DNA from: Picocystis sp. L7
Taxonomy: Eukaryota; Chlorophyta; Picocystophyceae; Picocystales; Picocystaceae
Assembly: GCA_020975725.1 (NCBI GenBank)
Contig: QXJR01000026.1
Location: 186,001 to 250,000 of the forward strand
Reading direction: 5' to 3'
DNA length: 64,000 bases
Part shown: positions 1 to 64,000 of the stretch, piece by piece
Numbering within the stretch: the stretch's first letter is position 1
Layout of the letters: each line of letters begins with the position of its first letter
Notes under the pieces: model-generated
The model's input: only the letters and a program-made list of their open reading frames with translations
The model's database searches: none
Told to the model about the DNA's origin: nothing
Translations under genes and position numbers: made by a program

Positions 1-50
1 TCTTCCAGCAGAGGCTCCTCCAGCGCGCTTTCCTCGTCGCGAGGAGCCAT
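1..50 (-). CDS. N-terminus of an unidentified protein (partial, runs off the window edge)
   Basis: Reading leftward from an ATG at 50, the first codons give MAPRDEESALEEPLLE and then leave the window. The short acidic stretch ending in a di-leucine is typical of the cytosolic tail of membrane transporters sorted to the vacuole or lysosome, but this is only suggestive. It would share the gap at 51-522 as a divergent promoter with TAF11. Seventeen codons cannot prove a gene. Confidence 0.4.
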   Translation of the reverse strand, partial: MAPRDEESALEEPLLE

Positions 51-109
51 CGCGGCGGTCGCGAACGTGCTCGCGAGGTTTTCTGGTCACGCCGAATAGA
101 CGCTCACAC

Positions 110-153
110 TGTCCACACACGGTCCACAGACGGTCCACAGACGGTCCATAGAC
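110..153. repeat. Tandem 11-bp repeat (ggtccacagac)
   Basis: Four head-to-tail copies of an 11-bp unit lie at 110-120 (diverged), 121-131, 132-142 and 143-153 (one change). They are in the gap between the partial gene at the left edge and TAF11. No gene is seen in the rest of 51-522. Confidence 0.8.
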
Positions 154-522
154 GGTTCCTCGGGGTGGGATCGTACCCTGTTCCGGTTCCACCCTGGATG
201 TGTGCCCGGTCGATCCCGTTTGCAAGGGACGTTTAGACCGGACGGTCTTCCAACAATCGGACCCTTTCACAAGGGAAGCCTTCCACCCAGAGGTGGCTTC
301 CATCCGACGAACCGAGGGGAGACGTGGTACGCTGCAGGGAAACCGATTCAACGATCGATCGATTGGGTTCCTTTGATTGGGACTTCCTTTGAAAGGCATC
401 CAATTGAAAAGGAACGATTCCGGGTTCGATTCGGGTCTGGGAAGAGGAACGTGGACGGGAGTGCGAAGCGCGACGACGAAGCAACGCACGCAAACGAAGC
501 ACAGGCGCAGGATCGACCCCGG

Positions 523-1225
523 ATGGAGGGGGTTGCGGTTCACAAACGAAAGGCAGAAGAGATGGACGAAGACGACTACGACGAAGAAGACCCGGCGAAG
601 GAAGAGAGTGATGCACAGGCCCTGAAGAAAAAGCAGAAGGTGGAGGGAGAAGAAGCAGATGCTGGACAAGTTGGAGAAGAAAGGAAGCCGGCCAAGGCTC
701 CCATGCTAGTGCCGAAAGATGCTCAAGATACTGATCGAACAATGGAAGAGAACCACGCCAACGAGACGCCAAAAGGACACCGCACCAAAAAGCAAACCAT
801 GACCGAGTTTCAAGAGAGGAACAAGTGCGTGCCTGGCGACTTTGAGCTCGGATGGAGACGAATCTCCTTACACATCTTGACTGACATCGACAATGCAAAC
901 GTAACACAGGAACGTTCTTGCGTTGTTCACCGACGAGCAAATGAACCGATACGAGAGTTTTCGTAGGTCTGCTTTTCAGAGGTCCACCATCCGAAAGATT
1001 CTCACAAGCATCACCGGGAACCCCGCCAGCTTGCCAATGACCATCGTGATGTGCGGCATTGCGAAACTGTTCGTGGGCGATCTGGTCGAAACGAGCAGAA
1101 TCGTGATGAGTGAGAGGGGGGACACAGGGCCCATTCAACCGGTCCATCTACGGGAAGCGTACGAGAGGTTAAGGTCTGCACGACAAATACCCATTCGAGG
1201 AAAGGTGCCACGTTTATTCAGATGA
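523..1225 (+). CDS. TAF11: TFIID subunit 11 (TAF11), histone-fold protein
   Basis: TAF11 pairs with TAF13 through a histone fold inside the nuclear general transcription factor TFIID. Exons are 523-824 and 910-1225, giving 205 aa (human is 211). The intron, 825-909, starts GTGCGT and ends ACACAG; its removal joins K to NVLALFTDEQMNRYESF. The first half is acidic and lysine-rich, as in the family. The second half (about residues 101-205) is the conserved histone fold: FTDEQMNRYESFRRSAFQ, then MTIVMCGIAKLFVGDLVET, then HLREAYERL and the terminal PRLFR. The ATG at 523 was chosen because it gives the family length; the reading frame stays open upstream to 202, through sequence that looks intergenic. 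The 3' end faces the AlkB-like gene 33 bp away. Confidence 0.93.
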
Positions 1226-1258
1226 GGTGGGGTGCCAAAATTGCTACTGTGATAGTTT

Positions 1259-2263
1259 TTAGGGAGCGATCGGTTTTCGCATCGGCTGCTCGGTGACGGG
1301 AGAATCCCTGAAGGTCACCGAAACCCTGCGTGAGCTTAGCAAGTGCTCATTCTTGATAGCATGTGTGTATGTGTATCGTGCATCCTTCTGCAGCACTTGG
1401 AGAGACCGCCTGGGAAGCAGCACCTCCCTCCTGAGCTCTTGACTGGAAGTTCCTTCCCTTTGAAACGTCATGATGCAATCTCCAGCCAGGCTGAGATTCA
1501 CAAGAGTGTCTTTCGTGAGCTGTCGGTCATCCACATGTGGCAGAAGCTCATGTCCATGCGTGGGGATGTATTCGATGGCGTTCGCATCCGTCGCTAGGAA
1601 CATCTCCAGGAAGGGGATGGATTGGCGCATTCGTTTTACCAAACGCAAAAGTGGTTCTGGGAGGGGCCCATCTCCAAGTGTGACTTTCCTGTCCCTGAGA
1701 TTGACGAAGTGTCCCCATTTTTTCCCGTGGTGTCGTCCATTGATACGCAGTACTTTCCACGGAGGCGAACATGTATCTATCCAATGGAGAAGATCCGTTT
1801 CCTCTTGTTCTGTGATAAAGTTCATAAAGACGTGATGTCCCAACAAGGTCTTGCACCCATGATCCCCTTCCACGGCATCCTGACCTGGAGCTGTTGGGTT
1901 GGTTTTCAAACGCTTGGGCAGGACCAACCCGCACGTATCCAGGTGCACGTTGATGGTTAGTAGCGGAACTCTTCGCCCGCACTGCGGGCAATCCACCAGG
2001 CTGGATTTTTCCTCCGTCGAATTTCGGCGTTGTTCGACGTCTGGTGCATCCATCTTCCTCTTCGTCGGAACGGCGAAGCACAGTCTGGTCTGCGTGGCCC
2101 GTTTGGGCACGGCAAGGTTCTTCCTCGCACCCATCAGCTCCGCCGCCGCCAGGTCTGCGTTCCCTCCGTGTTTCTGGATGGCTTCCCTGGCGTCTTCCAG
2201 GTGCGCTTCGACGTCTCCGAACACGGCTTCGGACACCAGCCGTGCGCTTCCATCGTCGTCCAT
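1259..2263 (-). CDS. AlkB-like 2OG-Fe(II) dioxygenase with UBA-like and UBZ4-type zinc-finger modules
   Basis: The 334-aa single-exon protein has three parts. Residues about 1-50 form a UBA-like helical segment (EAHLEDAREAIQKHGGNADL). Residues about 95-120 form a C2HC finger of the UBZ4/Rad18 type (CPQCGRRVPLLTINVHLDTC). The C-terminal 200 residues form an AlkB-type dioxygenase. Visible metal and cosubstrate ligands are LLPHVDD (His-X-Asp), the distal His in YTHAIKN and the terminal RRVSVTFR arginines. AlkB enzymes oxidatively demethylate nucleic acids or proteins; the ubiquitin-binding-like modules suggest recruitment to ubiquitinated sites such as PCNA, which is inference. The ATG at 2263 starts directly before the UBA-like segment; the frame is open further upstream, but that part lies in the promoter shared with SUMO. 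The closest functional class (ALKBH8-like or other) cannot be settled by eye. Confidence 0.85.
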   Translation of the reverse strand: MDDDGSARLVSEAVFGDVEAHLEDAREAIQKHGGNADLAAAELMGARKNLAVPKRATQTRLCFAVPTKRKMDAPDVEQRRNSTEEKSSLVDCPQCGRRVPLLTINVHLDTCGLVLPKRLKTNPTAPGQDAVEGDHGCKTLLGHHVFMNFITEQEETDLLHWIDTCSPPWKVLRINGRHHGKKWGHFVNLRDRKVTLGDGPLPEPLLRLVKRMRQSIPFLEMFLATDANAIEYIPTHGHELLPHVDDRQLTKDTLVNLSLAGDCIMTFQREGTSSQELRREVLLPRRSLQVLQKDARYTYTHAIKNEHLLSSRRVSVTFRDSPVTEQPMRKPIAP

Positions 2264-2798
2264 CGCCTCGTTTCTTCCACCAATTCCATGTGGACACGAA
2301 AGGAGTTGACCCGAGGGAACGGTTTTTGAAACCGAAGGGTCTCTTACTAAACCAGATCGACTCGAAAGGAAGGGACCGTCCCTCCATGGGGTTGTGAAAT
2401 TCGTTGTGAATCGGACCGGTCCGTCGCCTCTTCCTCGAAGCGGCGTCTGAAACCGGTCCCGACGTGGTCGATCGAGGACCGAGGACGAACCCGAGAAACC
2501 GGCGGGAAGGGGAGGGTTTTGAGCCGCTCCCCCCCTTCCCCCTCTCCTTCGGGTTCGCTTCGGTGGGGTTTCCCTTTCAACCCTTCCTTTCGATCGGGAC
2601 GGACCCGGGTTCCGTCCGGGTCTGTGTGGGATCGAACCCGTTGGACGCCCACGAAGAACGCGGGAAAAATCGACAGCACATCCCGTCGCTTCACGCCTTT
2701 GCAAGCGCACTTTCGCGGTCTTTGGCGCCTCCAAGGGGGACGTGAAGGTCGTTCGTGGACCCGAACACGCCTCCGGGAGATCAGGAAGGAGTTCCAAC
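2264..2798. other. Divergent promoter gap between the AlkB-like gene and SUMO
   Basis: 535 bp of GC-rich sequence with runs of C and several copies of gaacccg-like words. No TTAACC pair and no gene were seen. Confidence 0.6.
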
Positions 2799-3394
2799 AT
2801 GGAAGGAGCCGCACCTACGCCGTCTGCGGCGCAGCCCAAGGAAGAGAAGCCGGAAGCATCCGAGCACATCAACCTCAAAGTGAAGAGCCAAGTGCGTTTC
2901 GCGTGCGAAGGATAGAAACGGAAGTGCTTGATGCGATGAGAATCGATCGAGGAAGCAGATCGGAACTGACGGAGGACCGGACGAAACCAACGTACGACGA
3001 CGCAGGATGGAAACGAGATCTTCTTCAAGATCAAAAGAACGACTCCACTCAAAAAGCTGATGCAGGCGTACTGCGAAAGGCAGAGCGTGGACATGAACTC
3101 CATCGCTTTCCTGTGGGACGGTGCTAGGATACGGGCGGAACAGACCCCCGACGAGGTGAGTGTTGTCGCACGCGTCGGTTGTACCCCCGCGGAGGCCAAG
3201 AACTGGGCCGAAAGACTGACCTGAAGCCCGTGTCCGCAGCTCGACATGCAAGACGGCGATGAAATCGATGCAATGCTCCATCAAAGTAAGCGGGCGATCG
3301 GACGGAACGTGCCGCGATATGGCTTCCTAATAGCCGTGCTGACCGGCGACCGCAACCTGCTTCGACGGGGCTCCCAACAGCTGGAGGCAACTAA
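2799..3394 (+). CDS. SUMO: SUMO (ubiquitin-like modifier), four exons
   Basis: SUMO is conjugated to lysines of mainly nuclear proteins through the E1 SAE1/2 and E2 UBC9. Exons 2799-2891, 3006-3155, 3240-3285 and 3381-3394 join to a 100-aa protein. Introns are 114, 84 and 95 nt, starting GTGCGT, GTGAGT and GTAAGC and ending CAG. The joined protein reads [18 protein letters not shown], then [20 protein letters not shown], then [20 protein letters not shown] and ends TGGN. The di-glycine is therefore followed by a single Asn that a ULP/SENP protease must remove. The last exon is only 14 nt. All four exons were placed from the protein fit, since no single frame spans the gene. Confidence 0.95.
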
Positions 3395-4481
3395 GATACA
3401 AACGATTGGTAATAGAAACGCGTGTGATTTCGAGTTCCCATCCGAAAATGCACTCCAGCCACTGCCTGCACGGCCTCTGCATCTTGAACTACCACCCACA
3501 GCTAAGTGCGCGTCATACCTTCACCACGCAGTCAAGATATGTGACCCCCTCCTCTCTGTAGTCGACGATGCACTTCCTCTCTTCCATTGGACAAGGAAGG
3601 GTACTCCCTCTCACGACAAGGGAGTTCCTCTTACCACTGCAGGCAGGAGTTGACAGAGGCCAAGTGCCTGAACCGTTCTGTTGGTTGCAAAGGGGGGCAA
3701 GGCGTTGTTTTTGTATCGCCGATCGTTGTGCTTGCTTTTGTTTTGTTGTCAATCGCACGATGCCTTGTCTTATTGCATTCGTGACAATCTTGAGGCGATC
3801 TGACTTTATCATGCCTTTCTGTGACCTGGAATGGTACGCACTTCATCAGTTGAATGACGGTAGCGAATGACGTGTGCTATGATGATCTAACGCATAAACG
3901 CAAGCCAAGTGTAGCAGCATAACAGATGCCCCGGAGAGACAAACCTTCAACTGAATCCTGCAGACCTTGTGTTTGCACAACTGTGTAAGAAGGTGGGAAA
4001 GGTATTCTGGTGAAGCGCATTCCGTGCCCCAGAAAGGGCCTGACATGTGACACATCCTGCAGGTTGTGTTTCTCTCCAAAGGGCATGCGACACACGAAGA
4101 AGTTGGCAGTCATACAACAGGGAGCACCATTGCACTGGGTTGGCGACCTTTCATCGTAATGGGAATGGCGTTCAAGATTGGACAGAGCTACAGCGTCTAT
4201 TACAGGGTTGTTTCCCATCCAACAAACACATGCTCTTAGTTATTGACAAGGAATGTCTAGCGAACGATGGGCACACTACAGACGAGTCCCACAAGTGAGT
4301 AGATCAGCGCATCGAAGGCAACAGCTTCGTGAATATGAACGCAGGATGATTCAGAGGGTACGAACCATGCAACCTTATCCAGATACCGGGGGTTTCGTGG
4401 CGGTCAAGTTGAAGGCTTAGGATCCCTTCCTAGGATCCGTCTCTGTTTTACCTATTTTCCCGTCTTTTCGCGCGAAGCGCT
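3395..4481. other. AT-richer convergent gap, no gene recognised
   Basis: About 1.1 kb between the 3' ends of SUMO and the uS17 gene. It is much less GC-rich than the promoters. The longest open frames (for example 3877-4218 minus and 4047-4298 plus) match nothing I recognise. It may hold long 3' UTRs, a noncoding RNA or a lineage-specific gene. Confidence 0.5.
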
Positions 4482-4832
4482 TCAGTTTGAGATGGGATCG
4501 TTGTTCACCACTTGAAGGAGACGCCAGCGTTTGAGCTTGGAGAGCGGTCGGCTGCTTTCCACGAGTACGGTGTCTCCTTCGTTGGCGGACTCCTCTTCGT
4601 CGTGCGCATGGTACTTCTTGGTGGATTTCATGCTCTTCTTGTACAGAGGGTGCTGCTTGTAGGTGGTCACTGCAACGATGATGGTCTTGGCGCTCTTGGC
4701 GGACACCACCTTGCCTTGCAGCACCTTCCTGGCCTCCACCGGTGCAAACCCGACGCGTCTCTCGCGTCCAGTCGCCGCTCCGGGCGTCCTCAGCGTCGTC
4801 CCACGTGCGAATCCGCTCGCACAGGCCTGCAT
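4482..4832 (-). CDS. RPS17: Organellar small-subunit ribosomal protein uS17
   Basis: The bacterial-type uS17 binds 16S-like rRNA early in small-subunit assembly. The 116-aa protein has about 34 N-terminal residues rich in Ala, Arg and Thr, then the OB-fold core: KVLQGKVVSAKSAKTIIVAV, HPLYKKSMKSTKKYHAHDEE and the SRPLSKLKRWRL signature. The extension looks like an organelle transit peptide. Plastid is favoured because the core resembles the cyanobacterial form, but a mitochondrial role is possible. The ATG at 4832 is the only start that leaves a sensible transit peptide. It is divergent from the TFIIS-N gene. Confidence 0.88.
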   Translation of the reverse strand: MQACASGFARGTTLRTPGAATGRERRVGFAPVEARKVLQGKVVSAKSAKTIIVAVTTYKQHPLYKKSMKSTKKYHAHDEEESANEGDTVLVESSRPLSKLKRWRLLQVVNNDPISN

Positions 4833-5260
4833 GTTGTCCTTCCTTTCCTCTCTCCTGCCTTATCCGGCACGTGCGAAGCACGGACCTGCGACACGTGCAC
4901 GTCCTTCCTGTGTGCGACGCGACTCGTGGCGCCGCCAGGACCCCTCCTTTGTTTCGTCGTTTGTATGCCCCCCTATCCGCCCCCTCCCCCTTCCAAACGG
5001 ACCCCAAGGGGGGCATTCCCACCTGCACCCTCCATTTCCAGTTGCACCCCGTTTTCCCTCCCCCTCCTTTTCGGTCGGGAGGGGGTGCGGGGGGCGCGCC
5101 CGGGGTGCAGTTGCACCCCCTCCCACCCGTTCGGGTCTGGGATCCCAAGGAAAGGGTCTCGGGGGAGGAAGGGGAAGGTGTGGGTGGACGGTGAGACGGC
5201 CTCGAGGAGCACGTCGCGAGGTGGAAAGTGGCGTCGCACACGCATCAGAACGAAGCAGAG
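4833..5260. other. Divergent promoter gap with C-rich strand bias
   Basis: 428 bp between the uS17 gene (-) and the TFIIS-N gene (+). From about 4960 to 5130 the plus strand is a run of C-rich blocks broken by short G-runs. No TTAACC pair or gene was seen. Confidence 0.5.
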
Positions 5261-6127
5261 ATGGCCGGACGGTGGGATGGAGGGAGGATGGGAGGGGATG
5301 GAACCGTCCACGAAGCGGAGGGGGGAACGGAGGCCGTCGACGGGATCCGTGACGGCAGTTTCAAGGCCTTGAAGGAACAAGTGAAGCAGCTCAAGGAGAA
5401 AGTGGGACGCATGGAAGCACTCGTCGCCGAATACGAGAGGATCGAACAGATGGAAAAGAAGCATTCGGATGGGAACGGATCCTCAGGGGAAGAAATCGAA
5501 CAATTGGAAACAAACGGTGGAAAAACGGATGTCGAAGTAGATGCTTCGAGGACGGTTCGAGAGATCCTGAAGACGATCGAAAACCACCGTGGGAACGAGG
5601 TGCAGGTGATCCAAGCGCTGGAGGAACTCGCACAAGCACACATGACGTTGAACACCATGGTCGGTTCGGGGTGTGGGAAGATGGTGAGAAGCCTCCGGAA
5701 GGACGAAAGGCCACAGGTGGCTGCAGCAGCGACCAACCTGGTCAACCAATGGAGAGAGGAGTTGGCGACACTACCCAAAAACAAGGGGGAACTAGATCCG
5801 GTAGCAGAAGTTCAAAACAAGGAACCCAAAGAGCCAGGTCTGCCATCCAATGCTTCGGAAGGGATATCATTCAGCCTCGTAGACAGCAAGAATCGAGAGC
5901 CAGACGAGGAGAAAATAAACCGGGCCAGACTTCGAATGGCCAAAGCAGAGAAAGAGTACCTGGACCGAAGGAGCAGCAGGGTTTCCAAGGTGATTGGTGT
6001 TGAAGAAGCAATCGTCTCTCAGCAAGCTGGGAAGGCCGGAAGTAAAGCGAAAGGAGGGAATTTGAGTGCCAAGAGGTCCAACGGGATGACCAAGGTGATG
6101 AATGCGTTGAAACGCGTCAAGCGGTGA
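5261..6127 (+). CDS. TFIIS N-terminal (TND/LW) domain protein with coiled coil
   Basis: The 288-aa protein is highly charged. Residues about 35-65 form a short coiled coil (ALKEQVKQLKEKVGRMEALV). Residues about 100-170 form a TFIIS N-terminal domain: REILKTIENHRGNEVQVIQA, LNTMVGSGCGKMVRSLRKDE and the NLVNQWREEL end. This four-helix domain in TFIIS, elongin A, MED26 and IWS1 binds disordered motifs of elongation factors. The C-terminal third is basic with KR-rich patches, consistent with nuclear location. It lacks a TFIIS zinc ribbon, so it is not TFIIS itself. The first ATG of the frame (5261) was used. A TGTAA lies 70 bp after the stop. Confidence 0.8.
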   Translation: MAGRWDGGRMGGDGTVHEAEGGTEAVDGIRDGSFKALKEQVKQLKEKVGRMEALVAEYERIEQMEKKHSDGNGSSGEEIEQLETNGGKTDVEVDASRTVREILKTIENHRGNEVQVIQALEELAQAHMTLNTMVGSGCGKMVRSLRKDERPQVAAAATNLVNQWREELATLPKNKGELDPVAEVQNKEPKEPGLPSNASEGISFSLVDSKNREPDEEKINRARLRMAKAEKEYLDRRSSRVSKVIGVEEAIVSQQAGKAGSKAKGGNLSAKRSNGMTKVMNALKRVKR

Positions 6128-6231
6128 CTGGTAATGAGAGGGGTGCCTGGCTATTGGCAGAGGATGAAATGTTTATATAACAACCAAGGTCCTCTGTGTA
6201 ACAAAAATGAAAGCAATGGTTATTTTTTTCA

Positions 6232-7547
6232 TCAGATGCTGAGCTTTGTAATCGGGGAGATAGGCATTCCTTCCTTCGGCCCTGATGGCTCGTGGTCGGG
6301 TTGCGATCCCCCATCCCCATCCTTCTTGTCCGGCTCCTGCTGGGTAGCTGTGCCTTTGCTTGTACCACTTGCTCGTGTTCTTCCAGGTTTAGCGTTGCTG
6401 CCGGTCACAGTTTTGTAGACAGACATGGCTTGTGCAACCATGCTTGCGGGGTCAGCCATGTTGGCTGGAAGCAGCATCGTATTCCCCTCTTTGGCGATCG
6501 CCTTGAATGCCTGCAAGTAACTGTCAGCAACCCTCAAAGTGGCCGCGTCCGGCCCATTCCTCTCGTTCAATGACTTTGCGATCATCCGCAGCCCCATTGA
6601 TGTGGCCTCAGAAGTCCGTAGGATGGCTTCTGCTTCTCCCGTGGCCTGGTTGATTCGCTGCTTCATGGATGCCTCCGAGGCAAGGATGACCATCTCCTTT
6701 TCGCCTTCTGAAACATTGATGGTGGATTGTTTCTGTCCTTCTGATTCCAGAATCTTTGCCCGCTTGCGTCGTTCTGCTTCAGCCTGCATTTCCATTGCTG
6801 CTCTGACACCAGCAGGTGGTGAGATGTCCCTGATTTCGTACCGCAGGCACTCGAGCCCCCAAGCTGTGGCTGCTTCGTTGATGGATTTGACGATGTTGCT
6901 GTTCAGTGTGTCCCTTTCTTCGAACGTCTTGTCCAGGGTGATCTTCCCCAGCTCACTTCGCATCGTCGTCTGTGCCAGCTGCACCACAGCGAAGAGCGGG
7001 TTCTCGACCCCGTATGATGCGAGGAAAGGATCTACGATCTGCAGGTGAAAGCGTACGTGCATCATCGATTCGTATCGTTCGGTTGGACGAGTGCACGTCA
7101 GCTGACGAATCCTACCCCGTCGTCGCGTTCATGTTTCGCCGCGTTCGAACGTAGAGTTGGCACGACGCACGGACGCACCCTGACATACAGCACTCCATCG
7201 ATGTTGATGCTGACGTTGTCCTTGGTGATGGCGCTCTGGTTGGGGATGGGGATGGCTTCTTCCTTGAGCGAGTGGACGTACGCGATCCGATCCACCAGTG
7301 GGATCAGGATGTGTATTCCGGAGAGCAGCGTGGTGTTGTACTTTCCGAACCTTTCCACCACCATGGCCGTTTTCTCAGGAACGATCCTCACGCCGAAGTT
7401 GGGCGGCGGTGTCTTCGGCCACAGCCCTCCTCCTCCGCCTGTGGTGGGTGTTCCCGGAAACATCCCTCCAGAGTAGCTCTGCATGGCGCGGAGGGCCATC
7501 CCGACGCGCCCATGGCGATGCGAAGCGCGCACGAAGGCCATCGCCAT
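6232..7547 (-). CDS. SLP2: Stomatin-like protein 2 (SPFH/band-7), mitochondrial
   Basis: SLP2/STOML2 scaffolds cardiolipin-rich domains of the mitochondrial inner membrane and binds prohibitins. Exons are 7547-7179 and 7038-6232, with a 140-nt intron (GTGCGT...CTGCAG) joining GVLYVR to [20 protein letters not shown]. The protein is 391 aa (human 356). Residues 1-45 are basic, with many Ala and Met, as a presequence should be. The SPFH core follows: [40 protein letters not shown] and the helix [19 protein letters not shown]. The C-terminal tail is rich in Gly, Lys and Asp. The ATG at 7547 is the first in frame and lies 36 bp from a paired GGTTAAC element. Confidence 0.94.
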
Positions 7548-8086
7548 CCGGATCGCGTCCACGTCCACTCAACCCTCCTCCAGGTTAACCATGCTGGTTA
7601 ACTCACCAGAGGACCCTACACTGGGTTCCATTGGCGGGTCTACTGTTGTAAGTATGGAGATGGCACCAAGACGGTGGAAGCGATGCCTCTACCACGTCGG
7701 GCATGGCGATTGCGGGTGTGGATGGACGGATACAGCACGGTTGATGTCCAGGACGGGCCAACGTCGATTGCAACGCGAGGTTCCTTGCGTCCACGGGCAC
7801 GGCCACCCGCTGTGGCGCTCGTGGAGGAGGTGGACGCCAGCGCGTGGTGCACGAATGGGAGCGCACCTGCTCCGAAACAAGCGCCCTTCTCCTCGTAAGC
7901 AACGGCCATGCAACGTGTCGTTTGCGATCCCAGCACGTGGGTGTGGCCGTTCCGACCACGAGAAGGCGCGTACATGTCCAACTCTTCCATGGACCGCTCA
8001 AGGACCGTCAAAGGACTGCAGGGACCGTGTGAGGGGACAGGTGTCGGTCCACATCTGCTTCGCATGGATCCGAAACCGAGTCGAAG
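7548..8086. other. Divergent promoter gap between SLP2 and the FGE gene
   Basis: 539 bp. It holds the TTAACC pair at 7583-7602. Open frames in it have no recognisable product. Confidence 0.55.
7583..7602. promoter_or_regulatory. Paired TTAACC element (13-bp spacing)
   Basis: GGTTAACC at 7583 and GGTTAAC at 7596, core to core 13 bp, 36-55 bp upstream of the SLP2 ATG. This is one of nine such arrays in the window. Confidence 0.6.
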
Positions 8087-9166
8087 ATGGCGCAGGAAGT
8101 CGCAAAAACGAAGCGCAAAAGAGCGCATGAAAATGGAAATTGGAAGTCGGGACGGTTACTCTCGGGGATCCTATCGGCCGTGGGAGCTCTGGCGCTGGCC
8201 ATGGTGGCGAGACGGACGCGATGGAGGCCTTGGAAGGTGGACGAGGTGCGCAGCACGAGCACCTCGACAAGGGCGAAGATGGAGTTCCTGCTGCTCGGAA
8301 CCATGGCGGACATCCCTGGAGGAGGATTCAGGATGGGAAACGACAATCCACCTCATCCTCAGGACGGTGAGAAACCCTCCAGGTACGCTTACGTCCATCG
8401 CTTCGCCATGGACCCAACCGAAGTGACGAACCGGCATTTCCGAGCCTTTGTGGAGGACACAGGACACGTAACCGATGCCGAACGCTACGGATGGTCCTTC
8501 GTATACAAGTTGTTCGTACCTGAGGATATCGTGCGAGAGGTAGATTCATACGTGGTGGGATCGGAATGGTGGATGCCGGTCACTGGTGCGTCCTGGAAGA
8601 GACCCTTTCCGCAGGAAGACGTTCAGGACATCCTCGACCATCCAGTCGTACACGTGTCATGGAACGACGCCCGCGCTTTCTGCACATGGGCTGGAAAGAG
8701 GCTCCCTACGGAAGAGGAATGGGAATTCGCTGCTCGGGGAGGATTGGATGATCAGCACTTTCCATGGGGTGGACATTCCGAAGAGGACCTGCACACCAGG
8801 TGCAACACCTTCCAAGGGAGCTTTCCTTTCGCTCCGGAAACGCGCGATGGGTTTCTGGGTACAGCGCCGGCCCGCAGTTACCAACCCAATGGCTTTGGAC
8901 TGTACAACACAGTTGGCAACGTGTAGGAATGGACGAGCTCCATGGCATCAGGCCTGGCCGCACATGGCAGCGGTGATGCTCACAGCATGCGCCGGCAGAT
9001 CCTCAAGGGAGGCAGCTATTTGTGCCACAAGTCATACTGCCACAGATACCTCGTAAGCTCCCGTTCCAGCAACACAAGAGACTCGTCTACTGGCCACACT
9101 GGGTTTCGGTGTGCCAGGTCGGTTCAAAAACTCAGCAGAAAAAACGACACAGAAAACTTTGATTGA
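8087..9166 (+). pseudogene. SUMF1: Formylglycine-generating enzyme (SUMF1-like) interrupted by one in-frame TAG
   Basis: FGE oxidises a sulfatase active-site Cys to formylglycine in the ER. The frame opens at 8087 with a signal anchor (LLSGILSAVGALALAMVA, about residues 26-43), then FGE signatures: IPGGGFRMGNDNPP, DPTEVTNRHFRAFVEDTGHV, VSWNDARAFCTWAGKRLPTE and NTVGN. Codon 280 (8924-8926) is TAG where the family has the Trp of GNVWEWT: the text reads GNV-stop-EWTSS. The same frame then runs intact to 9166. That part holds [14 protein letters not shown] with both catalytic cysteines (codons 313 and 318) and ends [20 protein letters not shown] is a normal stop elsewhere in the window (the pTAC3-like gene), so a recoded alphabet is unlikely. 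A truncated product would lack the active site. A recent nonsense mutation, sequencing error, read-through or editing remain possible. Confidence 0.85.
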
Positions 9167-9238
9167 AGAATTTTCCACAATAGTGGAAGCCAACAGGTGT
9201 TCTACACTGTGGCTTTACTGTACAGATAAGTGAATGTC

Positions 9239-10776
9239 TTAAAACCTGACGTCGGCAACCAAGCCATGCGTCCGGTCTGCAAATGTTGCATCCGATGCTA
9301 TACTATCAGTTTCCGATGTTGATGCGTCACTGCTCTGTTCATACCGAGAGTTTTGTTTGTCAAATGTGTCACCCCCGCAACTACCTGCCTGAACCTTAGA
9401 AGCCCGTTTTTCCCTAACTTGTGCCCGTACTTCCTTCTTCTTCTGCAGAATGGTGGTGTACAATTTATCTCTGTATTGTGAAACAGAATACCTAATAAAA
9501 CCATCGATTGGAGTAGTGATTTCTGATGGAGAAGTTGGCTCATCACTTGGATTGTGAAACATTGAAAGGTATGGATGCTTCAATGCCATGTCTGCAGTGA
9601 GGCGCTTCTCTGGGTTGAAGTGGAGCAGGCCCTGAAGGAGGTCAAGCGCATCAGGAGACGCATCTGGAAAGACCTCCACAAGTGACTGGGGTTTCGATGG
9701 TGGAAGACTACCGAGCATTGTTGCTGCAAACGGAGACTTCACAGATGCAATGTCCTCCATACACGGGCGTCCAGTAAGTCCTAAAACCTTCTCCAATTGG
9801 TTCATTGTCGAGGTACCAGGGAAGATTGGTTTTCCAGATAGCAATTCACCCAAAATGCACCCACAGGACCACATGTCCACCCCAAAGTTGTACTCGGTGG
9901 ACCCCAACAGGATCTCTGGGGCCCTGTACCATCGCGTTGCTACATAATCAGTAAGCATGGGAGCACTAATTGGCTCATCTATCCCATGTGTCATGGACCT
10001 TGCAAGTCCGAAATCAGCGACCTTGAGCAGGCATCCACTGTTGACCAGCAAGTTGCTGGGTTTGATGTCTCGGTGAAGGATACTTGCTGAATGCAAGTAT
10101 TTGAGACAGCGAAACAGTTGGTACATGACATACCGCTGATGAATATCTTGCAGTATTCCTGCACGGATCACATGGTGCAAATCCGTGTCCATGAATTCAA
10201 ATATCAGGTAAATATCGCGGTCGTTGTCCGCTTTGAACACATTGAGCAGTTTCACAATGTTCTGATGGCTGGCAAGCTGCTGCAGGAAGATGATTTCTCT
10301 GAACGTGCGCTGCGCATCTGTAGAATTTTGGAACGCATCGAATATTTTTTTCACCGCCACCACTTGCTTGGTCTTCTTATCCAGTGCTTTCCAGACAATG
10401 CCATACGCCTAGGAGTAGGGGCGGAAGGAGCGCCGGGGAACGTTTCGTCCACGTTGAGCGAACCCCGCGCGTCGCGACACACATTCGAGCGTCAGCCACT
10501 CGGTCCATTCGCACGCATCTTCGCGTCGCCCGCAGGGGCTTGTGCGGCGCACGAACGCGTACTTCGCTTTCTACATCGTCGACTCGGTCTTTCTTCCCAC
10601 GGTGCGTCCGAGGCGTCCTTGATCCGTCTCCGTTCTCTCCACGTCTTCGTTCGCGTTGGCGCGTTTCCGCCTCCACGCACGGTTTTCCGAGCCTTTCGTT
10701 CGCGACGTACCCCTTTGCCTAGTTTTTGATGCAGTTCATATTTGCGCAGCACGTTCCTGTCCACTTCTTCGGCCAT
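9239..10776 (-). CDS. MAPK15: MAP kinase of the ERK7/8 (MAPK15) type, TDY activation loop
   Basis: Exons 10776-10711 and 10408-9239 give 411 aa. The 302-nt intron (GTACGT...CCTAG) splits the glycine loop: KLGKG / AYGIVWKALD. Kinase motifs are the VAVKK lysine, HRDIKPSNLLV, VADFGLAR and the activation loop LTDYVATRWYRAPEI. The dual phosphosite is thus TDY rather than the TEY of animal ERK7. Family marks include the segment GVDMWSCGCILGELLSGKPI followed by FPGTSTMNQLE. Atypical MAPK15 kinases autophosphorylate and often act at basal bodies and cilia; that role here is inference. The tail after about residue 330 is basic, then Ser/Thr-rich. The intron is three times longer than the others in the window. 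Confidence 0.93.
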
Positions 10777-12357
10777 GGCCCAGCTCCCCTGGCCCGGGCC
10801 TGACACCTTCTTTCCGCCGTCGGATGCCTTCCGCGTCCCTTTTTTTTCCCACCCTTGGCTGGCACGTCCGCTTCCCGTCCTCTTGGCACGTTTTTCTCGT
10901 CCTCGTGCGCCTCGTGTGCTTCGAGTTGGCGCGCAGCAGGCGGCGCACGTTGCCTCGTCGCCCAGCTCGTTTCTGGTCCCTTTTACGTGGCTGAGGTGGT
11001 GGCTGGTGGGGATGGGAACAGGGGGAAAGGGAGCCTTTTCGATCCACCCACGAACGGTCCAGGGCACGGGGAGAGGGCGAACCGCGGCGGTTCGGGGACC
11101 GACAGGGATCGAAGAGGAAAGGCGGGGAGAGGCTCGGGGATCCTCGACGGGAAAAGGAGGAACGGGGGGGTGGAAGGAGAGGGAGGTGAGACGGTGCTCC
11201 GGGGCGGGGTTCCGAGAGGAGAGGTCCCTGGGGAGGGGTTCACGTGTTGCGTCTCAAAATCTCCCCTCGGGGAACGCATCGGGTTCCCTGCGGCCCGAGG
11301 GCGTCGGAATGCCTCGGATGAGGCGGCGCATCGACGCAGGAACCAGCGTCGAAGGTGTGCCGCAGAGGACGTCGGAGCGTCCGAACCCGAACGGTGCGGA
11401 TGGACTGGGGCAGAGAGGGGACGTCCTCTTCGGTTCTCGGAAGAAGCGATTCGTTCTGACGAGGAAGATATGCTGCGGCGTCGACAATGCCCCGCACCAC
11501 CAACGTATGACGCAGAGGACGGGCCCAGGGACTGACCGGGCAACTAAGGAGATTCCTATGCGGGTACCGATCACGTGACCATGACGAGGCACAGGGCAGC
11601 ATCCAGGGGGCTCCCCGTGCACCAGCCTTTCGTCGGCACGCGAACGTCGTGCGTCCGTACGATCCAGGAATTGGAAGGGGAAAGAAAAATATCTCGTCGT
11701 TACGCGCAGAGGACTGCCTGACCTGGACGATCCCCTGTCCAGCACCTCCCCATCGAGTCGGTGTAACCAACTGGCTACAGCCAAGGATAGGACCGTCCAG
11801 ATCCCATCGGATCCGAAGCCAACGTCGGAGCGCAAACCCTCGCACGCATTCGTAAGCGTGGATGCGAAGGGACGCCTCTGGACCTGCCAGGCTCGACGAT
11901 TGAGCGTCGATCCAACCCTCAGTCGCCCTTGGCGCAGCCATCGTCGCCAAAGGCGAGCATCCCGACCTTCGTCCTTCGTCCCTCGATCCCACCCCCGAGG
12001 AAAAAGCCGAAACATCGCATCCACGAAGATCGAACCGACGACCCTGCCACGTCAGTGCCTTCGGCCTCGGCAAGAGCTGACGTGTGCGAAAGAATCCATC
12101 CCCGATCCCCGATTCGTGCAAAAGGAGATGGGATCGCCCCATCCCGGGTCGGAAAGGCCAAGGGTCAGACGAGAACCGAGAACCGGGGAGACGGGAGGGA
12201 AAGCGGGCGGATGCCTGGGCGGTGGCACACGGATCTGATGGAAGAGCATGGATGGGACTGGATGGGGTGCAAAGGGAAGGACCTCAGGCCCTCCGCCTCG
12301 CTGATCCGGATGACAAGGTCGCACAGCGGTGAGACGTGGGCTGACCCTCGCATGTGC
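10777..12357. other. 1.6-kb upstream region of MAPK15 with three CGCAGAGGA motifs
   Basis: GC-rich gap between the MAPK15 start and the 3' end of the coiled-coil gene. It has long open frames on both strands, as expected from GC-rich sequence, but none encodes a recognisable domain. CGCAGAGGA occurs at 11361, 11511 and 11705 (plus strand). A tRNA-like T-loop near 12035 does not fold as a tRNA. Confidence 0.5.
11361..11713 (+). promoter_or_regulatory. Three CGCAGAGGA motifs upstream of MAPK15
   Basis: Exact nonamers at 11361-11369, 11511-11519 and 11705-11713, 150 and 194 bp apart. The same word occurs six more times in the window, always between genes. Function unknown. Confidence 0.45.
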
Positions 12358-13023
12358 TTACAACTGTACTGAATTATTGGTGGGGTCCAGAGCAAGCTTG
12401 AGCTGCCATTTCTTGTCCCGCTTTTGCTGCAGCAGGGATTCCCAAACTTGTATCCTCGAGTGAAAAATGGATTCTGCAGCCAATACCTCTGCCTTCAGTG
12501 CTGTCAGTTCCTTGAGGGCACGTTGATGATGACACTGGACGGTATGCAATCGGTCAAGCAAGGCTGCCCTTTTTCGTTCTCTTTGAAGCTCCACGGTGTG
12601 TAGTTGTTGTGACATCTTCTTGACCCGAGTGGCAGAGTCAAGGATAGCTTGGTAGGCGCGCGGAGGGGGGTCGTCGTTCGTGAATTTTCTTGTCGGGTCT
12701 CGCAGTTCTCCACGTTCGAGCTGGCGAAGCTGCTCGAGTCTACCTTCCAATACCTTCAAGCGCATTTTCCCGAATTCTACCTTGTCCAACGTTTCCCTGT
12801 ACATATGCGACGGAAGAACAAGAGAACTGCCTGATCCCAAGGGCCAGTCATCGTCTTCAGATTCCGTTTCGAGGCTGAACTCGGGAACGGGTGAAGGAAG
12901 GTATTCGGTGTAGCTGTCCACGTCCGAAAGCGCACCTAGATCCGATTCCGCGACGATTTCTTGACACGCAGCTGTCGAGTCGCACTCTTCTTCGCTGTTG
13001 GCCGACGGTTGGTGCTCCTCCAT
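12358..13023 (-). CDS. Unrecognised acidic/coiled-coil protein
   Basis: A 221-aa single-exon protein I do not recognise. Residues 1-65 are strongly acidic with Ser/Thr (for example SDLGALSDVDSYTEYLPSP). Residues about 75-215 are predicted helical with heptad spacing in three blocks: VEFGKMRLKVLEGRLEQLRQ, VKKMSQQLHTVELQRERKRA and LKELTALKAEVLAAESI. No transmembrane segment or signal peptide is seen. It is divergent from mitochondrial uL24 and shares the TTAACC pair at 13234. A structural or adaptor role is possible but not shown. Confidence 0.7.
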   Translation of the reverse strand: MEEHQPSANSEEECDSTAACQEIVAESDLGALSDVDSYTEYLPSPVPEFSLETESEDDDWPLGSGSSLVLPSHMYRETLDKVEFGKMRLKVLEGRLEQLRQLERGELRDPTRKFTNDDPPPRAYQAILDSATRVKKMSQQLHTVELQRERKRAALLDRLHTVQCHHQRALKELTALKAEVLAAESIFHSRIQVWESLLQQKRDKKWQLKLALDPTNNSVQL

Positions 13024-13387
13024 GGGTCACGCAGCGTCTCGGCTCGCTTCGTCTCCAGGGCTCCAACGCAGGAAAGCCGCGGTTCCGCTCTGATCTCCGT
13101 CTGACCAACCGAATCCTGCACCTCTCGAGAAGCTCGTCCAGGCCGTCCTGCGGCGATGGCGCAGGCCTGCCTTGGCGTCTTCGTCGGTTGTGCGCTCTTC
13201 GTCGTCGACCGTCGTCTGTCCCTCGGACGTGGAGTTAACTCTCGCACTTAACCTACGAGGGTCCGATGGGGCCCTGGGATCGCTCCGATCGACCGAAAGG
13301 ATCCATCGGGGAGGTTAGAAGGACCCAGGTTCAATTAGTCGGAAGATTCACTCCGACTCGCTGGCATTAGGGTTTGGTCCGGACGCG
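13024..13387. other. Divergent promoter gap (coiled-coil gene / uL24m)
   Basis: 364 bp; it contains the TTAACC pair at 13234-13253 and otherwise nothing recognised. Confidence 0.55.
13234..13253. promoter_or_regulatory. Paired TTAACC element (13-bp spacing)
   Basis: GTTAAC at 13234 and TTAACC at 13248, cores 13 bp apart, 135 bp before the uL24m ATG and 211 bp before the coiled-coil ATG. Confidence 0.6.
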
Positions 13388-14066
13388 ATGCTCACCAACA
13401 CGCGCAAAGCGAGGCAGCTGCTGGAGGCAGCGAAGAGGACCTGGAAGATTCTGCGTGGAGACACGGTGCGTGGAAGACCATCGAGAAAGTTGTTCGGAAA
13501 AAAATCGGAGTTGCTGACTGGAACGGCGTGGCGAACCACTGCAGGTCGTGATCAACGCTGGGAAGGACAAAGGACAAGTAGGAACGGTCAAACGGGTACT
13601 GCGCAGGAAGAACAGGGTCATTGTAGAGGGATTGAACTTGGTACGCTTCCAGGGAAAGAGTTGCCTCCGTGCGCGATACGATGGTCGCGCGAGATAGCCC
13701 TTTGCGAATGTTTGGACTGACCGCTCAACTTCTCGTCCACAGGCTAAAAAACACCTGCGAAAACAGGGAGATCAACCGGGAAGGATCGTGACGATAGAGG
13801 TACCCATCGACGCATCGAATGTGTCCATCGCCGATCCCGTTTCGCAGGCCCCGGTGCGTGTAGGTTGGCGTTTCCTGGAAGATGGAACGAAGGTAAGGGT
13901 GACCAAAGGAAAATTGGCCTCCGGAACGATCGTTCCTCGGCCCGAAATCCTAAAGGTAAGAAGGTCGTCCAGAAAGAGTGGTGTTGGTCCCAAAGACACG
14001 CCATCTGATGTCGTGCAGCAAGTCACATACCGACCAAACACGCAAGAAGTGATCGATTACAACTGA
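13388..14066 (+). CDS. MRPL24: Mitochondrial-type large-subunit ribosomal protein uL24
   Basis: uL24 binds 5' domain 23S-type rRNA and starts large-subunit assembly. Exons 13388-13465, 13545-13640 and 13743-14066 give 165 aa; introns are 79 and 102 nt (GTGCGT...CAG and GTACGC...CAG), both phase 0. The joined KOW core is WKILRGDT/VVINAGKDKGQVGTVKRV, then NRVIVEGLNL/AKKHLRKQ. The C-terminal part (RPEILKVRR and GPKDTPSDVVQQVTY) resembles mitochondrial rather than plastid uL24. No long presequence is seen; the basic N-terminus may serve for import. Confidence 0.92.
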
Positions 14067-14383
14067 AAATGCGCTTCTTCTGGTGCGACGGGCTGTCCTC
14101 CACCATCGTCAATAAAAGGTGGAACCATTATTTGTGCAATTGTGCCTCTTTGGACTGTCTTCAGATCGGTTCCAGTGCCAGTGCTCTTTCCCAATCCTTG
14201 CCCTTTCACGGCCAAGATTCTTTCATGAGCGCAAACCGCTGGAAAGCAGCAGGCTGCCGAAACCTACACCTGTTCCGAACAAAAATCTGTATGCAGTGTC
14301 CGCCTGGTTGATGGTAACCCGCTCATTTCACGGGACAGAGCGCATGTACCCGTTCAAACCAACCGTTCCATAAAGACAAGCTA
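14067..14383. other. Convergent 3' gap (uL24m / TEN1)
   Basis: 317 bp between two stop codons; no gene or RNA recognised. Confidence 0.5.
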
Positions 14384-14876
14384 TCATTGTGTCCGAGAGT
14401 TCGTCGACGTCAACCCGAATTCACTCTCGAACTTTCGCCGCTCTTCCACGGACTGTTCGTACAACTGGGTGTCCAATCCAGTGACATTGCAAGAGACTCG
14501 AGCGCGTAGCACTAACGTGTCGGACGGCGAAGCACAGTCAATCTCTCCAATGAAATGATACACATTGTCTGGCAGCACAGGTGCGCCGGCCGCACGGGAA
14601 GTGTCTACCGTCATCTCTTTCCCTCTGTGCCTCATGACCACCGTCCCTGCGACCGGATCGAACGAAGCCACGCTGCACAAGACGCACAGCCACGCTTCCC
14701 ACCACGTCAGCTCGTGCTTGGCTTGCCACGCGCATCGTCCGTCGTCCTTCGTCACCGGCCAGGCGCCCAGCCCGCACGTACGTTCCCAAGACGCGCACGG
14801 CGCGACCGTGCAGCGACGACCCTTTTTCGTGCACCTCGTCGATGAAGAGTATCTCTCCGCTTTCCACGGGCGCCAT
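14384..14876 (-). CDS. TEN1: CST-complex subunit TEN1 (OB fold)
   Basis: TEN1 with STN1 and CTC1 binds the single-stranded telomere end and recruits polymerase alpha-primase. Exons 14876-14782 and 14672-14384 give 127 aa (human 123). The 109-nt intron starts GTACGT and ends GTGCAG; it joins GRAVRVLGT to VASFDPVAG. The OB strands continue with GTVVMRHRGKEMTVD and VYHFIGEID. The family's best mark is the end: VLRARVSCNVTGLDTQLYEQ then SVEERRKFESEF, matching the RARVLTCVEGMNLPLLEQ region of human TEN1. The match is moderate in identity but consistent in length and order. Confidence 0.82.
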
Positions 14877-15076
14877 TCTTCACCCGCTTCCGAGTTGTGT
14901 TCGACACGGCCTCGTCGACGCGAGGTTGGATCGAGACGTCTTCCCACCGGTCTGTGACACCAGTGTGGGGCAATCACCCATCGAGGATGGGGTCGTCTGG
15001 TAACAGGCAAGGCATGGCTTCAACAGCGGCATGTTGGAGAGTGAAGGGAGAGGCAACAGGCGCCGATAGATTCACA

Positions 15077-15892
15077 TCATACAGCCTTTGCGCGCTTTGT
15101 CTTGCGCGCTGGTGTTGCTGGTGCTTTCCGTGGCTTTGCACCGACTGTGCGCACAAAGACAAAATTGGTATCGGTTGATGCATCCTCGTCGAATGCCCAC
15201 TCCCCATCCGTTCCTTTGAACTCCTTCAAACCATCCGGGTGCTTTATTCTGTTCAATATAATGAAACGACACATTTGTCCACGTGCAGCTTTGGCATACA
15301 CTGTTGCTGCTGGGAACTGCATGTTCAGCACTTTGACCCCTTCTGGCAATTCAGAGGACCTCACAGATTTGAAATATTCCTGAGAAGCACAATTGACTAT
15401 GAATTTCTCCTCCTCTGGTCTTGACGCAATATCCATACGCAGCTGATCAGTAATCAGATCTCCCCAAAAGCTGTACAGATCCTTCCCCCTCGGTGTTTGG
15501 AGCCTTGTGCCCATCTCTAGCCTGTATGGTTTCACCATGTCTAATGCTCGTACGACGCCGTAGAATCCAGAGAGTATCCTCAGGTGCTCGTGCGCGAACT
15601 CCAGGTCTCCTTCGGAAAATTCACTGGCCTTGAGTCCTTTGAAGGCCACGCCGTCGAACAGCAGCACCGCTTGCTTCGCTTTCAACTTCTCGAAGTCCTT
15701 GTATCTTCCCACGTTGAGCTTGGCGATGTCATCCGACACCGACATGAGCTTCTTGACATCCGCGACAGACTTTTTCTTCAGGATCTGCAGCAGTTCAAGT
15801 GTGTGTTCCTTCAGCCTCGGTTCGGCCTGGGGTATCCCTGCACGGCACGCGTTTTCGTCCACCGTCTTGGCGGGGCTCAGCAGCATCAACAT
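15077..15892 (-). CDS. yaaA: YaaA/DUF328 family protein (peroxide-stress, iron-limiting)
   Basis: YaaA in E. coli lowers free intracellular iron under peroxide stress. This 271-aa protein (E. coli 258) starts MLMLLSPAKTVD, the family's invariant opening. It continues with SDDIAKLNVGRYKDF, AVLLFDGVAFKGL, LRILSGFYGVVRALDMVKPY and YSFWGDLITDQLR, and has VNCASQEYFKSV near the end. The tail is Lys/Ala-rich. The ATG at 15892 fits the bacterial start exactly; no upstream in-frame Met lies before the promoter, so a cleavable transit peptide is not evident unless an exon was missed. Confidence 0.93.
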   Translation of the reverse strand: MLMLLSPAKTVDENACRAGIPQAEPRLKEHTLELLQILKKKSVADVKKLMSVSDDIAKLNVGRYKDFEKLKAKQAVLLFDGVAFKGLKASEFSEGDLEFAHEHLRILSGFYGVVRALDMVKPYRLEMGTRLQTPRGKDLYSFWGDLITDQLRMDIASRPEEEKFIVNCASQEYFKSVRSSELPEGVKVLNMQFPAATVYAKAARGQMCRFIILNRIKHPDGLKEFKGTDGEWAFDEDASTDTNFVFVRTVGAKPRKAPATPARKTKRAKAV

Positions 15893-16028
15893 GGCCGACC
15901 TCGCAACCGACCGCCCTCGTCGAACCGCCGTGGCCTTCTTTCCTCGCCTGCAGCAGGCGCACGGCGATGCTGGTTCCCGCCACGTGGAGCGAAGACCCGT
16001 GGCACCGTACCCGATCCTCCCTCCTCCC

Positions 16029-16046
16029 TTAACTGCGAGGTTAACC
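16029..16046. promoter_or_regulatory. Paired TTAACC element (12-bp spacing)
   Basis: TTAACT at 16029 and TTAACC at 16041 in the 263-bp divergent promoter of YaaA (137 bp away) and MSH6 (110 bp away). Confidence 0.6.
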
Positions 16047-16155
16047 TTCGGGGATGGGACCGGGAGGATGGGGGCGAGGTTCCCGGGTTCTTGGACGGAC
16101 CAAAGCACGACCACAGCACGGTGGCAGCATGCCTCAGACGCGCTCGTGAGAACTG

Positions 16156-19100
16156 ATGCATGCGCACGACGGATGGGCGGGCGTCCGGGACCTCTCCGTC
16201 GCCAACATCGAGGCCGAAGAAGGGGTAAGAATGAGGGAAGAGGAAGACAAGTCCAAGGAGACGAAGGGTGCGGGAAGCAGGGAGGAGGAAGATGCCAACC
16301 CTCAAGTCTTCGCCCAAGAACTCGTCAACAAGATGCAGGCCAGGATCGCAATGGAAGGACCACACGCGTGCAAGAGGAAAAGGGTTTCTTTCGAAGAGAA
16401 CAGCATGTCCACGAAGTACTTGCCAAACCACACTCTCGGAGGATCAGGCATCCAAAATCTGCGGGGGTTCATTCCGCGTTCGGTAAGCAATGGCATACAA
16501 GGATGCTCTGCACCAAATGAAGAACGATGGCCCTGGATCGCTTCCTTACGAAGAGATCAATCAGGTCGTGCTCCGAAGGATCCCAAGTATGATCCCAGCA
16601 CGTTGTTGATTCCCAAGGAAGCGTGGGAGAACTTGAAAGAGTTCGATAAGCAATTTTGGAACATCAAGTCCCAGAGAATGGATCTCGTGCTCTTCGTACG
16701 ATGTGGCTCGTTCTACAACTTATTTGACATTGATGCAGACATAGGAACAAGAGTCGGTCTCAATGCATGTGGTAAACCCAAACCCAACATGTGGAAGGTT
16801 GGGTGCACAGCGACAAGCTTTACCACGTGGGCAAATAAAATACTGGCCTTAGGACACGCGGTTGGGCGAGTAGAAGAGCTTGATAACGATGACCAGAAAA
16901 ACAAACTTCTTGACCGTAAATTGATGGCAGTGTACACACCTGGCATTGCCAATGAAGATGCCCATTTCACGCCCGCGAGCACATGCGAAGCGAAAACTGT
17001 GTTATGTATTGCTGAAAATGAAGGCGGGCTGATTGGAATTTGCAGGCTTGATGCATACACCGGTCAAATCTCCACGGTTCAGTTCAAGGACGGGCCCGAG
17101 AGGAGATTTCTCAGCACTATGCTGGCGTGTGAAAATCCAGTTGAGATCATTCACATTCAAGGAAAGATCAGTGCACGGACCACGAGAACCGTGCAAGAAT
17201 ACAGGAGGATCTCAGAGTTTTCAAACGTCGTACGAGCAACTTTGCCAACAGAATGCTTTGCCAAAGTGCATGGCAGCCTTCGTGAATTGAGGAAGCTGAT
17301 TTCAAAGAATCCTGACAATCCTGCAGTACCTCAGAAAACCAAGCCGCTAGCATCGCACATAGTGCTGTTGGAGACTCAAAACCGTTGGACAGCACTGGAC
17401 GCGCTTGATGTTCTAATTTGTCATCTGCAGAGATGCATGTGTGAAGACCGCATCTTGTCAGCAGCGCAATTCAGGTTGGATGAGTGGTTTGACGGCAGAG
17501 GCAACCACATGCTTCTTGACAGCTCTGCCATCCACAACCTCAACATACTAGAGGGTACGGTAGGAACCAAAGAAGGGTCCTTGCTCAATCGGATTGATAA
17601 GACTGTCACTGCAGCCGGCCGAAGAATGATATCAAGGTGGGTGTGTAGTCCACTGCAAGATGTCGAGGCCATACAGAATAGGTATGACACAGTGGAAGTT
17701 TTCTACTCATGTCCCAAACAAGCCGATCGCTTTCAGAAAAGTATTCAGGGGTTGCCAGACGGAGAACAGGTGCTCGGTGCCATTTATTCAGTCACCCATT
17801 TCTTACTCGATCAATGCAATAATGATGGGACGCTCGACATAACGGCCCTTTCCCCGAAGATGGTAAGTTTGTTGTCTGCCATTGAAGGTCAAGCTTCAGC
17901 TATCACAGAGCTCGTAGCCTCCCTTTCAACAGAAAAGAACAAGCTTCCGATTGTGCTGAATGAGGCCTGCGCTATTGCCAATCGGGCAAAGAAATTGCTT
18001 GGGGAGGTTCATCAACTTCTTGCATTTCAAGAATCTAAGGAGAAAGGCGAACTGAAGCCCAAACCTGGGGCCTATCCAGCTTATGATAGAGCAGGTTCAG
18101 AGCGTGAGCGATTGCTCCGCCACTTGGAAGAAGGCCTTGCAGGACTGCGGCATAATCTTTCGCGAAAGTATTTTCTTTTGGAAGGGAAGCCAGCGCCTCC
18201 TAGACTCGTGCAATCGGTAGACTATGTCAACACGGTTCTGGAGGGAACAGGCAATATTGAATATCTGTACCAAGTTTCGGTCCCGTCGAAACTTGCCCCC
18301 TTTGTCCCAAGCGAGTGGTTAGAAATCAGGAAGACGAAAGGGTCGACATTCTTCAAGGTTCCAAGCACTAACAGCCTCGTCGTTGCTTTGGTAGCAGAAG
18401 AAAAGATGCGAGCCACTGCCTATGCAAAGTTTCTGCAGATGCTTGTGGAGAAAATTGCTGCAGGCAAAGAGCACTGGTCATCTCTTTTCCATATTGCCGC
18501 TAACATTGATGTCCTGGTTGGATTCACTAGGGCATGCACAACCTCAGATCTTCCAGCCAATTGTACCTTTTGCCGTCCATGTATTTTGGACAGTCTGCAG
18601 GGCAATCGACATCAAATCAAGCTGACACAGGGGTGGAACCTTCTCCTTAAAGAAAGGAGATCCATAGTCTGCAATGATGTGCTTCTTGGAGGAGAACACC
18701 CATCAGGAGTGATCCTTTATGGAGCCAATAGTGGTGGCAAGTCAACGCTTCTCCGCCAGGTTGCCCTTTCGGTGTTACTTGCACAGATTGGTTGTTTTGT
18801 TCCTGCTTCAGAGATGAAATTGACTCTGGTAGATCGGATATTCACAAGGATTGGTGCGAATGACAGCATCATGTCAGGGCATTCCACATTTGCATTGGAA
18901 ATGGAAGAGACCTCCATCATCCTTCGACATGCATCTGCCAACTCCCTCGCAATTCTGGATGAATTAGGGAGGGGTACTTCGACGAGGGATGGGTACGCTC
19001 TTGCATTTTCTGTGCTGGATTACCTCTCCTCAGGTAAACCGTGCATGCTTCTCTTTGCAAGCCATTTCCACGAGCTCTCGAAAGAGGAAGGCCTGAACTC

Positions 19101-19497
19101 TCTCTCCGTCTGGCATATGAGAAGCAGCACAGATGCACGCGGTCGATTTAAACCCGAGTACAGTCTCGCAAAAGGTTCATCTCCAGAGGGGAGCTGCGGC
19201 ATTCACGTTGCTGGTGTGGCAGGAATACCTGCTAGCGTTTTGCAGTCTGCAGCAGTACAAGCAGATCGATACCGGCGGGAGAAAACTTCGAAGCCTCGTG
19301 CCTCCAACTTCAATGGCAACGCAACCGAGGAAGATTGCATGGGAGAACCCATCTCGCCGCAGGAAGAAAGGTTGTACCAACGCCTTTGTTCCACCGGAAT
19401 CCTCCATGGAAAGAGGGTTTTCTCGGAGGAATGGTGCATCAACTTCTGGCAGTTGTGGCTCGACGTACGGGGACACTATCGTGCACGAGGGTGTTGA
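16156..19497 (+). CDS. MSH6: DNA mismatch repair protein MSH6-type MutS
   Basis: MSH6 pairs with MSH2 (MutS-alpha) to recognise base mismatches. The 1113-aa frame is intron-free. An acidic, basic-rich leader is followed by PKYDPSTLLIP and IKSQRMDLVLFVRCGSF, then the connector, lever and clamp domains. The ATPase domain has Walker A GANSGGKST (residues 856-864), LAILDELGRGTSTRDG (about 931) and LLFASHFHEL. Two oddities: the mismatch-reading Phe-X-Glu motif is FYN (186-188), with Asn for Glu, and Walker A has GANSGGKS where GPNMGGKS is usual. No PIP box or PWWP domain is seen at the N-terminus. The gene is closest to MSH6/MSH7; which of the two is uncertain. Confidence 0.92.
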   Translation: MHAHDGWAGVRDLSVANIEAEEGVRMREEEDKSKETKGAGSREEEDANPQVFAQELVNKMQARIAMEGPHACKRKRVSFEENSMSTKYLPNHTLGGSGIQNLRGFIPRSVSNGIQGCSAPNEERWPWIASLRRDQSGRAPKDPKYDPSTLLIPKEAWENLKEFDKQFWNIKSQRMDLVLFVRCGSFYNLFDIDADIGTRVGLNACGKPKPNMWKVGCTATSFTTWANKILALGHAVGRVEELDNDDQKNKLLDRKLMAVYTPGIANEDAHFTPASTCEAKTVLCIAENEGGLIGICRLDAYTGQISTVQFKDGPERRFLSTMLACENPVEIIHIQGKISARTTRTVQEYRRISEFSNVVRATLPTECFAKVHGSLRELRKLISKNPDNPAVPQKTKPLASHIVLLETQNRWTALDALDVLICHLQRCMCEDRILSAAQFRLDEWFDGRGNHMLLDSSAIHNLNILEGTVGTKEGSLLNRIDKTVTAAGRRMISRWVCSPLQDVEAIQNRYDTVEVFYSCPKQADRFQKSIQGLPDGEQVLGAIYSVTHFLLDQCNNDGTLDITALSPKMVSLLSAIEGQASAITELVASLSTEKNKLPIVLNEACAIANRAKKLLGEVHQLLAFQESKEKGELKPKPGAYPAYDRAGSERERLLRHLEEGLAGLRHNLSRKYFLLEGKPAPPRLVQSVDYVNTVLEGTGNIEYLYQVSVPSKLAPFVPSEWLEIRKTKGSTFFKVPSTNSLVVALVAEEKMRATAYAKFLQMLVEKIAAGKEHWSSLFHIAANIDVLVGFTRACTTSDLPANCTFCRPCILDSLQGNRHQIKLTQGWNLLLKERRSIVCNDVLLGGEHPSGVILYGANSGGKSTLLRQVALSVLLAQIGCFVPASEMKLTLVDRIFTRIGANDSIMSGHSTFALEMEETSIILRHASANSLAILDELGRGTSTRDGYALAFSVLDYLSSGKPCMLLFASHFHELSKEEGLNSLSVWHMRSSTDARGRFKPEYSLAKGSSPEGSCGIHVAGVAGIPASVLQSAAVQADRYRREKTSKPRASNFNGNATEEDCMGEPISPQEERLYQRLCSTGILHGKRVFSEEWCINFWQLWLDVRGHYRARGC

Positions 19498-19683
19498 CGG
19501 CTCGTTTCACCCGCTCTCCGCATCCGAGCAGCCCTCGATCCTCGTGTGCATCACGGCCGATTCTCGTGGAAGGATGACCTGCCCTGCTCCGAGGTGTCGG
19601 TCAGTGGAAGTCACCCATGGATGATTCTCTGGTCAATGCTCGACCTTGGACCGGGCCGGGCCCCGAACCGACGTTGGAGAACG

Positions 19684-20991
19684 ATGACGAGCTCTGGGGA
19701 ACCTCCGAGCGAGGCGCCGCAAACGATCGACCACCTCATGCAGGAAGTTGCGGCCTGGGAAGACGCCTCAGTATCTCGAAGAGGACGCGGAAGGCCGTTC
19801 GATCCCAAACCACCTTCGGGTGGGGAAGACAGCCGGCCAACTATCTCCGACCCGGACAAATGTGCACACAACTCCGGCACTCCAGGCCTCCTACAGGGAA
19901 GAAACAAAGGGTTTGACCATGATGCGGCCTTCCGAGGTTTGAGCCAAATGCAGAAATCCAGCAAACGTACCGTACCACCACCACGCATACAGGAAATCAT
20001 CACTGAAGAAGAGTTGTCGGCCGCCGAGGAACACAGGCAGCGTGGAAACCTGCACTTCAAAGAGGGACGCTTCGACCTAGCAAAGCAATGCTACTGCGAA
20101 TGCATTCGCAAAAATCCGTCGGCCTATCTTGGATACGCGAACAGAGCTATGGCAGACCTGAAGCTGGGTCTGGCAGAGCCCGCTGAGCTAGATTGCACAC
20201 GAGCCATCGAATTGTGCCCGACATACGTGAAGGCCTGGAGTAGAAGGGGAAGTGCCAGAAGGGAGCTAGGAAAATTTGCTGAAGCCGCGGCGGATTTTGA
20301 GCACGCCCTCCGCTTAGAACCCAACAATAAGAGTGCAGCGAGGGAGCGGGCTGAGTGCATCATGCTCTACTGGCAGGGTACTGCGTTGGACGAGGCAGCG
20401 GATGGAAAGTTCAGGGATATCAAGATCACTTCGGACAAGGGGATGGAACGACATCTCTTTCCAGAGGCGCTCTCACGCAGGGCCAAGGTGTCTCCTGATC
20501 AAGGCACACCAAGTGGTTCTCTCGATCCTCCCAGGCGTACGAGAGATGTCGCACCCAGTTGGGGTGCGGCCCTGGATAGCGCCCAAGCCATCGCCAGAAA
20601 GAAATTGATAGATCGCCTTGGGAACGGTTCCTTCCAGTCGTTCGCGGATTTCGAGAGCGCTTGGCGCAGCACCCAGGGAGATGTGCAGATGGAACATGCC
20701 GTCCTTTCAGCATTATGCAGCGTTCCTTTCGAGCTGTTCTTCAAGGACAAAATGACGCCGCAGCTGCTGTACTCCATCTTGATCAGTGCGCTACAGTTGG
20801 ACAGCGATCGGGAGCTGGTCACTCTTCTGGAAGGGGTTTCGCAGACCAGGCGTTTTTCCATGAACATCCTCTTCCTGAACACCCAACAGAAGGACACCTT
20901 GTGCGGTGCTTGGCATCAGCGTGCCTTGGGGTGTTCGTTGGATATCCGCCCACGTCTGGATTCTCTGAAGGGCTCGTACTGCATTTCATGA
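19684..20991 (+). CDS. RPAP3: RPAP3-like TPR co-chaperone of the R2TP complex
   Basis: RPAP3/Tah1 links HSP90 to the R2TP complex that builds RNA polymerases, snoRNPs and PIKKs. The 435-aa protein starts with IDHLMQEVAAWED, like the N-terminus of RPAP3. Three TPRs follow (about residues 115-225): AAEEHRQRGNLHFKEGRFDL, CIRKNPSAYLGYANRAMADL and YVKAWSRRGSARRELGKFAE. The C-terminal 120 residues match the RPAP3_C domain (FADFESAWRS, then MTPQLLYSILISAL). Starts at 19621 or earlier are possible, but 19684 begins just before the conserved N-terminal helix. It follows MSH6 by 186 bp on the same strand. Confidence 0.85.
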   Translation: MTSSGEPPSEAPQTIDHLMQEVAAWEDASVSRRGRGRPFDPKPPSGGEDSRPTISDPDKCAHNSGTPGLLQGRNKGFDHDAAFRGLSQMQKSSKRTVPPPRIQEIITEEELSAAEEHRQRGNLHFKEGRFDLAKQCYCECIRKNPSAYLGYANRAMADLKLGLAEPAELDCTRAIELCPTYVKAWSRRGSARRELGKFAEAAADFEHALRLEPNNKSAARERAECIMLYWQGTALDEAADGKFRDIKITSDKGMERHLFPEALSRRAKVSPDQGTPSGSLDPPRRTRDVAPSWGAALDSAQAIARKKLIDRLGNGSFQSFADFESAWRSTQGDVQMEHAVLSALCSVPFELFFKDKMTPQLLYSILISALQLDSDRELVTLLEGVSQTRRFSMNILFLNTQQKDTLCGAWHQRALGCSLDIRPRLDSLKGSYCIS

Positions 20992-21056
20992 GCCGTGCTA
21001 CTACCCCTCTTTTTTTCCCTTTTCAATAAGGCAGTGCAGCGTTTGGGTTGCGTTCC

Positions 21057-22193
21057 TCATCCTCCCTCTCGCTCCCCTGGCCAACCATCTCTCCGTTTCC
21101 CCTCCAGTTCCGGGTCTTCTTCGATCACTAGTCGGTGCAAGCGTGCGTTCCTACTGTGTACGGTCTCGTACGCAAGCAGCAGGCTCCCGTCCGACAGCTT
21201 CACCAGGTATCCATCCATCCATTGCGGGTCTCGATACCCAGGCAAGGCCACTTGCGCCTTTGCTTTGTGTCCGCATTCGAGCCTGGTGTTGGCATCGGCT
21301 TCCCATCGGGTAGCTGCAGGTCGGACGTCCTTCTCCCCTCGTCCGAAGGCTTGTGCTTCTTGTGCGATCCAATCCACTTCACCTGCAGGAACGTATTCGT
21401 CTCCCACCACTTTGGTGGCCACGATGCTTCCGTCACGATGGGTCACGCACACCGTCTCTACGTGCGCGTGTGGACGGTGCACGGTCCAAAGCCCGCCGTA
21501 GGGGGTTTCCACGTCCTTGGGATCCCATTCGACTCGTTCGAAGAAACGCATGGGTTGTGGAGTGGCGGATGTGGACGACCTGCGCCTCCTCGATCCCCTT
21601 GCTGCCACCGTTCCGGCCATGAAGCGCAACATCTCACGTTCGAAGTGGTGATCTTCAGGTGAAGCGGTGGCGCCGTCCGCACGCACGCGTGCAGCAGCTG
21701 CGGCCGCTCGGCTCTCCGGAGACGGCGTTCCGTCCCTCCGTTCCCCTTCCCATCGCAAGGCGAGGTGCCTTGCGTCCACATGCTGCACGCATTCCACGCT
21801 GCACACGTTCGCGAAGGCGTTCGCGCGTCGTTCGTCGATGTGTTCGCCCACGATCCGATCCTTCGTCCAACGGAACCGGTAGTGTCCGCCTCTGGGCAGG
21901 TCGTGCGTGCTCCTCCAGTGTCCCACGACGCGTTCCAGCCGGTGGAGCGCGAGGTAGAGCTCGCGGTAGCTCTCGCAGGCGCCTCTTTGGATCCAATCCG
22001 TGGGCGCGGTGTCGTCCGACCAGCGCGCCAGGCAGAGTTCCCGCCAGAACGCGGCGTCGTCTTCCGCCAGGTTTCTCGTGACGTGGCTGCATGCCATCCA
22101 CGAGGCCAGATCCTTCGCGGACGCGTGGCACAGGATCTGTGTGGCCACGTGCGCGTCCACGTCTTCCCAACGCGACATCTCGTCCACGTCCAT
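21057..22193 (-). CDS. F-box protein
   Basis: A 378-aa protein. The F-box occupies about residues 8-55 (VATQILCHASAKDLASWMAC then AAFWRELCLARWSDD), which would bind SKP1 in an SCF E3 ligase. After it comes an all-beta substrate region with many Trp, for example GGHYRFRWTKDRIVGEHIDE, FFERVEWDPKDVETPYGGLW and SIVATKVVGDEYVPAGEVDW. The layout recalls FBXO31-like proteins, but I cannot confirm that. The ATG at 22193 gives the shortest leader before the F-box; earlier in-frame ATGs lie in C-rich promoter sequence. Its 3' end is 65 bp from that of the RPAP3-like gene. Confidence 0.8.
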   Translation of the reverse strand: MDVDEMSRWEDVDAHVATQILCHASAKDLASWMACSHVTRNLAEDDAAFWRELCLARWSDDTAPTDWIQRGACESYRELYLALHRLERVVGHWRSTHDLPRGGHYRFRWTKDRIVGEHIDERRANAFANVCSVECVQHVDARHLALRWEGERRDGTPSPESRAAAAAARVRADGATASPEDHHFEREMLRFMAGTVAARGSRRRRSSTSATPQPMRFFERVEWDPKDVETPYGGLWTVHRPHAHVETVCVTHRDGSIVATKVVGDEYVPAGEVDWIAQEAQAFGRGEKDVRPAATRWEADANTRLECGHKAKAQVALPGYRDPQWMDGYLVKLSDGSLLLAYETVHSRNARLHRLVIEEDPELEGKRRDGWPGEREGG

Positions 22194-22374
22194 GTCCGTT
22201 CTCGCCTCTCCATCGCCTCCTCCCCTCTCCCCTCTCCCACCGGGCATCCTGCCTCCCCTCCCCTCCCCCTTCCCCACCGGGGAGTCTCCTTCCCCCCTTC
22301 CCACGGGGCATCCTGGCCCACGGGGAGGGGCAGGGACCCCAGCCAAGGTGGGGGAGAGAAGCGAAGGGGTGGGA

Positions 22375-22407
22375 GTTAAGCGAAGGGGTTAAGCGAAGGG
22401 GTTAAGC
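22375..22407. promoter_or_regulatory. Triple TTAAG array (13-bp spacing) directly before the pTAC3-like ATG
   Basis: Three copies of GTTAAGCGAAGGG start at 22375, 22388 and 22401. The last core ends about 9 bp before the ATG at 22415, so the array may lie in the 5' UTR or cover the initiation site. Spacing matches the paired TTAACC elements elsewhere. Confidence 0.55.
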
Positions 22408-22414
22408 GAAAGGC

Positions 22415-25400
22415 ATGGAGACGACGATGCGCATCACGTGCGGCGGCGCACGCACTTCGGAAGGATGGAGGAGGCGATGGGGAAGGCCGAAGGACGTGGG
22501 AAGGAAGGTGGAGGTCGAACACGGGACGAAGAAGACGGCAGGAAAGCCAATGCGGATCCGAGCGGCCCAAGGTGCGCGCGAGAGAGCCCAGCACGGACAG
22601 GAAAGGAACGCCAAACGGGAAAAAAAAAGGGAACGCGTCGGCGTGCGTGGAGAAAGGAAAGGAAAGGACTGACGGAAGAGGGAAACAGACGGAGATCGGA
22701 TCGAGTGGAACGAAGAACAAGGAGAAAAGAGCGGACTGTCGAGCTTCCTGGACGCCGTGCAAGCCTTGGACGACAGCATCGCGCAGGAGAAGCTGGCCCA
22801 AGAGAGAGAAGACTTCCTCTCCACAGGAAGAGGATTGCAGACCGCAGAAGTGGACCGAGACGAAGCATCCACCCTGACAACCGTGCAGGAAATGTTGAAA
22901 GCAGCCGAAAATGGAAACGTGGAAGAGGTGGAACGGCTGCTGAGACGCATCGAAAACGACGGCATCCAACCCGGACCACGCGCGTTCCATGCCTTGGCCA
23001 CTGCGGCCTCCGTCGCAGGAGATGCACAGGGCGCGATCGACGCGGTGCGAAGAGCGGTGGCAGGCGGCGTGCGACCCGTCGCCGACACCTACCTGATCCT
23101 GATGATGGCCTTCTTGGCGGAAGATGACCTACCCAGAGCAGAGAAGGTCCTGGCAGCCATGGGAAGAGCAGGGCATAGCACGCGGCTGGGATGGATCGCG
23201 TTGACGACCGCCTTGTTCAAAAAAGGGAAATTCGACGAAGCAAACTACCACTTCCAAGCTGGAAGAAGGCGTGGACTTCGACCCACCGCCGACCTTTTTG
23301 AAATGAGCATCAAGAGTCTGGTTCTCAAGCCGGCGGGGGACTTGAGCGGGGCGAATGGCAGGAAGTATGCGGCGCGTAGCGAGTTGGCATGCATGCGACC
23401 TGAAGGAGTGGAAATAGAAAGCAGGCACATCATCCCCATCGTTGAGGCGGAGGAAGGGGATGCTGGAATGCTGCATCACAGGGAAAGGCTGTATCCCTAC
23501 GTTGCAGATCTCACTGGACACAACGCGGGATACGCACCAGAAAACGGGCGCATCACCTACATCAATGGCAAACCGGTGGGAGGGACAAAGCTGGATGCGG
23601 AGGCTTTCCATGCCCTGATGAAGGTCGGAGCGGACTACGACCGACTGATCGAGGACATGGACATGTCACAGGTTCGACCCACCCCGATGACGTACGCCAT
23701 AGGTGTAGAGTACAGACTCCTTACGAATGGCCACATGCTTACAGAGAATGAAGTCCGTGACGCCTTCCTTGAGTTCAGGCGGATGCGTGCAGCAACCGCA
23801 GCCGTCGCCGAGGGCAAACACAGGGACATCATCCACAATGACAGGAGGTGCGCAGAGTTTCTAAAGGGAGGGAAGGGAGGAACAGCAATGCTTGATCCAC
23901 AGATGCTTACTGGATTTTTGAGGTCGCTAGCTCACTTGGGCAATGGTCACGAATTGCTGTATGTCTTGAACAGTGCTCTCGAAGACCATGTAGAGCTGGA
24001 TAAATATGCCTTTGCATCAGACCGTCGGAGTGAAGCAGAAATGACAGCCGCTTATCCAAAAAGTGTGTACAGCAGGGAACAGTGGTTTGCGTGGGCCGAC
24101 CATCGCTCTTGCCAGGGGCGCAGCATCATTACTAGCTGGCTGTACGATGTTTCCGGGAATCGTTGGCGTCCACCCCAACCTTCTATGGAGGACTTTGCAG
24201 AGGCCGTGTTCTCTGGAACAGGCAAGGAAGTTGCCGAGGCAGCGATAAGCACAGAGCCTGAAGTACCGATCACGCCACACGGCGACAAGACAGCAAGCAA
24301 GCTGACGGTTGCACAGATCAGGGAGGAGCTTCAGGCCCTGGGACTGAATCCTGAAGGTGTGAGGGCAGAAATTTACGAGCGACTGCAGGAAGCAAGGCGA
24401 GCAAACCCTGCTCTGATGAGGGCCATAAACCGTAGAAGAAAGGCCGCTGCAAGCAAAACTCGTAAGGCAAAGAACAAAGACGAGGAGTGGACCGGAGAGG
24501 AAGGTTACTATATTTACCGCTCTGGACGGGAAATTTTTGTGCCGGAGAAACAAGAGGAAGAGCAAGCTGCAGATGGTGAGGCTGCAGAAGACGATGATGC
24601 AGAGGATGCAGGGGATGCGGTGGATGAACTGGAAGTAGAGGACCTAGACGATTTGGAGGACGAAGATGACCTGGATGAGCTGGATGATCTCCCAGATGGT
24701 ATCATGTCAGCACAAGGGAAAGCCGAGACAGTGCTGAAGGGGATGGACGGCGAGGCGATTCCCTTGATTGAAAGCGACGTCGAGAAGGTTGCTAGATACT
24801 TTGGCTGGGAAACGGACATACGCTGGTCTGACGGCAGGTTGGCGTTGAAGGATTGGCAGTTCGCATACGTCAGTCTCGCATGTTGGTTGGATAGAGTAGA
24901 TGCTAGCACGCATTGCTTCCCCCTCTTCTACGGGAATGTTGGGGGATTGGTGGGTGGGTACAGGGATCGCATAATGTTCTTAGGAGGCGAGGGCCTGGAG
25001 CTATGGCGCGAAGGAGCAAAAGATCCATCCCTCAAGACATGGGGGTTGGAACTTGTGCTTGAAATTCTTGATACTGTCGTCCAGCTTGGCGGCAAGCCGA
25101 CGGTTGCAGATCTCCGGTGCATCTTGTTGGGGGCGGCTGGTGTAGAATGGGAGGCGGCAGGAGGCAGTGTAGTGCACTATTTAGAAGGGGGGCCAAACCT
25201 CAAGGCTGCTCAGACAGGACTGCAGTACATCTTGGACACCGAGCCAGCTGCAAGTAAGCAGGAAATGATGGAACTATTCGTGCTGGCTTGCAAGGCTTTT
25301 GTTGCCTGCAAAGATCTTGGAGGCGTTGAAGAATGTGTTGAGCTCATGCAGCAGACCAGTATTGAACCAAACGAGGACATGCTTCAGATGCAGAGAATCC

Positions 25401-25918
25401 TAGAAACTGGTAACTTCTCCGACTACTACTCTGAATCTACATCCAACGGCTTGAGCTACGACGAGTTGAGCAGGTATGGGTTTTCTGAGGACGAGGATGA
25501 TCCATATGGGACCATGGGATCCACGAGTGGGGACAATATTTCTATTGATGGCACCCTTGCTTCTTTTCTGGGCAAGCGAAACCAGGAAGCGGACATGCTT
25601 CTCAGTATTGGGGAAGACTCCATGGGGAGCATGGATGAGGAGTATCTCACTGAACTCGAGGAAGTGTTGGCAAGGCAGGATTCAGGAAGTTCAGAAGGTC
25701 TGCGCATTCCACGCAGCGCCTTTGTGATATTCAGTTCGGAAATGCAAGAACACGTCCGCAATGCTGACCCCGATTTGTCTTACACCGAGATTGCGGGCAA
25801 GCTGCGGGACATGTGGTTAGCCTTGCCCTTGGAGGAAAAGAGTGCCTACATGGAACAGGCAGAGGAGGAGCTTTCTACGTATCGCCAGCAGCTGGAGCGC
25901 TACTTGCGTTCAGAGTAG
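22415..25918 (+). CDS. PTAC3: pTAC3-like plastid nucleoid protein with PPR, SAP and HMG-box regions
   Basis: pTAC3 is part of the plastid RNA polymerase (PEP) complex. Exons 22415-22571 and 22689-25918 (intron 117 nt, GTGCGC...ACAG) give 1128 aa. The first 52 residues are Arg-rich and end MRIRAAQ, as a plastid transit peptide should. PPR-like helical pairs fill about residues 95-260 (for example GIQPGPRAFHALATAASVAG, GVRPVADTYLILMMAFLAED). A SAP motif lies at about 589-620 (LTVAQIREELQALGLN), an acidic run at about 678-725, and helical repeats follow. The last 70 residues are an HMG box: RIPRSAFVIFSSEMQEH, DLSYTEIAGKLRDMWLAL and EEKSAYMEQA. The PPR-SAP part is the known pTAC3 layout; the terminal HMG box is the unusual part. 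The splice junction was chosen from phase and is less certain than the body. Confidence 0.82.
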
Positions 25919-26036
25919 GCATGTACTGATCCCTCGTACCTGTTGCAATGTCGAACACCCTATGCACCCGGGCATTCCTGTCTTTACTTTCTCTGGATTC
26001 GGCGTATCTTCGATTTCTCCTACATGGCTCTTTCCC

Positions 26037-26789
26037 TCACCTGCTGGCCACGCGATTGACAAATGCCTTGGCATCGGTCGGTGCATAGAACCTTGCCTGT
26101 ATGAACATCCGTTGTGCTTCTCCTTTCTGTCCTTGGATCTGTAGGAAGGCTCCTCTAGCCAGGTACGCACGGAAGTCCTCGTTGTACTCGTCCACGGCTT
26201 TGTCGTAGAGGGCAGCTGCATCTGCTGCATGTCCATCCCATCCGCTGTACACGCTTGCTTTGAGCAGCAACAACGACAGTGGATCGTACGTGTCGCGGTC
26301 CGAAGCGACGCGTTCCACCTCGGCCAAAGCCTCGTCTTGCTTTCCCGCCTCGCACAGCGCCTCTGTCGTCGCACGAAGCCTTCCAAAAGGCGTGGTGGGA
26401 GACGAAGGAAGCGCCTCCACGTCTTCGTTTCGCACCTTGCTCGGCGGAGGCGCAGCCGGACCGTCGCCGAACGCGAACGTCCAAGCGAAAGCGCCGGCTA
26501 GGAGGAGCGCGAAGGCTGGGAACGCAGCCGCAGGGATCCCTCTTCCTTTCTCTCGCTCGACAGGCGCGCTTTCATCCGTCGAATCGCCGTCGGATGGCGA
26601 CGTGCGCGGAGTCTGGCTGGTGCGTCGGAGTCGTTCCAGGCGCGCTTCGAAGGCCATCTCTTCGGGATCCGTGGGCCTCGCGGTCCCAAGATCGCGACGA
26701 ACCTCCCTGGACGCCTTTCCCGCTCCCTTGCCGAACCCAGGACGCGCCATGGCCCGCACAGGCCTCGCCATCGCCATCGCCATCGCCAT
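26037..26789 (-). CDS. Single-pass membrane TPR-like protein, probably organellar
   Basis: A 250-aa protein. The N-terminus has repeated MA pairs from a (gccatc)n run, then many Arg and no acids for 30 residues, as in plastid or mitochondrial transit peptides. A hydrophobic segment (PAAAFPAFALLLAGAFAWTF, about residues 88-108) should span a membrane. The C-terminal half holds two or three TPR-like hairpins: ALCEAGKQDEALAEVERVAS, LLLKASVYSGWDGHAADAAA and EDFRAYLARGAFLQIQGQKG. The order (transit, one TM, TPRs) recalls thylakoid or envelope TPR scaffolds. The exact family was not recognised. Its 3' end is 118 bp from that of the pTAC3-like gene. Confidence 0.75.
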   Translation of the reverse strand: MAMAMAMARPVRAMARPGFGKGAGKASREVRRDLGTARPTDPEEMAFEARLERLRRTSQTPRTSPSDGDSTDESAPVEREKGRGIPAAAFPAFALLLAGAFAWTFAFGDGPAAPPPSKVRNEDVEALPSSPTTPFGRLRATTEALCEAGKQDEALAEVERVASDRDTYDPLSLLLLKASVYSGWDGHAADAAALYDKAVDEYNEDFRAYLARGAFLQIQGQKGEAQRMFIQARFYAPTDAKAFVNRVASR

Positions 26790-28060
26790 GCCCGAATGTT
26801 CACGTCCAAATCCCTCTTCACGTGTGTTCCTCGGAATGGGCGAGACAAGGAAGGCCACCATCGATGGCGAGAAACCGAAGAAGAGGACGGCATGGGAACG
26901 AAGACAAGAACCAAGGGGAGGGAGAGGGGGAGAGAACGCCATCCAAAGGCAATGACATGCGTGCGATGCAACCAAGAGGAATGCATCGGTCATGGGACGT
27001 GAAGCGTAACGACGAGAGTGCGACAAAACTAAGCCATCCAAGGCAAAAACGCCACAAACAAACACGACATCCCACAAAAGATAAATTGCAAAGGACCCTC
27101 CACCCATTGCAAGGCGAAACGCATCTCCGCGCTTGAAGCAGAGGATAGGAAAGGATCATTGCACTCAAGGTGTTCTCCCGACACATGTGCATGACCACGC
27201 TCAAGGGGGAAGGGAAGGAACGTGGTTGGCCGCGGTACTCAAGGTTTCCAAAGCCTTTTGTTTTGCGTGCGTACCATTCCTAGAAAATTCCCCTCGAAAT
27301 CGCGAGCACTCCATGGGGAGGTTCGACCCCCTCCGACATCATGGGATTTTCCGAGTTGCCAATCGAATTGTTTCTATTCTCATCCACACGTGTACTCTAC
27401 GCACACATGAACGGCTTATTCCAGGCTTTGGGAGCCCAAATCTACCGCCTTGAAAATGATCTTGTCGGCCCCTCTCCACCCATTTTTCATGCGAATTCAC
27501 GGCCGAAGAGCGCTCGCAACAGCACCAAAAATTCTCAAGGAGAGGAGGACGAGATGTTGTGCATCTTGCGTCCATATCTTCGATGCCTTCCTCAACGCGT
27601 GCACCGCTATGTTCGAAGGCGGTGGTGGCTCCTCTCCGGGATTCGTCATTGATTCGATGAAAGCAAGGGGATCGATGAACGTAGGGATGCGCGGAGTTTC
27701 AGTCGCCGAATGCATCTATTCTTTTCACCGTTCGAGGTAGAGAGCGCCATCTTTGCATTTGATTCGCGCGTCCTAGCTCCTACTTGGTCATGTTTGGGGT
27801 ACATGTGTGGATGGACGGCGCCCATGCCGTCCATCCATGCTTCAATGCTTGGTTGGTTGTGTTGTCCATCTTTCTCTTCGAAGTTCACGCCTTGGGTACC
27901 GGAGGGTCGCCCCTATCCAGCCACGTGCCGTGGAGGAGGGATCACGATCCCAGGATGCATTCCTCGTCGGCAAGGGGAGATCTCGTTGCGGTTGGCGAGG
28001 AGCGGTCTCGACGTCGGTGGAGCATTGTTCTTCACGTGTCGGAGGCGCACTGGTGCGACG
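26790..28060. other. 1.3-kb divergent gap, AT-richer in the middle
   Basis: Between the TPR membrane protein (-) and the small duplicated protein (+). From about 26990 to 27760 the base content drops towards that of 3' regions. Open frames in it show no known domain, and no TTAACC pair was found. Confidence 0.5.
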
Positions 28061-28465
28061 ATGGCGACGCTTTCGACGGCACGAACGACGTCCATGGCAG
28101 TTTTGGCGCAGGGAAAGAGGGTACAGGTCCGAAGGACGGGCGTGCGGACCCTCCCACGGGTCCAGGCGCGCAGCGCAGGTCGGGAGGCCGAGGTGGAGCG
28201 CATGCAGCGCATCGTGCAGGACTGCCTTGCGGCGGTGGCCACCGGTGACGTGGATTCGCTCGAAGCATGCATCGCTGAAGCCAAGCACGAGACACAGACG
28301 CACGAGACGGATCTCGGGCTGCGAGCCCACAGCGTGGCGTGCGAGGCCGAGGCGGAGATGGTGCTGGAGGACTGCTTGCAAGCCATCGCCGACGGAGACA
28401 TCGACGAGCTCCGCGCGTGTTTGTTGGAAGCGTCTTCGGCGGTGGAAGGAGAAGGAGACGAGTGA
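28061..28465 (+). CDS. Small plastid-targeted-like protein with a duplicated helix
   Basis: 134 aa. Residues 1-43 are rich in Ser, Thr, Arg and Val without acids (MATLSTARTTSMAVLAQGKR...), a typical plastid transit peptide. The mature part holds two similar helical units: VQDCLAAVATGDVDSLEACI and LEDCLQAIADGDIDELRACL, about 60 residues apart, each with a conserved Asp-Cys-Leu start and Gly-Asp turn. The pattern resembles a pair of ankyrin- or TPR-like hairpins but belongs to no family I recognise. The ATG at 28061 follows GC-rich promoter sequence and is the first one that gives a transit peptide. Confidence 0.65.
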   Translation: MATLSTARTTSMAVLAQGKRVQVRRTGVRTLPRVQARSAGREAEVERMQRIVQDCLAAVATGDVDSLEACIAEAKHETQTHETDLGLRAHSVACEAEAEMVLEDCLQAIADGDIDELRACLLEASSAVEGEGDE

Positions 28466-28780
28466 ACCACCGAACCGGAGGAGGTAGAGATCGGGGACGG
28501 GAACAGTGCAGGACGAAGCACGTGCGTCTTCCTGCACTTCGGACGTTGCAATGAACATGACGTTGTGCTTGTCGACACAGCTGCGCCTCGTCCTGTGGAA
28601 AGAGACCAAGGCGCATTCGCAGCGCATCGCGGCAGAGTGTGGTCCGAACGAGAGGATGGAGAACCGCGGTTTGCGAGCAAAGAGACTGCGGACGCAAGAC
28701 CCAATCTTTTACCACCGACGAGCGTCTCGCTCCACAACCCAATCCACGAAACGTGCCTACCAAATCGACCGCACTTCCGC
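28466..28780. other. Convergent 3' gap (small plastid protein / FtsHi)
   Basis: 315 bp, no gene recognised. Confidence 0.5.
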
Positions 28781-31700
28781 TCAGTTGTCCTGACCGATGT
28801 AGCGTTTGGAAAGCTCCTCGTACCCTCCGATCTCACTCGGCGACGCCTGACCCGACTGCCTTTTGCCAGACTCCAACATGTAACGGATGGCAGGATCCGA
28901 CAGGGTTTCTTCACTGAGCAAGTTCGGCAGGCTAGGGTCCACTTCGAAAGGAAGTGGAGGCAAACCCTCCAGACCCAAACCAAAAGCCCCGTTGCCATTT
29001 TTCTTTGCACTGCCGTTCCTCTTTAACTTGCTAGCCTCCACTGAACCCCCAAACCTGGGGACCGGTACATCAAAGCTTCCCTCCTCCAACGTCACCCACA
29101 CACCCTTGTCTCTGGGGATCACGAGCCTCCCTTCGGTGTCCCATTCGAAACCCTCTGCGAAAGGATTGGGATATCTCTTCACATCGTTTTGCTCTAGGAT
29201 CTCGTCGATCTCACTCCCGGTCAATACTGTCTTGTCAATGAGTGCTTCGGTGAGCGATTGAAGTGCCTTGTAGTTCGAGGCCAACCCGTAGTATGCTTTG
29301 CACTCTGCTGCCTCCATAATGTCCTCCATATCCTGAAGCGCCAACAAACCCATGCTCTTTGAAATGGGTATGGTTGGTTGGGTGGAATCGGAACCGCCAT
29401 TCTTCAGGAACTTCTGCGGTGCACTTTCCATGAAAGACAACGGACCTATCCTCCTTCCAAAACCACATCTGTACACCATTTCCCTAGCTACATTGTTGGC
29501 AGATTCGATGTCTATACCACCTGCAGTACTAATGTTGTCCTCACCCAAAATCAGCCGTTCAGCACACCGCCCGGCCATCAGCATGCACATGCGCGACTCC
29601 ATGTAGCCTCTAGTCATGATGCGGGACTCGAGCAATCCTTCTTGTGGAATGAAATACGTGAATCCCATTGCTTGCCCATCCTCGCAACACGAAACCTTCG
29701 TCACTTCATCAAAGTAGGGGGTGATCTTCCCTATAAGTGCTTTTCCAGCCTCATATACTGCAATATTCTTCCGAAGAAGAGTTGGTATCTTGCCCTCATA
29801 CCTCTTGGTTTGGCTGGATCCACCGGTCAAGCCTGCCTTTTCCATCTGGAGTTTTTCCAAGGCATCCAGAATGTTCTTTTCCGTGATTATTTCCCTTCCC
29901 TCCCGTACTGTAAGGATGGCAGACTCGTTCATCAAGTTCATAAGCTCCGCTCCAGTCATACCGGCAGTTGCACGTGCCATCTTACCAAAATCGACATCAT
30001 CTGCAACACGCTTGTCTTTTGCATGGACCTTCAATATCTCAATCCTACCCTTTTGATTCGGCAAGGGCAGATGGATGAGCCTATCAAATCGACCCGGACG
30101 TGTGAGAGCCTTGTCAAGTGCCCCAGGTCGATTGGTTGCTGCAAGGACCACTACACCAGCGTTGTTCTCAAATCCATCCATCTCAGTCAAGAGCTGGTTG
30201 ATTGTGTGCACGCTTTCGTCCCCTCCCATAGTGCTAGACCTCTGCAGACCAATCGCATCAAATTCATCGATGAAGATAATGCATGGCTTTTTCTGTCGCG
30301 CCGTTCGAAACATACTGCGAACACGCGAAGCACCAACACCTACAAACATCTGGATAAACTCAGATCCCGCGGCTGAATAGAATGGCACACCCGCTTCCCC
30401 AGCAATTGCTTTCGCGAGCAACGTTTTACCGCAACCAGGCGGACCGACCAGGAGGATTCCTGTGGGAATTCGAGCCCCCATATCAGTGTATTTTTTTGGG
30501 TTCTTCAGAAAATTCACCAGTTCCAAGATTTCGGCCTTGACACTATCAATACCAGCAACATCATCGAAATTGATTCCTAGCCTCTTGGGAGAGATGAATT
30601 CTAAGTTTGCTTCCCCAAAAACATCCGTATTTTTCTTTTGTTTGGCCCATGACACTGATGCTTGGATGAGGAACATACCTGCAGCGATGGGGAAGAGGAA
30701 CTGGAATACGCTGAGAAGCATATCTTCCACTGGGTTGAAGTCTGGAATCTCGACGGAAACCCCATTAAGCGTCAAGTGGTCAAATAGCTCCGGGTCGAAT
30801 GGAATTCCAACCTTGCACGTACGCTCACCGCCCGGGGCAGAGGGCTTGGTGGTCACGATCAAACTTCGCCGGTCGCTGGTGTATTTTGCTTTGTCGATGC
30901 GGTGCTCTCTCACCAAAATCCAAAACTCTGAGTAGGTCATTTCTGACAGCTTGTCCACCCTCCATGCCGTTTGGACTTTTTGTCCTTCGATTCCAGGGAC
31001 GTTTTTGGATCGTTCGTTCGGGTCTGCTACCATCGACTTCTCCATTGGAACGACCAATTTGGGATAAAGCTTCGGTCGTTCCGGAATCCCTTGAGCTTTA
31101 CGTTCTTCAGGCGTCATGTTCAAGTCTCCTTCGTTCCCGTACATCAGATCTGCAAGCTTCTTTGCGGTTTGGGGCTTGTATTTCTTCTTGAAGTACTCGT
31201 AGGCTACCTTGTGCCTCTTTTCCATGGCTATCTTCACAAGATCTTTGTCTTTGTCCAAGAAGTAAGAGAGCGTAGATTTGTGCCAGGTATCATTGACGGG
31301 CGTCCCTGCTTCAATTGCTCTCTTCTGGTGTTGCATCTCTTTGGACGTCCATTGCCACCACTCGTCCACCGTTTTGAACTTCTTTCCGGTGGTCGGATTG
31401 ACGTCGATCGAGAGCCAATCCTTCGCGAGGACCTCTTTCTCCGCTTCTGTGGGCGCTTCCAGGTAGCTCCAGCCTCCGAACATGTCCTTGGGCAGCCTGT
31501 CGAGCTTTCCTTCTGCCATCGCTGCAGTCACGGTCATAGGGTCCAATTCTTCCCTGTGTTACATCCAAGCGGCGGCCGTGGTTTCCGTCAGCAGCGTTCC
31601 ACATCGACGGGCCTGTTCGTTCTTCGCACGCACGCACCTCTGCGCTTGGTTCGTGGCACGTGCAGGTCTGGCTCCCACGGCAAACACGGCCGCAGCCACG

Positions 31701-31849
31701 GCCACCGCCGCCGCAACTCGTTGGGCGCCTTTTCCCGCTCCTTCTCGTCGTTTCGGTTCCCTGTTTTCCCTCTCTTGGGCCACCACGCGCACGCGGACCC
31801 TTCGATCCGCCTTGATCGGACGCAAACGCGCCGCACGCGCCGCCATCAT
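28781..31849 (-). CDS. FTSHI: FtsHi: plastid FtsH-like AAA ATPase lacking the zinc-protease site
   Basis: In plants several protease-dead FtsHi proteins form an inner-envelope AAA motor that pulls preproteins into the chloroplast. Exons 31849-31638 and 31553-28781 (84-nt intron, GTGCGT...ACACAG) give 994 aa. Exon 1 codes for an Arg-rich transit peptide and a hydrophobic stretch (VAAAVAVAAAVFAVGARPA). A second membrane segment lies near residue 360 (LLSVFQFLFPIAAGMFLIQA). The AAA domain is intact: GPPGCGKT (about 441), IIFIDEFDAIG, ATNRPGALDKAL and RPGRFDR. The protease motif HEAGH is replaced by YEAGK (about 671-675), so zinc binding and proteolysis must be lost. Which FtsHi paralogue this is cannot be told by eye. 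Confidence 0.93.
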
Positions 31850-32764
31850 GGCGCGCCAACGGACGCGAAATGGAAGCTTCGATCGTGCTTTCCCAAAGCA
31901 CGAACCCGTAGTGGATCTCGCCGATAACCGTACCGATGGGAACGCCCGTCCTGGGGGAGTTTCTTCTCGGAGGGGTGGCGGAGGTGGAGCCTTGGGTGTG
32001 TGTGGCGATGGCCAGGACACGGGATGCCGAACGGTGCGGTTGCGCGCATGGATTTCACGAAGCGGAGGCGTGCCTCGCGGACGAGGGAGTAGGATGGAGT
32101 CCCAGCTTGGACCGTGCGACGGTGGGAAGCCATCCGACCGGGAAGCCTGAGAGGAAGGGAAGCACGAGCCCGGGATCTCAGGAAGGTCCATGCGAACGTC
32201 CTTCCCGTATTCCGACGACGAACGCAAGGGTGATTGCTTGCGACGCAAGCAGGCGTGGATCACTGAGCTTGTCTTCCTGTCCTTCTTCGACACGGAAGGT
32301 GGTTGACGGACGGACGGAAGGTCCGCACCACCAACGTGGACGTCCATCGGGTCTCCACCGATCCGAAAGGGGAGTCTTAGTCGGACAAGTCGAGGATCGA
32401 CCCCGGTTCGTCCCCCATTCAATCCTACGGGTCCATCCGGGACAGGACCGTGCTCCACGTGGCTCCCACCCCCCCTTTCGAGATCGCGATCCACATATCG
32501 ATATCTTCGGTCCAGATCTCGATGCCTCCGCGGATATCCCTCCGCGGGTCGCGTCGTCGACCCCGAAATGCGTCCCCATACCCCGAGGGAGTTTCGAAGC
32601 ACCCGGTCGTGCCCCGCAGAGGAGGTGGGCGTGTGGCTGGGCCCACGAAAAAGGTCTTGCGTGTCGCATTCGAAGCATTGGTGGACACACGTCCAAGGCG
32701 AAGGCGACGTGCTGGGCGAGATTGAACGCGCATCGTGGAATCCCGCGCGTCCTCAGACGCGTGC
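31850..32764. other. Divergent promoter gap (FtsHi / STAR1)
   Basis: 915 bp of GC-rich sequence. It contains CGCAGAGGA at 32615-32623, about 140 bp before STAR1, and a TATCGATATC word near 32497. No gene seen. Confidence 0.5.
32615..32623 (+). promoter_or_regulatory. CGCAGAGGA motif upstream of STAR1
   Basis: Exact nonamer, 142 bp before the STAR1 ATG. Confidence 0.4.
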
Positions 32765-33472
32765 ATGACCCTGCCAGACGTGATACAGGCGGCCGGGGAA
32801 GGCACGAACGGCCACGGAGGAAGGCAAGTCGGGAAACCGTTCTTCCAAGTGAAGGAACTCTCGTGCCGGGTAGGGACGCAAGTCCTGCTCGAAAACGTCT
32901 CGTTTCAAGCTGAAAAAGGCGAAAGCGTGTTCGTGAAAGGACCCAGCGGAGTGGGAAAAACCGTCTTCTTGAAGCTTCTCGCACAGCTTGGACCCGTGGA
33001 AGACTCTACCGGTCAAGTGCTGCTACAAGGGAAGGCGCCGAAGGAACTAGGTATACCCGTCTGGAGAGCCAAGGTGTCCTACCTCTGGCAACAGAGAATC
33101 GCTCTTCCCGGGACACCCGTCGAAACCTTTGAAGAGATCAAGGCATTCGGATCTTTGCAGGAGTGCCACATTACGCCCCTGTCAGAACTGCTGTCACTCC
33201 TGGACCTTGAGGAAACGCTGTTGCATCAAAGCTGGAAGAGCCTCTCTGGTGGAGAATACCAAAGGATTGCATTGGCCATCGCCTTGGCCTTTCAACCAGA
33301 AGTAATCCTGTTGGACGAACCCACCAGCTCCCTCGATCCGGTAGCAACTGTCCTTGTGGAACAGCTATTGAAAGAGTCAAATTGTGTCAAGGTTTGGTCC
33401 ACACACTCTGAAGAGCAAATCCAGAGGGTTGGAGGGATCGCAATCAATTTTCCCCACAGAGTTGCTGTCTGA
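32765..33472 (+). CDS. STAR1: STAR1/FetA-type ABC transporter ATPase, first ORF of a two-gene unit
   Basis: 235 aa (E. coli FetA is 225). Motifs in order: Walker A GPSGVGKT (about residue 61), Q-loop LWQQR, signature LSGGEYQRIALA, Walker B VILLDEPTSSLD and the switch WSTHSEEQ. Plant STAR1 pairs with the permease STAR2/ALS3 in aluminium tolerance; bacterial FetAB exports iron. The stop TGA is at 33470-33472. The permease ATG follows after three bases (gcc) and lies in the same reading frame. The pair is therefore arranged like a bacterial operon, although its neighbours are ordinary nuclear genes. The ATG at 32765 is the first in frame. Confidence 0.93.
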   Translation: MTLPDVIQAAGEGTNGHGGRQVGKPFFQVKELSCRVGTQVLLENVSFQAEKGESVFVKGPSGVGKTVFLKLLAQLGPVEDSTGQVLLQGKAPKELGIPVWRAKVSYLWQQRIALPGTPVETFEEIKAFGSLQECHITPLSELLSLLDLEETLLHQSWKSLSGGEYQRIALAIALAFQPEVILLDEPTSSLDPVATVLVEQLLKESNCVKVWSTHSEEQIQRVGGIAINFPHRVAV

Positions 33473-33475
33473 GCC

Positions 33476-34483
33476 ATGGAATTTACGCAGTCAGTGGACA
33501 CAGGCCTTGCCATGCTCAACACGACGCTTTCGGCTACCGAAGCAACCAAGGGACCCATTTTCTTGGACGTGTCTGCCATCTACCTCACTTTCCTCCTGAT
33601 CGTGTTGGCATGCGGGCTGTCTTTCCACATTCAACTGGGCTTGGAGTTTCAGCTTTTGATTGCTTCTTTGAGGGCAGTGGTGCAGCTCACCATTCTGGGG
33701 TTCCTCTTGGTACCCATCTTCAAAGTGAATCAGATCTATGTTGTTCTGCCTTATTGCGTTTTAATGCTCATGATTGCTGCGAAGGAAGCAAGTGATCGGC
33801 CTGCATACCGATACAAGGGGATGTATTGGGACTGTTTGGCATCGGTCACAGCTGCAAGCTTGCCTATCATGGCGTACTCAGTCTGGCTGATTTTTCAACT
33901 GGACCCGTTTTGGGATGCCCGTTATTTCATACCAGTTCTTGGAATGCTCTTGGGAAATTCGGTTACAAGCGTGTCTGTGTCGCTGTCAAGGTCTTTGGAG
34001 GAATTTGCAGAGGCGCACGACAGGATAGAGTTCATGCTTTCCAAGGGAGCAGATAGGTGGGAAGCGGTGAAACCCGTGATAAGGCGTGCAGTCAAGATGG
34101 GATTGACCCCACTTATCAACCAGCTAAGCGTGATTGGCATAGTAGCCATTCCTGGCATGATGACAGGTCAAATTTTGGGCGGTACACCTCCACTACAAGC
34201 TGCGCGGTACCAGCTGGTCATCCTCTTCCTGATTGCTGGGTGCGGTTCAATAAGTTCCTACATAGTATTGATCCTTTCTCTCCACAAAATGATAGATTCG
34301 CACTTGAACTTGCGGTGGGAATTTTTGAAGAAGACCAAGAAAGGCCAGGGTGCCACCCCTCTTCTTGCGCATTGGTTGGAAATCCTTTGTTTGGGGACTG
34401 CACGCTTGCTTAGTCGTTTGCTTTGCATAGGTAAGCATCGCTCTCCAGATTCGGATAATGCATTGCGCCGCCCGCTACTGTAA
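33476..34483 (+). CDS. STAR2: STAR2/ALS3/FetB-type (UPF0014) ABC permease, second ORF of the unit
   Basis: 335 aa with about seven membrane segments, for example IYLTFLLIVLACGLSF, VVQLTILGFLLVPIF, IYVVLPYCVLMLMIAA and YQLVILFLIAGCGSISSYIV. UPF0014 signatures are present: LGMLLGNSVTSVSVSLSRSL, then AHDRIEFMLSKGA, and LSVIGIVAIPGMMTGQILGG near residue 220. It would form the transmembrane half of the transporter whose ATPase is encoded just upstream. The ATG context is gccATGG, a good initiation context. With only three bases between the ORFs, a separate promoter is implausible. The last codon overlaps a TGTAA word (ctgTAA). Confidence 0.95.
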   Translation: MEFTQSVDTGLAMLNTTLSATEATKGPIFLDVSAIYLTFLLIVLACGLSFHIQLGLEFQLLIASLRAVVQLTILGFLLVPIFKVNQIYVVLPYCVLMLMIAAKEASDRPAYRYKGMYWDCLASVTAASLPIMAYSVWLIFQLDPFWDARYFIPVLGMLLGNSVTSVSVSLSRSLEEFAEAHDRIEFMLSKGADRWEAVKPVIRRAVKMGLTPLINQLSVIGIVAIPGMMTGQILGGTPPLQAARYQLVILFLIAGCGSISSYIVLILSLHKMIDSHLNLRWEFLKKTKKGQGATPLLAHWLEILCLGTARLLSRLLCIGKHRSPDSDNALRRPLL

Positions 34484-34880
34484 CCTTCCCTTGGGTTCTT
34501 AATCAGTACTCTTGATACAGGGTGTCACTTTCACGTCCAGTTTTCCACCGTATGAACCTCGATGGCCATGTCGGTTCGTAAGTCCGACCCCCACCCCAAC
34601 CTCTAACCGATGAGAAGAAACTCCCTGGTCGCACCCCGCCGTCCCTCTCTCCTTTCGTCCCTCCGAGTTCAGGACGTTTATGGATGTGTTTACCTCGGTT
34701 GCCCACCGAGGAAGACTCCGGTTAACCTCGAAATTAACCTACTCGAGGACTCGGCCAGGGTGCGGCTGGCCCTCGCCTGATCCGATGGCGGTGGGGATCA
34801 AGATCCCCCTGTTTCTCTCTTGCGTTCGGATCAGAAATGGATCAGGGTTGATCGACCGCCATTCCGACGATCGCGTCGCG
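34484..34880. other. Promoter gap between STAR2 and bL19
   Basis: 397 bp; it holds the TTAACC pair at 34722-34739 and nothing else recognised. Confidence 0.5.
34722..34739. promoter_or_regulatory. Paired TTAACC element (12-bp spacing)
   Basis: TTAACC at 34722 and TTAACC at 34734, 142 bp before the bL19 ATG. Confidence 0.65.
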
Positions 34881-35405
34881 ATGATGCGCGCCGCGTGCGC
34901 GCGTTTGGCGGCTCAACTGGAAGGCTTGGCGGGACTGGCGAGAGGAATGGCGGTCAAGTCGGACGTAGGAGGAACGATGGAGTCCCAGGCGATCTGGACG
35001 GGCCGACACGCGCCGTGGACGCCGACCTCCAAGCTCACGAAGCGGAAGCACCTCACCAAACGTTCACAGTACATGATGGAAACGCTCTCGCGCGAGTTGG
35101 AACAGCAATCCCATGCCAAAAACTTTCCCGAATTTCGAGCGGGAAACATCTTAGAATGCACGTTGATGGTGCCCGAGAACCGTAGACGAACCACGGTTGT
35201 GAAAGGACTCTGCATCGCAAAGAACAACGCAGGTTGGAATACTTCCTTCACCATCCGAAACATCGTGGGCAACATTCCCATCGAAAGGAGCTTTCCTCTG
35301 CACTCGCCCAACCTTGTCGATCTGAAGGTGGTGGGTTCTAAGCGAGTGAGGAGAGCTAAACTGTACTACCTCCGAGAACTAGGGAACAAGTTCAGCCGCG
35401 TGTAA
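34881..35405 (+). CDS. MRPL19: Organellar ribosomal protein bL19, probably mitochondrial
   Basis: 174 aa. The first 30 residues (MMRAACARLAAQLEGLAGLA...) form an amphipathic basic helix, typical of mitochondrial presequences. The core runs from PEFRAGNILECTLMVPENRR through KGLCIAKNNAGWNTSFTIRN and IERSFPLHSPNL to VRRAKLYYLRELGNKFSRV. bL19 sits at the subunit interface near bridge B8. The segment FPEFRAGNIL resembles mitochondrial bL19, but a plastid location cannot be excluded. Earlier in-frame codons lie in the promoter region. Confidence 0.9.
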   Translation: MMRAACARLAAQLEGLAGLARGMAVKSDVGGTMESQAIWTGRHAPWTPTSKLTKRKHLTKRSQYMMETLSRELEQQSHAKNFPEFRAGNILECTLMVPENRRRTTVVKGLCIAKNNAGWNTSFTIRNIVGNIPIERSFPLHSPNLVDLKVVGSKRVRRAKLYYLRELGNKFSRV

Positions 35406-36236
35406 GCAATGGAAGGGGATTGGAATAAGCAACATGCAGCTAGTAATAGTCAAAGCTGTGGGACACGCAAGGTTGTGCCTTTCAATGGTAGCATACCATC
35501 AACGCCACCCTTATAGCCTTGCGCTTGTGCGCATTGAGCAGCACAGAACGACACCTTTCCAGATGCCAACACCCTAATAAAGCATGAGGTCAGTCATCGT
35601 GCAGCTTTGGCGAATCCAAGGCTGCACTTTGCTGGTGTGCTGCCTAGAAAGTACGATGTTGATTGTCTATGGATCGACAGGATGCAAGCCTTTCAACTTC
35701 ATGTAAGAGGATTTTTGGGATGCATCCACCTTTCGTCAAGAAAAGGAAATTGTGCCCTGCATATCACCATGTAGATTGTCACAATACCTTGCAGAACCCC
35801 GCACCCTCCCCTCTACATTTCAGGTACATTGCTGTGCAAGAACCATCTCCTGGCAATGTTCCGCTTGATTACAACATTCTGCGCTGATAGCGTTCACTGT
35901 GTTTCGTTGAAACCCTGAATGTTCGAGGCCTGGTATCTCTCATTGGCCTTGGCAAAGAGCGCACCATCAAACCAGTGCAGCAACGATGTACCCCACTATG
36001 AGCGAGTTCCGTCGCTGAACCAACTTTACAGGAGTCTCAAAGGAAAGCCCAGAGGCCCGCGCGGTCGTCCGTACTGCTATTGGAAAAGGAAACATGTTCA
36101 AGTCAAAGTTCTTGAGCCACCAAAGGCTACATATTCAAAATTTTACAGAAAGGCTCTGAAGGCAAAAATTCTTGAATCCAAAAGGATATCTTTCCCACGA
36201 TTTGAAAAGGAATGACTAAGCTGATTCTAACCCGCC
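35406..36236. other. AT-richer convergent gap with small open frames
   Basis: 831 bp between bL19 and P5CS. Short plus-strand open frames occur at 35663-35887 and 35919-36215; the second is listed separately. The rest shows no recognisable gene. Confidence 0.5.
35919..36215 (+). CDS. Possible small basic protein or last exon
   Basis: A 98-codon frame. Its second half is strongly basic (SLKGKPRGPRGRPYCYWKRK, then KFYRKALKAKILESKRISF), reminiscent of organellar ribosomal proteins, but no family was recognised. An acceptor-like ttacag at about 36031 precedes the basic part, so the true gene could begin in an upstream exon. It is equally possible that this is untranslated 3' sequence of bL19. 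The plus strand is the only one with open frames here. Confidence 0.3.
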   Translation: MFEAWYLSLALAKSAPSNQCSNDVPHYERVPSLNQLYRSLKGKPRGPRGRPYCYWKRKHVQVKVLEPPKATYSKFYRKALKAKILESKRISFPRFEKE

Positions 36237-38585
36237 TCAAGCATCAAGAGGAAGCTCTTTGTGTGTGTACTTGATCTTGCTGTCTTTTTGCACGGTGTGT
36301 CCTTCTCCCCTCAACAACCACCTAGTTGTCATAAGGCCCTCTACTCCGACAGGCCCACGGGCGTGGATTCTACTGGTGGAGACCCCAACTTCAGCACCAA
36401 GTCCAAAGCGGAAGCCATCTGCAAAGCGATTACTGGCATTGTGAAAGACACATGCGCTGTCCACCTTTTGCAGGAACTGAGTCGCTGCATCGTTGTTGTC
36501 GGTGATGATACCTTCTGTGTGGGAACTTCCATTCTCGTGTATATAATCAATTGCTTCTCCCATGTTGCGAACAATTTCAACAGTCGCACAGAGATCGCCG
36601 TACTCATGATGCTTGGATGGAGCAGGTGGCAGGGCAAGCTCTGATGAAGCACGCGAGCCCCCGTACAACGTTACGCTGGCATTCTTCAACGAATCCATCA
36701 GGGAATAGATCTGGCCTCCACTCACTAGCTTCTCATGCACAAGTAACGTCTCCATTGCATTGCATGCTGCAGGATAATCAATCTTTGCATCCACGACAAT
36801 TTTGCACGCCATGTCCATGTCTGCATCTTGGTCCACATAAACATGGCATACACCATCAGCATGGCCAAGGACGGGAATCTTCGTGTTCTGCTGCACGTGC
36901 TGCACAAGGGCGTTGGAACCTCTTGGAATCACCAAATCTACCACATCTTCAAGCTTCAGCAAGTCCGACACACCTTCACGGGTCTCTATAATGTGGATCA
37001 ATTCAGGACTCACATCTGGTTTCAATGCTTCGTGGATCACTTCAAGCAACGCAGCGTTCGAGCGGGCAGCCTCTTTGCCACCCTTCAGCAAGAGGCCATT
37101 CCCGGATCTGATAGCAAGGGAAGCAATCTGCGGAAGAGCATCCGGGCGAGCTTCGAAAATGACAAGCATGACGCCAATGGGTGACGTGACCTGCTCCAAC
37201 ACGAGTCCTTCAGCAAGCTCCCTTCTCTTCAATACTTGCGAGATAGGTTCTTTCATCTCTGAAAGCGCGCGAATGCCAGCAGCAAGCTGCTTGATCTTTC
37301 CTGGTTTGAGGATAAGACGCTGCAGCATCTGATCATCAATCATTCCTGTTGCTTCTTCTACATCCACCTTGTTGGCTTCAAGGATCTTTTCTGCGTTCTT
37401 CTCCAAGGCATCAGCAACGCGGAGAAGGGCAGCATTCCTCCCTTCGGTTGGTAGGGCTTGGAGTGCACGAGATGCCTGCCTTGCAGACAGAGCCATCTCC
37501 CTGGCGTTTCCTCCACGCTTCATCAGTTGCTTGTGTTCTTCCATAGCTATCCTAGCCTCGATCTTGGAAAACAGAGTCCCGACAAGCTCCCCTTGCATGA
37601 CACGCTCGAGGACATTATGCCCTTTGCCACTGCAAATGATCACTGGGCAGCCGTAAAGTGCAGCATCCCAAGCAGCATCCACTTTGGCCATCATTCCACC
37701 GCGCCCCACTGAGGATTTGCTGCCAAATGTAATCATTTCAGCATGCAATTCTGGACAATAGGTGTGGATCAGTTCAGAGGAAGGTTCCCTCGGAGGTCCG
37801 GTGTAGACCCCATCCACATCAGTCATAAGAATAAGAAGCTCTGCATCTAGTTCCTTCGCAAGCAGTGCTGCCAAGCTGTCGTTGTCCCAAAAGTCCCTGG
37901 ATTTCGCGTCTGTGTATGGCAAGTTGTAGATGGCATCATTCTCGTTGAAGATGGGAATGACATTCATCTCCAGCAGGTCATCCACCGTCTTCCTCAGTGT
38001 GGACCTGAACTCCTTCGTCTTGAAGTCGTCGTCTGTGAGCAAGAGCTGGCTGGACATGCAGTCGAGTTGTTGGAAGAGGGTGTCGTAGAGGGACATGAGC
38101 ACCGCCTGTCCTGCGGATGCCGCTGCCTTCTCATCGATGCTGTTGTCCAGGTTTCTCAAGGCGTTGATGGGCCTGCTGATGAGCTGGTGGTTCTTCAACC
38201 TCTGCCTGCCGATTCCGACCGCCCCCGAGGTGACCAGGATAGGTTGTTGTCCGTTGTTGACCAGTCTTGCCAGCTGTTCCACCAGCACGCCGAGTCTTCC
38301 CAAGGAGATGTGGTGTTGATATCCTTGATCTGAGGTGAGCACTGCCGTTCCCACCTTGACGATCACGCGTCTGGCCGTGCTCGTAAACTCTCGGCTGGGA
38401 TGTCTCCGCGCCTCACCGTGGTTCCAAATGGCGCTGTTCACCTTGCTCGAGAATCCGCGACGGTGTCCGCTCGGACCGTTCATGTCGTTGTAGGAGCCTC
38501 CGCCGACCTGTTGTCCCGTTTGCGAGTCGTACATCTTTCCCAAGAGCCGTGTCGTAGTTGCCACCGCGGTGGAGCGACGTTGCAT
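36237..38585 (-). CDS. P5CS: Delta-1-pyrroline-5-carboxylate synthase (bifunctional P5CS)
   Basis: P5CS makes the proline precursor from glutamate: an N-terminal glutamate 5-kinase feeds a C-terminal gamma-glutamyl phosphate reductase. The 782-aa intron-free protein has kinase motifs RRVIVKVGTAVLTSD, ILVTSGAVGIGRQRL, FNENDAI and LILMTDVDGVYTGPP (residues about 60-330). The reductase has VTSPIGVMLVIFEARPDALP, SGNGLLLKGGKEA and the catalytic-Cys region KIDYPAACNAMETLLVH (about 360-780). The start at 38585 (MQRRSTAVATTTRLLGK) gives a basic leader fit for an organelle; a shorter start at 38534 is possible. Feedback control of the kinase by proline is known for the family. Confidence 0.95.
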   Translation of the reverse strand: MQRRSTAVATTTRLLGKMYDSQTGQQVGGGSYNDMNGPSGHRRGFSSKVNSAIWNHGEARRHPSREFTSTARRVIVKVGTAVLTSDQGYQHHISLGRLGVLVEQLARLVNNGQQPILVTSGAVGIGRQRLKNHQLISRPINALRNLDNSIDEKAAASAGQAVLMSLYDTLFQQLDCMSSQLLLTDDDFKTKEFRSTLRKTVDDLLEMNVIPIFNENDAIYNLPYTDAKSRDFWDNDSLAALLAKELDAELLILMTDVDGVYTGPPREPSSELIHTYCPELHAEMITFGSKSSVGRGGMMAKVDAAWDAALYGCPVIICSGKGHNVLERVMQGELVGTLFSKIEARIAMEEHKQLMKRGGNAREMALSARQASRALQALPTEGRNAALLRVADALEKNAEKILEANKVDVEEATGMIDDQMLQRLILKPGKIKQLAAGIRALSEMKEPISQVLKRRELAEGLVLEQVTSPIGVMLVIFEARPDALPQIASLAIRSGNGLLLKGGKEAARSNAALLEVIHEALKPDVSPELIHIIETREGVSDLLKLEDVVDLVIPRGSNALVQHVQQNTKIPVLGHADGVCHVYVDQDADMDMACKIVVDAKIDYPAACNAMETLLVHEKLVSGGQIYSLMDSLKNASVTLYGGSRASSELALPPAPSKHHEYGDLCATVEIVRNMGEAIDYIHENGSSHTEGIITDNNDAATQFLQKVDSACVFHNASNRFADGFRFGLGAEVGVSTSRIHARGPVGVEGLMTTRWLLRGEGHTVQKDSKIKYTHKELPLDA

Positions 38586-38703
38586 GCACGGTTGGAAAGC
38601 TGCTCGTGCGCGTGCGCGTCGTCTGCGATGCGCGCCGCCGTGTCTTTGCCATGGCGACCACGTCGCGATCGAAACGCATCCCCCCCCCAGCACCGCTCAT
38701 CGC

Positions 38704-38765
38704 CGCAGAGGAACGTGACGACCTCCCCTCGAGATTTAAGAGGGCTTTCCCGGGGCTCCTCTGCG
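38704..38765. promoter_or_regulatory. Inverted pair of CGCAGAGGA motifs
   Basis: CGCAGAGGA at 38704-38712 on plus and its complement TCCTCTGCG at 38757-38765, 53 bp apart, about 120-180 bp upstream of P5CS. Confidence 0.5.
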
Positions 38766-38823
38766 GGTCATGTTCGTCTCGGCGGTCCCTCCGCCGCCAT
38801 ACCGGTCAGACCCGAAATCGCCC

Positions 38824-38880
38824 GGGTTCGAAGCCGGCGGGATCTCCGGTTCGAACCCGGTACGGTTCCCGGTTCGATCC
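38824..38880. repeat. Cluster of ggttcgaaccc-like palindromic words
   Basis: gggttcgaagcc at 38824, ccggttcgaacccgg at 38847 and ccggttcgatcccc at 38869. They resemble tRNA T-loops, but no cloverleaf surrounds them. Confidence 0.5.
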
Positions 38881-39049
38881 CCGATGGAACCGGGGCGTTG
38901 GGAGATATTTCCAGCCCGGTTGGAGCCAAGGGGCGAAGATCTGGACAGCAGGAAGGATCCCAACCGATCGGATCGGTGTCCATGCCCGAAAAGACAGACG
39001 GTCCATGCGGTCCATCCGCGGTCCATCGAGGACGGACCGGTCGAGGGAA

Positions 39050-39068
39050 GTTAAGCGTAGGGTTTACC
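39050..39068. promoter_or_regulatory. Paired TTAAG/TTTACC element (13-bp spacing)
   Basis: GTTAAG at 39050 and TTTACC at 39063, about 35-53 bp before the MsrB ATG. The spacing is that of the TTAACC pairs, but the cores are diverged. Confidence 0.45.
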
Positions 39069-39102
39069 CGAAGCGGGATCGACGTGGCAGCTGGTGGCCG
39101 GC

Positions 39103-39723
39103 ATGGCGTCGGCTATGGCGATGGTTTGCGGATCGAGCGCGCGATCCATGGGGACTTCGACGGCGAGACGAGGGGTCCGAAGGGACACAGACGTACGTGT
39201 TCGATCGGGCAGGGAAAACGGGACCGGAAAGAGGGAAAAGACCACCAGGAGAGTGGCGGGATACGTGCTCCCAGTGACCCTGCTGTGGATGGGACTGCTG
39301 CAAGCGCCAGTGCGCGGTGTGGAGGTGGAAAGGGATCCCAAACAATGGAAGGAGTTGCTCACGCCAGAACAGTACCACGTGCTCATCGAACGAGGGACCG
39401 AAAGGGCCGGCTCGTCCCCCTTGGACAAGAACTACGACCCAGGAACGTACAGCTGTGCAGCCTGCCAGCATCCACTGTTCACCTCCGACGCGAAGTTTGA
39501 TTCGGGAACGGGATGGCCTTCGTTCTTCGACACCCTCCCAGGTGCCGTGGACCTGACCGTGCAGCCGCTGTACCTCATCGGTGATTTCGGAGCGAGAGAA
39601 GTCCGGTGCCACCGTTGCGGTTCCCACCTGGGACACGTCTTCACCGACGGACCCAAGCCGACGGGAAAGCGATACTGCATGAACGGCGTTGCGCTGAATT
39701 TCACACCAACTGCATCTGCATGA
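39103..39723 (+). CDS. MSRB: Methionine-R-sulfoxide reductase B (MsrB), organelle-targeted
   Basis: MsrB reduces methionine-R-sulfoxide in oxidised proteins. The 206-aa protein has a 70-residue leader: a basic Ser/Arg-rich part, then RRVAGYVLPVTLLWMGLLQA, a hydrophobic segment after twin arginines that could be a second (thylakoid-lumen or membrane) signal. The catalytic domain has WKELLTPEQYHVL, two zinc pairs (CAAC and CHRCGSHLGHVF), GTGWPSFFD and the catalytic-Cys motif KRYCMNGVALNF. The position normally occupied by Ser (RYCVNS) is Gly here. The first in-frame ATG was used. Confidence 0.93.
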   Translation: MASAMAMVCGSSARSMGTSTARRGVRRDTDVRVRSGRENGTGKREKTTRRVAGYVLPVTLLWMGLLQAPVRGVEVERDPKQWKELLTPEQYHVLIERGTERAGSSPLDKNYDPGTYSCAACQHPLFTSDAKFDSGTGWPSFFDTLPGAVDLTVQPLYLIGDFGAREVRCHRCGSHLGHVFTDGPKPTGKRYCMNGVALNFTPTASA

Positions 39724-40202
39724 GGAAACGAACGGTGTGGAACCTTGCCTCCGGCGGTGCGTGGAACGAACCGTTCAAGAACAACGATGTTTCCATGTGC
39801 AGGGCAGTGGAAGCCTGTCGTTGCCAGAGAATGATTGATACAAGCGGTGTCTAGTATGACACTCGTTACCGTTCGGTGTGGATGGATGGTCCCTTTGTAC
39901 TCTCCGTGTTGAAACACTCAAGTTCTTCGTTTGTAAATCTGACTTGCACCCGTCAGGTCCTCCCTCCCTCCAGGCACGTCTGCACGTCTTCTTTTCGCCC
40001 GCGTGATCTGTTTTCCCATGTTACATCGGCCTGGTCCCTTCCGTCCTTTTCATCTGCGTTGTCTGTGCACATGTAGCCCCATCCCACCACACCCTCCTGC
40101 AGTTGGAGATGTAATCTGGCAGGAGGGAAGCTGAAGGGATGGAGATGTGTTAAGTGGAATCGTGAAAAAAAACGAGTGCCACAACTGTCGGACGTCGACG
40201 AG
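39724..40202. other. Gap between MsrB and UBE2W-like gene
   Basis: 479 bp; 3' UTR of MsrB then the promoter of the next gene. No TTAACC pair or gene was recognised. Confidence 0.5.
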
Positions 40203-40685
40203 ATGGGAAGCCTTTCGTTGTCGACTTCCAAGCGCATCCAGACGGAACTGAACGAGTGGATGAAGATGATGGAAGAAGGAGGTGCAGAAGAGCTCGGATT
40301 CGAACTCGAAGAACTGCCCGCGAACATCTGCTGCTGGGTGGTGCGGATGTTCGGACGTGGCCTGTACCAAGGTGAAGTGCACCGGTTGCAGGTGAAATTC
40401 GGAGACGACTACCCTTGGGAACCACCAGAAGTGGTCTTTCTTACCTCTCCCACGCATCCGCACGTGTACAGCAACGGACACATCTGCCTGGACATCCTCT
40501 ACTCGACGCGTGGAGGGACGTGGAGCCCAGCCTTGACCGTCAAGTCCGTCTGTCTCTCCATCCTGTCCATGCTAGCTAGTGCAGAAAAGAAGGAACAACC
40601 ACCTGACAACAAGATGTATGTGATGAAAAACATGGGAAGATCACCCAAACGCACCAGATGGGACTTTCACGACGCGAATGTGTGA
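40203..40685 (+). CDS. UBE2W: Ubiquitin-conjugating enzyme E2 of the UBE2W type
   Basis: UBE2W ubiquitinates the alpha-amino group of disordered protein N-termini. The 160-aa protein has the E2 fold: RIQTELNEWMKM, VRMFGRGLYQGEVHRLQVKF, YPWEPPEVVFLTSPTHPHVY and the active-site SNGHICLDIL. The line SVCLSILSMLASAEKKEQPP and the ending PKRTRWDFHDANV mark the UBE2W/plant UBC15-18 group, which lacks the usual HPN (here HPHV). A four-residue insertion (TRGG) follows the active-site helix, just before WSPALT. Only 74 bp separate its stop from the next open frame. Confidence 0.92.
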   Translation: MGSLSLSTSKRIQTELNEWMKMMEEGGAEELGFELEELPANICCWVVRMFGRGLYQGEVHRLQVKFGDDYPWEPPEVVFLTSPTHPHVYSNGHICLDILYSTRGGTWSPALTVKSVCLSILSMLASAEKKEQPPDNKMYVMKNMGRSPKRTRWDFHDANV

Positions 40686-41221
40686 GCCCTGCTTCCCCTC
40701 TGCTTGAAGGTGTCCGGAGCGCACCCTGGTTCGGTTATCGTAGCAAAACATGAGCACTCATGGCAGGCATAGAACGGGGATTTACCCACCTTTTGAAAGG
40801 CAAGGACCAACGATGCTTTCTTCGATGTGGTTCGGTAAGCGTGGTGCGTTGCACCAGCCTGGCAAGAATGCCGTGGCGCTTTCTACGGGAATCACGCGAT
40901 GGTCGCAGCCAACCGTTTCACCGTAGGTGGCTGTATGTAAATGAACTTGTACCATATATACGAATCCTGACACACGCTTCCATGGGCAGCTCCTTGAAAT
41001 TCGGCATCGCCTTCATTGGGAGTCCATGCCAAAGCCCTTCCCTCTCTGCCCTGGTGGAAGACGGTTGGTTCACCATTGGGGTCGGTGTCGGAGACCACAG
41101 TGGGACACGCTCTCTGGTCACAACCGCTGTTGAACTCGGCAACCAGCTTCCCACGAGTTGGCGACACGTGTCGCCTGCTTCGGACCTACATTCCTCGAGG
41201 GACAGAAGGAGTAGGACGCGC
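40686..41221. other. Upstream region of the Kir-like gene
   Basis: 536 bp. The frame of the Kir-like gene stays open back to an ATG at 40760, but the encoded residues look random. A TATATA stretch near 40952 could be a TATA box. Confidence 0.4.
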
Positions 41222-42565
41222 ATGCTTGCACATGACGACGGGGACGTGCCTCTGCTGGTTCCAGTGCGGGAAGAAACCACCACGCACGACGATGTGGAGG
41301 GACAGAGCACTACCAGGCGTTGCTCACGACAAGCGAGACTGCAATTCACAGGCACAGAAGATCTCAACCTCACATTCGCAAGATTTGAACACAGGAATTT
41401 GGACTATGTACTCAGCAGTGAGGAATATCATCGGAAGGTACGAGGAAATGGTGCCGGTCCGCTGTCGAAGCTTTCTCTTCTATTGCACAAATCGACCAAG
41501 CAGTTTTTTCTGCTGGTGTTAGGAACCCTCATCCTCATAATTTACCTTTCCAGCAGTGCGTATAGTTTGGAAGCACCGAGCTGTAGATCAATGCACGATC
41601 CTGTGACCTTTAGTGTTGCCAACACATTCACGTTGGGGGCACTGACGCTGCGATTCCTTGGCAAACCTGGATGCAGCGGCATTGCTATTGTGGGCTTCAT
41701 TCACGGTGCAGTAACCTTGTTCATTGTCCTTGTGTTTTTGCTTTCCTTCAGAAAGTACAAGCAGGAAGCATTTCAAGCCCAACACAACATGATGATTGTG
41801 ATTAGTAAGTATCTGCTTTTTGGAAGCAAACATGGCAGATTAGGGGGGAATATGGCATGCAGCACCTTAGTCTTCCGCTTGGCAAATATCAATGAACATC
41901 TCGTAGGTCCTTTGAAAGTCTACTTCATGATGATAAATCCAGCGGTTTATGATCGGAATTACTCAGCTTGTGACACTGACGGTATCCCGATGGGCTGCTC
42001 GTGCTTGAAGCTCAAAGAGGCAGCGGACAATGTCATCTTTCCCATTGTTCCGACAGAGTTTTCTCATGTGATTGATCGGGACAGTCCGTTGTATGGCATG
42101 AACCTTCATGAGATGCGGGCTGCTGGGTTGGAATTCCTGGTGCTTGTGTATGCACAAGGGAGAAACCACAAGCAATGTCCTGTGGCACATGCAACCTTCT
42201 TTTCTGAAGACGTGGTGCATGGGAAGCACTTTCACGACATGGGCAGCCCCGGCATCAATTCCGAAAGGATCCCTCTGGATTTCATGAACTTCAACCGGGT
42301 GGAGTCGAATGGAAAGATCAACATCTCAGTGAACAGTGCAAGCAACACGCAGAATGCATGGTGTGGTTCTCATTCCCTTGCTCCGCGCTCAATGCAGAGT
42401 GTATATTTGTCTCAGGACGCCGAGCGCTGGAAGCGAGACTTGGCAGTTTTGTGCAAACAGGTACTGGAAGACAAGGGTGCATCCGATTCCTTGCAATCTG
42501 CTGCTGAGCACCTTTCCATCTGTTTGGCAGGCCAGGAGGGTGTGGATCTGCCTTCTCTACTCTGA
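41222..42565 (+). CDS. Inward-rectifier (Kir-type) channel homologue with an altered selectivity filter
   Basis: Kir channels are tetrameric two-TM potassium channels. From the ATG at 41222 the protein is 447 aa, the usual Kir size. A cytosolic N-terminus precedes TM1 (FFLLVLGTLILIIYLSSSAY, about 94-113). The pore region FSVANTFTLGALTL aligns with FSIETQTTIGYGFR of Kir; the filter TIGYG is TLGAL (residues 137-141). TM2 is GIAIVGFIHGAVTLFIVLVF (about 153-175). The cytosolic immunoglobulin-like domain is well kept: STLVFRLANINEHLVGPLKV, SHVIDRDSPLYGMNLHEMRA, LEFLVLVYAQGRNH and HATFFSEDVVHGKHFHD. Loss of the Gly-Tyr-Gly filter predicts no K+ selectivity: a different ion, a silent subunit or a sensor. 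The start is uncertain; the same frame is open back to 40760. Confidence 0.8.
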   Translation: MLAHDDGDVPLLVPVREETTTHDDVEGQSTTRRCSRQARLQFTGTEDLNLTFARFEHRNLDYVLSSEEYHRKVRGNGAGPLSKLSLLLHKSTKQFFLLVLGTLILIIYLSSSAYSLEAPSCRSMHDPVTFSVANTFTLGALTLRFLGKPGCSGIAIVGFIHGAVTLFIVLVFLLSFRKYKQEAFQAQHNMMIVISKYLLFGSKHGRLGGNMACSTLVFRLANINEHLVGPLKVYFMMINPAVYDRNYSACDTDGIPMGCSCLKLKEAADNVIFPIVPTEFSHVIDRDSPLYGMNLHEMRAAGLEFLVLVYAQGRNHKQCPVAHATFFSEDVVHGKHFHDMGSPGINSERIPLDFMNFNRVESNGKINISVNSASNTQNAWCGSHSLAPRSMQSVYLSQDAERWKRDLAVLCKQVLEDKGASDSLQSAAEHLSICLAGQEGVDLPSLL

Positions 42566-43014
42566 TCCGGTGGTTCGGGGCTCATCAATCGATCTTGCCA
42601 TGCTTCTGGTTGTCTCAGAGCAACGTGGTCAAGAGGATGCACAAGAGCTCCCCATCCGTGTGCTGGGACCCGAACCGGGGCGTGACTGGCATCTCTTCCC
42701 TTTTATTCCCTACCTCGTCCTTCGTTCCTCCTTTCAAAGCATCCCTTCTGTCCCGGGTCGACTCGCCCGAGGGAGATCTTCCGTATTTTCGGAGAGATCC
42801 CCCTGCATTCTCAAATTCTTCTCTTCTCGTATCACTTCCTCAGATCCGAAACGTGAATTTCAGGTTGGGGGACACGTAGGCGTGTGGTGTGACCCAGACC
42901 GTGGTGTCGGACCGTCACCTTTCACAACACAAGATGACACGCTGCCAAGGCGGCGCAACGCATCGAGCGCAAGCGAAGCCGCCGTGCGCGGCTCACCACG
43001 CATGGAGGAGACCG
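42566..43014. other. Promoter gap before the CBM20 gene
   Basis: 449 bp; no gene. An in-frame ATG at 42934 could extend the next protein by 27 residues. Confidence 0.45.
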
Positions 43015-43704
43015 ATGGCGCTCTCAGGAAGGCGGTGCCAAGCAAAAGGGAAGGGTAGGAAGGACGGGACACGTCGACAAGCGGTACAGGGAGCCTGGGA
43101 AACGGCGGAAATCCAGCTGCGCCAGCAGACCGACGACACCGACTCGATGGCCGACATCTTGAACGTGCTGGAAGACCAAGTGACCGTCTGCTTTGCCGTG
43201 AAGAAAGCCTGCTCGTTTGGATCGAGCGTGGCCATCCTCGGCAGCACGTCGAGCTTGGGAGAGTGGGATCCGAAACGCGCAATCGAGTTGATCTGGACCG
43301 AAGATGATCTGTGGGTGCTTCCGCCTTGCAAGGCTCCGAGAATGATCAGAGGACAAAGCATTGATTACAAATATGTCATCGTGCCGAGTGAAGGACAAGA
43401 TCCCACCGAGCTGCAGTGGCAGGAGGGAGACAACAACACCGTTGTGATTTCGCGGAAGTGTGACGGCTCAGCAGGAGCAGGACCTTCGGGTGGAGAACAA
43501 ACCAGCACTGTCACAGTATATGACAATTGGAATGCACCAGTCAGGGACGTTGTTGATCTTTCATGCAGCGGCGCAATGCCGAAGAATATTCCGGTTGAGT
43601 GCTTTCTGTGTGGAAAGTGCCATTCACCACACATGCACATGACAGGCTGCCCCGTTAGGGATCAGATTGATGCAGGGTGGATTGACCGGATGTTCCTTCC
43701 GTAG
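43015..43704 (+). CDS. CBM20 starch-binding protein with a Cys/His-rich tail
   Basis: 229 aa. Residues 1-45 are basic and Gln/Thr-rich and could be a plastid transit peptide. A CBM20 module follows (about 50-150): VTVCFAVKKACSFGSSVAIL, GSTSSLGEWDPKRAIELIW, DYKYVIVP and the final ELQWQEGDNNTVVI with the ligand-binding Trp. CBM20 binds alpha-glucans such as starch. No catalytic domain is attached, so it may be a granule scaffold. The tail CFLCGKCHSPHMHMTGCP looks like a small metal-binding knot; I know no family with this pairing. The ATG at 43015 or 42934 could be used. A TGTAA word lies 25 bp past the stop. Confidence 0.82.
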   Translation: MALSGRRCQAKGKGRKDGTRRQAVQGAWETAEIQLRQQTDDTDSMADILNVLEDQVTVCFAVKKACSFGSSVAILGSTSSLGEWDPKRAIELIWTEDDLWVLPPCKAPRMIRGQSIDYKYVIVPSEGQDPTELQWQEGDNNTVVISRKCDGSAGAGPSGGEQTSTVTVYDNWNAPVRDVVDLSCSGAMPKNIPVECFLCGKCHSPHMHMTGCPVRDQIDAGWIDRMFLP

Positions 43705-43888
43705 ATGCTGGAATGCTTTTCTCGTTGGACTGTAACTACTTTAGGGGGCTTTTCCTGCTCCCTGCGAAAGGCACTTGTTAGATAGATTGGCACGCTAGTT
43801 GAGGTTGCATCAGCATTTCCTCTCAAGCTGAAATACTATCCACTTGAGGACAAGACAATGTAAAAAGCATACTTTGTACAAAGTTTAG

Positions 43889-44677
43889 TCACCTCTTCTC
43901 TTGCAGCTGCGCCCGCACCAGTCGCTTGGCGTATGCACCTATCCAATATAGTATCCCGAACAAAAACACACAGGTCAGGCAGAACAAAGCGGCGCCTGTA
44001 CTTCCATGTAGACCTTTGTGGGAAGATAGGGCAGCCTCCAAATTTTTAGCCTTGTGGCCAACGTAAACATAGACTAGTGTACCAGGGACGATCCCCACTG
44101 CTGATGCCAGGAAATAATCTGTGAAAGATATCCCCGTCACGCCCATTGCGTAGTTCAATATGCTGTAAGGGAAGAACGGAGCCAGTCTCAGGAGGAAAAC
44201 TACCTTCCATCCTTGGTCGGATGTGACCTGATCAAGTGCTTCCATTTCCTGTCCAAGTGATTTCAACTTATCCAGCCAGAATGAACGAAACAGGAACCTA
44301 CTTATGAAGAAAGCAATGGAATCAGCCACGATTCCGCTGGTCCAAACCACCGGGAATCCCAAATTGAATCCGAACAAGGCACCTGCCCCCAATGCAAGCA
44401 AGGATCCCGGTAGGAACACACAGGTACCAACGATGTACAGTCCTGTGAAGATGAATGCACCCAGCGTTTTGTGTTCCTCTACCCATGTTGCGGTGCCTGT
44501 AAGCAGCATTTTGACGTCTACCAAACACACAACGATGATTCCTGAGAACAGCAATAGGGTTGCTAGGATCCACTTCACTACATTTGCGCCCTTTGCACCG
44601 CACCATTTTCCCCTGACCTTTTTATCGTCCACGTTGGACTCCAGGTCTTTCGCCATCTCCTTGACGAGTCCGGACAT
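43889..44677 (-). CDS. TVP38/TMEM64 (VTT/DedA-like) membrane protein
   Basis: 262 aa with five or six hydrophobic segments, for example VVKWILATLLLFSGIIVVCL, GAFIFTGLYIVGTCVFLPGS and ALFCLTCVFLFGILYWIGAY. The VTT-domain core is clear: the GS(L)LALGAGALFGFNLGFP re-entrant motif, FISRFLFRSFW and LLRLAPFFPYSILNYAMGVT. These proteins sit in Golgi, ER or plastid membranes, and DedA/VTT relatives scramble phospholipids or carry polyprenyl phosphate. A short cytosolic basic leader precedes TM1; no transit peptide is evident. The first ATG was used. Confidence 0.9.
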   Translation of the reverse strand: MSGLVKEMAKDLESNVDDKKVRGKWCGAKGANVVKWILATLLLFSGIIVVCLVDVKMLLTGTATWVEEHKTLGAFIFTGLYIVGTCVFLPGSLLALGAGALFGFNLGFPVVWTSGIVADSIAFFISRFLFRSFWLDKLKSLGQEMEALDQVTSDQGWKVVFLLRLAPFFPYSILNYAMGVTGISFTDYFLASAVGIVPGTLVYVYVGHKAKNLEAALSSHKGLHGSTGAALFCLTCVFLFGILYWIGAYAKRLVRAQLQEKR

Positions 44678-46370
44678 GTCCCTTTCGTCTCCGAATCGAC
44701 CGTCCCACCACGCCTACCGGGTTTTTTCGCTCGATCCACGCCTTTACTGGCGCCGACGAGGTCTTGTCCGACAGGATCGCTGGAGATGCTTGCGCTGGTG
44801 CTTCCAGCAAGCACGGTGGATCCTCTTTCTGTCCGATTCGATGCGACCCCAGCACGTCTTCCAACCATGCCAGCCAAGGTTACATGGGCAATTAACCACG
44901 CCCCCTCCAAGGTGGAGGAGGTTGGGGAGGGACGTCCATTCCGAAGGAATGGAGACAACCGCGGTTGGTGAAGGTGTTTCAGGACAAGAATGGGACAACG
45001 CGACGCGCCCATGAGAGCAATGGGAACTCCCACGCGGTCGGAGCACTGGAAGAGGACGCGTCGAAACCATTCGATCTTGGGAATCGGAGACGCGTAAACG
45101 TTCGTACAACGTAGGGGGGTTGGTTGGCCCATGGGTGTGAAGGGAACCAAGGAACGTTCGTGGAATCGAATCCTAGGATCATGGCGCGTGTGTCAAAAAA
45201 GGATTGACGGAATTTGATTTGAAGTGTGTGGACATCGAAAAAAACCAAGACCATGGGAAACAAAGTTTGCAGCAACGGAACATGGATTCCATTCCGATGG
45301 GTGACATGCGCAAACGGACAACAAAAATTACATAGCCTTGATTTTACTTGGATCCTAGGCTCTCCTTGGCAACTTTTGTTGTGACTATTTGAATGCGTGA
45401 TAGAGGACCTTCCACTTTTCGAATCGTCGCACCATAGTTTCGATTTCCAACCGAATTGGGGAGGTAGATTCTCGGTCGTATTGTGCCCCCAGTTGTAGTG
45501 TGTTAGGAGGTAGCTCCTCTTGTCTTGAACTCCATTTGTGTTGTGGAAGTTGTACCCAGAGGTTTCGAGGCTCTTTGTTGGTAGCTTGTGGGCTCCAAGA
45601 ACAAGCATGACTTAGAATCGAAGTCAAATGGGTGTGAATTTCGTATCCCTCCCCACTAACTGGGTATGTATCTATGTCACGGATAAAGAACCCGTGCAAA
45701 GCCTTGTGGTGCGTGACAAAGTGTTGGCGTCGTCTCCATGGCTTCGCTTGTACACACGATCACATTTCTTTTGGAACAATATTGTATGCTACAAACATGA
45801 CTTTTGGACGTCGACGTTGCAAGTTGCCGGCAACACCACCCACAAGAGTGGAAGGTTCCATCGACATCCAGCACAAAAGCGGTTGCCTCGGCTATTTCGA
45901 GTATGCAGTGTACATGGCTAGGAATGTAGAATGCATGTACCCACGCACTGCCGTTGCTCCATCGACATATTATGGAGAGACAAAGTTACAAAACACACTG
46001 AGTTGCGCTTTCGAAACCATCGTTGCTTATCACGAAGCATCGAATGCATGGGGAACTCGTCTTCCATCATCCCCGAAACCAACATTGAGGAGTTGGAATT
46101 TCGTTGCTTGGATGTGTTACATTATTGCGAACGGCTCCTACGAATCACACCCATCAGACCTTACAGACGCCCTGTAGTGCATGTTTGCCACATGGTCCAT
46201 TGATCCGCCATCTCCACTCGCTTCTTTCAGCATCGCACAGTTGTGCCGTTCGCATTCCTTGCATCCCTTCCAGCTGGACGTTTGGAGCGTTGACTCGTCG
46301 GGAGCTCGCCGCATTCCGATCGTGTTGGAAGAATTGCGTGGACTTTCCGCCATTCGTTCAGAAGCGAATC
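44678..46370. other. 1.7-kb divergent gap, largest gene-free stretch
   Basis: Between the TVP38 gene (-) and KDM8 (+). The first 300 bp look like promoter and hold a TTAACC pair at 44880-44897. From about 45150 to 46200 the sequence is AT-richer with open frames (44979-45608 minus, 45674-46177 plus) that match nothing I know. No terminal repeats were found that would mark a transposon. Confidence 0.5.
44880..44897. promoter_or_regulatory. Paired TTAC/TTAACC element (12-bp spacing)
   Basis: TTAC at 44880 (diverged) and TTAACC at 44892, about 203-220 bp upstream of the TVP38 ATG. Confidence 0.5.
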
Positions 46371-47570
46371 ATGTCGGAAAATCATTGGCTGCTTTTGCAC
46401 CGCGACCTGCTTCATCTGCTCCAAGCCGAGGGACTCCAAGAGCTGCTTGACGAGAAGGACAAGCATCTCTTGGAGGAAGGAGAAGAGGTCCTGTGTGCAA
46501 TTGCGGAGAGGGCGTGGTCTCAACTCCAAGCAGAAACGTCGGAAGGCGGCGCAGGAAGCAAACGGCTCTATGCAGCCACGCAGCTTTGCCTCGCTATCTC
46601 GAGAGGGAAACGGGCAGAAGCGATGGGAGACCAGGAACTTGCGAAGGATGCGCTTCGATGCACAGATATGGCTCAGATCGTTGGTGGCACTGTCGACCTC
46701 TCGTGCGAGACAGCTGATCGATTGGAACAGTTGCTGCAGGAACAAGGCCATCTCCCCTTGGCGTGTGCCGTGAAGGGTGACGATCGTATACATGACGACC
46801 GCCAACAAGCACCTTTTCCAGAAATCGAGCAAGAATCATCAATCGCCATGGAAATCGACATCAGCCCTGAAGACTTTTATACCCAATACTTCAAAACGGA
46901 CACGCCAGTCGTGCTCAAGAGACGGGCTGCAAGCTGGCCAGCCTACAGAAAATGGGCGAAGGCTTCCTTCTGGATACAAGCTGTTGGACATCGTACATTC
47001 CCCATCGAGCTGAACAATTCTGCAACAGCGGAGTCCCTTATGGAGCAGCCGATGGCCATGCACGAATTTGTACAGTCCTACCTGCAAACGGATGACGGTG
47101 GCAAAAACTCTGCCGGCGAAGTGGCTTACCTTGCCCAGCATGACATTTTTGATAGAATTCCAGCACTGCTGGATGATTTGGCCATTCCCGATGAGTGTTC
47201 GCAATGTGGGGGAGTTGAAAAGGCCAATTGCTGGATTGGGACCGCCGGGACGATCACTCCTTTGCATTTTGACACGTACGACAACCTGCTTTGTCAAATT
47301 GTAGGCTGCAAATACATCAAACTTTACTCTAGGGAACAGACACCCTATCTCTACTGTGAATCCGGGAAGAACGTTTCCAGCACACGTGCACAAAGTAATG
47401 TTAGCGCTGTGGACGTAGAGAACCCAGACCTGGATAAGTTTCCGGAAATCGCCAAAGCGGAAGGCCACAACGTTCTTCTTCTTCCAGGGGACGTGTTGTT
47501 CATACCGCAACGGTATTGGCACTACGTGCGGTCCCTTACACCGTCAATATCTGTGAACTTTTGGTTTTAA
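46371..47570 (+). CDS. KDM8: JmjC dioxygenase KDM8/JMJD5
   Basis: KDM8/JMJD5 is a 2OG-Fe(II) arginyl hydroxylase; in plants JMJD5 works in the circadian clock. The 399-aa protein has an all-helical N-terminal half (for example LLHLLQAEGLQELLDEKDK) and a JmjC domain from about residue 165 to the end: FYTQYFKTDTPVVLKRRAAS, ELNNSATAESLMEQPM, WIGTAGTITPLHFDTYDNLL and GDVLFIPQRYWHYVRSLTPS. Iron ligands are His and Asp of HFD and the His of YWHYV; the protein ends SVNFWF as in the family. The ATG at 46371 gives the usual length. A TGTAA lies about 10 bp after the stop. The next gene ends 92 bp away on the other strand. Confidence 0.92.
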   Translation: MSENHWLLLHRDLLHLLQAEGLQELLDEKDKHLLEEGEEVLCAIAERAWSQLQAETSEGGAGSKRLYAATQLCLAISRGKRAEAMGDQELAKDALRCTDMAQIVGGTVDLSCETADRLEQLLQEQGHLPLACAVKGDDRIHDDRQQAPFPEIEQESSIAMEIDISPEDFYTQYFKTDTPVVLKRRAASWPAYRKWAKASFWIQAVGHRTFPIELNNSATAESLMEQPMAMHEFVQSYLQTDDGGKNSAGEVAYLAQHDIFDRIPALLDDLAIPDECSQCGGVEKANCWIGTAGTITPLHFDTYDNLLCQIVGCKYIKLYSREQTPYLYCESGKNVSSTRAQSNVSAVDVENPDLDKFPEIAKAEGHNVLLLPGDVLFIPQRYWHYVRSLTPSISVNFWF

Positions 47571-47662
47571 GCAATGGCCGCTGTAACACAATTTTATTTT
47601 CAATTTGCCGGCAGTCTCTTAATTGATGTGCTTCATTGGGTAAAAGTAGCAAGACTGTATAT

Positions 47663-48661
47663 TTATTCTTCTGTGTCTTCTTCATCCCGCAGTTGACCTG
47701 CAACGAACGTAGTTGCAGAGACATACCGCTTCCTCAACGAGGCCCCTCGTGAGATCTTGGTGCTTATAAACAACAGGTCCTCGTCTGTCCCGAAGCTCTT
47801 CCTAGCTTTTTCAAAAGCCTCTTCATGTACATGTACCAATGCGTGCGAAGAGGCAGGATCCCGTATGAGATACTCTTGGCGTTCTGAATTGTACCCACAA
47901 ACAACGATGTAGTGCCCTGTGTAGCCACCAACCAATCCATAGCAGTACGCGGGGAGGCAGGACTCTGCTGCCAATGATACCCAGGGTGAATTAAGCTTCG
48001 ATTTGTCCACCAGTGCAATCACAACGTACTCCCCAGAAAGCACTATTCGACGCATTTCCCTTCCTGAGACTGACCGTCTCTGGACCCGTATGCCTTGCTC
48101 GGGAGCCAAGTGAAACAGGGTCTCGACACGCCCCCTGTCTTCTTCCATGTTGTCTTTGTAGAAGTTTTCGCTGAAGAATTCTGGGTTCGCTCCGAGGGTG
48201 ATGGTGAAGAAGTACACCTCCAGGCCGAAGTTGTTCAACAGGTGAGCCAGGTCCACCGTCCATATACTGGTGGTGCGACACATTTTCCTCAGCATCTTGA
48301 GATCCACATCGGTTGCGTTCAATGCTTTCAACACCATCAGGCAGCAGGCCAGTCCACAATCCCTGAGCAAAAGAGAAGGTCGTCGGGTGAGTCTTCGGTC
48401 CACAACGACCGTTTTCGCCTTCTCTTGCGCCCTCGTGCACTCCACCGAGCTCGTCACTTCGTGCCACGAATCTTACCACGTGTAGGACTGCCTAAGGTGA
48501 GGCACATCCAGCACACACTTGCGCTTGCGCGTGGTGCATGCGTCCTCGGCGACGGGCAGCACCTCGTCGTCCGCGATGCCGTCCACGACCTCGCCGTTGG
48601 CACACCTTCCGGCGTGCGTCTCGACGTCCACACGTCCCAGGCGCGTCATGACGGCCGCCAT
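47663..48661 (-). CDS. GUCD1: GUCD1-family protein (guanylyl-cyclase-domain-containing 1; C39-peptidase-like fold)
   Basis: Exons 48661-48477 and 48362-47663 (114-nt intron GTAAGA...CTCAG) give 294 aa. The join completes the motif VPHLRQSYTW/DCGLACCLMVLKAL, whose Cys lies where C39-like peptidases have their nucleophile. Later marks are TSIWTVDLAHLLNNFG, the YCYGLVGGYTGHYIVVCGYN segment with the His, and EYLIRDPASS. Plant GC1 proteins of this family were reported to make cGMP, but a peptidase-like activity is as plausible. The first 45 residues (before the conserved part) are acidic and include CANGEVVDGIADDEVL. No signal peptide is seen. An AATAAA follows the stop on the minus strand. Confidence 0.9.
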
Positions 48662-48838
48662 GGCGTGCGTGGGAGCCGTTGAGGCGCGCGAGAGCACGCA
48701 CGCGAGACACGCGCGCACGCGCGCTCGAGGTGGAGTGCGTCGCGGAGCACGAGTTTGGAGGCACGCCACGCGTCCAGCACGACGTGGCGCGTCGAGGAAC
48801 CCCCGATCTCGCCATTAGAAGAGGGGCAAGATCTCCGT

Positions 48839-48847
48839 TCCTCTGCG
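48839..48847 (-). promoter_or_regulatory. CGCAGAGGA motif upstream of GUCD1
   Basis: Exact nonamer reading toward GUCD1, about 180 bp from its ATG. Confidence 0.4.
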
Positions 48848-49756
48848 GGGATGGGCAACCGTCGTCCACCTCATCCATCCGTACGGGTACGCGTTCGGTG
48901 TACTTCATCCTCGGCCTCCCGCTTGCTCCCAATCGTTCCTTCTGTTCCCTCCGATCGAACCCGGGTCGATCCGGTCGGCGAAAGGGAACGCAGTCGGGTT
49001 CGTCGATGGATGGGAAGGGGGAAGGTCCCTCGAAGGGAGTTTCTTCTCTACGAGGGGAGGTCCTGGTGCCTCTGCGCCAGGGGAACGCATCCGGACGACA
49101 CCACGGTTTCCGAGGCGGAATTGCAAGCACGACCACCGCATCGATGCCGGAATCGCACCTTCCGTGCGTGCGAGATACGCATGCACGATCCGCGAAGGTG
49201 ATGGCCGAGAAAAGCCTGCTCCCACGATGGGTGCGACGTCCCCTTTCCCGACCCTGCCGACGCCTACCACCCAGGAAGGCGCTGTCGGTTCGATCGCCTT
49301 CGCAATGCACCGGTTTCCGACACACGTCGTCGATTGGTTCGGGGACGAGGAAGGTGCTCCTTCGACGACCACCCTCGACGATGGTACGCAGCCGATGGCG
49401 CTTCCACGGTCCTTGTCCGGTGGCGATGCTTCCTTCCCCTTCTCCATGCGTCTCGGACTTTGGAGTCCGACGTTCAAGACCAGAGCGGATGCCTTCTCTC
49501 GAACCTAGACCGTCGTGGCCGGCGAGGTTCGCATGCGCGCACGTGCGTCCGTCTCGATCCCTCCATCGCCACCCGCTTCGATCGGACGGTGGGGATCGCT
49601 CGACCGGAAGGATCGCCGTCCGCCCCGCCGTCCGATCCATCCGTACCGTACCGTATCGACCGCCTCCCTCCTCCCCGGTCCGTGACGACACGGCTCGATC
49701 GGATCCGTCTCCCTCTCCTTGTGCCCCCAGGGACGTCCCCCCCCCTTCGTCCGAAT

Positions 49757-49774
49757 GTAACCTCGAAGTTAACC
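49757..49774. promoter_or_regulatory. Paired TTAACC element (12-bp spacing)
   Basis: GTAACC at 49757 (one change) and TTAACC at 49769, 52-69 bp before the ZNG1 ATG. The inner sequence tcgaa is shared with the pair before bL19. Confidence 0.6.
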
Positions 49775-49825
49775 CGACCTTCGGAAGGGACGTCGACCGA
49801 CAGATCGCGATTGGGATCCGCGACG

Positions 49826-51039
49826 ATGGACGCGACGAAAGGCGCCTCGAAGAAGAGGATTCCGGTGACGGTGCGTGGGAACAAGGAGGGAGATGGCGTG
49901 TGAGGAAGGATGGGTAGAAGGAGACGCTGACGGAGGTCCCTGCCGACGCGTCGGGACGACAGGTCGTGACGGGATTCCTGGGCGCCGGGAAAACCACGCT
50001 CGTGAACCACATCCTGCGTGCAGAGCACGGAAAAAGGATCGCGGTGGTGGAGAACGAATTCGGAGAAGTGGGAATCGACGAAGACCTGGTGACCAAGTCG
50101 GTCTCCAGCGACGAACAGATCCTCCAGCTCGACAACGGATGCCTCTGCTGCTCGGTGCGTGGCGACCTCATCAAAACGCTGGGAAAACTCATACGCAGAA
50201 GGAACCGATTCGACCACATCTTGATTGAATGCACGGGACTGGCCAATCCAGGCCCCGTCTGCCAAACCTTCTTTCTAGACGAAGACATCAAAGAGAGCTG
50301 CAGGTTAGATTCCGTGCTTGCCGTGGTGGACAGCTTCCATTGCTCGAAGCACTTGGACAGCCATGCAGTGACCGGAGAAGTGAACGAATGCGTGCAGCAG
50401 ATTGCTTTTTCAGACAAGCTGCTGCTCAACAAAACCGATCTTGTGAAGGAGGACGAACTGAAAGCCTTGCTGGTGCGCTTGAAACGCATCAATGCGGTTG
50501 CTGAAATCATACCTTGCCAGCGATCCGCTGTTCCATTGGACAAGGTATTCGATCTAGACGCCTTCAATGTTCAACGCGTGCTAGAGCAAATGCCAGATTT
50601 CCTACCCAAGGAAGAGACCCACGATGACCATGACCACACCCATTGCAGTCATGACCATTCTGACTGTGCACACGATCACGATCATGGCCATGGTACATCA
50701 CTGGGCAATGCCAAGCACCATCATCTGGATGCAGTTACAAGCGTCGGTATCGTTGCAGAGGGCTCGCTCGATGTTGGACGCTTTAATAAGTGGCTAGGTA
50801 CCTTGCTTAAGGAGCGCGGTGAGGACCTGTACAGGTCAAAGGGGGTTCTTTGCGTCGATGGAAGTGATGAGAAATTCATTTTTCAAGGTGTGCATATGCA
50901 AGTGACTATGTCGCCGTCCTCGGAGCTGGGCTTGGAACCATGGCAACCAGGAGAGAAGCGCACAAACAAGCTGGTTTTTATTGGCAGCAGACTCGAACGC
51001 AAGTCGTTGGAGGAAGGATTTCACGGCTGTCTAGCATAG
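49826..51039 (+). CDS. ZNG1: COG0523 GTPase, ZNG1/CobW-type metallochaperone
   Basis: ZNG1 proteins hand zinc to client enzymes such as methionine aminopeptidase using GTP. Exons 49826-49870 and 49963-51039 (92-nt intron, GTGCGT...CGACAG) give 373 aa. The splice joins the short leader KKRIPVT to VVTGFLGAGKTTLVNHIL, so Walker A sits at about residue 20. Other marks are ENEFGEVGID, LDNGCLCCSVRGDL (the CXCC metal site), ECTGLANPGPV and LLNKTDLV. A His/Asp-rich loop (about 225-250: HDDHDHTHCSHDHSD...) should bind Zn. The CobW C-terminal domain ends with the LVFIGSRLERKSLEEGF signature. There is no transit peptide, so it is probably cytosolic. Confidence 0.93.
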
Positions 51040-52029
51040 TTTCTTCCTGTCATTCTTGCTTTGTTGCTTGGAATCAGGAATGATCTGCAAAAATCAGTGG
51101 ACAGGCAAGGCCAACATGCATCCCGTCGGAGCTATCTTCGCCAACGCGTTTGGTTGGTCCTTCAATTGCTCGTGATTGCTGCAGTTTCAAGTCCTGTTAG
51201 GTCCAAAGCTTGGCTACATCAAGACAATCTGCTTGCAGAGGAAGACGTGCGGGGGCATGCTATCATCAACGCATGTGAACATACACTCTAATACAGTTAC
51301 TATTGAATTGTGTGCCTCAAGGGCTTGCATCTTTCCTCTCCTCTTTGCTAGGTGATTGCGATTGCGCCCGAGTCAACCTGCAGGCGATTGATCGACTGCA
51401 AACGAAACTTGGCCGATTTTACACGCAACACCTCACCCATATTTGTCTGGCAAGCATGCTTCCGAATTCCATCAAAGTACTGCAGAGCTCCTGGCCACGC
51501 ATTGTCAAACGTCAACTGTTCGGAATAGCACTACCTCTTCTTCCTCCATTCAAGAGAGGTGACTCGTTCGATTCGAGTACAAATTCGATCTCCGGTGGGT
51601 GTCTCTTTCTTTGGTTTTGTGGAACACACGTGTCGAGGCCTTCCTTGGATCCTGGTTCCCATTCGAGGGGGGTCCGTTCCCATATCCCCTTATCTACCTC
51701 ACACGGGTTCGAACCCGAGCGGATCCTGGTTTCCATTGGACTCGAACTTCCTTTCCCCAAGGGATTTCCTTGGGTTCGGTTCGGATCCCAGACCCGACCT
51801 CCTCTCCCCTTCTCCATCGTATCGGTGTTCTTTCGCATCTCATCGATATCTTATTCCCTCCCGATCGATACGACGGATCCTCCTTTCCATCGATACCATT
51901 TCGCTTATGCATCGGTATCTATACCGCTGGATCGATACCTTCTTCTTCGTGGTATCGATGGGGAGGGGGTGGCGTCGTCCATGCCATCCCATTTCGGAAC
52001 CGATCGCGCAACTTCGACGCGCGTTGGCG
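51040..52029. other. Promoter gap before the ABCG7-like gene
   Basis: 990 bp. The first half is AT-richer 3' sequence. From about 51840 it holds an array of ATCGATA boxes (separate entry). A palindrome cgggttcgaacccg lies at 51712. No gene seen. Confidence 0.5.
51842..51959. promoter_or_regulatory. Array of six ATCGATA-type boxes about 22 bp apart
   Basis: Boxes begin at 51842 (ATCGATAT), 51864, 51889, 51911 (ATCGGTAT, one change), 51931 and 51953 (TATCGAT). Steps are 22, 25, 22, 20 and 22 bp. The array ends 71 bp before the ABCG7-like ATG. Confidence 0.6.
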
Positions 52030-54222
52030 ATGGTGTGGAAGCTGATCGCCACCACGGCGCTGTGGGGAGCGTTTCCGCAGCACAAGGTGGCCGTGTTGGC
52101 GGGAAGCGCGGCGTGGAGCGCCGTGCAGCACGTGCGAGCCAAGCGAGAGAAGAAACGGACGTCGTGGGACGAAAACACGTCGCTGGACGCAGGTGCCGGT
52201 GCGCAAGAGGCCGAAGGAATCGAGTGGTCGGACGTGCGTTGCGAATTGCTGCGCAAAGATGGAACCGTGGACAAGGAGATCCTTCGTGGAATCAACGGAA
52301 GGACAGGTGCAGGACGCCTCACCTGTTTGATGGGACCTTCTGGTTCCGGGAAGACGACGTTGCTGAGCATATTGGCCAGACAAATGCCCAGCAACAAACG
52401 AATGAGGCTGGTCGGTAAATACTACATCGGTGGTCACACCGCAGAATACTCAAGGCTGAGGATCGCCTTCGTGCAGCAAGAGGACCTCTTCTATTCCCAG
52501 CTGACGGTGAGAGAGACCCTACGTATGTCGGCCAAGCTGAGGGGACAAGACGAGAGTTGCGTGGAAGAAATCATCAAAACCCTGGGACTCGTCAACTGTG
52601 CGAACACCATAGTTGGTGACAGCAAGACGAGAGGTATCAGTGGAGGAGAAAAGAAACGACTGAGCATCGGAGTGGAGCTGCTCGGCAACCCTTCCATCAT
52701 ATTCCTGGACGAACCCACTACCGGTTTGGACTCTTTTCAAGCAGAAAGCGTTGTTGCGACCTTGCGAGAACTATCGAATGCTGGACACACAGTGATTTGC
52801 TCCATCCACCAACCGAAAAGCGCGATATTTGGTATGTTTGATGATATGGTTCTCCTTGCAGAGGGAATGTGCATCTATTCCGGGCCGTTGGAGGAAGCCG
52901 AATCGTATTTCTCTACGCAGGGCCATCCCTGTCCGAATCTGTGCAATCCAGCTGAGCATTACATCGATCTAGTGAGCATGGATTATAGCAGTGACGAACG
53001 AGAGGAAGCAACGCAGTCAAGAATTCTCAAGCTTGCTGCTGCGTGGAGGGGTCACTACAACCATCAACGCAAGCCGCTCCACTCCACTACGGATCTCAAA
53101 AAGGACGCAGAGCTTTCAACCAAGCTGGTGCCCACCAAGCGTGGGGGGATTTTTACCCAAGTGCGCTTACTTCTCGCCAGATCTTGGAGGCAAATCCGTA
53201 GGGACAAAGCCACGAACTTGGTGCGTCTCAATACCTCCCTCTTCTCCGCTCTGTTGTTTGGTTCCATCTTCTACAAGCTGCCATTTACACAAGTGTCCAT
53301 CCAGGACCGCATGGGCCTCTTGCAGGTATCCTGCATCAATGCTGCGATGACAGCCTTGACGAAGACTCTCAATGCCTTCCCAAGAGAGGCGACCATTGTG
53401 GGAAGAGAGAGAGCAAAAAAGCTGTACAATGTTGGACCTTACTTTGCATCGAAGCTCCTGGCTGAATTGCCAATCAGTGCTATCTTCCCTGCCATTTTTG
53501 GTGCGGTGGTTTATCCTATGGCAGGGTTGAATAAGAATGCATCTCGTTTCCTCCAGTTCCTTGGCATTGTCACCTTGGAAAGCTTTACATCGGCGTCCTT
53601 GGGATTGGCTGTTGGCTCTGTTGCACCATCCACCGAGGCTGCCATGGCCATCGGTCCCTCTGTGATGGTTCTATTCATAGGTACGTAAACGACCGAAGCT
53701 CCGTCCTCGCCGAATCGATTTCGCCCGTTGTCCCTTCATCTTCGCTGACTTGTTCATTCTTTCCATACAGTGTTTGGGGGGTATTATGTGAATTCTGAGA
53801 CGCCTCCAAAACTCTTCAGCTGGATACCGAAAGTCTCCCTCATCAAGCACGGGTTTGAGGCTGCTTGCATCAACGAATTTTCTGGCTTGAAATTTGATGC
53901 GAAGGAGGATGGTGATTTGGCCACTGGAAGACAAGTCCTGGATCGCTTAGGTTTCGGGGAAGAATCACTTCAAAGCGCTATCGTGTGGCAATCGAGGATC
54001 CTCATCTTCAATTACCTCTTCACATATCAGATGTTGAAAAACAGGCGGCCAAAATTCCAGAGACTGGAAGATCCGACCCCAAGAACTTCGCTCGTGGAAC
54101 CATTGGAGGAAGCGGATGCAGGATCATCGATCCATTCAGAGACCAAGGAGGCTTTGGAGCCTGACACAAAAGCCTACAATAAGCCTCCAGTCAATGCAGA
54201 GAAACACGAAAAAATGAGCTAA
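52030..54222 (+). CDS. ABCG7: ABCG half transporter, ABCG7/WBC7-like
   Basis: Exons 52030-53680 and 53771-54222 (90-nt intron GTACGT...TACAG) give 700 aa. The intron lies far downstream, unlike the others. The nucleotide-binding domain has GPSGSGKTTL, FVQQEDLFYSQLTVRETLRM, GISGGEKKRLSIGVELL and FLDEPTTGLDSFQAE. The membrane half has about six segments and family marks: TSIQDRMGLLQ-like VSIQDRMGLLQVSCINAAMT, LKFDAKED after CINEFSG, and across the splice VLFIG/VFGGYYVN. These match plant ABCG7 closely. Its substrate is unknown to me. The N-terminal 40 residues (VWKLIATTALWGAFPQHKVA) are hydrophobic/basic and may be an envelope signal. An ATG at 51958 would add 24 residues. Confidence 0.92.
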
Positions 54223-54283
54223 TCGCAGATCGTGAGATATATGGCAATCAATGCGGTTTTTCAAGTGTTACCAGCATCAGTGT

Positions 54284-55517
54284 CTATTCATTTTTCCGAA
54301 GCTCTTGTGAGAGAGCTACCCAGCTGTCCAAGGTCTTGAGTGCTTTCCCGCTGCGCTGGACTTCGCGTGCCATTGCTACCCCTTCCTGCGGAGTCGAAGC
54401 TACTCCACATGCTGCCAGTGCAAAGCCAGCATTCAGACAGAGTGCATCGGCTACCGCACCTTCCTCCCCAGCAAAAACATCGCGCAAGATTTTCGCATTC
54501 AAGTTTGCATCTCCGCCCTTCAGGTCTTCTAGCGTACACTTGGGAAGCCCACAATCCCTCTGCGGGTCAATGGTGTATCTTTTCGTTGAGCTGCCTGAGA
54601 CTTCGAGCACGTCGGCTGGGCCACAAGGAGTAAGTTCATCCAGGCCCATGGAGTGCACCACGAGGGCTTTCTTGGTCCCCAATCGAGAGAGCGCATCGGC
54701 CATCAAGGGTGCTAGAGAGTTGGAATACACCCCTATCAGCCCGTACGAAGCACCCGCAGGATTGAGCATTGGTCCTAGGATGTTGAATGCTGTTCGCACT
54801 CTCAATGATTTCCTGACAGGTCCCACAGCAGCCATTCCAGGATGGTACCTGGGCGCAAACATGAATCCCACTCCCACTTCCTTCACGCATTGCGCCACGC
54901 CCTCCGGTCCCAGGTCGATCGCCACGCCGAGCTTCTCCAGCACATCCGCCGATCCACACAGGCTGCTCACCGATCGGCTACCATGTTTGGCCACTTTGGC
55001 ACCAGCAGCAGCAGCAAGGACGGTGGAACCGGTGGAAATATTGACGGTGCCTGCACCGTCTCCACCGGTTCCTACGATATCCAGCACGTCGTCTCCGGCG
55101 TCCACTGCTATTGCTCTCGCCTTCATGCCGAGCGCAAGTCCGGCGATTTCGTCCGCAGTTTCACCTTTGGCACGCAGCAACACCAGGAAAGCAGCGATCT
55201 GGGCGGCGTCTGCGTTGTCCAGGACTGCCTGCACGTGCCCTCGACTTCGTCAGACAAATTTGCGATCTTTTTCACGTTCCATCGTCCCAAAACGAGCTCC
55301 GCATCCGCGTTCCACGCACCGTGAGCACGTCGCGCGTCTCTTCCAGCGAGAGGTCTTCTCGTCGGACGAGCTTCTCGATGGCGTCTCGCAGGTCCAGTCC
55401 TTGCTTCGTCGCGGTCGCCTGGAGGGTCCTCCCACGCGTCTTGCACCTCTTCCTCCCCAGGAACCTCGCCATCGACCTCGTCGGCGTCGCCGTCGTGCGC
55501 GTCGTGGCGCGCATCAT
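54284..55517 (-). CDS. PAT1: Anthranilate phosphoribosyltransferase (TrpD), plastid-type
   Basis: Second step of tryptophan synthesis: anthranilate plus PRPP gives phosphoribosylanthranilate. Exons 55517-55320 and 55228-54284 (91-nt intron, GTGCGT...TGCAG) give 380 aa. The leader MMRATTRTTATPTRSMARFL is Arg/Thr-rich, as a plastid transit peptide should be. The enzyme starts GLDLRDAIEKLVRREDLSLE and continues across the splice with RDVLT/AVLDNADAAQIAAFLVLL. PRPP and Mg motifs: DIVGTGGDGAGTVNISTGS and KHGSRSVSSLCGSADVLEKL; the anthranilate tunnel has FMFAPRYHPGM and FNILGPMLNPAG. Its 3' end lies 61 bp from that of the ABCG7-like gene. Confidence 0.95.
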
Positions 55518-56197
55518 CGCGGACGTCGCTCGGCTATGGCGAACCTTTGGACGCATGTGGGCACCACACCCGTTTGAGTTACGTAAACGGTTACGGTTAC
55601 GGGTGTCGGGTGGGGGAAGGACGGGTGTGGTCTTGGACGGTGCAACGGACCTTCGTCGGCTGCCTTGGCTTCGAGCTTGGGCAGGTGTGAGACGCGGATC
55701 CGAACACCGGACGTGCGGAGAGGGCTTGGATCCGGGCCCAGGTGCAGGTGTCGACTCCACGTGTGCAGGAGCCGCACGCCGTTTCCACCTTCCGAGGCCA
55801 ATCGCTTCGTCGAAGCCGTGGCTGGCCCGTGCCGTCCGGGGTACCGGACCGTACGGAGTTGGGAACGGGTTCTTCCCTTCTGCCCGGTCAACCTTTCCCT
55901 TTCGTACCCGAGAGCTCCACCGGGAGGTCCTCCCTTTCCCGTCCGGTGGTGGGACGCGTGTGGGCGTTCCCTGTCCCATCGACTGGAACGGTTTCGAAGC
56001 ACACGTCCTGGTTCGAACTGGACGACGTCTTCGACGAAAAGGTGGACGTGCTTCGGACGGGAAAGACCGCGAAAGGGACGAACGTGGACCGTGGAAGGCT
56101 CGAAGGACAGGAGAAGAAGCAGGCGGGTGAACCAGCGGACGTCGCAAGCAAGGAAGGGCTCGGGCTGGGCTGCTGGGCTCGAAACGTGTTGGCCGGG
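55518..56197. other. Divergent promoter gap (PAT1 / EamA transporter)
   Basis: 680 bp. TTAC repeats at 55579-55600; otherwise nothing recognised. The frame of the EamA gene is open back to 55742, but the residues look random. Confidence 0.5.
55579..55600. promoter_or_regulatory. TTAC triple (12- and 6-bp spacing) before PAT1
   Basis: TTACG at 55579, 55591 and 55597; the first two are 12 bp apart, as in the TTAACC pairs. It lies 62-83 bp upstream of the PAT1 ATG on the opposite strand. Confidence 0.45.
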
Positions 56198-57151
56198 ATG
56201 GTGGCGGAAGGGAGGCTCATCAGCGTGTCGCCGATCAAAAACCACCTGGCTTGCATCGGCGCGTCCTTGGCGTTCTCCATTGGGGTGCTCTACACCAATG
56301 TGACAATAGGAGGATCGCACCACGTGCATCCGCTCATATTCAACTTGTACCGACAGCTCTGTGCAAGCTTGATCTTGCTTGCCGCGAGCCAAGAGGTGGA
56401 ATCCATTAAACCAGATCGAAAAGACCTACCCCAGTTGCTGCTTCTAGGGTTTTTACTTTTTCTAGATCAGATCGGGTTCATGAGCGATATGGCACACAAA
56501 GGAGGGCTGCCCTCCATATGCTTGCACGCAGCGGTGCCAGCGATCACCGCCATACTGGCCCTGCTCTTTAAAGTGGAGCAACTTTCATGGAGCAGGATGC
56601 TGGCAACGACTGTAGTTGTCGCAGGAGCACTAATGGTTAGCATCGGGAGCACGGGAGCATCGGCGATAGACGGGGGCACGTCGACCGGGGCTATGTATTC
56701 TTTGGGAAGCTCAATCGCACAAGCTGGGTATTTACTGCTGCTGAAACGAATCGTGGCAAGGTATCCTCCTTTAAGCACAACTGCGTGGGCCTTTCTAGTC
56801 TCTTCTTTGTGGACTACAGTGGTTGCGGCAACGGCAGTGCCTTTTGGTAAGCAATGGATGCTCCCTAGGAAAGCCACGGGCCCTCTCGCGTACTGGGCTT
56901 TGATAGGATCTTGCTGCGTGTATGTTCTCTACGGGATAGCATGCAAAGCAATGCTCTCCACACAGGTGGCTCTGTACGGATCCCTCATTCCTGTAGCCGG
57001 CCTTTTGTTTGCGTTACGAATTATCGATTACGTGCCAGTGTGGAGTTTCGCTGGAGTGCTGCTGGTCGTTTCGGGTATTGCGTGGTCCTTTGGTTCTAGG
57101 TCAACTTCGAAAGTTACTGCAATGAGCCTCGAAAAGGATGAAGAGGCATGA
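56198..57151 (+). CDS. EamA/DMT-family transporter
   Basis: 317 aa with ten predicted membrane segments in two EamA halves, for example LACIGASLAFSIGVLYTNVT, LPQLLLLGFLLFLDQIGFMS, MLATTVVVAGALMVSIGS, FLVSSLWTTVVAATAVPF and WSFAGVLLVVSGIAWSFGS. The line PSICLHAAVPAITAILALLF (end of TM4) and the second-half repeat around ALYGSLIPVAGLLFALRII are typical for drug/metabolite transporters such as WAT1-like proteins. The substrate cannot be read from sequence. The ATG at 56198 precedes TM1 by about 15 residues; a longer leader is possible. AATAAA lies 56 bp after the stop. Confidence 0.88.
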   Translation: MVAEGRLISVSPIKNHLACIGASLAFSIGVLYTNVTIGGSHHVHPLIFNLYRQLCASLILLAASQEVESIKPDRKDLPQLLLLGFLLFLDQIGFMSDMAHKGGLPSICLHAAVPAITAILALLFKVEQLSWSRMLATTVVVAGALMVSIGSTGASAIDGGTSTGAMYSLGSSIAQAGYLLLLKRIVARYPPLSTTAWAFLVSSLWTTVVAATAVPFGKQWMLPRKATGPLAYWALIGSCCVYVLYGIACKAMLSTQVALYGSLIPVAGLLFALRIIDYVPVWSFAGVLLVVSGIAWSFGSRSTSKVTAMSLEKDEEA

Positions 57152-57428
57152 CCAAACACTCTTAAAATTTCCATTCGCACCTCACCACGAGGTGCCAATG
57201 TCCTTGTCAATAAAACACGGTACACGCGGTCCACTGCACCCGTTTCACAACACGCTGTGCCCTGGGATGGATTGTGTCGTCCTAGCAAATTCGTCGATGC
57301 CTCGCTGAGCCACCATTTCAGCGCCCATGCAACGTTCACGGTTCGCAAGGAAAGCGAAGTGCAACGCACATCAATCGGGTGCAGCGATTCGAGAAGCTTG
57401 CGTTTTAGGAATAGTTGAGACGCTCCCT

Positions 57429-58115
57429 TCAATGGATCTCTGACCCATCGTCCACATCGGTGACCTTGACCGCTCCCTCTTCCGTTTCTAGGGCACATCC
57501 GTCATACAACGCCTTCGATCCTTGGACGACGAGTCGAGGCACGATGGTCGCCCAGATTTTCGAGCTGAGCGTTTTCGGCGCATCTACTTTGCACTGCGCA
57601 ACCTTTCCTTGGCAACGAATTCTGGTGCCTGGTCGTGCTCCTGGTGGAGCTTCCAGCACGCGCACGCATTTGCCTTCTGGCATCCCTTGTCTGTTGCACG
57701 ATGCGGCCAAGATCATGGCTTGGCTGACGCGTCCGGCGAGCTTGCACGGTTTGAGATTGGTGATGGCGACGACGTGTTGTCCGACGAATGCGTCGGGTTC
57801 CACGTGTCCTTTCAAACCTGCCACCACCGGCACCGTTTCTTCGCTCCCCACGTCCAGCTGCAAACAGAGCAGACGATCTGCTTCTGGATGATCTTCGGCA
57901 GCGGCCACTCGAGCCACCACAAGCTTCGCTTTGGCGAACTGCAGCGCGGATTCGTCTTCCGAAGCGCCGGACTGGGACGGTGCCTTGCCATCGTGTTTCG
58001 ATCCGGACCGCTTCTTGGCCTCGGTATCTGCTTCGACAGGTTTCAAGGCGTCTTCCACGTCCTCGATCAGGCCGCGAACGTGGGCGAGCGCTTCGTCGAT
58101 CGCAGCGGACGCCAT
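57429..58115 (-). CDS. tRNA-binding-domain protein (AIMP1/Arc1p-like)
   Basis: 228 aa. The N-terminal 60 residues form a short helix (IDEALAHVRGLIEDVEDALK) and a Lys/Ser/Glu linker. The rest is a tRNA-binding OB domain of the Trbp111/EMAP II kind: KLVVARVAAAEDHPEADRLL, VVAGLKGHVEPDAFVGQHVV, NLKPCKLAGRVSQAMILAAS and LEAPPGARPGTRI. Such domains lend tRNA affinity to aminoacyl-tRNA synthetases (MetRS in particular) as free cofactors. Whether it partners MetRS here is inference. There is no transit peptide, so it is probably cytosolic. The DMT transporter ends 277 bp away. Confidence 0.9.
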   Translation of the reverse strand: MASAAIDEALAHVRGLIEDVEDALKPVEADTEAKKRSGSKHDGKAPSQSGASEDESALQFAKAKLVVARVAAAEDHPEADRLLCLQLDVGSEETVPVVAGLKGHVEPDAFVGQHVVAITNLKPCKLAGRVSQAMILAASCNRQGMPEGKCVRVLEAPPGARPGTRIRCQGKVAQCKVDAPKTLSSKIWATIVPRLVVQGSKALYDGCALETEEGAVKVTDVDDGSEIH

Positions 58116-59386
58116 CGCTGCAGGTGCGTGCTTCGTCGTTCTCTCCCACTCGGATCCAGAAATTTGATGGCGATGGCGAAGGACCGGCACGATCGTCGAT
58201 GGCGAAGGACAGAGGTGCAGGATCGAGAAGGGGCACCGATGGAATCGTGTGTAGGCTGGAAGCGAGGAGGAAGCACGCGCAAGAGCGCGAAACGTCGCGA
58301 CGCAACGGTTGCACGTGGGAAAGACGAGCGCACGGGATGCGTTCCCTTCGCACGAGGCGTCGCCCAAGTGAGAGGGAACCTCTCTGTCTAGGCAGAGACG
58401 TCTCGACCACGGTGGTTTCAGGCGAGGTCTTCGACGCAGCGCTCGCCACGTTCGTGTGCTGCGAGGGACGTGGCCATGCGCACTTGTGGCGGGAAAGTTC
58501 GTCTGGAACCACTCCCGTTCGTCAGGGACGGTTCTCGCCTCCACAACCGTCTGTGGATTCGGTTATGGACCACAACCGAGTGTCGGACGGCTGTGGGGCC
58601 GGGTGGGGGCGGGGTTTCCCTCGGGGCAATCGTCCTGGGAAAGGTCCGATCGACCCGTTGGTGGGTTCGAGGGTTTGAACCGGATCCAACGTCCTTCCGT
58701 CCTCGTCAGCACGTCCGTTCTCGACCGTTGGCACCCCTCGGTCTCCCAGGTCCAGCTGGACCCTGCCACGTCAGACCGGGGAGCGGTGGGGAGGGAGAGG
58801 GGATGGAAGGCGCGGTTCCCCTCCCGGTCTGGCCTGTCCCTGTCCCCCAGGGAGAAGGGAGGAAGACGTACGGTCGAAGGGAACGGAAAGGGATGCGTGA
58901 CCCGGATCCCTGGCCGTATCCCAAAGGATCCTCCGTTGGGAATACCCCGGTCGAAGCCCGGTCGGAAACCCGGGACATCCACGGGCACCGTTACGCTGCC
59001 CGCAGAGGACGAACGGACCGGACCCCAGGCATGTCGCCTGGTCCTCGACGGCACGCGGAGGATCTTTTCCGCCCCTTCGCCGTAGCCGGCCGTACCTCCT
59101 CCGCGTCTTCCACACGTGATCGGATGCTTTCTCACACCGTTCGGTCGAGGTGCGCCCTCGGTGCCGTGTGCCGCAGAGGAAAGGACCCTCGAGTTCGGAC
59201 CTGCAACAGCTTCAGTTGCAGAACTCGACGAAGACGACCGCGCACACGACAAGCTTCCGAACGAAGCTCGAGCAGCTCCGCAGCCGCAGCCACAGGTACT
59301 CGAATCCGGACCCTCGGATCCGTCGGCCGTGCATCCAAACGCACGAAAGCGGCAGGTAGAATCCAAGCCGTGAGTCGAAGACCATC
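58116..59386. other. 1.27-kb divergent gap with two CGCAGAGGA motifs
   Basis: GC-rich, with long chance open frames on both strands. CGCAGAGGA occurs at 59001 and 59172. The segment 59173-59370 could hold a 5' exon of the next gene: it has a GTGAGT at about 59371 and two open frames. That is unresolved. Confidence 0.45.
59001..59180 (+). promoter_or_regulatory. Two CGCAGAGGA motifs
   Basis: Exact nonamers at 59001-59009 and 59172-59180, 171 bp apart. Confidence 0.4.
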
Positions 59387-59815
59387 GTGTCACGCAGAGT
59401 GGGAGACGAAACCGTACGTGCAATGTCCGCCATCAGGTACTCCATGGCGTCGTCCGTGCACAGAGTAAGTTACATGAGGAAGTGGGGGGTCGCGATGAGA
59501 TCCAGGAAGAGCAAGTTGAACGTTCGTTCTGAGATGGGACAAGGTCAAAACAACAACTCGTGCAGTGGGCGTGGAAGGAACGTCTTGGCCCAAGCAGCCT
59601 GGTCCGCATCCCTCCTGCATTTGGAAGGGATCAGAGGGAGCTCTGCAGGCGATGCAGAAGCGTCCGGAATGGGGGAAGAGGTGGTCAAGCAACCGGTCCA
59701 TGATGCACAGAAATGGGCACGCCTCCGTGAACAGGATCGTCACCTGAGCAGGAAATGGGAGAGCATTGGCATGTTCGGCTCTCACTTGGCCAATGAAATG
59801 GCCAGGCACTTCTAA
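59387..59815 (+). CDS. Unrecognised small protein; exon structure uncertain
   Basis: A 142-codon frame ending WARLREQDRHLSRKWESIGM then FGSHLANEMARHF. The C-terminal 60 residues look like real protein, helical and charged. The N-terminal half is less convincing: it holds a gtaagt at 59465 and an acceptor-like acaag further on, so an intron may lie inside. Upstream, 59173-59294 has a Gln/Leu-rich frame (SDLQQLQLQNSTKTT) that could be a first exon. No family was recognised. Confidence 0.4.
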   Translation: MSRRVGDETVRAMSAIRYSMASSVHRVSYMRKWGVAMRSRKSKLNVRSEMGQGQNNNSCSGRGRNVLAQAAWSASLLHLEGIRGSSAGDAEASGMGEEVVKQPVHDAQKWARLREQDRHLSRKWESIGMFGSHLANEMARHF

Positions 59816-60126
59816 GTAGACGCAGATAACGGCCTTTGTATCTAGAGACCCCTCAAGCTATGTACATACACCTGCATGCATAAACGATTCTTTGCTGGAG
59901 CCACACCTGCCCAGCTGCTTTACCAAGTACAGTAATATGATTATTTATAAGCGCATTGAGTGCGCCTGTACTAGAGAACGAAACAGCATTTTCCTCTTCC
60001 TCTTCTCATTCGTGCGCTCGTTCGCATCGATTCCGACCACGACCATACCGTACCGGTCTCCAAACGTCGTACGTTCGGTTGGGGTGTCACGTGACTCCAG
60101 TACGGATGTCGTCCACGAAACGGTGC
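59816..60126. other. Convergent 3' gap
   Basis: 311 bp between the unrecognised ORF and the LRR gene; AT-richer at 59820-59960; nothing recognised. Confidence 0.5.
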
Positions 60127-61461
60127 TCACGGACACCGCGGCATCTTTTGCACTGCTGACGACGGATCCGATGTGGACCACAGGACGTCGAGATCCGTGC
60201 GCATCGAACGAAGGCTCTCGAGTGCAGCCTCGAATCGATCGTGCTCCGTGGCTGGATTTGCAGCCACCACCAACGTCGAGAGGGAAGGCATGGCGCCAGC
60301 CTTCAAAGTGTGGAACAGGAGTTCCATCTGTTCCATCTCAATCCTGCACCCGCCAACGTCAAGGGAGCGCATTCCCGGTAAACCTCCTTTTTCAATGGCC
60401 GTGCACACTTCATCCATGGAGGTGCCGATGCAGGCGGAATCGAAAAGGTTCAACCTCTCAAGCCCGGCATAGGTGACCGCGGCCAATCTGGACACACATC
60501 CGCCCTCCAACCGATTGCCGCCCAGTGCGAGTGAGACGCTTCGTACCACTTCCATATTATCCATGGACGCAATGACTGCTTGGACAGCTTCGGCGTCCAG
60601 GTCGTTGTTGCTCAGATCCAATTCAAGGGGTGCACTTGATCCACAATGAAGGATGGAGGCAAACACCGGACCCGAAAGATGTCCAATCTTGCACCCTTTG
60701 CACACAACTTTCTTGAGGCGCAGTAGAGATGCCAAGGCTCGAGCAACGGACCCAGCGGAGGACGAAAGACCGAAACCGACCCCAGTCAGATCTAGTTCTT
60801 CCAGACGATATGCATGAGACAATCCTTTGGCCAGAGATTCCACGCCCTGTCCTACGACGCTATTGTTGCTCAAGTCCACTATTCGAAGCGACTCTCCATG
60901 GATAAAAAGATCCTCCAAACATTTCCCATCCCCATCCCCGAGGTTCACTTCCCTCAGTTCCAGCACTTCGATTCTTCGCATGCATGGATTGGCCAGTGTT
61001 TGCAAGCCTTCCTCTCCCAAAGGGTTACGGTTGAGCTGGATTTCTTTCAGAGATACACTGTCCTCCAGGGCTTTGGCGAGTGCTGCTGCTCCCTTGACAC
61101 CTATTCCTTTGTGTTCCAAATCAATTGCTTGGAGGCTGATGCTGGCAGCAATCCCCGGCGCGAGCGCTTCCAGTCCTTCGTCGCCGAAGTCCGCGTTTCC
61201 GAGTCCAATCCGTCGTAGTGACGCGTTCTTGGCGAGCATTTCGGCGAACCTGGTTGCACTTGGCGGCAGCATAACGTGTCCGCTGGCATGGAACTCCTGG
61301 AGCACGCAGTTGGCGTGCAGGGCTTCGCACAGTTGGCCCACTTCTTCGGGACCGAACCGCCTTCCTCGCAGCATGGTCAATGACTGCAGCTTGGGATCGT
61401 TCTCCTGCAGCCGTTCGACAAGGTCCTCCACGCCGCGCGGCTCCGCCTTTCCCCACACCAT
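60127..61461 (-). CDS. Leucine-rich-repeat protein of the ribonuclease-inhibitor (RI) type
   Basis: 444 aa with about a dozen RI-type LRRs of 27-29 residues. Examples are ASLRRIGLGNADFGDEGLEA, ISLQAIDLEHKGIGVKGAAA, VSLKEIQLNRNPLGEEGLQT, ESLRIVDLSNNSVVGQGVES and YRLEELDLTGVGFGLSS. The repeats make a horseshoe for protein binding; similar stand-alone LRR proteins occur in algal cilia and as RanGAP or NLR-like parts. No NACHT, kinase or GAP arginine-finger domain is seen. There is no signal peptide or membrane segment. The start at 61461 (MVWGKAEPRGVEDLVERLQE) directly precedes the first repeat; the open frame upstream lies in the gap to the glycosyltransferase. Confidence 0.85.
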   Translation of the reverse strand: MVWGKAEPRGVEDLVERLQENDPKLQSLTMLRGRRFGPEEVGQLCEALHANCVLQEFHASGHVMLPPSATRFAEMLAKNASLRRIGLGNADFGDEGLEALAPGIAASISLQAIDLEHKGIGVKGAAALAKALEDSVSLKEIQLNRNPLGEEGLQTLANPCMRRIEVLELREVNLGDGDGKCLEDLFIHGESLRIVDLSNNSVVGQGVESLAKGLSHAYRLEELDLTGVGFGLSSSAGSVARALASLLRLKKVVCKGCKIGHLSGPVFASILHCGSSAPLELDLSNNDLDAEAVQAVIASMDNMEVVRSVSLALGGNRLEGGCVSRLAAVTYAGLERLNLFDSACIGTSMDEVCTAIEKGGLPGMRSLDVGGCRIEMEQMELLFHTLKAGAMPSLSTLVVAANPATEHDRFEAALESLRSMRTDLDVLWSTSDPSSAVQKMPRCP

Positions 61462-61711
61462 GTGGCAAGACGCCGGCTGCGCCTCCGTGCTCGGAACGAC
61501 GGCGTGGAATGGACAAGGGTGGCTGCACCTGGTCATGCAGCCACCAGCGTTGATGGAGAAAGGATCCCTGTGAGATGCAAAATTACAAAAGAGAGCTGCA
61601 TGCAAGGGAAAGGTGCATCCCTTTGCACCTCGAAGGTCAACAACTTGGCATGGGAGCAGCCGGAGGAAGGCAGAAGGGTTTAACGTTCACGATGGAGCCA
61701 TCCCTTCAATG

Positions 61712-62902
61712 TCACGAGTCAAATGGTGTTTGCAATCCCAAGCGGCACGAAAGGAACAAGCGAGTCACCAGAAAACGATAGATGCGTCCACGCACACCTG
61801 TGCCAAGGTGTCCGTTCCTCCTTGTGTTGTGGGTGAAATGAGAGAACGTTCGGCGACTAGCCATCAACTTCATGACTGCAAGACCAAGGCTTGCAGAGTT
61901 CATCCACTTCAAATGTACACGGTCTTCAATCTTGTGAATTTGCCTGCATGGTTGTGCCACATGACTTGCCCATGAGAGGGCGCTTTGATCATTGCACTCT
62001 GCTGGCAGAGCGTCGAAATCTTGCGCATTTTTACGCTTGGACATACACAAGGGATAGGCATTGGACATGTGCAAATCATGCCATATGCTGAGGCATGAGA
62101 GCGACCTTTCCCTGGTCATATAAAGTACTCCTGCATGCCAGCATGGATATCCGTTTCCACACGGAGCATTGTTCTGGAACACAGCCATACTGGGCACGTT
62201 CCCTTCCTCTCGTCTATCAAACATCCTACTCATTTCAATCAACAATGGATCCAATGGAGCTGACACCACAACATCGGTATCCAAGTACAAAACTGTTTCA
62301 ACGGAAAGTGGAACATACTCAAAGATTCTGGTTTTCAGATCACAGACTGCATTGTAGTAATTTCCCTCGGCAGCACCCAATCTGCCGAAACCCTCAAAGT
62401 GGATCAAATTCGCGCTGTTGTATATCTCCGGGATATGTAAAACTTGCTCCATGTCCGTGATTACATACACCTCCCCCATGTACTGACCAACTTTTCGAAG
62501 GGATTCGATGGAGAGCCTCATCATTCCTGTGGCGCCATCTCTTCCCTTTTTGTCCTGCCTAACTGGATTCTGTTCGGGTGCAATGGCTATGTACACTACG
62601 GCATCCAGAATACTCTCCGCCTTTTGCGCAAGCGCAGTCTCTTTCTGTCCAGTGGTGGATCCATCAGGTGTCTCCCTTCTGACCCTCCCATGCCACAATT
62701 CGACCTTCCGCACCACCAACATCACGCTGAGCAGCACACAGGTCATCAGGATCATGCATGCACCCAAATTAGATCTGAAAAACAGCTTCCATCCATGAGG
62801 CGCGTACTTCTTTCGCATGCGATAGAGCTTGCTGGTCTTTCGACCAGCTTCAACGTCGCCTTCGGCCGCCCAGGGCATTCGCGCTCTGACGGCAGTGCCC
62901 AT
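61712..62902 (-). CDS. Type II membrane glycosyltransferase, GT8-like
   Basis: 396 aa. A basic cytosolic tail is followed by one anchor (LGACMILMTCVLLSVMLVV, about residues 47-65), then a luminal domain: the Golgi type II layout. The catalytic domain has AVVYIAIAPEQNPVRQ, MRLSIESLRKVGQYMGEVYV, FEYVPLSVETVLYLDTDVVV with the DxD metal site, and CWHAGVLYMTRERSLSCLSI. These fit GT8-type or related nucleotide-sugar transferases; the donor and acceptor are unknown. The C-terminal His-rich HFTHNTRRNGH could supply the distal metal ligand. The first in-frame ATG was used. The LRR gene starts 250 bp downstream on the same strand. Confidence 0.8.
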   Translation of the reverse strand: MGTAVRARMPWAAEGDVEAGRKTSKLYRMRKKYAPHGWKLFFRSNLGACMILMTCVLLSVMLVVRKVELWHGRVRRETPDGSTTGQKETALAQKAESILDAVVYIAIAPEQNPVRQDKKGRDGATGMMRLSIESLRKVGQYMGEVYVITDMEQVLHIPEIYNSANLIHFEGFGRLGAAEGNYYNAVCDLKTRIFEYVPLSVETVLYLDTDVVVSAPLDPLLIEMSRMFDRREEGNVPSMAVFQNNAPCGNGYPCWHAGVLYMTRERSLSCLSIWHDLHMSNAYPLCMSKRKNAQDFDALPAECNDQSALSWASHVAQPCRQIHKIEDRVHLKWMNSASLGLAVMKLMASRRTFSHFTHNTRRNGHLGTGVRGRIYRFLVTRLFLSCRLGLQTPFDS

Positions 62903-63832
62903 GAACCTTCCCTCCCGCGCGAGGTGATAGATTCAGGATTCTTCTATCCTACCTGGTTTGTCTCGCATGTGCGTCCAAGAACCGCGCCAGGAAGCCGCTT
63001 GCAACGCGCGCTTCCTCGTCGATCGGCGTCGGCTCTCGCGCTCCCCCTCCACGATCGATATCTTTCGCTCCGAGATCGCGATTAAATGGGGAAAGATCTC
63101 GATGGGTGCGTATCGAGAGGAAGAAGTGGGGGGGGGCGCATCTCGCCCTTCTTCCGAGAAGATCGTACCACAGGGGCGGAAGCAAGGATCGAAGGATGGC
63201 ATCGAGGACGGGGCGTAATTAACACGTGTCGAACGAGGTTCACCCGGTCGGACGGGGGAGAATCTTCTCTCCCCGGCGGGAGGAGGTCGTGGGTGCGCTC
63301 CGGGAGGCGCGTGGCGACGAGAAGGGGATCCGTGTCTGCCTCGGATCGTCCGTCGGATCCGTCTTCGAACCCCTCGCCTTCGTGGCCTGGTCGCAAACAC
63401 GGACGCGTGTGCGTTCCCACCGTCGGATCCCTCGTCCACGATCACCCCGGTCGGAACCCCCTCCACGTCCGGTTTCGAAAGGCAATCGATGCCCCTTTCG
63501 AACCCACCCCCTTCCCCTTTCGAACCCGGACCCTCCCCGTGGACCGCATGGACCGTTCCCTGACCCTTTCAAGGACCGTCTTCCATCCGGTCTTTTTACG
63601 GTCCTTCCCACTGGATCTCGGGTGTGGGACGTGTTGCGACGTGGCGGCCGAAACACATCGACGAAGACGTGCTCGTGCGATGGACGCGACGTGCGCGCGA
63701 ACCGCTCGCTCGTGGACGCCTGCGAGGTGTTCCAGGCGCGTGGGACGTCCCAGGACACGTCCCACGAGGAGATGGTCCGCGTCTGGTGGCGATCGGACGC
63801 CCAAAACCGCGTCCGAAGGGATGCGAAAGACG
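62903..63832. other. 930-bp divergent gap
   Basis: GC-rich. It holds gatcgatatc at 63053-63062, a single TTAAC at 63219 and repeated tttcgaaccc words at 63473-63527. No gene recognised. Confidence 0.5.
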
Positions 63833-64000
63833 ATGGCCGACCTCAACGCCATCCTCGGCGAAGAGGAGGAGGAAACGGAAACGATCGCCGATACGAACGA
63901 AAAGAAAGGCGAAGAGGTGAGACGCACGAGGCAGCACGAAGACAGTACGGGTTTTGGCGGATGGAAGATCGCTGACGCCGTGAACGTTGGTGGTGCTGAT
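63833..64000 (+). CDS. N-terminus of an acidic protein (partial, cut by the window edge)
   Basis: From ATG 63833 the text reads MADLNAILGEEEEETETIAD then TNEKKGEE. A possible donor (GTGAGA) lies at 63917, in phase 0, typical for the short 5' exons of this genome. The frame is also open to the window end (ending DSTGFGGWKIADAVNVGGAD), so no intron is required. The product is unknown. Confidence 0.5.
   Translation, partial: MADLNAILGEEEEETETIADTNEKKGEEVRRTRQHEDSTGFGGWKIADAVNVGGAD

Follow-up and report, generated by a model that had tools for sequence, protein, structure and literature searches.

Background

The subunits of the land-plant STAR1-STAR2/ALS3 transporter are encoded by separate genes. 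Bicistronic nuclear genes are nevertheless already known from green algae, and PMC11291117 describes 35 leaky-scanning bicistrons in Chlamydomonas and 41 in Auxenochlorella, mostly with short first ORFs. Leaky scanning for such genes was demonstrated there with reporters. The output of ORF2 in Auxenochlorella was inverse to the strength of the ORF1 start, and when a methionine-less GFP served as ORF1, the restoration of a single AUG reduced ORF2 to background (PMC11291117). One pair covered there, CDC26-TTM3, is a deeply conserved bicistron that was first described in land plants (PMC11291117). Here we compare with these systems a green-algal locus in which STAR1 and STAR2 lie next to each other, and propose that it is probably one nuclear bicistronic gene for the ATPase and permease of an ABC transporter, with the second ORF translated by leaky scanning.

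The STAR1-STAR2 locus

The window, by which we mean the whole 64-kb stretch of DNA that was analysed, contains the features listed in Table 1. The positions and common reading frame given for the two ORFs in the original prediction proved exact to the base on rechecking. The ORFs are 3 nt apart on the plus strand, and their shared frame carries little weight since it would arise by chance one time in three.

Table 1. Features of the STAR1-STAR2 locus and its neighbours (window coordinates)
Feature	Position	Strand	Remarks
5' ATG-free stretch before STAR1	32569..32764	+	ATGs at 32568, then 32765; covers some or all of the 5' leader
ORF1, STAR1/FetA-type ABC ATPase	32765..33472	+	235 aa; ATG 32765; TGA 33470-33472; start context GTGC-ATG-A
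Inter-ORF gcc	33473..33475	+	also supplies the STAR2 context GCC-ATG-G
ORF2, STAR2/FetB-type permease (UPF0014)	33476..34483	+	335 aa; ATG 33476; TAA 34481-34483
FtsH-type gene		opposite	upstream of the STAR1-STAR2 pair
Ribosomal L19 ORF			downstream of the pair
Gene with AA_kinase and aldehyde-dehydrogenase domains			downstream of the pair

Pfam assigned ORF1 to ABC_tran (2.1e-25) and ORF2 to UPF0014 (4.5e-74), which is the make-up of a STAR1-STAR2/FetAB-type transporter. The top NCBIfam models were FetA and FetB, with scores far below the curated cut-offs in both cases (117.8 vs 292 and 119.3 vs 410 bits), by which neither ORF belongs to the FetA or FetB equivalog. Judged by eye ORF1 reads as a whole ATPase, and we take GPSGVGKT, LSGGE, ILLDEP and STH to be its Walker A, signature, Walker B and H-loop motifs, respectively. 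The permease had no sequence relative in the PDB at E up to 1. When the assembly (20.5 Mb in 30 contigs) was searched, UPF0014 gave a single match. STAR1 gave 44 ABC matches, its own locus at E 5e-154 and the next at 3e-14 with 32% identity, so that one STAR1-grade ATPase was found. Bacterial contamination was considered as a source of the pair and rejected because the contig is 1.19 Mb long, the neighbours include the FtsH-type and the AA_kinase/aldehyde-dehydrogenase genes, an intron-bearing CDC26 is present on another contig, and STAR2 groups with green algae. The sole tRNA gene found in the window is a tRNA-Ser (tga) at 23161-23255 on the minus strand.

Absence of ATG between the two start codons

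The most telling feature of the locus, and one missing from the original prediction, is the absence of ATG between the two starts. The STAR1 and STAR2 ATGs are 711 nt apart, and positions 32768-33475 hold no ATG in any frame of the plus strand. No ATG-free gap in the window is longer, whichever the strand, and this one ranks second among 8420 ATG gaps in the window and 20 sampled 10-kb stretches (264 kb, 10 kb of these N, hence 254 kb readable); the sole longer gap in this sample is of 798 nt and opens with a 58-aa ORF. At the ATG density of the window, 11.3 ATGs would be expected inside ORF1 and none is observed (Poisson P 1.2e-5). When the protein was held fixed and synonymous codons were redrawn, a mean of 3.3 out-of-frame ATGs resulted, with P(0) = 0.013, and the value was 0.008 when ORF1's own codons were permuted. 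Against these two expectations, ATG is avoided by both the amino acids and the codons of STAR1. Start-codon depletion before ORF2, by which a leaky-scanning bicistron of green algae is judged, is therefore found here.

The same scan of ATG gaps turned up 13 further ORF pairs. Elsewhere in the window (55555-57148, plus strand), 643 nt free of ATG precede an EamA-type transporter ORF at 56198. This stretch at 55555 was considered as a second case and not counted, its 191-aa ORF being without a Pfam match at E 0.01.

The nucleotides at -3/+4 are T/A for STAR1 and G/G for STAR2, and in a crude context matrix made from 94 long ORFs of the genome the two ATGs fall at the 64th and 96th percentile, respectively. 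The second start is clearly strong; the weakness of the first is half supported, by the -3/+4 rule alone. A 66-aa ORF lies immediately upstream (32568-32768, plus strand), ATG-free inside and without a Pfam match, and its TGA overlaps the ATG of STAR1 (ATGA). This is a possible upstream ORF, which would compete with the STAR1 start if the leader extends to 32568.

As a positive control we found CDC26-TTM3 in the same genome (L086, 1218-2097), its ORFs overlapping by 4 nt. The CDC26 exons inferred from the sequence (1218-1271 and 1352-1483) give a joined protein that matches ANAPC_CDC26 at 1.2e-11, and the TTM3 CYTH ORF begins at 1480. All three ATGs between the CDC26 and TTM3 starts are within the inferred intron, so the spliced CDC26 ORF would be free of ATG, a design like that of STAR1-STAR2. 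FAM32A, a partner in another known bicistron, had no match in the genome search, and the control query was likewise without one.

Linkage and methionine content in green algae

Synteny in related algae had been put forward as a check on the original prediction, and the pairing of the genes is indeed kept in some relatives. From 48 STAR1 and 57 STAR2 rows typed from lists, six STAR1-STAR2 pairs have longest contigs of equal size, which argues strongly, if indirectly, for a single contig carrying both genes. The locus tags of one pair, in Parachlorella kessleri, follow each other directly (007705, 007706). In another relative STAR1 (P0306) and STAR2 (P0003) carry the same MMETSP transcript number and neighbouring gene numbers, on a contig of 2402 nt. 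In none of the six pairs does the STAR1 protein carry Met after residue 3 (one of these proteins, P0326, is partial, at 151 aa). The STAR1 and STAR2 rows of Apatococcus lobatus are on contigs of differing size. Single gene models in Myrmecia (P0009) and Trebouxia (P0060) join STAR1 to STAR2, and because the ATPase end is absent from both they are probably bicistrons that were mis-annotated as one gene. P0026, from a eukaryote-like source, joins the two domains in one protein but in reversed order, permease first and then ATPase.

At the protein level the AUG void is conserved: the STAR1 relatives P0122 (90% identity) and P0123 (71%) have no Met past the aligned start. The family was gathered by profile search with the best 120 matches listed; the rows used to build the A1 profile had no Met, which may bias it towards Met-free matches. 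Among the matches listed, 59 of the 72 green-algal-type STAR1 rows have an ATPase core without Met (mean 0.42 Met), compared with 13/70 bacterial FetA (mean 2.29) and 15/159 other ABC ATPases (mean 4.06). The green count omits P0121, which is the window's own STAR1, as well as P0129 and all listed rows from P0304 onwards other than P0306, these being partial or not clearly of green type. From the bacterial count, five of 75 ATPases that lack the Walker A pattern were removed. The green label relies on named members (Chlorella, Coccomyxa, Parachlorella, Volvox and others) and on the ATPase tree, a quick-method tree made without P0251, P0253, P0299 and P0303, in which a branch with support 93 separates 68 of the 72 green rows from the rest. 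The permease served as a control and showed no such depletion, with Met counts per 200 aa of 8.0 for 28 green STAR2 rows (picked via the STAR2 tree from the 120 matches listed) and 8.8 for 80 bacterial FetB. Over the ATPase tree, green rows change Met more slowly than bacterial rows (2.03 against 3.73 changes per unit length) but change L, I and V 1.5 to 2.3 times faster.

Core Met is present in some green rows, including those of Dunaliella (5), Polytomella (3), Gonium (2), Tetradesmus (1) and Apatococcus (1), and the Volvox STAR1 rows have none. Given the bacterial fraction, a lack of Met in any single ATPase is not rare by itself. Moreover, some Met-free rows of the Volvocales are of unestablished STAR2 linkage, and ancestry could therefore explain part of the depletion. 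On the sequences compared, Met depletion and STAR1-STAR2 linkage appear not yet tied to each other.

Translation of the second ORF

It had been predicted that STAR1 and STAR2 form a co-expressed bicistronic unit, and this is supported by their 3-nt spacing, by the shared MMETSP number, by five further pairs with equal contig size and by the presence of CDC26-TTM3 with a like design. A single capped mRNA would begin upstream of 32765. Some of the scanning ribosomes would initiate at the ORF1 ATG, which has no purine at -3 and no G at +4, and the remainder would pass through ORF1, which offers them no further AUG whatever the frame, and initiate at the GCCATGG of ORF2. With no extra start signal in STAR1 at which scanning would halt before STAR2, one mRNA probably yields both proteins, which may then assemble with each other. 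Selection for a clear scanning path could have left STAR1 without internal Met in most of the green algae seen. The methionine-less reporter ORF1 seems to have a natural counterpart in STAR1.

Leaky scanning, reinitiation and read-through were all left open in the original prediction. The first of these is favoured by the depletion of ATG over the whole of ORF1 and in all frames, and the other two lose ground in that neither predicts it. Reinitiation past the STAR1 stop, which would also give STAR2 from a bicistronic mRNA, might be aided by the 3-nt gap, and in yeast an 80S reinitiation route has been induced for bicistrons (PMC11952965). However, it gives no reason for ORF1 to have lost its ATGs, and according to PMC11291117 reinitiation drops as the ORF gets longer and the algal reporters showed the opposite behaviour; we consider it improbable.

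It is likewise improbable that STAR1 and STAR2 are two ordinary genes, with a STAR2 promoter inside STAR1 and an AUG void owed to chance or ancestry. The Met-free bacterial FetA cores are in keeping with this reading, as is the modest P(0) of 0.013 obtained when out-of-frame ATGs are counted by themselves. Against it, the void is bounded exactly by the two start codons and takes in the out-of-frame ATGs, the depletion is wide among green STAR1 rows but absent from STAR2, and both proteins have one transcript number in one relative. Read-through of the single UGA into an ATPase-permease fusion, for which the one frame with one stop between the ORFs and the joined models in Myrmecia and Trebouxia could be cited, is very improbable, since neither the AUG void nor a strong second start would be expected from it, the two models without an ATPase end look like annotation across a bicistron, and 0/75 bacterial ATPase-permease loci are one ORF. 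The frame sharing that prompted the idea is probably incidental. Leaky scanning along one mRNA thus remains our preferred reading.

Origin of the gene pair

The search of genome contigs yielded 433 relatives, of which the best 80 were listed, all bacterial; among viral contigs there were 54 pattern matches and no relative. A same-strand ATPase match was present at 75 of 80 bacterial FetB loci. Counted by match positions, the ATPase comes first in 72 of these 75 and the order is reversed in three, with a median of 6 nt from the ATPase stop to the first permease-matched base, in agreement with the claim that bacteria have this pairing as the fetAB operon. This gene order makes an inherited bacterial operon possible, though unproven. 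Nine of the 12 best-scoring bacterial loci are common to ATPase and permease (Spearman 0.76 over 75), and those scoring best for both subunits are chiefly from Myxococcota/Deltaproteobacteria and Planctomycetota. A quick STAR2 tree separates green algae, a Chlat1-tagged row on a long branch and four other non-bacterial-looking rows from the bacteria with support 98; the fungal row P0018, also on a long branch, is on the bacterial side. The Chlat1 row (P0037) is presumably from the streptophyte alga Chlorokybus. In this tree the window sequence is placed next to the core chlorophytes, together with P0003 and P0004, and its alga would be of prasinophyte grade.

One transfer of the operon would suit the gene order, the shared best loci and the STAR2 tree. 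We therefore offer, as a tentative scenario that is possible rather than probable, that the green lineage acquired a bacterial fetAB-type operon a single time, no later than the base of the Chlorophyta, and has kept it operon-like since, with leaky scanning replacing the bacterial translation of the second gene. The cost would be the purge of every AUG and internal Met from an ATPase of ~235 residues across much of the phylum, and if this is true an ATPase no longer linked to its permease would be free to acquire Met again.

Comparison with known systems

According to a review, chlorophytes lack orthologs of STAR1 and ALS3, and the genes may have been transferred in streptophyte ancestors (PMC11528361). 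In our profile searches STAR1 and STAR2 homologs were common among the chlorophyte proteins in the matches listed, which conflicts, at the level of homologs, with the absence stated in PMC11528361. The land-plant STAR1-STAR2/ALS3 transporter has the same two subunit types as the alga, in a comparison that took in the Chlat1 row and no land-plant row. With the bacterial fetAB operon the alga shares homologous subunits and an ATPase that comes first; unlike it, the algal pair is on a eukaryotic nuclear contig, the green rows are one side of a branch, and the scores fall below the FetA and FetB cut-offs of NCBIfam.

Neither STAR1 nor an ABC transporter was found in the main text of PMC11291117, as distinct from its supplements, and a literature search, with supplements and most subscription papers outside it, found no paper on a STAR1-STAR2 bicistron among those listed. 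The pair resembles the bicistrons described in PMC11291117 in its short gap, an ORF1 shorter than ORF2 and ATG depletion before ORF2, and perhaps in a better ORF2 context. It differs in the length of ORF1 (708 nt), about twice the medians of 357 and 291 nt given there, and in having zero ATG where the observed/expected medians before ORF2 are 0.49 and 0.43. STAR1 and STAR2 are two subunits of one transporter; REX1S-REX1B is named as another pair acting together (PMC11291117). CDC26-TTM3, found in plants and green algae, is alike in its ATG-free ORF1 design and unlike in that its ORF1 is short (61 aa) and spliced and its partners differ in function. STAR1-STAR2 thus adds a long first cistron whose make-up appears to have been shaped by the need for ribosome passage. 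A translation mechanism would in this way exert on a protein a pressure that is measurable, as Met content in linked and unlinked STAR1, and the pair suggests how an operon from bacteria might persist once inside the nucleus of a eukaryote.
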